From: Candidatus Nitrosocaldus sp. | Lineage (GTDB): Archaea; Thermoproteota; Nitrososphaeria; Nitrososphaerales; Nitrosocaldaceae | Reading direction: 5' to 3' | NCBI GenBank assembly: GCA_025054855.1 | Contig: JANWZS010000005.1 | Span: 1-45,020, forward strand | DNA: 45,020 nt | Shown: piece by piece, positions 1 to 45,020 of the stretch | Numbering within the stretch: position 1 is the stretch's first letter | Layout: the number at the start of each line of letters is the position of its first letter | Made by a program: the position numbers and the translations under genes | The notes under the pieces: model-generated | Told to the model about the DNA's origin: nothing | Seen by the model: only the letters and a program-made list of their open reading frames with translations | Database searches by the model: none

Positions 1-54
1 TGCCCTGTACCATACCCTGCTCCTAATGGCCCTGCTCTTGAGCATGGATAGCAT
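1..54 (-). CDS. 5' end of an unidentified gene running off the left edge
   Basis: An open frame on the minus strand begins at ATG 54 (a second ATG is at 45) and is still open at the window edge. The visible residues are MLSMLKSRAIRSRVWYRA. The basic pattern, with Arg-Val-Trp followed by an aromatic residue, resembles the start of some conserved archaeal hypothetical proteins, but that is only an impression. A TATA-like stretch lies around 86-96, slightly further away than the 26 nt seen at most starts here. No function can be assigned from 18 residues. Confidence 0.35.
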   Translation of the reverse strand, partial: MLSMLKSRAIRSRVWYRA

Positions 55-690
55 GGATACGAGGCTTGTGCTATGGTCGTGATTATGTATATACATTACA
101 CTCTCTATCTCTTAGACAGAGATATTAATATTGTGCTGCTTGAATACCATAATGAATGTTATATAATTGGAGTTATAGAATAATATACGTATCATACGTA
201 AGATTCATGCTGAGGATGACTCTTATTGGATTCTACAAGGAGAGGCATCATGAAGTTTGATGGTACTGTGATTATGATGTATTGTATATACGCTTTGCAT
301 GTATCATTGTCCGTATATGTGTATGAGACAGGGGATGGGATGTAATATCCTGTAGCATATAGACAGATTGATGAGAGAGGGTTGATGAGGCTAGATACCT
401 GTTACTGGAATACCGTAAACCATGATGGGGAACCTCGATTTGGAGATGGTGAGTTATAGAATTCAGGATATCATATGCTATAGTTGTACGAGTTGGCGGA
501 AGATGTTACACAGTGCGGATATGGGATGTTAGTGCTGCTAGAGATAACCAGTACAAGCACCACTATCTGAGCAGCCAATGGATACTATACTATAGATTAT
601 AGATACTGCGATGGATATAGGGAAAGTGTCATTGACCACATGCAAGCATTAGGCCTCTCTTTATATATCCCATCCAAGCATTAATACTGT
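55..690. other. gene-poor stretch
   Basis: I see no convincing coding frame, tRNA-like fold or repeat in this roughly 640-base AT-rich stretch. A TATA-like box at about 660-669 lies 26 nt before the ATG of the next gene and is probably its promoter. Short ATG frames preceded by TATA-like runs, such as one near 153, stop after a few codons. Confidence 0.5.
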
Positions 691-1386
691 ATGCTCAGAG
701 AGTTGAGGAAGAATATACTTAGGCTGCTCAAAGAGGATGAGGAGTTCAGATATGCAGTAGCAGGGCTGATAGGCTTGGAGGATATAAGATCGTCATTGAA
801 GAGGCTTGACGACGCTGTTGCAAGACTCGTTGAGACCCAATCGAAGGTTGAGACCAGGCTTACTGGTGTTGAAGGGGAAGTCAAGGGTCTGAAGGATAGG
901 GTGGAGAGGGTGGAGACCAAGATCACTGGTGTTGAAGGGGAAGTCAAGGGTCTGAAGGATAGGGTGGAGAGGGTGGAGAAGAGGTTCGATGGTCTAGAGG
1001 GAGCACTATACCATGGCTTTGAGCAGCTAGGCAGGTTCGCTGGTGTCAGCCTTGAAGAACTGGTGAGGAGCATAATGACCAAGAACATGAGGGACAGAGG
1101 AGAGTTGAAGGAGGGCAAGGCTATAACCTCGCTGAACATAGATGGTGAGGAGATAGATGTATTCTGTGATGATCCCCTGATAGTCGGTGAGGTTACAAGC
1201 TATGCTGATAGCGTAGAGGAGGTCGATAAGCTGATGAAGAAGGTTAACATCGTGAGGGAGAGGTACGGAAGGGAGCCAGCGAGGAAGATACTTATAATAA
1301 GTAGTGTGAAGGCAGATGCTGCTGAACCGATAGCAGATAAGGCTAGGGAGTATGGTGTAGAGTTGATAATGGGTAAGAAAAGATGA
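691..1386 (+). CDS. coiled-coil protein with PD-(D/E)XK nuclease-like C-terminal domain (DUF3782-like)
   Basis: The protein has 231 residues. Residues about 20-110 form a long heptad-repeat coiled coil, including two nearly identical 21-residue units (three heptads each). The C-terminal 100 residues have the layout of the archaeal DUF3782/PD-(D/E)XK-like family: an acidic strand (EEIDVFCDD) followed by GEVTSYAD, where an active nuclease would usually show E-x-K. Here Thr replaces the Lys, so activity is doubtful. Such proteins are common in thermophilic archaea and their role is unknown. The start fits a leaderless transcript, with the TATA box 26 nt upstream. It has no co-directional neighbour, so it is probably monocistronic. 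Confidence 0.7.
   Translation: MLRELRKNILRLLKEDEEFRYAVAGLIGLEDIRSSLKRLDDAVARLVETQSKVETRLTGVEGEVKGLKDRVERVETKITGVEGEVKGLKDRVERVEKRFDGLEGALYHGFEQLGRFAGVSLEELVRSIMTKNMRDRGELKEGKAITSLNIDGEEIDVFCDDPLIVGEVTSYADSVEEVDKLMKKVNIVRERYGREPARKILIISSVKADAAEPIADKAREYGVELIMGKKR
862..979 (+). repeat. in-frame tandem repeat, 63-nt period
   Basis: A 55-nt block at 862-916 recurs without change at 925-979, giving a 63-nt period (21 codons, three heptads). The repeat lengthens the coiled coil of the surrounding gene. The absence of silent differences suggests recent duplication. Confidence 0.85.
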
Positions 1387-2040
1387 ATAATTCTTACATC
1401 TGCCTCTCCCCCTAACTAAATTTTAATTATGCAACATAGCTACTTCTAATGATTCTGGTATCGAGGACCAACTCATTGACGTGGTGAGGAGAGGGTCTTC
1501 AAGCCTAGCGTTACAACCAACCTGCCGTTTGATGTGAGCTCACAGGGATGGAGTATCAACTAATGCAATAGTAGTTGGGTTTGAAATCTTATAATGCGTC
1601 TCTGATCTTGCAAGGTTACTATGCGATGACTGTAGGGAACTGTATTATAATGGTTACCCACCATTGGCTCATAACCCTGAGCAGATCGCGGGTATGGGAT
1701 GGCAGAATGACTGAACAGCAGTCCGATGTATACTTACAGACATATGCACTGTCTGCTAGATGGTATGCATAGTGGTATGCATCATGGCCATCATCATTGC
1801 TAACTGCTCGTTAGCAATCAACCCACAGATACCTAACATACCCAGCGGATACCTTGGCAGCGACCTCGTAGATGTATAGCATGGCATCCATCAAGGTTGA
1901 AGCCTACATGCTGTATCGCACAGTTAGTTATACCGTACATGATGTTGTCCCTACTTCCTTGGTTGACATGCTGAATTCATACATAGCCATCTATAGATCC
2001 TCTAGTACCTTCGCTGCTGGTTACCTCCTCCATACCAGAC
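1387..2040. other. gene-poor stretch
   Basis: No convincing gene is visible here. An excellent TATA box (1417-1430) lies 25 nt before ATG 1449, but that frame stops after 12 codons, so it may be a promoter left behind by a decayed gene. The longer frames at 1575-1772 and 1872-2057 have codon use and composition unlike the neighbouring genes and are not called. Confidence 0.4.
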
Positions 2041-2390
2041 CCCGGGTTGTACCTTGATGCATCTACACCACACTGTATGAGCTACCATTGCGCCATCCAT
2101 GCACCTCCTCCTCATGGTCACTACCCTAAGGGTTCCATGCTGAACCATTACACAGCATCTAGCACGAGAACCTTCTCCTCCTCCCCTATCCACTCCCTGA
2201 TATCCTTGCAGGTCTATCCATCTCCCCTCTGTCCTCCAGCAACGATACGCCCTTGGAGAACCTCGCCATGGCCTACTCAACGCAACGCTCAAGCATCCCG
2301 CTCCAGTTCATGTGCCTAACCTATCCATCATAGCCTTCAGATTCCTGTCCATCATGAAGAAGCTCACTACCCACCATCCATCTATCCTGT
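2040..2390 (-). pseudogene. decayed VapB-VapC toxin-antitoxin remnant (tentative)
   Basis: Reading the minus strand from about 2390 gives VVSFFMMDRNLKAMMDRLG, then after a frameshift MNWSGMLERCVE, a stop codon and AMARFSKGVSLLE. This pattern of basic helix, N-W-S, then an amphipathic helix resembles archaeal VapB-type antitoxins. Another frame then gives EEEKVLVLDAV, a stop codon and WFSMEP, which resembles the first strand of a PIN toxin (V-L-D-A ... K-W-F). At least two frameshifts and two stop codons interrupt it, and the first PIN Asp lies next to the damage. The match is by eye only. Confidence 0.35.
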
Positions 2391-2431
2391 AATACAAATA
2401 TAACTAACATGTATCACGAACCAACACGCTA

Positions 2432-3031
2432 CTACCCCGCCATCATGAACTCCTTTATGCCAGATACTATGAACTCTATGGCTATACCTGCTATGAGTAT
2501 AGCCATGACCCTCGAGACTATGAGCGAGCCTAGGCTACCCAGCAGTCTGTTTATGCGGTTTATGAAGCTGAATGTTAGCATGGTGAAGGCAAGTGCTATG
2601 GCTACAGAGAGCATGGTTAGGGGGATGCCATGCCTTTCAAGGGAGATTATGGTGGTGGTTATCGCCCCTGGGCCGACGAGCAGTGGAAAGGCCAACGGCA
2701 CTGCCCCGATGCTTATATCATCGCCCTTCAACTCCCATCCCTTGAGGAGCAACTGCAACGAGATGAGGAGCAGGAGCAGTCCCCCTGCCACACTGAACCC
2801 TGCTAACGATATATCGAAGAGATCGAGTATGTAGTGCCCTGCCAAGGCGAATGTGAGTAGTAGGCCAGATGCGGTGTATATAGTGCTCCTGATCACCCTC
2901 CTGCTCTGCTCACTGCTCATGTTGGATGTCAGCGATGCCATCAATGGTACCAGCCCTATGGGGTCCATGACTATGAAGAGCGATACGCTGACCCTTATAA
3001 GATCATCCGTGTTTATGATAGGATCGCTCAT
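2432..3031 (-). CDS. MarC family integral membrane protein
   Basis: The protein has about 199 residues and six hydrophobic segments. The N-terminal DPIGLVPLMASL and the central FPLLVGPGAITT are hallmarks of the MarC/UPF0056 family of small membrane proteins of unsettled function, despite the antibiotic-resistance name. I start it at ATG 3031 and not at the upstream GTG 3049, because the TATA-like box at about 3051-3063 lies 26 nt from 3031, giving a leaderless message. It stands alone, and the minus-strand gene upstream has its own spacing. Confidence 0.9.
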   Translation of the reverse strand: MSDPIINTDDLIRVSVSLFIVMDPIGLVPLMASLTSNMSSEQSRRVIRSTIYTASGLLLTFALAGHYILDLFDISLAGFSVAGGLLLLLISLQLLLKGWELKGDDISIGAVPLAFPLLVGPGAITTTIISLERHGIPLTMLSVAIALAFTMLTFSFINRINRLLGSLGSLIVSRVMAILIAGIAIEFIVSGIKEFMMAG

Positions 3032-3164
3032 GCATCCAAGACCATGCACGGATATTTAAATGATCGACATTAGGAGAGTATAAGCGAGCCTTACTCGAAT
3101 ATGCAAGAATAAATTAGGATGGGATGATGGTGGTAGTAGTAGTGGCAATATAGTGCTGCACTAT

Positions 3165-3674
3165 CTAGCCTATAACCGCTCTAAGCATAGATGTTACAGA
3201 GTCCGTGACCATCTCACTTGCTGGCTGCAGTATTATACCTACCATCAGTATTATCCCAGCCAGCCCCACACCTATGGCCATGTTGCCCCGCCTGACCTCC
3301 TCGAACTGGTTCAGTCCCCTCCTGCTGGTCAGCTCATTGAATATTCCTATCACAACGAACTGCGTGAATACCGCTACCAGTATGTTAGTTCCTAACTGTA
3401 TAACCGCCAGTATTATGGCACTCACTATCCTACCAGAGAGGAACTCTACCGTTATTATCGGTATTGCCTTCAGTGTTACTAGGCCTATCACTACTGCTAC
3501 CGCTGCAAGCGTCACACCTACTGCGATGTTACCCCTCTTGAGTTCAGCGACCTCATCTATGTTCCTTGTAAGCCTAGTGAAGGCCATGAGCCCTATGTAC
3601 ACTGAGAGTATCGCTATGAACGCCGATAGCGCTGCGTAGACTATGCTTGCGAATAGGTTCACCGCCTCCTGCAT
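3165..3674 (-). CDS. DUF350 family membrane protein (duplicated domain)
   Basis: The protein has 169 residues and four or five transmembrane helices. Two halves repeat the same pattern: a helix, a charged loop with E-L-K-R-G-N-I-A-V-G or E-V-R-R-G-N-M-A-I-G, then a Gly-rich helix. This is the internal duplication typical of DUF350 proteins. Their function is unknown; in bacteria they often sit near ATP-grasp or polyamine-related genes, but no such neighbours occur here. It is transcribed in the same direction as the MarC gene, separated by about 130 nt. Confidence 0.85.
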   Translation of the reverse strand: MQEAVNLFASIVYAALSAFIAILSVYIGLMAFTRLTRNIDEVAELKRGNIAVGVTLAAVAVVIGLVTLKAIPIITVEFLSGRIVSAIILAVIQLGTNILVAVFTQFVVIGIFNELTSRRGLNQFEEVRRGNMAIGVGLAGIILMVGIILQPASEMVTDSVTSMLRAVIG

Positions 3675-3892
3675 ACCCTATCACCCCTCCTCATGATGGC
3701 ACATGCTGCTGAGTCCATACCGCTCATGGCATCATTACAATAAATGCAATATATAGGGTGAGTTGGACTTAAACTCTTATAATTCATGTTCAAATATTAT
3801 CATTAACGATCGAAGCTTATCGACGCTTATTATAGTTGATCAGAGCGAGGCAAGGACAGATTTTTATTATGGTCGATCCAAATAATGGGAAG

Positions 3893-4243
3893 ATGCAGAG
3901 GGAGGCGTATGTGGCAGATGAGAGGCAGCAGGCAGTGGAGAAGGTACTTGGTGCACTTGCAGATAGATACAATAGGATGATACTAACCTCAACCATAGAT
4001 GAGCCCAAGTCAGCGCTCCAGATAAGCAGGGAGCATGGCATACCTGCAAGCACCGTGTACAGGAAACTGCACGTGCTTGAGAGGGATGGGCTCATCAAGG
4101 TCGATGGGTCTGTGATAGAGAATGGGAAGAGGTACTACCTGTACAGGAGCAATATAAAGGCCATAAACATAGTATTCACGATGAATACACTCAAGGTTGA
4201 TGTTATACTGAACAAGGATATGAGGGGTAGTGCGTACTGGTAG
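3893..4243 (+). CDS. winged-helix (ArsR/TrmB-like) transcriptional regulator
   Basis: The protein has about 116 residues. A winged helix-turn-helix spans roughly residues 30-85 in this numbering, with the recognition-helix region ISREHGIPASTVYRKLHVLERDGLI and a wing ending GKRYYLYRS. This resembles ArsR/TrmB/MarR-like archaeal regulators. No ligand-binding domain is visible. I chose ATG 3893 because a TATA-like box at 3861-3869 is 26 nt upstream; ATG 3869 and TTG 3836 are in the same frame and would add 8 or 19 residues. The target is unknown. Confidence 0.8.
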   Translation: MQREAYVADERQQAVEKVLGALADRYNRMILTSTIDEPKSALQISREHGIPASTVYRKLHVLERDGLIKVDGSVIENGKRYYLYRSNIKAINIVFTMNTLKVDVILNKDMRGSAYW

Positions 4244-4316
4244 GTGGGAGTTACACTGACTATACAATTTCTGTAGGCTATGTATTAGTAGTGCTTACAC
4301 AGTATATTACCCTTAC

Positions 4317-4955
4317 TTACCCATCATCATCCCTATCCTTCCAGAACCTGCCCTTGTAGAATGCTGTGAATGGGCACCCGTAGCATGCACCTCCATTATC
4401 TATATAGTACTCACATCTACCGCACGGTACATCGTTGCATGGGAGGTCGTACCTATCCTTCCTCCCCTCCTCCCCGTGATCTGCTCTACTCCCACCATCT
4501 GCTATCATACATATACCCTTCTGCAGGTTGGTTATCCTCCTCACTAGAGTACTCGTGATGTTGGTATCCCTCCTTATATGCTTGGTTACGCAGTACTCCA
4601 CCTGCCTGCCCTCCCCAGCCATAATCATCCCAACCCTATCATCCTCATCCGCAAGGCAGAAGATGTTTACCATGCATGGACAGTACCTGAACTTCTCCAT
4701 TATAGCATCTCTATGCTCTGTATGCACATCTATGCTCACCAACTCCAGCCCAAGGTCTGATGGGTTGATTATCATGCAACCCCTGCTTATAACACCCATC
4801 TCCCTGAGCCTGCTCAGCCTAGTTGATATTGCTGCTTGGGTGAGCCCAACCTTCTCGGCAAGTTTAACCTGTGTTATATCTGGATCCCTGTATATTATGC
4901 CCATTATCCTTCTATCTATCTCATCCAGTCTACCAGATCTACCAGATCTACCCAT
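4317..4955 (-). CDS. Lrp/AsnC family regulator with C-terminal cysteine cluster
   Basis: The protein has 212 residues. Residues 9-58 form the AsnC-type helix-turn-helix (LDEIDRRIM ... TQAAISTRLSRLREMGVI). Residues about 60-145 are a ligand-sensing (RAM-like) domain, with C92, C94 and C100 in a Cys-rich strand. The tail holds C173-x4-C178-x2-C181-x9-C191-x2-C194, which looks like a metal or iron-sulfur site. The combination suggests a regulator that couples amino-acid or redox/metal sensing to transcription; that is inference. The start fits a leaderless transcript, with a strong TATA run at about 4978-4986, 26 nt upstream. Confidence 0.85.
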   Translation of the reverse strand: MGRSGRSGRLDEIDRRIMGIIYRDPDITQVKLAEKVGLTQAAISTRLSRLREMGVISRGCMIINPSDLGLELVSIDVHTEHRDAIMEKFRYCPCMVNIFCLADEDDRVGMIMAGEGRQVEYCVTKHIRRDTNITSTLVRRITNLQKGICMIADGGSRADHGEEGRKDRYDLPCNDVPCGRCEYYIDNGGACYGCPFTAFYKGRFWKDRDDDG

Positions 4956-5023
4956 GAGATCGGTTAATAAATTATAATATATAAATTTACAATACAGATT
5001 TATAAATTATAAAAAATCAAGTG

Positions 5024-5401
5024 TTAGAGGGTCTTCCTCCTGCTCAAGAGGGCGTCTAGGCAGCACGTGACGCTACCAGCAAGGCTCTCTATATCATCAT
5101 CCCTGCTTATGCTGTACAGATCCTCAAGATCGAGCCTGGGCTCTACCACAAGCCTACCTTCCGATGCATACACTGTTGGTATATAATCCGTCAACTTGTA
5201 TAGAGCATCTGCCTTGCCCTTCAGATCTGTACCATGCCTGTAGAATATCTCTATGCTCAACTTTGGTTTATGGTCTGGGTTGAGTAGCCCATGCGCCATG
5301 AGATCGAGCACAAACCTGAGATCTGTGTGAGGGAAGAGCATCTTGAGTGAGAGTACCAGATCACTGAACTGTTCACGTACACTATTCAGGTTCGCCTCCA
5401 T
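5024..5401 (-). CDS. conserved hypothetical protein
   Basis: This protein has 125 residues, alpha/beta in character, with no signal peptide or membrane segment. I do not recognise the family. I start it at ATG 5401: a TATA box (5423-5432) lies 26 nt upstream, while the longer in-frame ATG at 5419 would fall inside the promoter region. The codon use matches its neighbours, so it is likely a real gene. It lies just upstream of the AsnC-type regulator in the same direction, but that gene has its own promoter. Confidence 0.6.
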   Translation of the reverse strand: MEANLNSVREQFSDLVLSLKMLFPHTDLRFVLDLMAHGLLNPDHKPKLSIEIFYRHGTDLKGKADALYKLTDYIPTVYASEGRLVVEPRLDLEDLYSISRDDDIESLAGSVTCCLDALLSRRKTL

Positions 5402-5419
5402 GTATATAGTAATGTGCAT

Positions 5420-5818
5420 GAAGTATAAAAATCATCCATCAGTAAATATAGATTATAGATTGTAGAGCATAGGTATGTAATAACATGAGTAGTAATAATG
5501 ATAACAATAACGATAATCCCCCTAAATATTAACATGCATGTTATGGGTCCCATACACGGTACAGGTTGAATGGTTACATACTATATGTAAATTATGATGT
5601 GGTACTGCAGCACACGGTAGGCCCTAATACCCTGCAGAGCATGTACAGCTATGCTGGTCTAAGGATGCTATGCTATATCATGCTATACCTGTAGTCTGAA
5701 CGTGGTAGTATGATATAATGCTTGAATCATGTATGTTGTGTATACGTATGATATGATGGTTGATATGATGGTAGTATGATAAGGCAAGAGATGGATGTGA
5801 CCAACTAAATATACAGGC
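5420..5818. other. gene-poor stretch
   Basis: About 400 bases hold no frame I would call. Visible features are the promoter of the preceding minus-strand gene (5423-5432), a short ACATGCATGT palindrome near 5531, and several direct repeats of TATGATATGATGG-like sequence around 5740-5780. I see no RNA gene. Confidence 0.5.
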
Positions 5819-6550
5819 TCAGTAAGGTGAGTAGAGGTACAGCTTGTACGGGTCTCTGGTTACGGGGTCTATGAAGCCCCATCTGTACGTGTTGACACTG
5901 TACTCTACAAACTTTGCCTTTATCTCCTGCTCAAGCAACGCATACGCATCCTGTCCAACTATCAGCTGCCTTGCCCCTGCTATGGACGTTATCTTGGATG
6001 CCATGCTCACTGCAGGACCTATTATATCCACATATGACTCCTCGTTGCTCTTCCCGTATATCATGATGAGGTTCTGCCCAAAGTCTATACCTATCTTCGT
6101 GTACAGGCTTGGATACCCCATCTCCGTTAGTGCTGGGTTTATGGCATCGTTGACTGTGCCCATCATGCTTATAGCGCACCTTGCTGCAGTAGTACACGCT
6201 ATGGTTGGATCGTACTCTGCAGGGAAGAACGAGAGTACTGCATCCCCTACGTACTTGAGTACATAACCCCCATGCCCTATGACCAGCAGGGCCATCTCCT
6301 GCGAGAAGACCTGGATTATCGTTGCAAGTATCTTGCTTGGGAGCTCCAGGCTCAGCCTAGTAGACTCTGCTATATCTGCTATGAGCACGGCCATCCTTAG
6401 CCTCTCATTTATATGCCTCCTCAGGAAGCGCTCGGATGACTTGAATGGTGCCTCTATCTGTGGCCCCAACCTCACTGTACGCATTACCCTAGCCCTTATA
6501 CTCGCAAGGGCCTCACTCCTCACTGGCATGGGCATATCTGAACTCGCCAA
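5819..6550 (-). CDS. class III adenylate/guanylate cyclase domain protein
   Basis: The protein has 243 residues, and a class III cyclase homology domain covers about residues 50-235. Both metal-binding Asp motifs are present: LIADIAESTRLS and VGDAVLSFF. The region that normally reads G-x-x-V-N-x-A-A-R is IGPAVSMASKI here, so the transition-state Asn and Arg are replaced by Ser and Lys. The protein may be a weak or altered cyclase, or a nucleotide-binding regulator. There is no membrane segment and no obvious sensor domain apart from a basic N-terminal 45 residues. The start is TTG 6550 (or ATG 6535), with an A/T-rich box at about 6573-6587. Confidence 0.85.
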   Translation of the reverse strand: MASSDMPMPVRSEALASIRARVMRTVRLGPQIEAPFKSSERFLRRHINERLRMAVLIADIAESTRLSLELPSKILATIIQVFSQEMALLVIGHGGYVLKYVGDAVLSFFPAEYDPTIACTTAARCAISMMGTVNDAINPALTEMGYPSLYTKIGIDFGQNLIMIYGKSNEESYVDIIGPAVSMASKITSIAGARQLIVGQDAYALLEQEIKAKFVEYSVNTYRWGFIDPVTRDPYKLYLYSPY

Positions 6551-6678
6551 TACAGTTCATAGCACGAGTAAGGTTAATAAATATTATAACGATCGCTGGC
6601 TAATAATTTATAAACAGGATCTTATCATCTGTGAGAATTAACCAAAGTGTTATAGCCTTCCTCCAACTAAATTATACC

Positions 6679-7140
6679 ATGAGCCTATTGATGAAGAGGG
6701 TCACAGAGGTTATGAGCGAGGGTCCAGTGGATGTGGTTGAGAAGGGGCTGAACGTGTTCTATGCAGCGAATGTGATGAGGGAGAGGGCCAGAGGGAGCCT
6801 AGTAGTTGTAGATGATGGTAAGCCAGTAGGCATAATAACTGAGCGGGATATAGTGAGGAGGGTTGTGGCTGAGGGCAGGAGCCCAAGTGCAACTAAGGTA
6901 GGGGATATAATGTCCAAACCGTTGATAAGCGTTGGGCCAGAGGCTACCGTTGCTGCTGCAGTGAGGATAATGCATGAGAATGGGATAAGGAGGCTGCCTG
7001 TTGTGGAGAATGATAGGGTTGTAGGGATGCTTACAGTGACAGATCTTGCAAGGGTGATGTATAGAGAGAGGGAGAGGAGGGATGAGATACTCGCTGCCAT
7101 GGCAAGGTTCAAGGATCTGGAAGAGTTTGCGAAGAGATGA
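6679..7140 (+). CDS. CBS domain pair protein
   Basis: The protein has about 153 residues and two CBS repeats that fill the chain: VTEVMSEGPVDV ... GIITERDIVRR and VGDIMSKPLISV ... GMLTVTDLARVM. Such stand-alone pairs form dimers that bind adenosine nucleotides and act as energy sensors; the partner is unknown. I prefer ATG 6679. GTG 6631 is in frame and sits about 21 nt after a TATA-like run at 6605-6613, so a 16-residue N-terminal extension is possible. It is divergent from the cyclase-like gene, with which it shares a short intergenic region. Confidence 0.9.
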   Translation: MSLLMKRVTEVMSEGPVDVVEKGLNVFYAANVMRERARGSLVVVDDGKPVGIITERDIVRRVVAEGRSPSATKVGDIMSKPLISVGPEATVAAAVRIMHENGIRRLPVVENDRVVGMLTVTDLARVMYRERERRDEILAAMARFKDLEEFAKR

Positions 7141-7219
7141 GAATGGGCAATAATTTAGAATGATAATGGCAATAATAAAAATAAAGAAAAGAAGATGATT
7201 ATTTATTTCTGCTATCTGT

Positions 7220-7738
7220 TCAGAACCTCTTCTGCCTCAGCATCCTGTAACCTGTCAGTGCTACGAGTGGTGCAGTTACTGCTGTTATTGCACCTAGTAT
7301 GCTCTCAGGTACTACCATGAACGTTACTGTGAACTCATACATGAATGTCCTGCCGGGCAGTGTATCTACTGCTACTGTCCAATCCCCTACCTTGTTGAAC
7401 CCTGAGGTTAGACCAAAGTCACTCGCCTGTAGGTGCAGGCACTTGTTGGCTCCAGATGGGAGTGTTATGGGCAGCGCTGGTGTACCAACGTAGTTGTAGA
7501 ATACATTGTCAGGGTCTATGAGGTGGAGGCTGGTTATCTGCCTTGTGGTCGATACTATGCATACGTATATGTCGCCCTGCTCGCCAAGCGAGTATGGTGT
7601 GTTCAGTGCTGCTATGCCATCTGCAGTGATTCCTGCTGGTAAAGGCACCAGTGTTGCTGCATATGCCCTCTGTGTGCTCTGTGATGCTATGGCTCCTACC
7701 ACTGCTATCGCCATTACGAGGTATGCAATCTTCTGCAT
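7220..7738 (-). CDS. secreted, C-terminally membrane-anchored protein
   Basis: The protein has 172 residues. It starts with MQKIAYLVMAIAVVGAIAS, a clear signal peptide with a likely cleavage site near AYA-A. A beta-rich extracellular domain of about 110 residues follows, then a C-terminal transmembrane helix and the basic tail RMLRQKRF. Two Cys residues could form a disulfide. The family is not recognised, though the plan is common for thaumarchaeal surface proteins. The ATG at 7738 is preferred to the upstream in-frame start at 7771 because the box at about 7761-7770 lies 26 nt away. Confidence 0.75.
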   Translation of the reverse strand: MQKIAYLVMAIAVVGAIASQSTQRAYAATLVPLPAGITADGIAALNTPYSLGEQGDIYVCIVSTTRQITSLHLIDPDNVFYNYVGTPALPITLPSGANKCLHLQASDFGLTSGFNKVGDWTVAVDTLPGRTFMYEFTVTFMVVPESILGAITAVTAPLVALTGYRMLRQKRF

Positions 7739-7816
7739 TACAATCCTATTCTGTGCAGGAATATTTAACAATGCATGTAATATAAGAGATGTAATGTGTG
7801 TTACATAACGAAGATT

Positions 7817-7921
7817 CTAGAAGATGGTTACAGACTTGATGTATAACTGCTTGTAAACCAATATCATTGTATTGCGTGAGAAGACGTATCCAAGGAGCTT
7901 AAACAGGAACCTGTCCACCAC
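7817..7921 (-). CDS. candidate 34-residue basic small protein
   Basis: A short frame opens with GTG-GTG at 7921 and encodes VVDRFLFKLLGYVFSRNT followed by 16 more residues, then TAG. A TATA-like box at 7943-7950 is 26 nt upstream, the spacing seen at most starts in this window. The peptide is basic and amphipathic or hydrophobic. There is no homology claim; promoter geometry and amino-acid composition are the only support. Confidence 0.4.
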   Translation of the reverse strand: MVDRFLFKLLGYVFSRNTMILVYKQLYIKSVTIF

Positions 7922-8084
7922 TGGAATCTGTAGTATCCATACAAATATTACCTATAGATCCCAATGTGATTATAATTATAAAAAATAATCTGGAATATCC
8001 TCGCATTATTGATTATCAGAGGCGAGAATGGAGCCAAAATTTAAATATATGTTAGGCGTATAATACAGCGTAGGGTGGTATGGT

Positions 8085-8279
8085 ATGGGTGGTGTATGTA
8101 TGATGGTCGAGATGGGTGCTGCAGGAGGTGTAGCAGCGCTGCTATCATCGCTAGCCATTGGCGGTAGTGGTAAGGGATGTGCCGCCTCCTACTCGCTCTA
8201 TGAGCATATGATTACTAGCATGTACGGTTATCACAGTTACCATGCCACCCTACATGGAGAGGGGTGGAGATGTCCATAG
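8085..8279 (+). CDS. candidate small protein upstream of a CBS gene
   Basis: A 64-residue frame starts at ATG 8085 and ends at 8279, overlapping the beginning of the next gene by about ten bases. It has a small-residue-rich hydrophobic segment (GAAGGVAALLSSLAIGG). TATA-like sequences at 8040-8049 and 8058-8066 suit a transcript starting near 8071-8088. The overlap would couple its translation to the CBS gene. It may equally be the leader of the CBS message. Confidence 0.25.
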   Translation: MGGVCMMVEMGAAGGVAALLSSLAIGGSGKGCAASYSLYEHMITSMYGYHSYHATLHGEGWRCP

Positions 8280-8767
8280 CATCTATATCTGTTAAGGATG
8301 TGATGAGCAGGGATGTGAAGAAGGTGAGCATGAGTGCAAGTATAAGGGATGCTATAATGCTGATGACAACATCATGGGTAAGCAGTGTTATAGTACTGAA
8401 CAGCAACGATGAGCCTGTAGGGATATTCACCGAGAAGGATGCGATAAGGGCGGTTGCATGGAATGAGAATGCGTTGGATACCAGACTGCATGCAGTGATG
8501 AGCACTCCACTGCTAACAGTAGATGGCACTGCATCGCTTGAGACTGCGCTTGGTATAATGGTTGAGCGTGGTATAAACCATCTTCCAGTCACGCATGAGG
8601 GGGAGATAGTCGGGATGATAACCAGCAGGGATATTGTAAGGTTCATAACGAAGAACAGGCTACTTGCACCAGAGGTGATAACGGAGGGCAAGGTTGAGAT
8701 TGGTAAGCTGCATGATATGAGCGAGTATATGAAGGGTTTTGGTGTAATGGATAGGGTGAACATATGA
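8270..8767 (+). CDS. CBS domain pair protein
   Basis: The protein has about 165 residues with two CBS repeats: VKDVMSRDVKKVSM ... GIFTEKDAIRA and MSTPLLTVDGTAS ... GMITSRDIVRF. A short C-terminal tail of about 35 residues has no recognised domain. The family binds adenine nucleotides; the target is unknown. GTG 8264 is an alternative start two codons upstream. A universal stress protein follows 83 nt downstream on the same strand, a common pairing of two nucleotide-binding stress sensors. Confidence 0.9.
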   Translation: MSIASISVKDVMSRDVKKVSMSASIRDAIMLMTTSWVSSVIVLNSNDEPVGIFTEKDAIRAVAWNENALDTRLHAVMSTPLLTVDGTASLETALGIMVERGINHLPVTHEGEIVGMITSRDIVRFITKNRLLAPEVITEGKVEIGKLHDMSEYMKGFGVMDRVNI

Positions 8768-8850
8768 GCAATGGATGAAGGGAGTTGACCCCTCTCCATT
8801 CATTTAGAGGCAAAGACTATTATTATTATTCGGCTCATCCCGAGTGAGTG

Positions 8851-9270
8851 ATGAAGATACTCGTAGCCATCGATGGGTCTGAGCAGTCGTTCAAGGCTGC
8901 AAGGTTCGCCATAGACATGGCGAGGAGGCTTGATGCATCCATAGTGCTACTCCATGTCATAGGCATACCACAGTTCCCTCACCATCTGGGTTCGCTGGAT
9001 GAGTACTACAGGAGGATAGAGGGTGAGGTTGAAGGCTGGTTCAATACAATATCCAACTGGGAGGAGAGCAGGGGTATGAGCATAGGAAGGAGGATAATAC
9101 ACAGCCACACATCGATAGTAGAGTCTATAGTGGAGTATGCGGAGGAGGAGGGTTTTGATATGATAGTTGTAGGTACTAGGGGTAGGTCGAGGTTCATGAG
9201 GGCACTGCTTGGAAGTGTTGCTCAAGGTGTGATCACGTATGCCAGATGCCCAGTGCTCGTGGTGAGGTGA
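8851..9270 (+). CDS. universal stress protein, UspA family
   Basis: The protein has 139 residues forming a single Usp domain. The N-terminal strand KILVAIDGSEQSFKAARFA and the C-terminal nucleotide-binding loop G-T-R-G-R-S-R-F-M-R-A-L-L-G-S-V fit the ATP-binding G-x2-G-x9-G-S subclass. It acts in the cytoplasm as an ATP-binding stress protein. The start is ATG 8851, immediately after an in-frame GTG. An ATTATT run lies about 26 nt upstream, so it may have its own promoter as well as read-through from the CBS gene. Confidence 0.92.
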   Translation: MKILVAIDGSEQSFKAARFAIDMARRLDASIVLLHVIGIPQFPHHLGSLDEYYRRIEGEVEGWFNTISNWEESRGMSIGRRIIHSHTSIVESIVEYAEEEGFDMIVVGTRGRSRFMRALLGSVAQGVITYARCPVLVVR

Positions 9271-9308
9271 GGTGAGGTGAGTGGGTGAGTGGGTGGGTGG
9301 GTGGGTGA
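9261..9308 (+). repeat. G-rich GGTGA/GGGT microsatellite
   Basis: The last codons of the UspA gene run into GGTGA repeats and then a run of GGGT units. Several G-triplets spaced by one T or TGA could fold as a G-quadruplex in the transcript's 3' end, or the run could be a slippage product. The following stretch up to 9476 holds nothing else except the promoter of the next gene at about 9447-9453. Confidence 0.7.
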
Positions 9309-9476
9309 GAATCAGGATGCAGGGAGAGGGTGGCAGGGAGTATTATGCAGTATGAATCGTTGTAACATGATGGGATGAATCGAGAGATATGTATGTGGTG
9401 AGTGAATATCGAATGAGTAGTTGCTGTAACATCCACCCTCATAAACTTTATATCATAACTCACACTCTAATAGTCA

Positions 9477-10136
9477 ATGAGAGTCATAACGGTAGCAATA
9501 GTTACAGCGATGGTACTCCTACTAGCAACTGTTACCATCAAGTCGTATGCCCAGCAATCCCTCTCAACTCCTACCACACAGCCGTTCCAGATACCAGATA
9601 TGAGCGAGGATTTGAAGGTCCTTACCGTAACAGGGAGGGATCTGCAGGGTAATACTGTGAGCATGGAGCTCATAATCAGCAGGGGTACAATGATGATGGC
9701 TAGAGGAAGTATGATGATGGACCCTATGATGATGTTTGGCATGCCCATGATGATGCAGATGATGATGCAGATGCAGATGATGGGCATGGATCAAGGGATG
9801 GGCATGGGTATGGGTATGGGTCAAGCACAGATGCAGCAGATGCAGCAGCAGATGAATGCTTGGATGAGGAGCCATTACATAGTACAGGGCGGTTCAATAG
9901 CAGTAGGTGACAGTACGTACATGATAGAGGTAGGGAATGCAAGGATTAGTGATGATGGCAGGGTGTTTGTCAATGCAGTGGTGGATCAGGGGCTGAACAG
10001 GAATGGCAAGGTAATGGTATGGGGTACACTGGATAAGGATGATGGGCTCAAGGGGAGAGTGCTCCTCTGGGAGGGTAGGACCCAACTGAACAATGTGAAG
10101 TTCACTGCAATTGGTAGTGTAGAGGATGTACTCTGA
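9477..10136 (+). CDS. secreted methionine-rich protein, possible copper binder
   Basis: The protein has 219 residues. An N-terminal signal peptide (residues 1-25, ending SYA-Q) indicates export. Residues 45-70 and 133-215 look like the two parts of a small beta domain. Between them, residues 72-130 contain 28 Met in 59 positions (MMM, MQM and GMGM runs, then Gln-rich repeats). Met-rich motifs bind Cu(I) in extracytoplasmic copper proteins, so a copper or silver sequestration role is a reasonable inference. No Cys or His cluster supports it. The start is leaderless, with a TATA box 26 nt upstream at 9447-9453. Confidence 0.8.
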   Translation: MRVITVAIVTAMVLLLATVTIKSYAQQSLSTPTTQPFQIPDMSEDLKVLTVTGRDLQGNTVSMELIISRGTMMMARGSMMMDPMMMFGMPMMMQMMMQMQMMGMDQGMGMGMGMGQAQMQQMQQQMNAWMRSHYIVQGGSIAVGDSTYMIEVGNARISDDGRVFVNAVVDQGLNRNGKVMVWGTLDKDDGLKGRVLLWEGRTQLNNVKFTAIGSVEDVL

Positions 10137-10143
10137 TACACAC

Positions 10144-10171
10144 CATCTCTATCTCTATCTCTATTTTTATA
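10144..10171 (+). terminator. CTCTAT repeat followed by T-run, likely terminator
   Basis: Three to four CTCTAT hexamers end in a T-rich run (TTTTTAT) about 30 nt after the stop codon of the Met-rich gene. Pyrimidine/T-rich runs of this kind commonly end archaeal transcripts. The hexamer repeat itself is also a microsatellite. Confidence 0.45.
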
Positions 10172-10223
10172 TACTGAGCGTTGTGCCTAAGCGGGGTGTG
10201 CATTGACATGTGTGATCATACGA

Positions 10224-11570
10224 TCATACAAATACAAGTATCTTGAGTAGTGTAGCAACTATCATCGCTGGCAGGAGTATCCTCACAACGTCCAGCAGCC
10301 TAGATGGTATACGCATCCTTGAGTTCATGTTCACCTGCTCCATCACCTCATCCCTGCTCATGAACCATGCTACGGCTACTGCAAGGAGCGTGGCAGATAC
10401 TGCCAGGGCTATGGTGCCGAATACCCAATCGAATGCATCGAGCACTGGCATGCCAGAGATGCTCAGGTGCAACGGACTGTAACTCAGTGCAGATGGTATT
10501 CCCAATGCTAGTGATACCATGGTTATGAGCAGTGTGGCGCTCCCCTTGCTGAACCTGAACGTATCCTCTAGTGCAGATACAGGTATCTGGAGCATGGATA
10601 TGGATGATGTGACCCCTGCAATGAGTAGTAGGAGGAAGAACATAACGCCTATCACGTATCCATACTCCATACCCGAGACTATCCTGGGCATTGCGATGAA
10701 TACGAGTGCTGTGCCCTGGACATCCTCAAGGCCATTGGCAAAGACCATGGTGAATACCATAAGCCCAGAGAGGAATGCGACTGCCAGCACGGAGCATATT
10801 ATGATGAGGGATGTTGCAACTATGGACCGCCTCTGCTCCCTAACGTAACTCCCGTATGTTGCTAGCACACCAAGCCCAATAGAGAGGGAGAAGAACGCCT
10901 GCCCTATGGCCGATGACCATACATGCGGGTCAAGTAACCTCTCGTTATCTGGCTCCGTATAGTACCTCAACCCTTCACCATCCCTGTCCATGCTGAGGCC
11001 TATCAGTGCCAGGGGTACGAGCATGATGAAGAGCAGTATCACACCGTACCTGTTGAACCTCTCAACCCCAGCCCTGAGCCCGCTCCTCACTATGGCGTAG
11101 TTGATGGCAACCACTGCGATGTAGGATGCAAGGGGGTACCATGAGCCCACGAACTCCTCAAAATCCTGGTAGTGGTTCATTATGCTCATAACAAAGTATG
11201 CCAGTATCCATCCCAGCACGACCATGTAGTAACTCAGTATGGCTATGGATACGCTTACCATGAAGAGTCCCATGAACCTGAACCTCGATCTTATCCTTGC
11301 CAGGGCTGAGACTATGGATGTCCTGTAACGCATACCCAGCACGAACTCAAGTACCATGAACGCTAGGCCGAAGGTGAAGAGCACGACTATGTATATGAGG
11401 AGGAACGATGCTCCTCCATTGGAACTGACCATGTAGGGGAAGCGCCATATGCTCCCTATACCAACGGCAGAGCCTATGGTGGTCAGTATGAAGCCTGTGT
11501 AGGAGCCCCAGACCTCCCTCTCCCTCAGCCCCCTGCCCTTGGTATCCTCACCCATCATACCAGTGCACAC
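10224..11570 (-). CDS. sodium-dependent transporter, NSS/SNF family
   Basis: The protein has 444-448 residues and 11-12 hydrophobic segments. The first helix carries GSAVGIGSIWRFPYM, the unwound substrate- and sodium-binding helix diagnostic of the LeuT/neurotransmitter:sodium symporter family. Microbial members usually import amino acids with sodium. The start may be GTG 11570 or ATG 11558. It follows the aminotransferase gene by only 6-18 nt, so the two are surely co-transcribed. The likely substrate is an amino acid or amine also used by that enzyme. Confidence 0.9.
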   Translation of the reverse strand: MCTGMMGEDTKGRGLREREVWGSYTGFILTTIGSAVGIGSIWRFPYMVSSNGGASFLLIYIVVLFTFGLAFMVLEFVLGMRYRTSIVSALARIRSRFRFMGLFMVSVSIAILSYYMVVLGWILAYFVMSIMNHYQDFEEFVGSWYPLASYIAVVAINYAIVRSGLRAGVERFNRYGVILLFIMLVPLALIGLSMDRDGEGLRYYTEPDNERLLDPHVWSSAIGQAFFSLSIGLGVLATYGSYVREQRRSIVATSLIIICSVLAVAFLSGLMVFTMVFANGLEDVQGTALVFIAMPRIVSGMEYGYVIGVMFFLLLLIAGVTSSISMLQIPVSALEDTFRFSKGSATLLITMVSLALGIPSALSYSPLHLSISGMPVLDAFDWVFGTIALAVSATLLAVAVAWFMSRDEVMEQVNMNSRMRIPSRLLDVVRILLPAMIVATLLKILVFV

Positions 11571-11576
11571 TGTTGA

Positions 11577-12983
11577 TCAGGAGGAGGAAGGGGTACCATG
11601 ACCATGGGCCCTAGCATAGGCTATATCACCTGCTACCCTCTCACTCGCATCTATCAGCCTCCTTATATCTATGCTATCATGCTCAACGCTTATGGCACCG
11701 AGTTTGTTTGGTAGGAAGAAGATATCGTGTATGCTCAGGAGTGCAAAGTGGTAGAGCCTCTGCATGGCAGTATCGCACTCTGCAGCATCCCTCGCACTCC
11801 TAACATCTGATATGTTGCCCTTGAGGAAGTGGGTGAGGAAGAGCGAGCCCATGCCAGTACTCTTGACCATTATACCATGATCGCTCATGACCCTGTCTAT
11901 GCCCCTCCTAGCCTCATCGCCTAGCATCTCAAGCCTCTCGTAGATATGCTCATGCCTTGCCAGATACTCAAGCACCGCAAGCCCTGCTGACATGCTCAGC
12001 GGGTTCTCGGAGTATGTGCCCCCACCTATACCCACCCTATCGCCCTTGCCCTTGCCCCTCACATCTGCCAGGCTCATGACCTCGTTCAGCCCACACACAA
12101 CCCCTATGGGTAGCCCTCCCCCTGCTACCTTGCCGAGTGTGAATAGGTCTGGCTCAAGTGAGTATACATGCTGTGCACCATGTAGCGATACCCTGAACCC
12201 AGTGACTACCTCATCCAGTATGAAGAGCGCACCACTCCTCCTAGCATACTCCTGGAGTGCATGGAGATAGCCTCTATCTGCAGGTATGCACCCTGCACCC
12301 CCAAGTAGGGGCTCGACTATTATGCATGCCAGGTCATCCCTCACAGTATCCAGTAACCTAGTTGATGCATCGATATCGTTGAATGGTAGAGCGATCACGT
12401 ACCTCGACTCCTCCTCCAGTATGCCCCTGCCCTCAGGCTCATCGAAGGGGTAGGTCACTGAGTGCATGAGGTCCGTGTTGAAGCCGTGCCAACCCCCCTC
12501 CATCTTGGCCACCACCCTCCTCCCCGTGTATGCCCTTGCAAGCCTTATAGCGTACATGGTAGCCTCCGAGCCCGTGCTTGAGAACCTGAGCATCTCAGCC
12601 CTAGGCATGAGCCTGTTTATGGTCTCTGCAAGCCTGAGTGCATGCTCGCTCACTGTACCGAACATCGTACCCTCTACGACCCTCTCCCTGAGCACATCCA
12701 CAACGACCTTGGGTGCATGCCCAAGTATCAGGCTCCAGTGCCCCATCCAGTAGTCTGTGTACGCATTACCATCGACATCGTATATGTACTTGCCAGAGGC
12801 CATCCTGGTGGAGAATGGGTATGGCTCGAAGTACCTTATGTTATGACTTGTGCCAGATGGTATGAGTTGTGATGCATGCTCGAAGATCTGCCTGGACCTT
12901 CTGGTCTTGGACTCGTAATGCCTGATGTACCTGCTTATCAGCTCGCCTACCTGCTCCTGCACACCTCTGCTATGCTGATGCAT
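11577..12983 (-). CDS. class III aminotransferase, glutamate-1-semialdehyde aminomutase-like
   Basis: The protein has 468 residues, about 40 longer than typical HemL. PLP-site motifs are present: GSEATMYAIRLAR (138-150), FILDEVVTGFRV with Asp257, and LGKVAGGGLPIG with the Schiff-base Lys285. The overall pattern is that of the GSAM branch of class III aminotransferases. The N-terminal HemL motif (GGVNSPVRAF-like) is replaced here by PSGTSHNIRYFEPYPF, so I doubt it is the heme-pathway enzyme. Being paired with an NSS amino-acid symporter points to catabolism or interconversion of an imported amino acid; that is inference. Confidence 0.85.
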   Translation of the reverse strand: MHQHSRGVQEQVGELISRYIRHYESKTRRSRQIFEHASQLIPSGTSHNIRYFEPYPFSTRMASGKYIYDVDGNAYTDYWMGHWSLILGHAPKVVVDVLRERVVEGTMFGTVSEHALRLAETINRLMPRAEMLRFSSTGSEATMYAIRLARAYTGRRVVAKMEGGWHGFNTDLMHSVTYPFDEPEGRGILEEESRYVIALPFNDIDASTRLLDTVRDDLACIIVEPLLGGAGCIPADRGYLHALQEYARRSGALFILDEVVTGFRVSLHGAQHVYSLEPDLFTLGKVAGGGLPIGVVCGLNEVMSLADVRGKGKGDRVGIGGGTYSENPLSMSAGLAVLEYLARHEHIYERLEMLGDEARRGIDRVMSDHGIMVKSTGMGSLFLTHFLKGNISDVRSARDAAECDTAMQRLYHFALLSIHDIFFLPNKLGAISVEHDSIDIRRLIDASERVAGDIAYARAHGHGTPSSS

Positions 12984-13141
12984 CTAATAACTCTTGTCAC
13001 TTACCTGCAATAATAGATCATGATGATGATGATGTACTGGTAGTGGTGATAGTGATGTGCCAGCACACGAGGGTGTTGTGCTGGATGCGTGTGTATCATG
13101 CAGTTTGATTAATATATATGAGGCAAGGGGAATGATATGGA

Positions 13142-13288
13142 ATGGCCCATGCAGAGCATGGTAGAGAGGAGGAGCATGGAGAAGGGCACCACAAACCATA
13201 CGCCGTCTGGCTTGTAATAGCCATACTGATAATATGCACAGTAGTACCAACGCTACTCATACTCCTAAGCCTGCCCGAACTGCCCTAA
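13142..13288 (+). CDS. 48-residue His-rich single-span membrane miniprotein
   Basis: This short gene reads MAHAEHGREEEHGEGHHKPY followed by one transmembrane helix (AVWLVIAILIICTVVPTLLILL) and a short SLPELP tail. The N-terminal 20 residues hold five His and five Glu, a possible metal-binding face. A very good TATA box (13109-13119) lies 26 nt before ATG 13142. It stands alone between the aminotransferase operon and the rRNA promoter. The family is not recognised; it could be a small subunit of a membrane complex. Confidence 0.65.
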   Translation: MAHAEHGREEEHGEGHHKPYAVWLVIAILIICTVVPTLLILLSLPELP

Positions 13289-13322
13289 TCAGCATGATGC
13301 ACAGGATGAGCATAGAAGTAAA

Positions 13323-13332
13323 CGTTTATATC
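13323..13332 (+). promoter_or_regulatory. rRNA operon promoter TATA box
   Basis: The sequence CGTTTATATC is the best TATA box in the leader before 16S. Transcription would start near 13352, giving a leader of about 180 nt that contains the processing stem. Confidence 0.6.
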
Positions 13333-13369
13333 TTTTGGCTAGGATATAGTTAATGGCGTAGAGCGGCAT

Positions 13370-13413
13370 CTGTAGGAGGTATGGAGTAGGGTACTCCATC
13401 CGATGATCTACAG
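13370..13413 (+). other. hairpin in rRNA leader
   Basis: CTGTAG (13370-13375) pairs with CTACAG (13408-13413), and inside it ATGGAGT (13381-13387) pairs with ACTCCAT (13393-13399). A second small hairpin follows, with ATCCAAC at 13441 pairing to GTTGGAT ending at 13462. Both lie in the transcribed leader and may help leader folding or processing. Confidence 0.6.
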
Positions 13414-13467
13414 ATCTCCAATTACGCTAACAGTATGGGGATCCAACGCAACGATGTTGGATCTGAC

Positions 13468-13501
13468 ATGGGTTATGTATCCATGCAGTATTGGGTTATG
13501 C
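13468..13501 (+). other. 5' arm of 16S processing stem with bulge-helix-bulge
   Basis: The 15-nt ATGGGTTATGTATCC (13468-13482) is the exact reverse complement of 15036-15050. Moving inward, ATGCA (13483-13487) pairs with TGCAT (15028-15032) after a 3-nt bulge AAA (15033-15035). A bulge GTAT (13488-13491) follows on this arm, then TGGGTTATGC (13492-13501) pairs with 15018-15027. Two opposed bulges separated by a short helix is the archaeal splicing-endonuclease target used to excise pre-16S. Confidence 0.85.
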
Positions 13502-13535
13502 AGATGAGGCTGCATGGCCTGTACTCTTCAGGCCG

Positions 13536-15005
<1,470 letters not shown>

Positions 15006-15160
15006 GCAAACCTTACCGCATAACCCATGCATAAAGGATACATAACCCATCTCTGTAATGCAAGGGATGATGGATGCAACCCTGTATGTGAGTACAGGGT
15101 GAAGGGCGTAGTGGATATACCATATCCATGATGATCGCCATGCATGGTTGCGTATGTTTC
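15006..15160 (+). other. 16S-23S internal transcribed spacer, no tRNA
   Basis: The roughly 155-nt spacer carries the 3' arm of the 16S processing stem (15018-15050), a perfect hairpin with CCCTGTA/TACAGGG arms (15080-15099), and the 5' arm of the 23S stem (15134-15149). I see no tRNA-Ala, which many euryarchaea carry here; its absence agrees with Thaumarchaeota and Crenarchaeota. Confidence 0.8.
15134..15152 (+). other. 5' arm of 23S processing stem
   Basis: ATCGCCATGCATGGTT (15134-15149) pairs with AACCATGCGTGGCGAT (18886-18901), with one T-G wobble. Inward, GCG (15150-15152) can pair with CGC (18880-18882) after a 3-nt bulge on the 3' side, with a bulge following on the 5' side. This is consistent with a bulge-helix-bulge cut site releasing pre-23S. 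Confidence 0.7.
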
Positions 15161-15661
15161 AGGATAGCTGCAAGGACGCCATCTGGTGGATGGCTAGGCT
15201 GGGGGGACGATGAAGGGCGTGGCAAGCTGCGATAAGCGCCGGGTAGGTGCATGCGACCGTTGATCCGGCGATCCCCGAATGGGAATCCTGCCCGTAAGGG
15301 CGCTCCCTTGCGTAAGCAGGGGAGGGTGAACCGCCCGAAAGGAAGCATCTGAGTAGGGCGAGGAGGAGAAATCAAACGAGATTCCCTGAGTAGCAGAGAG
15401 CGAAAAGGGATGAGCCCAAACCGAACCTGCTGCAGTAATGCAGTAGGGATGTGGGGTTGCTGGTGGCCCCCTTCAGTGGGAGTATGCCTGAGCATCAGGC
15501 CGAAGTGCCCTGGAATGGGCCGGCATAGAGGGTGATACCCCCGTAGGCTAACATGCTTGGGTATACGCTACCAGCGAGAGTAGCTGGCCTTGGCAGTGGT
15601 CAGCGAAGATGGGGGAAAGTAGCCTCCAAGGCTAAATACCTCCCCAGACCGATAGCGCACT

Positions 15662-15720
<59 letters not shown>

Positions 15721-17152
15721 AGATGGTTACAGACGTGCACCGCCTGAAAGTATCCGCAAGGGTACAGGGTGGTGCGTTCCGTCTAGAAACACGGGCCAGG
15801 GAGTTTACCCTCATGGCGAGCTTAAGCCTATAGGCGTAGGCGAAGGGAAACCGAATCCCCGCAGCGCAAGCAAGGGGGAGGGTCTGAAAGGGCCTCGAGT
15901 CATGGGGGTAAGGCTAGAAACCGAGCGATCTAGTCCTGGGCAGGGCGAAGCCGGGCGAAAGCCCGGTGGAGGCCCGCAGGGGTGCTGACGTGCAAATCGC
16001 TCCTCTGACCTGGGACTAGGGGCCAAAAACCAATCTAGCTCGGTGATAGCTAGTTCCCACCGAAGCGGATCTCAGTCCTCCCCGGGTGGAGGCTGCTGAT
16101 GCTGTAGAGCACCGATGGGGTGGCAAGGGCCCGAAAGGGCTCACCATCCTTTCGAACTCCGAAGGTATCAGCACCGTAGAAGCCCGGAGGCGGGTTTGTG
16201 TGGGGTAAGCCCCACAACCGAGAGGGGAGCAACCCAGACTAGGGTTAAGGTCCCCAAGTGCTGGCTAAGTGTCAAACCAAAGGGCGTCCTCGGGCAGAGA
16301 CAGCAGGAAGGTAGGCTTAGAAGCAGCCATCCTTCAAAGAGTGCGTAACAGCTCACCTGCCGAGCCCGAGGGCCCCGAAAATGGACGGGGCTCAAGCCAG
16401 CCACCGATACCCTAGGCCTCCCGCAAGGGAGTGCGGTAGGTGGGCGTAGGGCCTGGGCAGAAGGTGGGCCGTGAGGTCCACTGGACTGGGCCCTAGTGTA
16501 GATCCTGGCGGTAGTAACAGCATAGCCGGGTGGGAATCCCGGTCGCCGTAAGGGCAAGGGTTTCCCGGCAATGCGTCGTCAGCCGGGAGTTAGCCGGTCC
16601 TAAGGGCAGCCCCAACGGAGCTGCTCGAATGGGAAACTGGTTAATACTCCAGTGCCTTGATGGCATCGCTACCACCCATACCTGTAGCCTCAGGATAGGG
16701 CGGGCAGGGCTCTCGCCCTGTTTAACTCTCCGAGTCTGGGGGAGTCTCGTAATGAGGAGAACCCAGGCGAGGGAGGAATAGCCCTGCGTTAGCAGGGTCT
16801 GCTCGACTCCTGGGGACCATGAAGGCAGGTATGGGGAGATGCCATCAAGCCCGTACCGAGAACCGACACAGGTGCCCTGGTTGAGAAGACCAAGGCGTAT
16901 CGGGTATACCGGAGGCGAGGGAACTCGGCAAATTAGCCCCGTAACCTCGGGATAAGGGGTGCCTGCGGTCTTTGCGAGGAGCAGGGATCGCAGGTCGCAG
17001 TGACAAGGGGGTCCTGACTGTTTAATAAAAACATAGGTGGCCGCAAGCCCGAAAGGGTGTGTACGGCTGCTGAATCCTGGCCAGTGGCGGTACCTAAAAC
17101 CTGGGTACAACCGGGCCAAGGGCCGCTAAACGCCGGGAGTAACTCTGACTCT

Positions 17153-17906
17153 CGAAGAGAAAGGGAGTCGTTAAACTTGGCTATATGCTGGGAAGTACCG
17201 GTGAAGCTGTTCCCTGAGTAAGGGATAGCAACAGCAGAGGTACGATCAGCAGGGAACTATCCCCTATCCTTATAAGTGAAGACTAGTAAGAGATGGTGGA
17301 ACGATGGTGCTCACAGAGTTCAACGATGTTGTAGATGCAGGGATACTGCCAGCGAAGGGGAAGTACCTCCGCTACTACCTACTAGGCATAGTGGATGGCG
17401 AGGGTTCATTCTCCATAAGCATAAAGATGCAGCCAGATACGAGGTTCGGTGTGGTTATAGATCCCCTATTCAAGGTAACACAGCATAAGAGGAATAGAGT
17501 CGTACTAGAACTCCTCAGGAGGACGCTCAACTGTGGCAGAATAGTGGAGAAGAGTGGCCAACCAGATATCCTAGAGTTCGTGGTCGATAACAGGAGGCAT
17601 CTGAGGGAGAAGGTCATACCGTTCTTCAAGAGGTACAAGCCGATAATAAAGAGGGACGAGTTCGCCCTCTTCACTGAGGTGGTAGAGGCACTCGATGCAG
17701 GAGAGCATAGGGATGCGGAGAGCCTGAAGAGGCTGGTAAGAATGCTCTATGAGCATTCAAGTGAGAGGAGGCATACACTGCAGGAGATACTGAGAGAGAT
17801 AGAGGATAGGGAGGGTAGACTCCTCAGAGACCATAAGCCAAGCACCTTGTAGGATTGTAATGAGACAATCCAAAGGTGAAGATATGGTCCAACACGTGAT
17901 GTGTTG
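17153..17906 (+). mobile_element. group I intron in 23S rRNA (site equivalent to E. coli about 1923)
   Basis: The exons rejoin as TAACTCTGACTCT|CTTAAGGTAGCC, restoring the universal sequence. P1: exon GACTCT (17147-17152) pairs with the internal guide GGAGTC (17164-17169), with a U.G pair at the splice site. P10: exon CTT (17907-17909) pairs with AAG (17161-17163). P3: 17176-17182 with 17836-17842. P4: TGCTG (17186-17190) with CAGCA (17247-17251). P5: GTACC (17195-17199) with GGTAC (17239-17243). P7: GACTA (17281-17285) with TGGTC (17885-17889), the latter in the classic AAGATATGGTCC element. P8 hairpin: 17852-17871. P9 hairpin: 17890-17906. The intron ends in G, as group I introns do. Confidence 0.92.
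17304..17852 (+). CDS. LAGLIDADG homing endonuclease encoded in the group I intron
   Basis: The protein has 182 residues. One LAGLIDADG motif (YYLLGIVDGEGSF, with the catalytic acid at Asp31) and a single-domain length fit the homodimeric I-CreI/I-CeuI class. The role would be to cut intronless 23S genes at this site and drive intron homing; it might also assist splicing. The frame begins just after the P7 5' strand, and its last codons (HKPSTL) form the P3 3' strand before running up to P8. ATG 17304 is taken as the start. Expression must come from the rRNA transcript, since I see no separate promoter. Confidence 0.92.
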   Translation: MVLTEFNDVVDAGILPAKGKYLRYYLLGIVDGEGSFSISIKMQPDTRFGVVIDPLFKVTQHKRNRVVLELLRRTLNCGRIVEKSGQPDILEFVVDNRRHLREKVIPFFKRYKPIIKRDEFALFTEVVEALDAGEHRDAESLKRLVRMLYEHSSERRHTLQEILREIEDREGRLLRDHKPSTL

Positions 17907-18434
17907 CTTAAGGTAGCCAAATGCCTTGTCGGGTAAGTTCCGACGTGCATGAATGGATCAACGAGGGCCCCGCTGTCCCCGCCTCCAACCCGGTGAACCC
18001 ACGTAACGTGGACGAACAGTCCACGGACATCCATCAGGGAGAGAAGACCCTGTGGAGCTTTACTGCAGCCTGTTGCTGCGGTACGGTTGCGGGTGCAGAG
18101 GGTAGCTGGGAGCCTTCGAAGGTGCCTCTCCGGGGGCACTGGAGGCGCAAGTGTAACACCAGCCACCTGTGACTGTATCGCTAACCCCGCGAGGGGGACA
18201 ACGGCAGGTGGGCAGTTCGGCTGGGGCGGCACCCCCTTGAAAAGGTATCGAGGGGGCCCAAAGGTTGGCTCAGGCGGGTCAGAACCCCGCTGGTGAGGGT
18301 AAGGCCAAAAGCCAGCCTGACTGGATCCCTAAACGCAGGGGATCCAGAGGGGAAACCCGGGCCTAACGATCCATCCAGTCCCCACTATTGGGGGCGGGTG
18401 GTGACAGAAAAGTTACCCCAGGGATAACAGGCTT

Positions 18435-18470
<36 letters not shown>

Positions 18471-18539
18471 GTACCTCGATGTCGGCTCTTCCCATCCTGG
18501 CCCTGCAGCAGGGGCCAAGGGTGAGGCTGCTCGCCTATC

Positions 18540-18585
<46 letters not shown>

Positions 18586-18885
18586 CTCTACCTGATGGAT
18601 GCGCGGTGGCCTGAGGGGAAGTCGCCCTTAGTACGAGAGGAACAGGGCGGCGTGGCCTCTGGTGTACCTGCTGTCCGAGGGGGCAGGCAGGGCAGCTAAG
18701 CCATCGGGGATAACCCCTGAAAGCATCTAAGGGGGAAGCCCCTCCCGAGAAGAGGCCACCACCGTTTAGGGGAGGGCGGCCATAGAAGATGGCGTTGATG
18801 GGGTGGGGGTGTAGACAGCAAGCCGCAAGGCGAGCTGTGAGCCCGCCACTCCCAATAGCCCAACGCAGCTATCCTGGAGCGCAAT

Positions 18886-18901
18886 AACCATGCGTGGCGA
18901 T
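18886..18901 (+). other. 3' arm of 23S processing stem
   Basis: AACCATGCGTGGCGAT is the partner of 15134-15149. Its position right after the 23S 3' end supports the mature end near 18875. Confidence 0.7.
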
Positions 18902-18951
18902 CCATACCATACCCACTCCACTCACTAAATAAACTAACCCTTACCTACACT

Positions 18952-18976
18952 CCCCATACCCATACCCATACCCATA
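18952..18976 (+). repeat. CCATAC hexamer microsatellite
   Basis: Four tandem ATACCC hexamers follow the rRNA operon. They lie between convergent transcripts, just before the end of the next minus-strand gene. Confidence 0.7.
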
Positions 18977-18989
18977 AATGACCAGTTCA

Positions 18990-19604
18990 TCATCCATGGA
19001 CTCTGCTGTCTGCTCTTCCCCCTCCTACAGGTATGTTGCATTGCGCTGCCAGTGATCTGAGTAGGGCAGTGATATCCTCTATCCTGTAATCTGCACCGAA
19101 TGCCCTAAGGCAGCCCATCCTGTACTCTCTACCCTTGATGGTATTGACCCACACCTCGTACCTGTACAGTAGTCTGAAGAGTATGCTCAGTGATCTCCTC
19201 ACATCATCATACTCATAATGCTCTGGCTCCCTCAGCATGGAGAGATCTGATAGACTCCATACGTCAGCGATCACATCCTCTCCCCCTACTCCTCCCCTTC
19301 CTCTTCCTCCTCTACAACCACCATCCAAGGCAGGGTCGAGTATCTTGGGTACGTATCTGTGCCTACTTATGAATACTGAACCATTATCCCTCCTCACCAT
19401 CATACCGAAACCCCACAGCACAACCTCACAACCCTCAACGAGTATATGGTACCTGCTACTTCCAGCATCTGGATCTGGAGGCCTGTACCTCCTGAACCCG
19501 AAGAGTAGGAGCAGGTTACCATCACACTCTATATCCCTACCGATGTTCCATAGCATCAGGTCTATGAGCCTCTGCATGGATCTGGCATCTGCCCCTAGCA
19601 TCAT
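18990..19604 (-). CDS. conserved hypothetical protein, operon partner of DUF169 protein
   Basis: The protein has 204 residues, soluble, with alpha/beta character. A Gly/Arg-rich low-complexity loop (residues about 92-108) splits it in two. I do not recognise the family. It starts 9 nt after the DUF169 stop codon, so the two genes are translated from one message. The conserved-looking N-terminal half (MQRLIDLMLWNIG ... ILVEGCEVVLWGFG) and the C-terminal half with paired aromatic residues suggest a folded enzyme or binding protein, but nothing catalytic is evident. Confidence 0.65.
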   Translation of the reverse strand: MMLGADARSMQRLIDLMLWNIGRDIECDGNLLLLFGFRRYRPPDPDAGSSRYHILVEGCEVVLWGFGMMVRRDNGSVFISRHRYVPKILDPALDGGCRGGRGRGGVGGEDVIADVWSLSDLSMLREPEHYEYDDVRRSLSILFRLLYRYEVWVNTIKGREYRMGCLRAFGADYRIEDITALLRSLAAQCNIPVGGGRADSRVHG

Positions 19605-19613
19605 ACATGCTCA

Positions 19614-20333
19614 TCATACAAGCATGGTCTTGTTTGCGTGCAGGAACTCCTCTGCCTTGACTATAGGTCTCAGGTGCTCTACCAACCTCTCCACGACGTT
19701 AGAGTGTATGGCAACGAAGAGGCTGCTCTCATCGTAAGGTGTCCTGAGCCTGCTCGGTGTGCATCCTAGCCCTATGGCAACACCCTCCCTGCTATACGCC
19801 TCTGCCAGTATTGCGCATGTGGGCTTGCTCCTCACCCTGTACTCTATCCCTGCATGCTCTGCCGCATCCACTACAAGCATCGCCTGTGCTGCATTGCAGA
19901 AGAACACTAGCAGATCTAACCTGCTAGCATCCTCCTCACTCAACCCATCCACTGGTGTGTAGTGTATAACCTTGCTCCTTGGGAGCCTAGGCAGCCTAGC
20001 TATCTCATCCCTGCCTATCCATCCTATGCTGGTCAAGAGCATCACATCCTCATTGCTGAGTACCTCGCCTACCTCCCTTAGGCCGTGTGTCACCTTGCCT
20101 ATACTGCACCTATGATCATCCTCAACGGTGTAGAATGAGGAGTCTATACCTAGCCTCCAGAATGTGCAGCTCGCTGGTGCATAGCCGGTGAACCTCTCCT
20201 CCATCATCATCATCATCATCTCCCCCATCCCTGAAGGCCCAGCACCCTCACTGTCAAGGCGTATAGCAACTGGGCTATTCTCAAGCCTCAATAGGGCACC
20301 TATATCCTTCAGTGCATCCGTCTTTACGCCCAT
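19614..20333 (-). CDS. DUF169 family protein
   Basis: The protein has 239 residues. The N-terminal LENSPVAIRL, followed by a Cys-containing segment (PASCTFWRLG) and the C-terminal CTPSRLRTPYDESSLFVAIHS, match the DUF169 (COG2043) family, whose biochemical role is unknown. Cys residues in ASCTF, FFCNAAQ, PTCAIL and GLGCTPSR could bind a metal. A run of six Met at about residues 39-44 is encoded by an ATG microsatellite. Unlike most genes here it has a strong ribosome-binding site, described separately. Confidence 0.8.
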   Translation of the reverse strand: MGVKTDALKDIGALLRLENSPVAIRLDSEGAGPSGMGEMMMMMMEERFTGYAPASCTFWRLGIDSSFYTVEDDHRCSIGKVTHGLREVGEVLSNEDVMLLTSIGWIGRDEIARLPRLPRSKVIHYTPVDGLSEEDASRLDLLVFFCNAAQAMLVVDAAEHAGIEYRVRSKPTCAILAEAYSREGVAIGLGCTPSRLRTPYDESSLFVAIHSNVVERLVEHLRPIVKAEEFLHANKTMLV

Positions 20334-20336
20334 CCC

Positions 20337-20348
20337 ATCACCTCCTTA
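20337..20348 (-). promoter_or_regulatory. exceptionally strong Shine-Dalgarno site
   Basis: TAAGGAGGTGAT on the minus strand ends just before the DUF169 start codon and is complementary over all 12 bases to the 16S 3' tail at 14994-15005. It confirms ATG 20333 as the start and implies a leadered message, in contrast to the leaderless genes around it. An A/T-rich inverted pattern (TACTA ... TAGTA) at about 20367-20384 may be the promoter or an operator. Confidence 0.8.
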
Positions 20349-20513
20349 ATAATCTAAGGGATACTTACTATTAAATATTAGTATGGATAACTTACATTAA
20401 TATTTAAGAAGGCGTGCACCCATCTCAAGGTGCAAATGATTAAATTATTAATCTACCGATATGAGGGCGATGCTTATTGTAAGATGGGCAGAGCGTAACC
20501 GCTGCAAGGATGA

Positions 20514-21110
20514 ATGTGGAGAGGCCAGATACGGGAGGAGGTTGGTGTGGCTAGTAGAGGTATGAGAGGTGTTGCTGCAAGTGATGGTGGTATGTGTAGG
20601 GTATCCCTGCTGGCCTACATGCTCAGGGATGATGATCCGAGCAAGTGCAGTGCAAGCAAGCTGCTGAGGTTCAACATGCTCAGGAGGGTCAGGAGGGTGC
20701 CATACAGGACCATACTGCTAGATCCATACTCTGAAATACCACTAATCAGGCACGATGCCTGTGATCGTGCAACGCTCACACTGACGCTGGTAGACTGCTC
20801 ATGGGTCAATGCCCAGAGGGTATTCTCTAGACTCAAGGCAGAGAAGAGGAGAAGGCTCCCGCTCCTACTCGCAGCAAACCCAGTCAACTATGCTAGGGTG
20901 GCGATGCTCAGCAGTGTAGAGGCCCTGGCAGCAGCATGCTACATACTTGGCTACGAGGGTATTGCGCATGAGATGCTGGCAAAGTTCAAGTGGGGTGGCA
21001 CGTTCTTGACGCTCAATGGTGATCTCCTTGATGAGTATAGGAGGGCTGAGAGTGTGGATGATGTTGCAAGGATAGAGCGTGAGTATCTAGCAGTACATCA
21101 TCCAGACTAA
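20514..21110 (+). CDS. tsr3: Tsr3-like rRNA aminocarboxypropyltransferase (DUF367)
   Basis: The conserved region begins VSLLAYMLRDDDPSKCSASKLLRF, which carries the SAM-binding DPxKC(S/T)AxKL signature of Tsr3. It continues with LLDPYSE, LVDCSWVNA and LLAANPVNYAR ... SSVEALAAACYILG, all typical. Tsr3 transfers the 3-amino-3-carboxypropyl group of SAM to a hypermodified uridine in small-subunit rRNA. The conserved part starts only at about residue 27, so ATG 20562 or 20592 may be the true start. A TATA-like run at 20438-20452 would give a leadered transcript. Confidence 0.9.
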   Translation: MWRGQIREEVGVASRGMRGVAASDGGMCRVSLLAYMLRDDDPSKCSASKLLRFNMLRRVRRVPYRTILLDPYSEIPLIRHDACDRATLTLTLVDCSWVNAQRVFSRLKAEKRRRLPLLLAANPVNYARVAMLSSVEALAAACYILGYEGIAHEMLAKFKWGGTFLTLNGDLLDEYRRAESVDDVARIEREYLAVHHPD

Positions 21111-21122
21111 CAAGGCGTGTAG

Positions 21123-21980
21123 TTAATGATGATGATCTGGAGGTGGTATATAGAAGCGCAGCCTTGCATTATGGTAATCCCTTATCACCGTCCTCGCTGC
21201 CTCCTCCAGTAGGGGCTCGCCATCGCTCCTGTAGAACCAGCCCCTCCTCCTCGCTATCTCCTCCAGTATCTCGTAAGGGTTGGTGGTGCTTACACCGTAC
21301 GCATCCTTAACCGCATCTGGGTTGTAGATGAGTGCACGCTCGAGTAGCCTACATGCTGGTTCTACTGGGTCACTCAACTCCTCAGGTGCAGCGCATCTCA
21401 CAGCGTATGCTACAGGGTCTACATGCTCGATCTCAACGGGTAGCATGCCAGGGGTATCGTACATGTACAGGTTATCTGCTATCCTGAATGCCTGCACACC
21501 CCTTGTGTATCCTGGGCTCCCTGGCACCGGGCTAGTACCTGCACCATGCCTCCTCCTCAGCGCATTGATCAGGGATGACTTGCCCGTCTTTGGATAGCCC
21601 ACAACTAGTGCCACACTCTTACCTCCAGTAACGGCCATCCACAGTGCCGATCTTGCGTGCATACGCCTCGCCCTGCTCCTGCTCCTCGCATACCTAAGCA
21701 TCAGCCCCCTCAGCCTATCTATACCCTCCATACTCTTGCTAGATGTGCATATGCACGTCAACCCTTCAGCAGAGAACCTCTCAACCCATCCATATGCTAT
21801 ACCCTGTGGCACAAGGTCACACTTGTTGAGCACTACCATCAGTACCTTGCCCCTCTTGAGTACATGCCCCTCAAGCCTCCTGCTCCTGGTATACTCTGGC
21901 TCCCTAGCATCTATGACCTCAAGCACAATATCAGCACCATCAACCATCTTAGCGATCTGCTCCCATCTCACAATCCTCAT
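21123..21980 (-). CDS. circularly permuted GTPase, YlqF/YawG type
   Basis: The protein has about 285 residues. GTPase motifs occur in permuted order: G4 NKCD, G5 TSSKS, G1 GYPKTGKSS, then G3 DTPG. This is the order of the YlqF/RbgA/YawG family of ribosome-assembly GTPases. I start it at ATG 21980, because the longer frame to 22133 would run through the RNase P RNA gene and has no conserved residues. An A/T-rich box (22001-22012) lies 26 nt upstream. A role in large-subunit assembly is known for bacterial relatives and is likely here. Confidence 0.9.
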   Translation of the reverse strand: MRIVRWEQIAKMVDGADIVLEVIDAREPEYTRSRRLEGHVLKRGKVLMVVLNKCDLVPQGIAYGWVERFSAEGLTCICTSSKSMEGIDRLRGLMLRYARSRSRARRMHARSALWMAVTGGKSVALVVGYPKTGKSSLINALRRRHGAGTSPVPGSPGYTRGVQAFRIADNLYMYDTPGMLPVEIEHVDPVAYAVRCAAPEELSDPVEPACRLLERALIYNPDAVKDAYGVSTTNPYEILEEIARRRGWFYRSDGEPLLEEAARTVIRDYHNARLRFYIPPPDHHH

Positions 21981-21984
21981 CCTT

Positions 21985-22012
21985 ACCTTATATACTGGAT
22001 GAGTAATATTAT
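21985..22012. promoter_or_regulatory. divergent promoters for RNase P RNA and the GTPase gene
   Basis: Two TATA-like boxes lie within 28 bases. CTTATATA (about 21986-21993) faces right, 26 nt from the RNase P RNA start near 22017. AATAATATTA (about 22001-22012) faces left, 26 nt from the GTPase ATG at 21980. The boxes are arranged face to face, so the two initiation complexes would compete for space. Confidence 0.6.
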
Positions 22013-22016
22013 TGGT

Positions 22017-22305
22017 GGTGGTGCAAGCTGGTGGGCAGGTCACCTGTGAAAGGAGGAAACTCCTCCCTCCAGGCAGGGATGCGGCCCAGCGATGGGCAGC
22101 CAGGGATGGCTGGCAACGGTACAGAAATGGCATCCGACCTAGGGCAAGATGATGCCTAGAAGGCTGATACTCCTAGGGTAGGAGTGAAACAACCGACCCG
22201 CATGGAGCAAGGCCAAACAGGGTCGATGATACCTGCCAGAGACCCAGGTAGGCCGCTCAGCCGAATCCTGCCAAGAACAGAAGGAGGGTTACTACCAGCA
22301 TGCAC
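22017..22305 (+). ncRNA. rnpB: RNase P RNA (archaeal)
   Basis: The RNA is about 290 nt. The 5' GTGCAAGCTGGT pairs with the 3' ACCAGCATGCAC as P1. Universal conserved regions are visible: GAGGAAACTCC (CR-I) near 22053, ACAGAAATG (CR-IV) near 22121, and near the 3' end ACAGAAGGAGGGTTAC, the archaeal CR-V/3' segment. The GC-rich composition stands out from the surroundings. It is the catalytic RNA that trims tRNA 5' ends. The ends are estimated from P1 pairing and the upstream TATA box. Confidence 0.85.
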
Positions 22306-22379
22306 CACCAACCATCTAACCAACAACCATGGGTAGTGCAATGGTAGCAACGACAATTAAAAATAAAGGATGATAGCTT

Positions 22380-23444
22380 CTACTTCTTGTTGGCTCTCCA
22401 TATGACGAAGCCTGCTATTGCACCCATCATGCCAGCGAATGTCAGAAGTACCATCAGCGGGAAGTTACCTGTGGATGCCTGCTGTAACCTGCCCCCTGGA
22501 TCGCTCAGATACACCCTGGCAGCATCACCGTGGTCATCCCTTATAGGCTCTGCCCAGTAGTATATATCAAGGGTAGCGCTTATTGGAGGGTCCTGTATGG
22601 TCATGTAGTATGTACTCCCATCTATTGTAGCCTGAGCGGATAGTATCCTTGGTGGGTGCTGCCCCTCCCTGATGCTACCCTCACCTGCACTCACCACTGT
22701 GACTGCAGGTGCTGGTTCATTGACGCCCCACTTCTCTGCCTCTGCCATGCTCTGAAGTGCGTTTATCAACTTGTGCCACTGTGTTATTGGCAGCTCGCCT
22801 ATCCTCTCATAGTTCATCAATGGATCATCTAGCATCTCTGAGAACTTGCTGTCCCTGCTGAGCAGGCTCACAACCTCTGGATGCTTGACCTCAAGGTAGC
22901 CTCTGATGGTGTTTATGTCCATATTCACTGTAGTGCCATCTGCGTTGAGTGTTATAGGTACCTGCCCATTCACCCTGAACCCTCTCCAGTTGAGGTCTAT
23001 TATTGCTGGCTGATCGTACAGTGCCTCCTGTATCACTATCCCGCTGAGTAGTAGTTTGAGCGTTAGGCTCTGCTGCATGGTAACCTTGATACCATCATCC
23101 TGTAGGGCAACGTTGTACACGACCTCCTTGACCTCTGCCACCCTTGCTGGTGAGCGTACCTCTAGGAGTGCTTCGTTGATCTTCTCCTTGAGAACCTCTA
23201 TACCTGGACTACCATCGTTTGCCCTGAATATCACCCTCTCGTTGACACCAGAGAGCAGATCCTTCAACTTGCCCCCCTGGGGGTGCTCTATAGTAGTTAC
23301 CCTCACTGATAGGAACTCAACACCAACCTCATTCTGTGGCGTGAACACCTGCGCAGTCCTGATCTGGGATGCGAGTGCTGAAGGCATAACCGATACCGCT
23401 AACAGTGCTATCAGCGATAATGCTAACATTTGGCGTTTATGCAT
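22380..23444 (-). CDS. secreted protein with C-terminal membrane anchor
   Basis: The protein has 354 residues. A clear signal peptide (MHKRQMLALSLIALLAVSVM, cleavage after ALA-S near residue 26) is followed by a mixed alpha/beta ectodomain of about 290 residues. A C-terminal helix (FPLMVLLTFAGMMGAIAGFVIW) then ends in RANKK. There is no Cys and no recognised family; the plan matches thaumarchaeal surface proteins. A TATA run at about 23465-23477 sits 26 nt from the start codon. RNase P RNA ends 75 nt beyond the stop codon on the opposite strand. Confidence 0.75.
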   Translation of the reverse strand: MHKRQMLALSLIALLAVSVMPSALASQIRTAQVFTPQNEVGVEFLSVRVTTIEHPQGGKLKDLLSGVNERVIFRANDGSPGIEVLKEKINEALLEVRSPARVAEVKEVVYNVALQDDGIKVTMQQSLTLKLLLSGIVIQEALYDQPAIIDLNWRGFRVNGQVPITLNADGTTVNMDINTIRGYLEVKHPEVVSLLSRDSKFSEMLDDPLMNYERIGELPITQWHKLINALQSMAEAEKWGVNEPAPAVTVVSAGEGSIREGQHPPRILSAQATIDGSTYYMTIQDPPISATLDIYYWAEPIRDDHGDAARVYLSDPGGRLQQASTGNFPLMVLLTFAGMMGAIAGFVIWRANKK

Positions 23445-23595
23445 TGGAGCTTATTACTCAGCTTCTTTTTATAAACTTTTGTACTCGATTTATCAACTAA
23501 AAGTTAGAGGGTCAGGTGTGTGAGAGCATACACCACACATATAATAATTGTAATACTAGATAATCATATTTTAGAGGGTACGTGCACTATTCAAT

Positions 23596-24591
23596 ATGCA
23601 TGAGATGCATGTTGTGGTGCTCTCTGGTGGGACCGGCTCGGTCAAGCTCGCTAGAGCACTCTACAGGCTTGAGCAGGAGGGTAGCGTTGGTAGAAGCAAC
23701 TGCGGCTGTAGTGGTAGAAGTGACTACAAGCATGATGAGCGTATACATCTGAGCATAGTATGCAATGTGGGCGATAACGTGTGGATGCATGGCCTCTACA
23801 TATGCCCAGATATAGATACCATAGTGTATGGACTAGCAGGGGTACTGGATAGGGTCAGGGGGTGGGGTATAGCCTATGATACGTTCAACTGCCTCGCCCA
23901 ACTGGCACTGCTGGAGGGGGAGCAGTGGTTCATGCTTGGGGATAGGGACATGGCCATGCATATAGTGAGGAGCAGGATGCTCAGGGAAGGGAGGAGGCTG
24001 TGCGAGGTTACAGGCTACGTATGCTCCAAGCTGGGCATAAACGCAAATGTGCTGCCTGCAAGTGATGACCATGTGGAGACGAGGATGGTGACAGATCGAG
24101 GGGAGATGCACCTGCAGGAGTTCTGGGTTAGGTACAAGGGTACCCTAGATGTGAATGGTGTAGTGTACAGGGGGGTGGAGAATGCCAGGGCGTGTGATGA
24201 TGCACTCCATGCAGTAGAGGAGGCTGATACGATAATAATTGCACCAGCGAACCCTGTGAGCAGCATCCTCCCTATACTTGCAGTAAAGGAGTTGGGTGAT
24301 GCCGTAAGGAGGGCGAGGAGTAGGTGCATAGCGGTCAGCCCAATAGTAGGCAGTAGCCCAGTGAGCGGACCGGCAGCGAAGTACATGAGGGCATTGGGCT
24401 ACGATGTGAACCCTGTATCTATAGCGTGCATGTACAGGGAGTTCGCATCCAGGCTGGTTATACATGGGACCGATGAGCATTATGCAGATACCATAAGGGG
24501 TATGGGTTTGGATGTGTACACAACAGACATACTCATGGATGATGAGCATGATGAGCTTAGACTCGCATCGTACCTGCTCTCCATCAGATAG
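23596..24591 (+). CDS. cofD: CofD, 2-phospho-L-lactate transferase (F420 biosynthesis)
   Basis: The protein has 331 residues. The N-terminal LSGGTGSVKLARALYRL, the CNVGDNVWMHGLYICPDIDTI segment and the C-terminal VSPIVGSSPVSGPAAKYMRALG are signatures of CofD/FbiA. The enzyme joins the activated 2-phospholactate unit (or its phosphoenolpyruvate counterpart) to the deazaflavin Fo, making F420-0. A Cys/Gly/Ser-rich insert at about residues 35-48 is unusual. The start ATG 23596 has a TATA box about 26 nt upstream (23565-23573). cofC follows 40 nt downstream, making a compact F420 unit. Confidence 0.93.
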   Translation: MHEMHVVVLSGGTGSVKLARALYRLEQEGSVGRSNCGCSGRSDYKHDERIHLSIVCNVGDNVWMHGLYICPDIDTIVYGLAGVLDRVRGWGIAYDTFNCLAQLALLEGEQWFMLGDRDMAMHIVRSRMLREGRRLCEVTGYVCSKLGINANVLPASDDHVETRMVTDRGEMHLQEFWVRYKGTLDVNGVVYRGVENARACDDALHAVEEADTIIIAPANPVSSILPILAVKELGDAVRRARSRCIAVSPIVGSSPVSGPAAKYMRALGYDVNPVSIACMYREFASRLVIHGTDEHYADTIRGMGLDVYTTDILMDDEHDELRLASYLLSIR

Positions 24592-24631
24592 AGTTATTAT
24601 TACTGGTTCATACTGATCCTGTAGTATAGGG

Positions 24632-25288
24632 ATGAGGCTATGTGCAGTGATACCAGTTAAGAGCCTTGCCAAGGGTAAGAGCAGGCTCGCTGGGCTGCTG
24701 AGCATTGAGGAGCGCATAAGCCTGTCGGTTGCTATGCTGAGGGATATGCTCGAATGCCTGTGCTCCTCACCCTACATAGCCTCTACGGTGATAGTCAGCA
24801 GTGATCCGCTCATCAAGGGTATCGCTAGGGAGTTCAACACCATACTCGTTGAGGATGATGTGGAGCATGGTGTTAATACTGCAGTTGCACTTGCAGATTA
24901 TATAGCGAGGGGGTACGATGCCAGTGTGGTGCTACCTCATGACCTCCCCCTGATAGATGCCATAGATCTGGCCATGCTCTACACCTCTACACTGCACAAT
25001 GCAAGGTGTGTAGTTATAACCCCATCCAGCAGGCTCGATGGCACCAATGTACTGCTTAGGAGGCCCCCTGACATCATCAGCACACACTACGATGAGGATA
25101 GTTACATACTCCACGTCAAAGAAGCCCTAGCAAGCAATGCTAGGGTGAAGATACTCCTGAGCAGTAGGCTCATGTTCGATGTCGATGAGCCTGAGGATGT
25201 ACGTGCGTTACTAGCAAAAAACCATGAATGCAATGCAAGGAGGTACCTGCTGAGTATACTCGATGGGGCCAAGAAGGGGAGTATATAA
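24632..25288 (+). CDS. cofC: CofC, 2-phospho-L-lactate guanylyltransferase
   Basis: The protein has 218 residues. The N-terminal CAVIPVKSLAKGKSRLAGLLS is the nucleotide-binding loop of CofC/FbiD, and the VVLPHDLPLIDAIDL segment is the usual metal-binding D-x-P-L motif. The enzyme activates 2-phospholactate (or phosphoenolpyruvate) with GTP, making the substrate for CofD encoded immediately upstream. The two genes are probably one transcription unit. Confidence 0.93.
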   Translation: MRLCAVIPVKSLAKGKSRLAGLLSIEERISLSVAMLRDMLECLCSSPYIASTVIVSSDPLIKGIAREFNTILVEDDVEHGVNTAVALADYIARGYDASVVLPHDLPLIDAIDLAMLYTSTLHNARCVVITPSSRLDGTNVLLRRPPDIISTHYDEDSYILHVKEALASNARVKILLSSRLMFDVDEPEDVRALLAKNHECNARRYLLSILDGAKKGSI

Positions 25289-25545
25289 GTATAAGATGGT
25301 TATGGCGATGATGGTGATATGCTTGTAGTAAGAAGGAGGAGGTGATTATGGCGCATATGCACAGGTTCCATCCAATCCAGAATTCTGCGGTAGTGTTACT
25401 CGATTGTACAATACGTTACTGTCGTAAATATGCCAGTCCTCTGTATACAGTGCAGTCCTACTGCTACTGCCAGATCTTACTCTAGGCGTACGTGTATGTG
25501 AAGCTTATTCCGTGTAGTATGTAGAATAGTGGGAATTATAAATGG
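25289..25545. other. gene-poor stretch
   Basis: I see no gene here. The stretch leads into the AbrB relic. Confidence 0.4.
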
Positions 25546-25690
25546 ATGGTCGAGATCGACTAGAGGGAGGCTGACCATTCCAAAGGAGTTGCGCATGAGA
25601 CTAGCCATAATCATACCTGCTGGTTCATTCTTCATAATCACCCCTTCAAGGGTACCAGATGAGGAGGCAATGGATTGGTTAGTTGGTTAG
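25546..25690 (+). pseudogene. frameshifted AbrB/SpoVT-type antitoxin relic
   Basis: ATG 25546 gives MVEID and then a stop codon. Skipping one base (T at 25561) opens a frame reading RGRLTIPKELRMRLA, then IPAGSFFIITPSRVPDEEAM and DWLVG before TAG. The (K/R)GRxTIPKELR motif is the swapped-hairpin DNA-binding core of AbrB-like antitoxins, complete at about 48 residues. A single-base insertion explains the break. Downstream to 25900 a damaged VapC partner might have existed, but nothing convincing remains. Confidence 0.65.
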
Positions 25691-25709
25691 TTAGTTAGTT
25701 GGTTAGTTA
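25675..25709 (+). repeat. GGTTAGTT/TTAG microsatellite
   Basis: A 35-base run of TTAG and TTGG tetramers begins inside the end of the AbrB relic and continues beyond its stop codon. It resembles slippage-generated satellite DNA. Confidence 0.75.
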
Positions 25710-25987
25710 CAGAGAAGGATGGAAGCAGACTCGGCACTTGCTGAGAGCTACCAGTAGGATGCGAGAGCGTGTAAGGCTGAGGGGGCAGGTCGATGCTCTA
25801 GACATCCACTGTATGCCAAGAGGAAGACTACTGCAAGCAAGGTCATACTGAAGATCGTAAACGGTGACTTATGCACATCGAGGATGCTTAATGGGATATA
25901 CAATCTACGCTCATCACCTCCATGAGTTACTAGATTCTCTACCAGAAGAGACTTACATTTTTATTGGTCGGTATGGATACTGCCCAC
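25710..25987. other. gene-poor stretch upstream of ilvD
   Basis: No gene is called here. A TATA-like box, ACATTTTTATT at 25955-25965, is placed 26 nt before ATG 25988 and is taken as the ilvD promoter. Confidence 0.5.
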
Positions 25988-27655
25988 ATGCTGAGGAGCA
26001 GGAAGACCGTAGAGGGTCCAGAGAGGGCACCTCACAGGGCTATGTACAAGGCCATGGGCCTTACAGATGAGGAGATAGCGAGGCCGTTCGTAGGAGTATC
26101 ACACAGCGGGAATGAGGCGACGCCATGCAACATACACCTAGGCAGGTTGGCTGAGTATGCGAAGGCTGGTGTAAGAGATGCCAATGGCACAGCAAGGATA
26201 TTCGCTACGATAGCGGTGAGCGATGGCATAGCCATGGGGCACGAGGGCATGAAGGCATCGCTGATAAGCAGGGAGGTTATAGCAGACTCGATAGAGTTGA
26301 TGGTCCATGCACACCAGTACGATGCGCTAGTATGCATAGCAGGGTGTGACAAGAGCCTCCCAGGTAGCATGATGGCCATGGCCAGGCTCAACATACCATC
26401 CGCATTCGTCTATGGAGGTACCATGGTCCCAGGATACCACGACGGTAGATACCTGACCATACAGGATGTGTTTGAGGCTGTAGGAGCATACACCAAGGGT
26501 ACGATCACCCTCCAGGAGCTGATGGAGATAGAGAACCATGCATGCCCATCCGCAGGCTCCTGCGCTGGGATGTACACAGCGAACACCATGGCATCGATAA
26601 GCGAGGCTCTAGGCCTGGCGTTACCAGGGAGCGCAAGCCCCAGCGCAGAGGATAGGAGGAGGGCTGATGCAGTGTACAGTACAGGCAGGGCAGTCATGCA
26701 GCTGCTGGAGTTGGGCATAAAGGCCAGGGATATACTCACCTTCGAGGCATTCGAGAATGCTATAGCAGTGCTCAATGCTGTTGGAGGCTCGACCAACGCT
26801 GTGCTCCACCTACTAGCGATAGCGAGGGAGGCCGGTGTGAGGCTCACGTACGATGACTTTGAGAGGATAAGGGCCAGGACTCCGCACATAGCAGATATGC
26901 GACCAGGGGGCTCGTACGTCATGTACGAACTGGATAAGGTCGGTGGTGTACCAGTGATAATGAAGGAGCTGCTGAAGCATGGTCTACTCCATGGCGATGC
27001 ATTGACCGTCACCGGGAGGAGCGTCAAGGAGAACCTCGAGAACATCACCACGGAGCCAGATGGCAGGATAGTCAGAAGGGTTGAGGATGCCATACATAGG
27101 GAAGGTACGATAAGGATACTCAGGGGTACCCTTGCTCCAGATGGTGCGGTAGTGAAGGTCGCTGGGATCAAGGCTACCATGTTCAGGGGCAGGGCAAGGG
27201 TCTTCGATGGCGAGGAGGAGGCCTTCCAGGCCATAAGCAAGGGCAGGATAGTCGAGGGTGATGCCGTGGTCATAAGGTATGAGGGGCCCAGGGGTGGGCC
27301 AGGGATGAGGGAGATGCTTGCCGTCACCGCTGCCATAGTAGGCCAAGGGTTGGGGGAGCATGTTGCACTGATAACCGATGGGAGGTTCTCAGGTGCAACC
27401 AGGGGGCTGATGATAGGGCACGTTGCGCCAGAGGCTGCGGTTGGAGGACCAATAGCACTCGTAGAGGATGGGGATGGGATAAGCGTAGATGTGGAGCATG
27501 GTAGGCTGGATGTTGAGTTGAGCAGGGAGGAGTTGGAGGCTAGGAGGAGGAGATGGAGGGCTAAGGATCAGGCATACAGGCATGGTGTCTTTGCAAAGTA
27601 CGCAATGCTGGTAAGATCATCTGCAGAGGGTGCAGTGACCAATCCAGCGGTGTGA
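25988..27655 (+). CDS. ilvD: dihydroxy-acid dehydratase
   Basis: The protein has about 555 residues. It starts [20 protein letters not shown], the typical IlvD N-terminus. Iron-sulfur cluster cysteines are seen in [18 protein letters not shown] and [16 protein letters not shown]. The C-terminal [19 protein letters not shown] is also diagnostic. It dehydrates 2,3-dihydroxy-isovalerate and -methylvalerate in valine and isoleucine synthesis, and works with the ilvB-ilvN operon 10 kb away. ATG 25988 is chosen from TATA spacing; ATG 25973 and TTG 25964 are in frame. Confidence 0.96.
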
Positions 27656-27699
27656 GGAGAGATAAGGATATAAAAATAGCATTGGTAATTAACAGGGCC

Positions 27700-28203
27700 A
27701 TGGATGATGCTGATGCCGATACTGGTAGTGCTGGAGATGGTGGTGGTGAGTGTGTATTCTGCCTTATAGCAGAGGGCAGGAAGGAGGCTGCAGTAGTGTA
27801 TGAGGATGGTAGCATGATGGCCTTCATGGACAAGTATCCGATAAGCACTGGACATACGCTGGTCATACCGAAGAGGCACTATGCAACCATCCTGGAGATG
27901 GATGGCAAGGATGTGGGTATGCTATTTGCACTGGCGCACAGGGTAGCAAAGGCCGCAGTAAGGGCACTGAATGCCCAGGGCTTCTCTATAGCGCAGAACA
28001 ACGGGAAGGTTGCGCATCAGGTCGTGCCCCACGTGCATGTGCACATAGTACCAAGGTTCATCGATGAGGAGAGGAGCAGGTGGCCAAGCAGGAGAACAGC
28101 ATCCATGGATGAGTTGAGGGCTATAGCCATGAAGATAAGGCAGCAACTGGATACCAGGAGTGATGGTGCTGATGCTGTCGATGTCGAACTCATAACAGAC
28201 TGA
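27700..28203 (+). CDS. HIT family nucleotide hydrolase
   Basis: The protein has about 167 residues. The zinc-ribbon-like CVFCLIAEG, the GHTLVIPKRHYATI segment and the catalytic HVHVHIVPRF triad motif define the HIT superfamily (Hint/FHIT-like AMP or dinucleoside hydrolases). A frame opens at GTG 27652, overlapping the ilvD stop codon. However, a TATA box (27668-27680) lies 26 nt before ATG 27700, so this shorter start and an independent promoter inside the junction are more likely. The Asp/Gly-rich first 18 residues look disordered. Confidence 0.92.
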   Translation: MDDADADTGSAGDGGGECVFCLIAEGRKEAAVVYEDGSMMAFMDKYPISTGHTLVIPKRHYATILEMDGKDVGMLFALAHRVAKAAVRALNAQGFSIAQNNGKVAHQVVPHVHVHIVPRFIDEERSRWPSRRTASMDELRAIAMKIRQQLDTRSDGADAVDVELITD

Positions 28204-28269
28204 TCAACATTGGACCGATGTGATATATAGAAGAGTTAGTAGGATAACTTCGTATAGCGTGAGGATCAG

Positions 28270-29517
28270 TTAGTTGATCCTGTACCTGAGTATCGCAGCT
28301 ATCTGGCCTAGGCTCTCAAGCATCTTCCCATCCTCCGTGCCTGACGATATAACCTCTACCCTGGTACCAGTGTTCATGGCCAGTTCATCGAGGTACTCTA
28401 TGATATCCTGCTCATACACATCGTAGTCCATGCTGGAGCACCTGGTGCATGCCTTGCTTATCATCTCCTGCTTGACCTGTATAGCCTTGTCCATGCTCAC
28501 TATCCTCTCCTCCCTTGCACCACACCTCCTGCATACGGCCTCTACCCTAACCCTCGCTATGTTGTCATTGACGAGAACCACATCAGCTATACCACCCTTG
28601 AGGGCTGTCAAGACCTCCTGCATACCGTAGAGTGCCAACCCCTTGCTGGAGTTTATCTCCTCGAAGAGCCTCCTTACGAGCCTCTTCTCCTCCATGAGCC
28701 TGTACTCCTTGAGTATATCCTGAGCCTTCTCTAGAGCCTCCCTCACCCCTTCCCTACCAGCATAGGATATGTCGAGCACTGCAAGGACATTCTTCTGGAG
28801 CCTGTAGTCTAGGTAACCGTTCTTGAGGAACTCATCCTTGGTCGGTCCTGGGCCAGCCACTATTACACCAACAACACCATAGGTATCTATGAGGAGTGAC
28901 TTTGCATGCTCAGCGACCCTGTTGAAGTAATCGTTCAGCTCCATCTCCCTGAGCCTCTCATACCTCCTCGCAGACTGACCCCCTGCCCTATGCTTCCCCC
29001 CAACACCGGATGTCATGTGATCCACGACCTCTACCTTGTTCCCCTCCAGTATACCTATACCTGCCTCACTGCTATCTATCGCTATTATTCCTATCACCTT
29101 CTCCTCCTTGAGCATATCCTTGAGTATATCTGTGTGGAAGTGATCGTCACACCTGTAAAGGAAGATGTTCAATGGCTTTGGAGGCTCTATCTCGAATATC
29201 CTCACCACCTCACTCCCAAGGCCATTGGTTGGCAGTGCACCGCAGAATATCACCAGCCCATTCTCTGGCGTCCTGTTGTAGAGCTTGAGCCTCTGCATGG
29301 TCTTGGTCAGGGCATCTAGCACATGGTTCCTCGTGGAATCGGACTTTATGTTCGAGGCGGTACCGTACTCCTCTCTCAACGTTGCTATAACCTCGTGTAT
29401 GGGCTTGCCTTGGGGTATGTAGAGTGAGATGAGCTCTGTACCCCTGCCCTTCTTCTGTGACAACTCATTCAGCATACGCTTCAGCCTGTAGAGCCTTACA
29501 GAGTCCGATCTGCCCAT
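28270..29517 (-). CDS. prf1: peptide chain release factor aRF1
   Basis: The protein has about 415 residues. Domain 1 carries the stop-codon-reading NIKS motif (near residue 57), domain 2 the catalytic GGQ (HRAGGQSARRYER, near residue 180), and domain 3 a CxxC...CxxC mini-zinc site (CRRCGAREE ... CTRCSS). It ends translation at all three stop codons in archaea. ATG 29517 gives the normal N-terminus (SDSVRLYRLKRMLNELSQKKG) and fits the TATA run at 29543-29551; GTG 29538 is also in frame. Confidence 0.96.
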   Translation of the reverse strand: MGRSDSVRLYRLKRMLNELSQKKGRGTELISLYIPQGKPIHEVIATLREEYGTASNIKSDSTRNHVLDALTKTMQRLKLYNRTPENGLVIFCGALPTNGLGSEVVRIFEIEPPKPLNIFLYRCDDHFHTDILKDMLKEEKVIGIIAIDSSEAGIGILEGNKVEVVDHMTSGVGGKHRAGGQSARRYERLREMELNDYFNRVAEHAKSLLIDTYGVVGVIVAGPGPTKDEFLKNGYLDYRLQKNVLAVLDISYAGREGVREALEKAQDILKEYRLMEEKRLVRRLFEEINSSKGLALYGMQEVLTALKGGIADVVLVNDNIARVRVEAVCRRCGAREERIVSMDKAIQVKQEMISKACTRCSSMDYDVYEQDIIEYLDELAMNTGTRVEVISSGTEDGKMLESLGQIAAILRYRIN

Positions 29518-29611
29518 TACTGGCTTATCAGCCTCCACGCATAATATTAATTTTAGTAGGTGTGGTTGCTAGATAACACAGGTGTGCACTGTAGATGCTC
29601 ATCCATGCTCA

Positions 29612-29824
29612 TCATGCATATGCCCTCAGCAACCTCCTCCACACATCGAGGAACCTACCAAACAGACCACCAAATGCAAAGTTGATGACTGCAGAGAATG
29701 ATGCCAGGGCGAGTACCTGCCACATCTCAAGCCTCAACACGAAGAGGTTGAAGACTATGTATATTGGTACCCAGAAGACTATGGATGCTAGAGAGTCTAC
29801 TATGTAACGCCTCCTATCCTTCAT
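29612..29824 (-). CDS. small two-helix membrane protein, AlaE-like
   Basis: This 70-residue protein has two transmembrane helices. The pattern V-D-S-L-A-S-I-V-F-W at the N-terminus and N-F-A-F-G-G-L-F-G-R-F-L-D-x-W-R-R after the second helix resembles one half of bacterial L-alanine exporter AlaE (about 149 residues). Two copies might assemble to mimic the full-length protein; alanine export is only a guess. A TATA-like run at 29845-29855 is 26 nt before the ATG. It sits 95 nt from the aRF1 gene, in the same direction. Confidence 0.65.
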   Translation of the reverse strand: MKDRRRYIVDSLASIVFWVPIYIVFNLFVLRLEMWQVLALASFSAVINFAFGGLFGRFLDVWRRLLRAYA

Positions 29825-29969
29825 ACATCATCAAGCACGGGATTGATAATATGTATCTTGCACCCAGTGCATCTACCCATGCATGTTGCTGTTACATACC
29901 ATCATACCTATTATAGTATGAGTATTATGTAAACTATAATTACAACTGCAAGTTATTCAATCATACTGT

Positions 29970-30599
29970 ATGCTCCCGAGGCTAGAGTACATAAAGCAGG
30001 CTAGGATAAGGCTTGGGCTGACGCAGAGGAGGCTTGCTACCCTAGCTGGTGTGAGCACATCCATGATAAACCAGATAGAGTCTGGGAGGTGCAAGCCAAG
30101 TTACGATACCGCAAAGAGGATATTCGAGGTGCTCAACTCGCTAGAGGATAGATCATCGCCAAAGGTTGTGGACATATGCACTAGAGAGATAATAGGTGTG
30201 TCCGTGGATGACTCGCTCCATCATGCTATAGAGTTGATGCGCAGGAACTCGTTCAGCCAACTCCCAGTATTCGCCGACTCGAAGCCAGTGGGTATGGTGA
30301 GTGAGGAGGGGATAGTGAGGTACATCATGGCTAGAGATAACAACACTCTCGCTGGTGATGGCAGGCTGGTAACGAGCATGTTGAACAGAACAGATCATGC
30401 CTTCAGGAGGGGCAGGGGCAAGGGTCTTAACGAGTGCAGGGTAAGAGATATCATGGAACCAGCACCGCCCATAGTCGATGCCTCTACTCCAGCAAAGGCC
30501 ATAGTACCACTCATAAGGTTCTCAAAGTGTGTGCTTGTCAGTGAGAAGGGGAATATAGTTGGTATAGTCACAGTTGCAGATATGTTCAAGATACTTTAG
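29970..30599 (+). CDS. XRE-type HTH regulator fused to a CBS pair
   Basis: The protein has 209 residues. Residues 5-60 form a Cro/C1-type helix-turn-helix (RLGLTQRRLATLAGVSTSMINQIESGRCKPSY). Residues about 65-209 carry two CBS repeats (VVDICTREIIGVSVDDSL ... GMVSEEGIVRY; VRDIMEPAPPIVDAST ... GIVTVADMFKIL). This fusion is widespread in archaea and likely links adenylate energy state to transcription. A basic R/G-rich loop (residues 145-152) separates the repeats. The start has a TATA-like box about 30 nt upstream. Confidence 0.92.
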   Translation: MLPRLEYIKQARIRLGLTQRRLATLAGVSTSMINQIESGRCKPSYDTAKRIFEVLNSLEDRSSPKVVDICTREIIGVSVDDSLHHAIELMRRNSFSQLPVFADSKPVGMVSEEGIVRYIMARDNNTLAGDGRLVTSMLNRTDHAFRRGRGKGLNECRVRDIMEPAPPIVDASTPAKAIVPLIRFSKCVLVSEKGNIVGIVTVADMFKIL

Positions 30600-30919
30600 G
30601 CAGGGTATCTTGATTTTAATCATAGGCTTCTCGTGTGCACAAACCTGTCGATCACTCCAGTTTTATATATTGCATAGGCTTACGAGTTGTGATAGTGATG
30701 TTTGATGTCTCGTCCATGGGCTGACAGATGGCTGGAATCTCTTACCGTGTTGGTATCTTTACATGCATGCTGTACGGGATGGGATGGTGTATGCGTAGAT
30801 AACCGCCCAATGCTGGTAGAGTGCACGCTGAACGTGCGTGCTATATGCCCATCCCTTAACAGCCCTTGACAGTCGTTGAGTAAGGTGCAAAGTATGTAGA
30901 GGGATTCTAGCAGTCTGAT
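30600..30919. other. non-coding stretch with orphan promoter
   Basis: No protein gene is visible. A strong TATA box at 30661-30671 (TTTTATATATT) has no start codon 26 nt downstream that opens a long frame. The sequence that follows is described as a candidate small RNA. The rest of the interval up to the minus-strand stop codon at 30920 shows nothing. Confidence 0.5.
30690..30745 (+). ncRNA. candidate C/D-box-like small RNA (weak)
   Basis: Downstream of the orphan TATA box at 30661-30671, the sequence has a C-box-like AGTGATGTTTGATG (about 30694-30707) and a D-box-like CTGA (30721-30724), about 15-20 nt apart. The second C'/D pair is not clear. The promoter position is the best support; the boxes alone could be chance. 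Confidence 0.2.
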
Positions 30920-32194
30920 CTACTCCTGCCTCCATCTTGTAACATGTGAGCCTACGAGCACTAACGCTCCAGTGAGCAACACCAGCACAGATGTTGCCTG
31001 CAGCATCCCAGCCATGCTGGATGAGTACATGCTGGAATTCAGTGCATCTATGAAGTACGTCAGGGGGAAGATGTACGCTATGCTCTGCATGTACTCTGGC
31101 ATACTCTCTACAGGCCAGAATGTACCGGAGAGGAACATCATGGGGAATACTAGTGCATTGCTTGCACCAGCTATGGCATGGGGCTCCTTCAGCACACCTG
31201 CTATCAGCATGCCCAGACCTGTGAAGCATAACGCTCCTATTGCAAGTACTGCCATGCTCATCAGATTGGGTGTAGAGGTGTTGAACACTGCCACTGCTAT
31301 GCCTATCATCATAGAAGCGAGTACAAGGGCGAGTATGGTCTGCGTCATCATATTCGCTACTATCCACTGTAACCTACTCAGTGGTGTACTCATGAGCCTC
31401 TTGAGCATCCCTCTCCTCTTAAAGTCTGCTGCTATCTCGCTCGTACCTACTACTCCGTTGGTCATTATGAATGCAGCAAGTACAGCAGGGAGGTAGTAGT
31501 TAGCATTCCCTGCATGGTTCACATCGAGTGGGCTACTGGTATCGATCACATCCATATCCAGCATATCTGGTGCATCTATGGCCTTCTGCTGTACCCTAGC
31601 AAGTATGGCCACTAGCATACCATGGACATGCTCATACTCCCTATCCCTACTCGAATCCACCACGAGCAGTAGCCTTGCATCTGTGCCATCACCATCGTTG
31701 GTCATCAACGCATCTAGCCCTCGCTGCAACCCCTCCCTGCCAGAGATTATGCTCGATCTTGCTGAATCTGGTAGAGGTATAGAGGACTGCTCGAGGAAGA
31801 GGTCCAGAGTGGATAGCATGACCATCATCCTAGCCTCCATGCTACTCTCCATCATAGCGGAGTCGAAGCCCTTGGGTATCACGAGTGTCCTCTTGCTGGA
31901 CTGCTTCACATACTCATACACATCCACATCTGGGGCGATGTGCTTGACATGGAGTGCATCATTGGCCTCTAGCACATCTATGAGGATTGAGGATGTTCTA
32001 GTAGGGGTGCCATTACCATCAACATCGAGGTTCTGCACGTACAACTCGAACCTATCGCCATCGCTGAACACCAGCGTGAGTATGCTCATGAGCATTATGG
32101 GGAAGAGTATGCTGAAGAATATGCCAGTCTTACTCCTCAACCAGTCGAGTAGCAGTGCCCTTGCGAGTGCGGTGACTGCGGATATGCTACCCAT
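30920..32194 (-). CDS. ABC-2 type transporter permease
   Basis: The protein has 424 residues. One N-terminal transmembrane helix (LRSKTGIFFSILFPIMLMSILTLVF) is followed by an extracytoplasmic domain of about 190 residues. Five more helices lie in the C-terminal half, with the typical ABC-2 motif PMMFLSGTFWPVESMPEYMQ. This is the membrane half of a DrrB/YhfP-like exporter. It overlaps the ATPase gene by 8 nt, so translation is coupled. The cargo (lipid, drug or peptide) is unknown. Confidence 0.9.
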   Translation of the reverse strand: MGSISAVTALARALLLDWLRSKTGIFFSILFPIMLMSILTLVFSDGDRFELYVQNLDVDGNGTPTRTSSILIDVLEANDALHVKHIAPDVDVYEYVKQSSKRTLVIPKGFDSAMMESSMEARMMVMLSTLDLFLEQSSIPLPDSARSSIISGREGLQRGLDALMTNDGDGTDARLLLVVDSSRDREYEHVHGMLVAILARVQQKAIDAPDMLDMDVIDTSSPLDVNHAGNANYYLPAVLAAFIMTNGVVGTSEIAADFKRRGMLKRLMSTPLSRLQWIVANMMTQTILALVLASMMIGIAVAVFNTSTPNLMSMAVLAIGALCFTGLGMLIAGVLKEPHAIAGASNALVFPMMFLSGTFWPVESMPEYMQSIAYIFPLTYFIDALNSSMYSSSMAGMLQATSVLVLLTGALVLVGSHVTRWRQE

Positions 32195-33122
32195 CGTTGA
32201 TCAGCCTACCCTCCTCATCCATCCTACCTACGAGCCTAAGGAACGCATCCTCGAGTGAGGGGTTCCTGAACTGCACCTCCAACCCATCCCTTATCGCCAT
32301 ATCCACTATCTCGCTTATTGGAATGCTACCTATACCCATATCATCCATACTCAGCACTAGTGTATCCCCGACCACACCGTACTCCCTCACCAGGGATGCA
32401 AGGCCCTTGGACCTCGTGCATCCATGTATGACCAGCCTCCTGCCCAGCCCATACCTTCCCGCTATCTCGCCAGGACTACCAGTTGCCACTATCCTGCCCC
32501 TGTGCATTACCGCTACCTCATCAGCAAGGTACTCAACCTCCTCCATGTAGTGTGATGTCAGTACTACAGTCTTGCCAGAGGCCTTGAATGCCCTTATCAT
32601 ATCCCACACACCCCTCCTCGATGCTGGATCCAGGCCTGTCGTTGGCTCATCCAGGAAGATCACCTCTGGGTCGTTTATGACGGCAAGGGCAAGACCGAGC
32701 CTCTGCCTCAGGCCCCCAGAGAGCCTCTCGAACCTGATGTTGCTATGCTCCTCGAGGCCGAACTCCCTGATCAGCCCATCGATATCCCTGTGCCTATCAT
32801 ACAATCGTGAGAATAGCACCATGTTCTCCCTGACCGTGAGTTTATCTAGGGCCTTGAACTCCTGTGGCATTATGCCTATCCTCCTCTTTATCTCCTGCTC
32901 ATCCCTCCTGCTCTTACCCACGCTATAGCCCAGCACTATAGCACTACCAGATGTTGGGGTCCTCAGGCACTCCAGTATCTCTATCGCTGTTGTCTTACCT
33001 GCACCGTTTGGGCCTAGGAGTGCGAATACCGTGCCTCGCCTCACGCTGAACGATACACCATCAACTACATTCCTGCCAGAGTAACGCTTCACAAGGTCCC
33101 TCACCTCTATTGCATACTCCAT
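32187..33122 (-). CDS. ABC transporter ATP-binding protein (DrrA-like)
   Basis: The protein has 311 residues. Walker A LLGPNGAGKTT, signature RLSGGLRQRLGLALA, Walker B VIFLDEPTTGLDP and the switch LTSHYMEEVE are all intact. The C-terminal 80 residues beyond the ATPase core are typical of DrrA/ABC-2 exporters. ATG 33122 (MEYAIEVRDLVKRYSG) is chosen because a TATA box at 33143-33150 lies 26 nt upstream; the longer frame from 33182 includes the promoter. The permease is encoded immediately downstream. Confidence 0.95.
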   Translation of the reverse strand: MEYAIEVRDLVKRYSGRNVVDGVSFSVRRGTVFALLGPNGAGKTTAIEILECLRTPTSGSAIVLGYSVGKSRRDEQEIKRRIGIMPQEFKALDKLTVRENMVLFSRLYDRHRDIDGLIREFGLEEHSNIRFERLSGGLRQRLGLALAVINDPEVIFLDEPTTGLDPASRRGVWDMIRAFKASGKTVVLTSHYMEEVEYLADEVAVMHRGRIVATGSPGEIAGRYGLGRRLVIHGCTRSKGLASLVREYGVVGDTLVLSMDDMGIGSIPISEIVDMAIRDGLEVQFRNPSLEDAFLRLVGRMDEEGRLINDG

Positions 33123-33262
33123 ACCTATAACCTGCTCATCAAAGTATAAAGAGGTTTCAATCGTCACCCGTGCCGTATGCATCCATAATCGCTACCGGTG
33201 GAGCCTCTACTTGATACGATGATACAGTAATGCCTTAATAGCATCCCCATCTAGATCTCTGC

Positions 33263-34552
33263 ATGGAGCGTGTGTATGCTAACCAACTCGAGGAGTCTAT
33301 GCTCGGCAGGGATGTGGAGGTAGCAGGGTGGGTGGAGGATATAAGGGAGCTTGGTGCTATAGTCTTCATAATAGTCAGGGATGTGAGTGGAGGTATACAG
33401 GTTGTTGCAGAGCCTTCCATGCTGACCGTCAACGAGGGTACCAAGGTCACGAGGCAGAGCTCTGTAAGGGTTAGGGGAAGGGTGCAGAGGAGCAGATCGG
33501 TGCACTACCCTCTGGAGATAAGGGCTGAGGCGCTCACAGTCTACTCCATAGCAAAGCATCCACTACCCATAGATCCTACAGGCAGGGTGAGCGCATCGCT
33601 GGATGCAAGGCTGGATGCTAGGGCACTGGATCTGAGGAATCCGAGCGTTGCAGCGATATTCAAGTTGAGGCATCATGCACTCCAGATGATAAGGAGGGTG
33701 CTGGTGGAGAAGGGGTTCATGGAAGTCAATACACCGAAGATAATAGGGAGCGCAAGCGAGGGAGGGGCTAACCTGTTCAGGCTCACATACTTCAACAACA
33801 GACAGGCATACCTTGCACAGAGCCCACAGCTGTACAAGGAACAACTCACACTAGCCCTCGACAGGGTATTCGAGATAGCCTCATACTACAGGGCAGAGAA
33901 GTCGCACACCACTAGGCATCTCAGCGAGTTCGTAAGTGTGGATATAGAGGCTGCGTACATGGATGCAGATGGTGTGATGCGTGTTGCTGAGGAGTTGATG
34001 GTCAGCCTACTCAGGGAACTCAAGGAGAGGTGCAGCAGGGAGTTGAGTCTTCTAGGCTCAAGCATAGATGTTCCATCTCCACCATTCCCAAGGATAACGT
34101 ACATGGAGGCTGTAGAGATGCTTAGGAAGGATCATGGTATCAGCATAGAGTTCGGGGATGATCTGAGCGACCATGCGCTCAAGCTCCTTGGGGAGAGTAT
34201 CAAGGGCTTCTACTTCATAGTAGATTGGCCAACCAAGCTGAAGCCATTCTACATACATGAGAGGGATGACGATCCAAACCTGTCATACTCATTCGACCTG
34301 CAGTATGGTGCGCTTGAGCTGGCATCTGGAGGGAAGAGGCTACACGATGCCTCAAGGCTGAGGAGTAGGCTAGTGGAGCAGGGCCTCAACCCAGATGACT
34401 TTAGAGACCATCTGAAGGTATTCGAGTGGGGTATGCCACCTCATGCTGGATGGGGCCTAGGGCTGGATAGACTCATGACCGTTATATGCAATGTGAAGAA
34501 TGTCAGAGAGGTGGTGCTCTATCCCAGGGATACTGAACGCCTCAACCCATAG
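33263..34552 (+). CDS. aspS: aspartyl-tRNA synthetase, archaeal type
   Basis: The protein has 429 residues, the short archaeal/eukaryal length without the bacterial insertion domain. An N-terminal OB-fold (residues 1-105) binds the anticodon. Class II motif 2 (FEIASYYRAEKSHTTRHLSEF) and motif 3 (HAGWGLGLDRLMTVI) are clear. Whether it is discriminating or also charges tRNA-Asn cannot be told here. The start ATG 33263 has an A/T-rich box 26 nt upstream, and it is divergent from the ABC exporter operon. Confidence 0.96.
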   Translation: MERVYANQLEESMLGRDVEVAGWVEDIRELGAIVFIIVRDVSGGIQVVAEPSMLTVNEGTKVTRQSSVRVRGRVQRSRSVHYPLEIRAEALTVYSIAKHPLPIDPTGRVSASLDARLDARALDLRNPSVAAIFKLRHHALQMIRRVLVEKGFMEVNTPKIIGSASEGGANLFRLTYFNNRQAYLAQSPQLYKEQLTLALDRVFEIASYYRAEKSHTTRHLSEFVSVDIEAAYMDADGVMRVAEELMVSLLRELKERCSRELSLLGSSIDVPSPPFPRITYMEAVEMLRKDHGISIEFGDDLSDHALKLLGESIKGFYFIVDWPTKLKPFYIHERDDDPNLSYSFDLQYGALELASGGKRLHDASRLRSRLVEQGLNPDDFRDHLKVFEWGMPPHAGWGLGLDRLMTVICNVKNVREVVLYPRDTERLNP

Positions 34553-34629
34553 CCAGTAGTGATACCATACGTGCATATGATACAGTATAACGTGGAAAAT
34601 GTTATTATCAACTTATACATTATAGATAC

Positions 34630-34965
34630 ATGCCTTGTGCTATATGCGGTGCAAGGTTTGCAGAGCATACATGCGTATACTGCAGGAAGAGCGTATGTTC
34701 TGGATGCGTTGATGATGAGGCTAGGAGGTGTATCAGGTGCAGGGGTCTCAGATCCATCCCCTTGAAGGTATTCGTCAGGAGGAACCTGTACCTCTTCGCC
34801 ATAGTCGCACTTGCATGGCTCTTCGTGGTCTTTCCATACCCGTTCCTCTTCGGCTACGAGCACTCGCTACATTATGCAGTACTCATGCCCATAATCATAG
34901 CGAGTGTGGCCATGATAATACCCCTGGTATTCCTGTTCAGGTCGTGGCGGAGGACTGGTGAGTGA
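34630..34965 (+). CDS. zinc-ribbon/B-box-like membrane protein
   Basis: The protein has 111 residues. The first 40 residues hold four C-x2-C pairs or near-pairs (CAIC, CVYC, CSGC, CIRC), together with His14, a double zinc-binding ribbon. Two transmembrane helices follow (LYLFAIVALAWLFVVFPYPFLF and VLMPIIIASVAMIIPLVFLF), and it ends with a basic tail. Such proteins recur in Thaumarchaeota without known function. The start fits a TATA-like box 26 nt upstream (34600-34608). Confidence 0.75.
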   Translation: MPCAICGARFAEHTCVYCRKSVCSGCVDDEARRCIRCRGLRSIPLKVFVRRNLYLFAIVALAWLFVVFPYPFLFGYEHSLHYAVLMPIIIASVAMIIPLVFLFRSWRRTGE

Positions 34966-35014
34966 CTAGATGGTATACCTATTCTGCCTGCTGACTGATC
35001 GCTACTCACCCACC

Positions 35015-36058
35015 TCACCCAACCCCACCCGTATGCCCCAACTCCTCTACTATGGCATGTGCAACGTCCATCGTACCGCTCCTCCCTCCCATATCTGGCG
35101 TCATTATACCCTTGCTGAGGATGCTGCGTACACAGGCCTCTATCAGGGCTGATGCCCTGGCACACCTCTCATCCCCATACCTCCCTGCAAGCCACTCGTA
35201 CATCATCCCTGATGAGAGTATGAGCGATAATGGATTGGCTATACCCTTACCTGCTATATCTGGCGCAGATCCATGCGCTGGCTCGAATATCGCATAACTC
35301 TCGCCTATGTTGGCTGATGGTGCTGCTCCAAGGCTCCCAGCTATCTGTGCAGCCTCATCCGATAGTATGTCTCCATACATGTTCATGGTCACTATGACAT
35401 CGAACTCCTCTGGCCTCCTTATGAGGTGCATGGCACATGCATCAACGTACATCTCCGAGAACCTTACATCTGGATACCTGGATGCTACATCCCTGCAGCA
35501 TCTAGCGAACAGACCATCTGTCCTCCTGAGCAGGTTGGCCTTGTGCACTGCCACCACGCTCCTCCTTCCATTCCTCCTCCTCTTCCGAGCGATCCTGAAT
35601 GCATGCTCTGCTATCCTCATGCACGCCCTCCTGGTGGTGACCTTTATGGCTATGCTCGCATCACTCCCGATATCATACTCCAAGCCAGAGTATACATCCT
35701 CCGTATTCTCCCTTACTATCACCATGTCTATACCATCGCTGAGTGCCCTCATCCCTGGGTAGGCCTTCACTGGTCTTATATTTGCGTAGAGGTCTAGCAG
35801 CCTCCTGAGATAGACTATGACATCTGCTGCGCTCTCACCTATGGGTGCCTTTATGCATGCATCCGAACCCATTATGGCATCGAGGCTCTCCTCTGGCAGT
35901 GCCCTCCCATACCTTGCCAGAGCAGCATCCCCAGCCTCAACATCCACCAGCCTCATCCCTATCCCAAGCATGGAGTTCAGTGCATCGAGCACAAGCCTAG
36001 TAGCCCTGGATATCTCAGGCCCTATACCATCGCCATCTATGAATGCTATCCTGTACAT
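35015..36058 (-). CDS. leuB: isopropylmalate/isocitrate dehydrogenase family, probable LeuB
   Basis: The protein has 347 residues. The N-terminal DGDGIGPEI, the NMYGDILSDEAAQIAGSLG metal-binding strand and the PAHGSAPDIAGKGIANP loop define the decarboxylating dehydrogenase family. The substrate loop reads RENTEDVYSGLEY, closer to isocitrate/homoisocitrate types than to the RELTG of bacterial LeuB, but archaeal LeuB proteins often look like this. Operon position as the last gene of ilvB-ilvN-leuA supports 3-isopropylmalate dehydrogenase. A basic RKRRRNGRR insert occurs near residue 160. Confidence 0.85.
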   Translation of the reverse strand: MYRIAFIDGDGIGPEISRATRLVLDALNSMLGIGMRLVDVEAGDAALARYGRALPEESLDAIMGSDACIKAPIGESAADVIVYLRRLLDLYANIRPVKAYPGMRALSDGIDMVIVRENTEDVYSGLEYDIGSDASIAIKVTTRRACMRIAEHAFRIARKRRRNGRRSVVAVHKANLLRRTDGLFARCCRDVASRYPDVRFSEMYVDACAMHLIRRPEEFDVIVTMNMYGDILSDEAAQIAGSLGAAPSANIGESYAIFEPAHGSAPDIAGKGIANPLSLILSSGMMYEWLAGRYGDERCARASALIEACVRSILSKGIMTPDMGGRSGTMDVAHAIVEELGHTGGVG

Positions 36059-36088
36059 GGCTACCTGTTGTTGTAGTAGTGGTGTGAG

Positions 36089-37636
36089 TTAGACCGTGTA
36101 GCCCTGGACCTCCCTGTTGCTATCCTTATCTATGCTCCTCTTCATCATTATCTTGTTCAGCCCGTTTATCATCGCCTGCACGCTTGCAACCACTATATCC
36201 TCTCCTGTGGCCCTTGCAGATGATATCTTCCCATTGCCATCCTCAACCTTGACGCTCACCTCTGCAAGGGCATCCGAACCCCCGCTTATGGCCTCTAGCC
36301 TGAACTCGCTCAGCCTTATACTCGCTATCCTATCTGTTATCTTCTGTATAGCCTTGAGTGCAGCATCCACAGGCCCAACACCAGTCTCTGCAACTATGTA
36401 CTCCTTACCATCTATGATGAGCCTTACAGAGGCCGTGGGCACAACGTTTATCCCTGTGGTCACCACAAAGTCCATCAGCTTCACATGCTCCACCATACTC
36501 TGCTGGTTCATGACCTGGGATGCTATAGCCACTAGATCAGCATCAGTCACCTGCTTCCCCTTATCCCCCAACTCCTTGACCCTTGCCACTATCTGCCTCA
36601 ACTGCTCCTGCTCCGGCCTTATGCCGTACTCCGCAAGCATCGCTGCTATACCATGCATACCAGCATGCTTCCCCGCCTCAAGCCATCTCTTCCTCCCCAC
36701 GAGTTCAGGGCTGATGGGTTCGTAGCATAGTGGGTTGGAGAGCACTCCATGGGTATGTATCCCAGACTCGTGACCGAATGCGTTCTCACCCACTATGGCC
36801 TTGTTGGGCTGCACTATTATCCCTGTCAGGCTTGCAACGAGCTTGGATGTCTCGTACAATAGCCTGGTGTTTATCCTGGTCCTCTTGTTGTAGAGGCAGT
36901 GCAGTGCCATGACGAACTCCTCCAGGGAAGCGTTCCCCGCCCTCTCCCCCAGCCCGTTTATGGTTACGTGTGCACACTCTGCCCCAGCCTCTACAGCTGC
37001 TATGGAGTTTGCCACAGCGAGACCAAAGTCGTCGTGGCAGTGTATGCTTATTGGGATGCTCACCGTGCTCTTCAGCTCGCTTATCAGCGAGTATATGTAC
37101 CTTGGGGTAGCATAGCCTACGGTATCTGGCACATCTATCCTGTCTGCACCAGCATCGGCAACTGCCTTGTACACCTGCTTGAGGTACTCCCTCTCACTCC
37201 TCGTAGCATCTTCAGCAGAGAACTCAACGTATAGGCCATGGGCCTTGCAGTACTCTACCGCCTCTACAGCCTTCCTCAACGCCTCCTCCCTGGAGATCCT
37301 CAACTTGTACTGCAGGTGTATATCCGAGGTTGCTATGAACGTGTGCACATACCTCACACCACAGTCTATCGCAGCATCTATATCCCTCCTGTCTGTCCTT
37401 GCTAGAACCGAGACCTCGCTCCTCAGCCCCTGCTTCACTATCATCTTCACAGCCTCCCTCTCGCCAGATGAGACTATGGGGAACCCAGCCTCTATCACAT
37501 CCACACCCAACTTATCCAGTTGTATCGCTATGAGCAGTTTATCCTCAGGCGTGAGGGTAACGCCTGGTGTCTGCTCCCCATCCCTTAGTGTTGTATCGTA
37601 TATCCTTACGTAATCCACACTGCTGGTATCACTCAT
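36089..37636 (-). CDS. leuA: 2-isopropylmalate synthase (or related acyl synthase)
   Basis: The protein has about 515 residues. TTLRDGEQTPGV and the HCHDDFGLAVANS signature define the HMGL-like TIM barrel (residues 1-300). The C-terminal third carries the LeuA regulatory domain (VEHVKLMDFVVTTG ... SDALAEVSVKVEDG), so it is likely inhibited by its end product. Citramalate synthase cannot be excluded by eye. The ATG at 37636 overlaps the end of ilvN by 8 nt, giving translational coupling; leuB starts 30 nt after its stop codon. Confidence 0.92.
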   Translation of the reverse strand: MSDTSSVDYVRIYDTTLRDGEQTPGVTLTPEDKLLIAIQLDKLGVDVIEAGFPIVSSGEREAVKMIVKQGLRSEVSVLARTDRRDIDAAIDCGVRYVHTFIATSDIHLQYKLRISREEALRKAVEAVEYCKAHGLYVEFSAEDATRSEREYLKQVYKAVADAGADRIDVPDTVGYATPRYIYSLISELKSTVSIPISIHCHDDFGLAVANSIAAVEAGAECAHVTINGLGERAGNASLEEFVMALHCLYNKRTRINTRLLYETSKLVASLTGIIVQPNKAIVGENAFGHESGIHTHGVLSNPLCYEPISPELVGRKRWLEAGKHAGMHGIAAMLAEYGIRPEQEQLRQIVARVKELGDKGKQVTDADLVAIASQVMNQQSMVEHVKLMDFVVTTGINVVPTASVRLIIDGKEYIVAETGVGPVDAALKAIQKITDRIASIRLSEFRLEAISGGSDALAEVSVKVEDGNGKISSARATGEDIVVASVQAMINGLNKIMMKRSIDKDSNREVQGYTV

Positions 37637-38120
37637 GTACAACACCCCTAGGGAGTGCACATACTCCAGTCCTGGCCAACTGTATTATGCCGTAGTGCTC
37701 TACTAGAGCCTTGAACGCATCTATCTTGTCTGGTGTGCCAGTTATCTCCACCATCATCGACCTCTTGCTTATATCCACAACCTTCCCCCTAAAAACATTT
37801 ACTAGGTTGGTGATCTCCAGCCTTGTGGTTGGATCTTCAGCCTTCAACTTTATCAGTGCAAGTTCCCTGTACACACTGTTATCCAATGGCAGTCTGATAA
37901 CATCAACAACATCTATTATCTTCCTCAACTGCTTCACAAGCTGCTCCGTGGTATGCTCATCGCTGTTTATGGTTATGGTTATCCTTGAGAGGTCCTGCTC
38001 CTCTGTAGGCCCAACTGATAGCGACTCTATGTTGAAGCCCCTAGCCCTGAACATATTAGATACCCTGAAGAGTACACCAGGCTTATTCTCTACCAGTGCA
38101 GATATTATGCGCCAGGTCAT
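37629..38120 (-). CDS. ilvN: acetolactate synthase small (regulatory) subunit
   Basis: The protein has 163 residues. An N-terminal ACT domain (ISALVENKPGVLFRVSNMFRARGFNIESL) binds valine or a related effector. The C-terminal domain (ELALIKLKAEDPTTRLEITNLVNVFRGKVVD) is the IlvH/N-type activation domain. It regulates the catalytic subunit encoded 47 nt upstream. Confidence 0.96.
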   Translation of the reverse strand: MTWRIISALVENKPGVLFRVSNMFRARGFNIESLSVGPTEEQDLSRITITINSDEHTTEQLVKQLRKIIDVVDVIRLPLDNSVYRELALIKLKAEDPTTRLEITNLVNVFRGKVVDISKRSMMVEITGTPDKIDAFKALVEHYGIIQLARTGVCALPRGVVHE

Positions 38121-38167
38121 GCCATTAACACCCTCCCTCCCTCCCTCCTTCCCTCTCCCTTCTTCTC

Positions 38168-39868
38168 CTACGCTGCCACTATGGTATCCTTCAGCCCCTT
38201 TCCTGGGGGCATGAACGGGAATACGTTCTCCTCAGGGTCTATCGGTATGTCTATGACCGTTGCTACATCACTGCTCAGCGCCCTCCTTATCGCCTTATCC
38301 AACTCATCCATACTCTCTGCCCTTATACCCTGTGCGCCATAGGCCTCCGCAACCTTCACAAAGTCGGGCATGCCTTTGAGATCAACACCTATCATCCTCC
38401 TGTTATAGAAGAGCCTCTGCCACTGTGCTACCATGCCCAGGGAGTAGTTGTTGAGCAGGAATACTATGACGGGTATATTCTCAAGCACTGATACTGCCAG
38501 GGAGTTCTCGGTCATGTTGAAGCTCCCATCCCCTGCTATATCGACCACAGGCACATCAGGTCTAGCAACCTTTGCGCCTATGGATGCTGGGAACCCAAAG
38601 CCCATCGTACCTAGACCTGTGGAGCTGAAGAACGTCCCAGGGCTTATCACATCGAAGTGTAACGATGTCCACATCTGGCACTGGCCCACCTCTGTGGTCA
38701 CTATGGCATCAGCTGGAAGGAGTTCCCTCAACTTCTTGAGTGCCTTCATTGCAGTGACCTCCCTGGGATGGTCCTTGATGATGCTCCTGTAGTACTCCCT
38801 CACCTCCCTCACATGCCTCAGCCACTGGTTGCTCTCCCACTCACCCTCCCCCTTCCTTATCATCCTGCTGGCAAGCATCTTGAGCATTATCCTGAGGGAG
38901 ACCTTCACATCACCCACTATACCAACATCCGCCTGCTTGTTCTTACCTATCTCTGCAGGATCTATATCTATGTGCACTATCTTCATATCCCTACCGAACT
39001 CATCGAACCTGCCTACTGAGCGATCTGAGAACCTTGAGCCTATGGCAAATAGAAGGTCTGCTTCAGTGACCAGCTTGTTGGCCTCTGCATGCCCATGCAT
39101 GCCTATTGGGCCCAGGGAGAGAGGGTGGTTCTCTGGGAATACACCCTTGCCCTTGAACGTAGTAACTACTGGTATCATGAGCATCTCTGCCAGTGCCTGG
39201 AGTTCAGCGAATGCGCCAGAGATATGCACGCCTCCCCCAGCCATTATTATGGGCCTCTCAGCGTTGAGTAGTAGATCTATTGCTCTAGAGACTTGAGCAA
39301 CGTCAGGCTCTATGTGGGGTGAGTAGCCCCTAACCTTCACTATCTCAGGGAATACCATCTCTGCGCTCTCCTGCTGCACATCCTTCGGCACGTCTATGAG
39401 CACTGGCCCTGGCCTACCACTCTCTGCTATGTAGAAGGCCTTCTTCACTACCTCTGGCACCTCCCTTGGGTGCATGGGCTGGAAGCAGTACTTGGTTATG
39501 GATGCACATATGCCCACTATATCGCACTCCTGGAAGGCATCCTTGCCTATCATTGCCCTGGGCACCTGCCCAGTCACAGCGATTATTGGGCTGGAGTCCA
39601 TGTAGGCTGTTGCTATACCCGTGACTAGGTTGGTTGCACCTGGGCCAGATGTGGCAAAGCATACACCTGCCTTGCGCTTTATCCTCGCATAGCCATCTGC
39701 CATGTGTGCTGCCGACTGCTCATGCCTTACAAGTATATGCCTTATGCTGCTTGAGTACAGCTCATCGTATATGGGGAGGTTTGCGCCCCCAGGCATCCCG
39801 AATATAGCCTCCACGCCCTCCCTCTCGAGGGCCTGTACGAGTGCCTTTGCGCCAGAGATCTCAACCAT
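38168..39868 (-). CDS. ilvB: acetolactate synthase large subunit
   Basis: The protein has 566 residues. The thiamine diphosphate-activating Glu lies in RHEQSAAHMADGYAR. The TPP/Mg site reads GDGSFNMTENSLAVSV ... NN, and the FAD-region pattern (IGMHGHAEANKLVTEADLLFAIGSRFSDR) is intact. It condenses two pyruvates, or pyruvate plus 2-oxobutyrate, in the first step of valine and isoleucine synthesis. It heads the ilvB-ilvN-leuA-leuB operon. A TATA-like box at about 39899-39906 lies upstream of ATG 39868. Confidence 0.96.
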   Translation of the reverse strand: MVEISGAKALVQALEREGVEAIFGMPGGANLPIYDELYSSSIRHILVRHEQSAAHMADGYARIKRKAGVCFATSGPGATNLVTGIATAYMDSSPIIAVTGQVPRAMIGKDAFQECDIVGICASITKYCFQPMHPREVPEVVKKAFYIAESGRPGPVLIDVPKDVQQESAEMVFPEIVKVRGYSPHIEPDVAQVSRAIDLLLNAERPIIMAGGGVHISGAFAELQALAEMLMIPVVTTFKGKGVFPENHPLSLGPIGMHGHAEANKLVTEADLLFAIGSRFSDRSVGRFDEFGRDMKIVHIDIDPAEIGKNKQADVGIVGDVKVSLRIMLKMLASRMIRKGEGEWESNQWLRHVREVREYYRSIIKDHPREVTAMKALKKLRELLPADAIVTTEVGQCQMWTSLHFDVISPGTFFSSTGLGTMGFGFPASIGAKVARPDVPVVDIAGDGSFNMTENSLAVSVLENIPVIVFLLNNYSLGMVAQWQRLFYNRRMIGVDLKGMPDFVKVAEAYGAQGIRAESMDELDKAIRRALSSDVATVIDIPIDPEENVFPFMPPGKGLKDTIVAA

Positions 39869-40048
39869 GGATATCTACCTTCTTCCACCCTCCACCCTTA
39901 TATTTAGGCTAGTGGTGGGCTCCTTGAATCCAAGAAGCCTATACCAGCCATAATCGCTACCATCGTGCTGGTTACCTTATACAGCATGTATGGATGAGAG
40001 TGTATGATAATTATAAATATTTTACTTGGAGGAGTAGAGGGAGGAGGC

Positions 40049-40501
40049 ATGGGTAGTTACAGCAGTAGCGGCAGCAGTGACGATTATAATGATGATGATG
40101 CCAGTGCCATAGAGCACCTCATCCATAGATCCCTCTACATAGGCAAGAGCAAGGACATCTCTACCGTAAGGGATGTGCACCATAGCACACTCACGAAGTT
40201 CAGCGACACCCCTCCATACCATATGATGGAGTACGAGGAGGCTTGCCTGCACGAGGAGATGTTCTTCGCCAACGTATCGGATTACGATTACTCCATAGAG
40301 GGTATGAGGATAACCATGCTAGACTCAAACTCATCGGTAGCACTGGCAACGTTCATCCTTGAGTACAGGGGCATGGTGGTCGATGACTACAGCTTCACGG
40401 GCCAGGTCATAAAGGGGAAGGTTAGATGCACCATAGTATGCAGGAAGATAGATGGTAGATGGTACATAGTGCATGAGCATATCTCAAAGACAGGCACATA
40501 A
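40049..40501 (+). CDS. NTF2-like (SnoaL/DUF4440-type) protein
   Basis: The protein has 150 residues. After a Ser/Asp-rich N-terminal 20 residues comes a cone-shaped alpha+beta NTF2-like fold pattern: an amphipathic helix, FSDTPPYHMMEYEEA, then strands ending GKVRCTIVCRKIDGRWYIVHEHIS, the typical SnoaL-like last strand. The family includes enzymes and binding scaffolds; no catalytic residues can be named. ATG 40049 is preferred because the TATA-like run at about 40010-40023 lies about 30 nt upstream; ATG 40004 is in frame but lies before that box. Confidence 0.8.
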   Translation: MGSYSSSGSSDDYNDDDASAIEHLIHRSLYIGKSKDISTVRDVHHSTLTKFSDTPPYHMMEYEEACLHEEMFFANVSDYDYSIEGMRITMLDSNSSVALATFILEYRGMVVDDYSFTGQVIKGKVRCTIVCRKIDGRWYIVHEHISKTGT

Positions 40502-40572
40502 ATTGTTAGTAAACCAGATTAGGATCAAAATTATATATAAAGTATCGTTGAATGCTAACTGGGCGAGTAAGC

Positions 40573-41526
40573 ATGAAGGCCCTGGAGCATATCAATTCTG
40601 TGGATAACAATGGGCTTAGGTGGATAGATGTCAGTGAGCCCAACAGGAGCACGCTCAACGCACTAGCAGATGTATACAACCTGCACCCTTTGAATGTGGA
40701 GGACTGCCTATCGAAGATACAGGTACCAAAGATGGACAAGTATGGCAGCAGCATATTCATAGTGATGCACTACCCACTGTACAGCAACGGTGTACCAAAG
40801 AACATCCAACTCTCCATATTCGTTGGGCACAACTTCCTCATAACCGTGCACAAGGGCGAGATAAAGCCTATAGCAGATCTCTTCAATGCATGCAAGGTGG
40901 ATGATATGCATAGGACAAGTGTGATGGGCAGCTCATCGGCCTTCCTACTGCACAAGATAATAGATGCGATAATAGATGAACTCCTGCACATACTCATCAA
41001 GATAGAAGGTAACATAGAGGATATAGAGGATCTGGTGTTTGCTGAGAACGTATCTACGATAAGGATAATAACTGAGATAAGGAGGGAGATCCTTGCACTT
41101 AGGAGGATAGTTCTGCCCTTGAGGAGGATACTCGCAGATATAGCAAGGGAGTCCCAGCAGTTCTCGAGCATGGACCTCGCACCGTACTGGAACGATGTCA
41201 AGGATCATCTGGAGAAGGCCATAGAGGTACTTGATACTGCTAACGAGACCATAAACATATACAAGGATACTGACTTTATACTGAGCACAGAGAAGACCAA
41301 CAAGATACTGGCCATACTCACCATAGTATTCACGCTATCCATACCTGCAACGCTCATAGGCACGTTCTACGGTATGAATGTCATAATCCCTGGAGGAGTA
41401 GAGGATGGACCATGGATGTTCCTGGGCAAGTACACAACGTTCATTGTGATGGTGATGCTATCGATAGCGAGTGCGCTCTTCATGCTATACTACTTCTACA
41501 AGCGTGGATGGTTGTACGAGAAGTAG
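40573..41526 (+). CDS. corA: CorA-type divalent cation transporter
   Basis: The protein has about 317 residues. A cytoplasmic alpha/beta funnel domain is followed by two transmembrane helices near the C-terminus. The first ends in the invariant GMN selectivity motif (GTFYGMNVIIPGG) and the second precedes the basic tail YKRGWLYEK. Pentamers conduct Mg2+ (or Co2+/Ni2+). ATG 40573 (MKALEHINSV) follows the TATA run at 40531-40540; ATG 40552 is in frame, seven codons upstream, but lies before the predicted transcript start. Confidence 0.95.
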   Translation: MKALEHINSVDNNGLRWIDVSEPNRSTLNALADVYNLHPLNVEDCLSKIQVPKMDKYGSSIFIVMHYPLYSNGVPKNIQLSIFVGHNFLITVHKGEIKPIADLFNACKVDDMHRTSVMGSSSAFLLHKIIDAIIDELLHILIKIEGNIEDIEDLVFAENVSTIRIITEIRREILALRRIVLPLRRILADIARESQQFSSMDLAPYWNDVKDHLEKAIEVLDTANETINIYKDTDFILSTEKTNKILAILTIVFTLSIPATLIGTFYGMNVIIPGGVEDGPWMFLGKYTTFIVMVMLSIASALFMLYYFYKRGWLYEK

Positions 41527-41683
41527 GTAGGAGTTTGACTACCATGAGATTCCTCCACCACATCACCTCACCTTCTCATAACCCCTCCCCTTCATTCCTG
41601 CTAGCCTTGCATGTACCTGTTACCATTGGCCTACAGAACATGTAATTATCTTCCATTACACACCAACCGATTTTAACTGTAGC

Positions 41684-43150
41684 ATGGAAGATAGTGGCAT
41701 GATGGAGCTGAAGGTAAGGGATGCGTTTGAGCAGGTGTTCAGACCGTTCATGGATATAGAGCCTGTAGCCATGCTCATAAGGGGGCTCCCTGGAGCAGGG
41801 AAGACCACTCTAGCACTTGAGTTGATGAGGAGTGTTAGAGACAGGTACAACTGCTTCTACATCTCAACCAGGGTATCCTACAACAAGTTGAGGAAGCAGC
41901 TCCCATGGGTAGAGGATATGCTCAATGATGCTACAGCGCTCCAGTTCGCATCGTATCATGCTAGGGGCAGGAACGGGGATGCTAGCAAGACAGATAGCAT
42001 AGATCTAAGGCTGAGCACTGCAGATAACCTCCTCAACCTTGTGGTTGACAAGTTGGTAGGCAGCAAGAGGGCATTCATAGTGCTCGACAGCTGGGATGCG
42101 TTGGCGAAGGAGATACCACTGGATGAGAGGCTCAAGATGGAGAAGAGTATGCTTGCGGTTGCAGATGCGCATGATGGTATGCTGGTGTTCATAAGCGAGG
42201 AGCCAGAGATGAATACCCTAGCGTATCTGGTCGATGCGGTGATAACCCTTGGGAGGGAGGAGAGGGGTGGTGTGTGGATGAGAACCATGTGCATAGATAA
42301 GATGAGAGGGGTGGCGGTAAGGAGGAACAAGTTCGTGTACACACTACATGGGGGGCACTTCACTGTAGTAGAGACAGGGAAGGATGCAGGTTATGTATCC
42401 TCGCTCTTCCCTCCACTGGCAAGCAAGAATGGCTATGTATCCACAGGGAGCAGGGATATGGATGAGGCCCTAGGGCATGGCATAAAGGAGGGTAGCATAG
42501 TCCTGCTAGAGGTTGACAACAACGTAAGCATGCACTATGCAAGGATCATAGCATTAAGCATGGTACTCAACAACATAAGGAGCAACAGGCAGGCTATGAT
42601 CATATGCGGGCAGGATGAGCCTCTGGTCAAGGTCTTGAGGAAGGTAGTACCATACTGTACATCATACGATCTGAGCAGGCTGATGGTATTCGCAAGTCCA
42701 TCGCATATGCAGGAGCAGGAGTATGCTACAGCGTACATGGAGTTGAGTACATACGACAAGAGCAACATGAATGAAGGGGTGGTGATGAGCCTTATGGAGG
42801 ATGTTGATGAGAGCTTTGCCATGCTGCTAGACGGTTACATAAAGTTGAAGGAGGAGGGGAAGAGCATGGTCATATACGCAAATATGATATGGAACGATCT
42901 GAAGGATGTTAAGCATAGACTCGTGTATACTGCAAAGGTGATCAGGAACAACAGGGATGTAGCGATCATAGCAGTAAAGAGCAAGACCGAACTTGCTGAT
43001 GCTGCAAGCATGCTCGCTGATGTGCACATGAGGCTAGTGAAGGAGAACGATGTGCATATACTCTCCATAGTGAAGCCAGATGAGAAGGTTTATGCTATCA
43101 TGCTAGATGATAAGGGTTATCCATCGTACTCGCTACTCCCGCTACTCTAG
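41684..43150 (+). CDS. GvpD/KaiC-like P-loop ATPase
   Basis: The protein has 488 residues. The first half is a RecA-fold ATPase with Walker A GLPGAGKTT (34-42) and a Walker B strand AFIVLDSWDAL. The second half (from STGSRDMDEALGHGIKEGSIVLLE) repeats the KaiC layout but has lost its P-loop (VDNNVS). This resembles thaumarchaeal proteins annotated as GvpD, a family named for gas-vesicle regulation in haloarchaea. No gas-vesicle genes are present, so regulatory ATPase is the safer call. ATG 41699 is an alternative start. Confidence 0.8.
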   Translation: MEDSGMMELKVRDAFEQVFRPFMDIEPVAMLIRGLPGAGKTTLALELMRSVRDRYNCFYISTRVSYNKLRKQLPWVEDMLNDATALQFASYHARGRNGDASKTDSIDLRLSTADNLLNLVVDKLVGSKRAFIVLDSWDALAKEIPLDERLKMEKSMLAVADAHDGMLVFISEEPEMNTLAYLVDAVITLGREERGGVWMRTMCIDKMRGVAVRRNKFVYTLHGGHFTVVETGKDAGYVSSLFPPLASKNGYVSTGSRDMDEALGHGIKEGSIVLLEVDNNVSMHYARIIALSMVLNNIRSNRQAMIICGQDEPLVKVLRKVVPYCTSYDLSRLMVFASPSHMQEQEYATAYMELSTYDKSNMNEGVVMSLMEDVDESFAMLLDGYIKLKEEGKSMVIYANMIWNDLKDVKHRLVYTAKVIRNNRDVAIIAVKSKTELADAASMLADVHMRLVKENDVHILSIVKPDEKVYAIMLDDKGYPSYSLLPLL

Positions 43151-43290
43151 TTTGTGAATGGCTGATAGATAAGCCTCGTGCTTACGATAGGTAGGCTGCA
43201 ACTGTGGAGCAGGTGAGTGGATGGAGATGATGGAATGATGATGTGATGTTATGTTATAGGTTCGACTGTCCAGATGGTCAAGGTCAACGA

Positions 43291-44487
43291 CTATACCAAT
43301 CTAGTATCTTTGATATACACGCCCTTACCCTCATCTACCCTGCCCACAACCATGGCATCCATACCATGGCTCCTGCATATCGAGATTACAGCATCCTCAT
43401 CCCCCTTTGCTGTTATAATACACATACCTATACCCATGTTGAAGGTTGAGTACATCTCCTTCTCATCTATACCAGCATGCTTCTGTATGAGCCTGAATAC
43501 TTCTGGGGGCTCTGGCATAGAGTCGAGTATGAACCTAACGTTATCGTTCAACCTGATGAGCTTGGTGAATGCCCCACCGGTTACATGCGCTATACCATGC
43601 ACATCTATGCTCCTTATCACATCGAGCACTGGCCTTACGTATATCCTTGTTGGTCTCAGGAGCTCATCCACGAGGGTTGAGCCCAGTTCATCTATCCTCT
43701 CATCCAACCTGTACCTGCTGAGGAGCACACGCCTTGCGAGTGTGTACCCGTTAGAGTGCAGACCATTGCTTGCTATGCCAACTATGGTATCGCCAACTGC
43801 TATACTCTCACCAAGTATAAGCTCATCCTTTCTTGCTATACCCACGATGGTGCCTGCAAGATCGAACGTGTTATGACCATCGCCATCTCCATCACCGTAC
43901 CTGCCTCTGCTACTCCTGCTACTCCTACCTCTCCTACTACTACTACTGCCACGCCTGCCCCTGCTCCTATCCTTCTCCTTCTCCTTCTCCTTCTCCTTCA
44001 TGCCTTGTAACTCATCGGCAAGTAGATCAGGGAGCACAGCGACCTCCCCTCCAACTATAGATACAGATGCCTCTCTTGCACCATGGGCAAGACCATTCAT
44101 TATCTCCTCCACCATCCTTGGTTCTGGTCTCCTCAATGCCAGATAGTCAACGAATGCAACTGGTGTAGCACCAACGCAGATTATATCGTTGGCATTCATC
44201 GCTATACAGTCTATGCCTATTGTATCGTAACGCTCCGAGAGAGAGGCTACTATGACCTTGCTACCAACCCCATCTGTGTGCATTGCCAGCACTCTCTCAT
44301 CATCTATGCTTATGAGCCCAGCGTAGTGTCCATAGCCTGAGATTACATGCTCGTCATGCGTGCCTGCTATCATGCTACCTATCATGGAGTGTATCCTGCT
44401 GATCCTTGCTGTATCAACGCCAACATCCCTGTAGGTTATCCTTGCATCAGTATCATCTGCTCTACTTCTACTACCCTTCCTACCCAT
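43291..44487 (-). CDS. purM: phosphoribosylformylglycinamidine cyclo-ligase with inserted charged segment
   Basis: The protein has 398 residues; usual PurM is about 330-350. The N-terminal ITYRDVGVDTARI, MHTDGVGSKVIVA, DCIAMNANDIICVGATP and IVGGEVAVLPDLL motifs, and GIASNGLHSNGYTLAR later, make the assignment firm. It makes aminoimidazole ribonucleotide in purine synthesis. Residues about 162-206 form an extra segment: a KE repeat, then Arg/Ser runs, then DG repeats, lying between the GGE loop and DLAGTIVG. ATG 44487 follows a TTG; the TATA box is at about 44520-44527. Confidence 0.94.
   Translation of the reverse strand: MGRKGSRSRADDTDARITYRDVGVDTARISRIHSMIGSMIAGTHDEHVISGYGHYAGLISIDDERVLAMHTDGVGSKVIVASLSERYDTIGIDCIAMNANDIICVGATPVAFVDYLALRRPEPRMVEEIMNGLAHGAREASVSIVGGEVAVLPDLLADELQGMKEKEKEKEKDRSRGRRGSSSSRRGRSSRSSRGRYGDGDGDGHNTFDLAGTIVGIARKDELILGESIAVGDTIVGIASNGLHSNGYTLARRVLLSRYRLDERIDELGSTLVDELLRPTRIYVRPVLDVIRSIDVHGIAHVTGGAFTKLIRLNDNVRFILDSMPEPPEVFRLIQKHAGIDEKEMYSTFNMGIGMCIITAKGDEDAVISICRSHGMDAMVVGRVDEGKGVYIKDTRLV
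43880..44004 (-). repeat. low-complexity insert of purM including a six-base satellite
   Basis: The plus strand shows CTTCTC hexamers (43971-43999), encoding the Lys-Glu repeat on the minus strand. ACT/GCT-type triplet runs (43910-43945) encode Ser/Arg, and CATCGC/CATCTC-type repeats encode the Asp-Gly run. The satellite nature suggests growth by slippage. Confidence 0.75.
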
Positions 44488-44583
44488 CAACCAGACTGGG
44501 ATAGGAACCCTTGACCTCTATAAAAACCATTAATCGAGAATGACACCACTATATTTATTTAAGGATGATGGTATCAAGAAGGT

Positions 44584-45020
44584 ATGAAGAGGGTAAGGGT
44601 AGTGGTTGATGGTGTAGTGCAGGGTGTGGGCTACAGGTACAACGTCAAGCATGTAGCAGCAAGGTACAAGGTCAAGGGCTACGTTAAGAACCTCGATGAT
44701 GGGAGGGTGGAGATAGTTGCAGAGGGGGACGATGAGCAGATAAGCATGTTCCTCGATGGGATCAACATAAAGAAGGAACCGATACTGGTTGAGAGTATCG
44801 ATGTTACGTATGAGGAGTACAAGGGCGAGTTCAAGACATTCAAGATAGTTGCTGGCTCCCTAGAGGATGAGATGGTCGAGGGGTTCAGTACTGGCGCCAT
44901 GTACTTCAACATAGTTATAAACAAGCAGGATCAGATGCTTGCTAAGCAGGATCAGATGCTTGCTAAGCAGGATCAGATGCTTGCTAAGCAGGATCAGATG
45001 CTTGCTAAGCAGGATCAGAT
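44584..45020 (+). CDS. acyP: acylphosphatase with C-terminal heptad repeats, cut by right edge
   Basis: The gene starts at ATG 44584, with a TATA-like run (about 44550-44561) 26 nt upstream, and is open at the window end. Residues 1-90 form an acylphosphatase domain: VVDGVVQGVGYRYNVK contains the phosphate-binding loop and catalytic Arg, and GYVKNLDDGRVEIVAEG the catalytic Asn. A linker (residues about 91-113) leads to exact KQDQMLA repeats, at least four copies. Acylphosphatases hydrolyse acyl phosphates and are normally about 90-100 residues, so the extension is extra. It may form a coiled coil for oligomerisation. Confidence 0.9.
   Translation, partial: MKRVRVVVDGVVQGVGYRYNVKHVAARYKVKGYVKNLDDGRVEIVAEGDDEQISMFLDGINIKKEPILVESIDVTYEEYKGEFKTFKIVAGSLEDEMVEGFSTGAMYFNIVINKQDQMLAKQDQMLAKQDQMLAKQDQMLAKQDQ
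44923..45020 (+). repeat. 21-nt tandem repeat encoding KQDQMLA heptads
   Basis: Identical 21-nt units occur at 44923-44943, 44944-44964, 44965-44985 and 44986-45006, and a fifth begins at 45007. There are no silent differences, which suggests recent expansion. The array continues beyond the window. Confidence 0.95.

Follow-up and report, generated by a model that had tools for sequence, protein, structure and literature searches.

The DNA analysed here, a stretch of 45,020 nucleotides from a Candidatus Nitrosocaldus genome (hereafter the window), encodes at positions 9477 to 10136 (+) an exported, methionine-rich beta-domain protein of 219 amino acids. The Met core of this protein is its most conserved stretch and is under purifying selection at the protein level, and the gene is restricted to the thermophilic Nitrosocaldaceae among the genomes searched. 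Neither the databases nor the papers searched describe the family. On balance, Met chemistry, export and the lifestyle of the organisms slightly favour an extracytoplasmic Cu(I)-binding protein, acting as a buffer or chaperone.

The gene is preceded by an archaeal TATA-box-like element (AAACTTTATAT, 9443 to 9453 (+)), read from the sequence 24-34 nt 5' of the start codon, a spacing that would imply a short-leader or leaderless transcript. The motif AAACTWTATAT recurs at the same distance to the start in five Nitrosocaldus upstream regions and before the disrupted copy of genome G002, while the Nitrosothermus region differs. As the earlier note had proposed, the protein appears to be secreted: residues 1-26 (9477 to 9554 (+)) form a hydrophobic, putative Sec-type signal peptide ending in SYAQ, of which residues 2-16 are helical in an AlphaFold2 (AF2) model. 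Both the Sec-type call and the cleavage site were judged by eye from the sequence pattern, with SYA-QQ at the end of the N-terminal hydrophobic segment, and S23, Y24, A25 and Q26 are invariant in the six-row alignment; a C-terminal membrane segment is not visible in the sequence. Strands 1 and 2 of the beta domain (residues 46-69, 9612 to 9683 (+)) are followed by the Met core (residues 70-95, 9684 to 9761 (+), GTMMMARGSMMMDPMMMFGMPMMMQM) and by a variable Met/Gly/Gln tail featuring MQM, GMGMG and MQQ (residues 96-130, 9762 to 9866 (+)). The candidate ligands W129 and H133 (9861 to 9875 (+)) lie where the Met block rejoins the predicted barrel; both are invariant in the six-row alignment, and H133 is the sole His of the protein, which is devoid of Cys. 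The six remaining predicted strands occupy residues 133-219 (9873 to 10133 (+)) and carry the motif GGSIxxGDSTYxIxxGNARIS.

A universal stress protein (USP) gene ends 206 nt upstream, and an SNF-type transporter gene lies downstream in convergent orientation, so that the Met-rich gene stands alone; the ORFs overlapping it on the reverse strand are the ATG-rich stretch read in antisense. Elsewhere in the window, another exported protein (7220 to 7771 (-)) belongs to no Pfam family; its C-terminal segment, VPESILGAITAVTAPLVALTGYRMLRQKRF, looks like an archaeal tail for sorting or anchoring. An ORF at 17304 to 17852 (+), which apparently falls in the ribosomal RNA region of the window, looks by eye like a LAGLIDADG homing endonuclease (GIVDGEGSF). 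Two tandem repeats, perfect or nearly so, are located at 846 to 979 (63 bp x 2.1) and 44923 to 45020 (21 bp x 4.7, running past the window end) and may code for repeat proteins.

The count of 28 Met in 59 residues given by the earlier note holds for residues 72-130, the richest 59-residue stretch of the protein, whereas every other frame in the window reaches a maximum of 8-12 Met per 59 residues; the block contains neither His nor Cys. Its spacing is conserved in homologues: the core, with the consensus RGtMMMaRaSMMMDPtMMFGMPMMMQ, is free of indels and invariant at 22/26 positions across two genera, including the non-Met residues R76, S78, D82, P83, F87, G88, P90 and Q94, and in the orthologue alignment its Met residues stay Met and are not swapped for Leu or Ile. 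The variation in length that had been suspected between strains does occur between species, where the block measures 55-66 residues with 22-28 Met; it is confined to the GMG/MQQ tail, which varies in sequence as well and has 11/35 invariant positions.

Since ATG has no synonym, selection was assessed by setting the amino-acid differences in each stretch against the silent differences in its nearby degenerate codons. Pairwise amino-acid difference amounts to 6.8% in the core (residues 70-96) versus 18.6% in the C-domain and 31.9% in the N-terminal strands, and silent codon change is similar throughout (36%, 33% and 38%, respectively). Between Nitrosothermus and each Nitrosocaldus the core is identical at 23/26 positions, and of its shared degenerate codons 40-60% show silent differences. 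Invariant positions are enriched in the core (22/26) relative to the remainder of the beta domain (61/117; Fisher p = 0.0017, calculated from six sequences with positions taken as independent). The fixed spacing of the core speaks for defined sites there, and not for a sponge alone.

These data also bear on a functionless, neutral expansion of an ATG repeat, to which the earlier note had alluded in terming the DNA ATG-rich satellite. The DNA is indeed ATG-rich; a satellite it is not, given that Tandem Repeats Finder reports just one 27-bp repeat in the Met block, a 12-mer in 2.2 copies, and that the core is under protein-level selection. This repeat and the varying tail length are what such an expansion would explain, but the core amino acids are frozen where silent sites change as often as elsewhere. 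Nor did the searches retrieve orthologues that dispensed with the block, the finding that would have pointed to neutrality: orthologues retain the Met core as their most conserved stretch, and only distant superfamily members are devoid of it. Neutral expansion is thus very nearly excluded as an account of the block; we reject it for the core, and it could hold for part of the GMG tail only.

Complete orthologues are present in 5/6 other Nitrosocaldaceae genomes (G001, G003, G004, G005 and G006), i.e., in four other Nitrosocaldus and one Nitrosothermus, and the sixth, G002, has a disrupted copy; the genomes compared include Archaeon HR04, Ca. Nitrosocaldus tengchongensis, Ca. N. schleperae and Ca. 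Nitrosothermus koennekii. Whether or not the Met block was included, profiles retrieved no orthologue outside the family in samples of 300 genomes of the order and 400 of the class. A search for the block itself in 250 genomes of the order yielded the Nitrosocaldaceae alone, plus two weak short-frame matches (G014 and G078), and plasmid records gave no match, though low-complexity filtering may mask one. Within Nitrosocaldus the gene order CBS-USP-Met-SNF-aminotransferase is syntenic. In Nitrosothermus the gene is located elsewhere and is the sole match of seven query genes within 20 kb; since the neighbourhood is not preserved there, it is the gene and not an operon that is conserved. The copy of G002 (L066, 2100-2830, contig C7, CALHIV010000007.1) is flanked by intact CBS, USP, SNF and aminotransferase genes and shows frame changes and TAG/TAA codons inside the Met block; it is either a pseudogene or a local assembly error. 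G002 is also the sole Nitrosocaldaceae genome without a CopC/CopD match. This absence is uninformative, because each of the two conserved flanks of the CopC/D cluster sits at a contig end or no more than 2.5 kb from one (C16:1-6000, L096; C24 end, L099); it may reflect an assembly gap, and co-loss of CopC/D and the Met-rich protein is not claimed. In G001 (L083/L084), the CopC-CopD cluster lies near cytochrome oxidase genes, by eye, and a Nitrosocaldus CopC-CopD fusion at L065:1907-4708 has a Vgb_lyase-like beta-propeller at its C-terminus, together with a YtkA-like segment.

The AF2 model, built from a five-row alignment, predicts eight strands (46-55, 60-69, 133-143, 146-157, 162-170, 176-186, 190-199 and 203-217) together with short helices lined with Met (90-103 and 116-131) beside the barrel. 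Mean pLDDT is 63 and pTM 0.57, with the quality of the five models ranging from 63.4 to 43.7; pLDDT is about 68-89 in the strands, with block means of about 85-89 in the first two, and falls below 50 at residues 71-113. This moderate-confidence model, along with distant relatives devoid of a Met block, indicates that an exported beta-barrel has received an insertion of about 60 residues between its strands 2 and 3, in accordance with the proposal that the block, here placed between strands 46-55/60-69 and 133-217, splits one small beta domain. Foldseek against the PDB returned nothing at E <= 0.001, the best shape matches being designed barrels that agree in shape alone.

A profile from which the Met block had been removed gave weak matches to exported proteins of several other Nitrososphaerales families (L017, L019, L020, L021 and L024-L030), which have GG-I-G---Y-I--G-A in common and carry no Met block; in L019 and L027 the beta domain is followed by a matrixin-type metalloprotease domain. 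Three further weak matches were set aside, as they read like a formyltransferase (G042, L016), read like a permease (G138, L038) or offered no comparable frame (G016, L043). In hhalign, the Met-rich family and the distant set align with a score of 51 versus <=16.4 in 60 column-shuffled controls. Moreover, an HMM built only from the distant set picks up every Nitrosocaldaceae copy searched (E 4e-9 to 2.1e-7; next-best ORF 0.46). Together they probably constitute one Nitrososphaerales beta-domain superfamily, undescribed and defined here; the relation is graded probable, not proven, because the distant set was itself chosen by weak similarity to the Met-rich family. Since distant members are without the Met block, the block would on this reading be a lineage-specific addition on the Nitrosocaldaceae branch.

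From these features we infer metal binding, for which the earlier note had named Cu(I) or Ag(I), as well as Cu(I) specificity and a buffering or chaperone role. The Sec pathway would export the protein to the space outside the cytoplasmic membrane, where the small beta-barrel, a scaffold apparently common to other exported Nitrososphaerales proteins, would bear the inserted Met loop. This loop would most likely bind several Cu(I) ions via thioethers, at defined MMM/MxM sites in the fixed core and with extra, sponge-like capacity in the variable GMG/MQQ tail. In this way the protein may buffer Cu(I) or pass it on outside the membrane, the side on which the ammonia-oxidising copper enzymes are exposed. 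AmoB is encoded in 7/7 Nitrosocaldaceae genomes, so the lineage depends on a copper monooxygenase. In model work, trisMet sites were favourable for Cu(I), individually weak and collectively constituting a statistical 'Cu sponge' (PMC11840665), and CopM is an exported Met-rich protein that binds Cu(I) (PMC4335983). In N. viennensis, CopC has no Met-rich region for Cu(I) (PMC7785015), which would leave room for a separate Cu(I) protein.

Several observations speak against the Cu(I) reading. No copper gene is adjacent, the neighbours being CBS, universal stress protein, SNF-family transporter and aminotransferase-like genes, and this neighbourhood is not kept in Nitrosothermus. Other ammonia-oxidising archaea are also copper-dependent, and those in the order and class samples lack the Met-rich protein. 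In G002 the copy is disrupted while amoB is kept; therefore the gene may be dispensable. Against a pure sponge, fixed positions including D82-P83, F87-G88 and P90 exceed what a sponge would need.

Three further explanations would account for an exported Met cluster without Cu(I). Surface Met could serve as a sink for reactive oxygen or nitrogen species, with recycling by methionine sulfoxide reductase, and hypochlorite-scavenging exported Met-rich peptides of this kind are known, namely MrpX/BcrX with MsrPQ (PMC8315932). The known recycling partner MsrP (PF00174), however, was found in 0/7 Nitrosocaldaceae genomes while control genomes were positive, and no reductase is encoded among the neighbours. 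Such a sink would, moreover, require composition and not spacing, whereas the core is indel-free with invariant non-Met residues, which renders this explanation unlikely. The Met side chains might instead act as bristles that hold peptides or lipids, as in the M domain of SRP54, making the protein an envelope chaperone or a lipid-binding barrel. The predicted Met-lined helices, as well as weak, non-significant Foldseek matches to LolA and lipocalin-like barrels, are compatible with a hydrophobic client. This role seems improbable, too, considering that Foldseek matches with E <= 0.001 number zero, that the core is broken by Pro and Gly, and that no SRP-type or other Pfam match was obtained.

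The protein might also be structural, associated with the surface layer or adhesive, with Met packing that supplies thermostable, flexible hydrophobic contacts and with no ligand bound; this would suit both the limitation to a thermophilic family and the presence of the scaffold in other exported proteins of unknown function. Leu, Ile and Val are nevertheless the normal residues for such packing, Met is oxidisable outside the cell, and the core Met residues are not exchanged for Leu or Ile; such a role is accordingly quite improbable.

An extension of the Cu(I) reading, which we regard as rather doubtful, concerns a new Cu(I)-storage or delivery family with a Met-only cluster in a barrel, which could feed ammonia monooxygenase or a terminal oxidase in thermophiles. 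It would be a Met-based counterpart of the Cys-based Csp acquired by the ancestor of mesophilic Nitrososphaerales; a Cys-rich Csp storage protein has been reported for Nitrososphaerales (PMC7554672). For the copper route to archaeal ammonia monooxygenase, CopC/D, multicopper oxidases and ZIP permeases have been proposed (PMC7785015). The frozen Met cluster in an exported protein of a thermophilic family constitutes a concrete, purifiable candidate for copper handling, and it exemplifies a way in which a pre-existing exported barrel could acquire a metal site, namely through an inserted loop.

Regarding known families, the Pfam scan at E <= 1 gave just a sub-threshold STAT2_C match, searches of NCBIfam and PDB sequences assigned no family, a PDB profile search made a non-significant contact with a multicopper oxidase (6ttd, E 8.7), and no mention of a Met-rich protein in Nitrosocaldus or Nitrososphaera was found in the open-access literature. 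The copper storage protein Csp is a Cys-rich four-helix bundle, whereas the Met-rich protein has no Cys and is predicted to consist of beta strands. CusF binds Cu(I) through a Met2HisTrp site and resembles the Met-rich protein as a small exported beta-barrel in which an invariant Trp and His adjoin Met. W129 and H133 beside the Met block may thus recall the CusF site by analogy, as a lead only, AF2 pLDDT being below 50 at residues 71-113 of the adjoining block; unlike CusF, the Met-rich protein has more strands and its Met cluster is a long insertion, and Pfam and NCBIfam gave no match to the CusF family domain. With CopC and the CopC-CopD fusion of Nitrososphaerales it shares an extracytoplasmic location and proposed copper handling; the CopC domain (PF04234) is not matched at E <= 1 in the Pfam scan, and the same genome has a true CopC/D fusion at another locus. 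The scavenger peptides MrpX/BcrX are likewise exported and Met-rich, but differ in their MXKDX-type repeats, which the Met-rich protein lacks, and in the MsrP partner family, which is missing. CopM of Synechocystis (DUF305; PMC4335983) is comparably small and exported and has a similar number of Met; in contrast, the Met-rich protein, with one His and no Pfam match, has neither DUF305 nor the HH motif, is predicted to form a beta-barrel and is not located beside copRS. At 219 residues, with one His, no Cys and no Pfam match, it also lacks the cupredoxin domains with T1/T2/T3 ligands of multicopper oxidases, and its block, unlike the Met-rich domains of the CueO type (PMC11840665), is His-free with a fixed core; what it has in common with these domains is dense Met in a flexible exported segment, with proposed multi-site Cu(I) binding.
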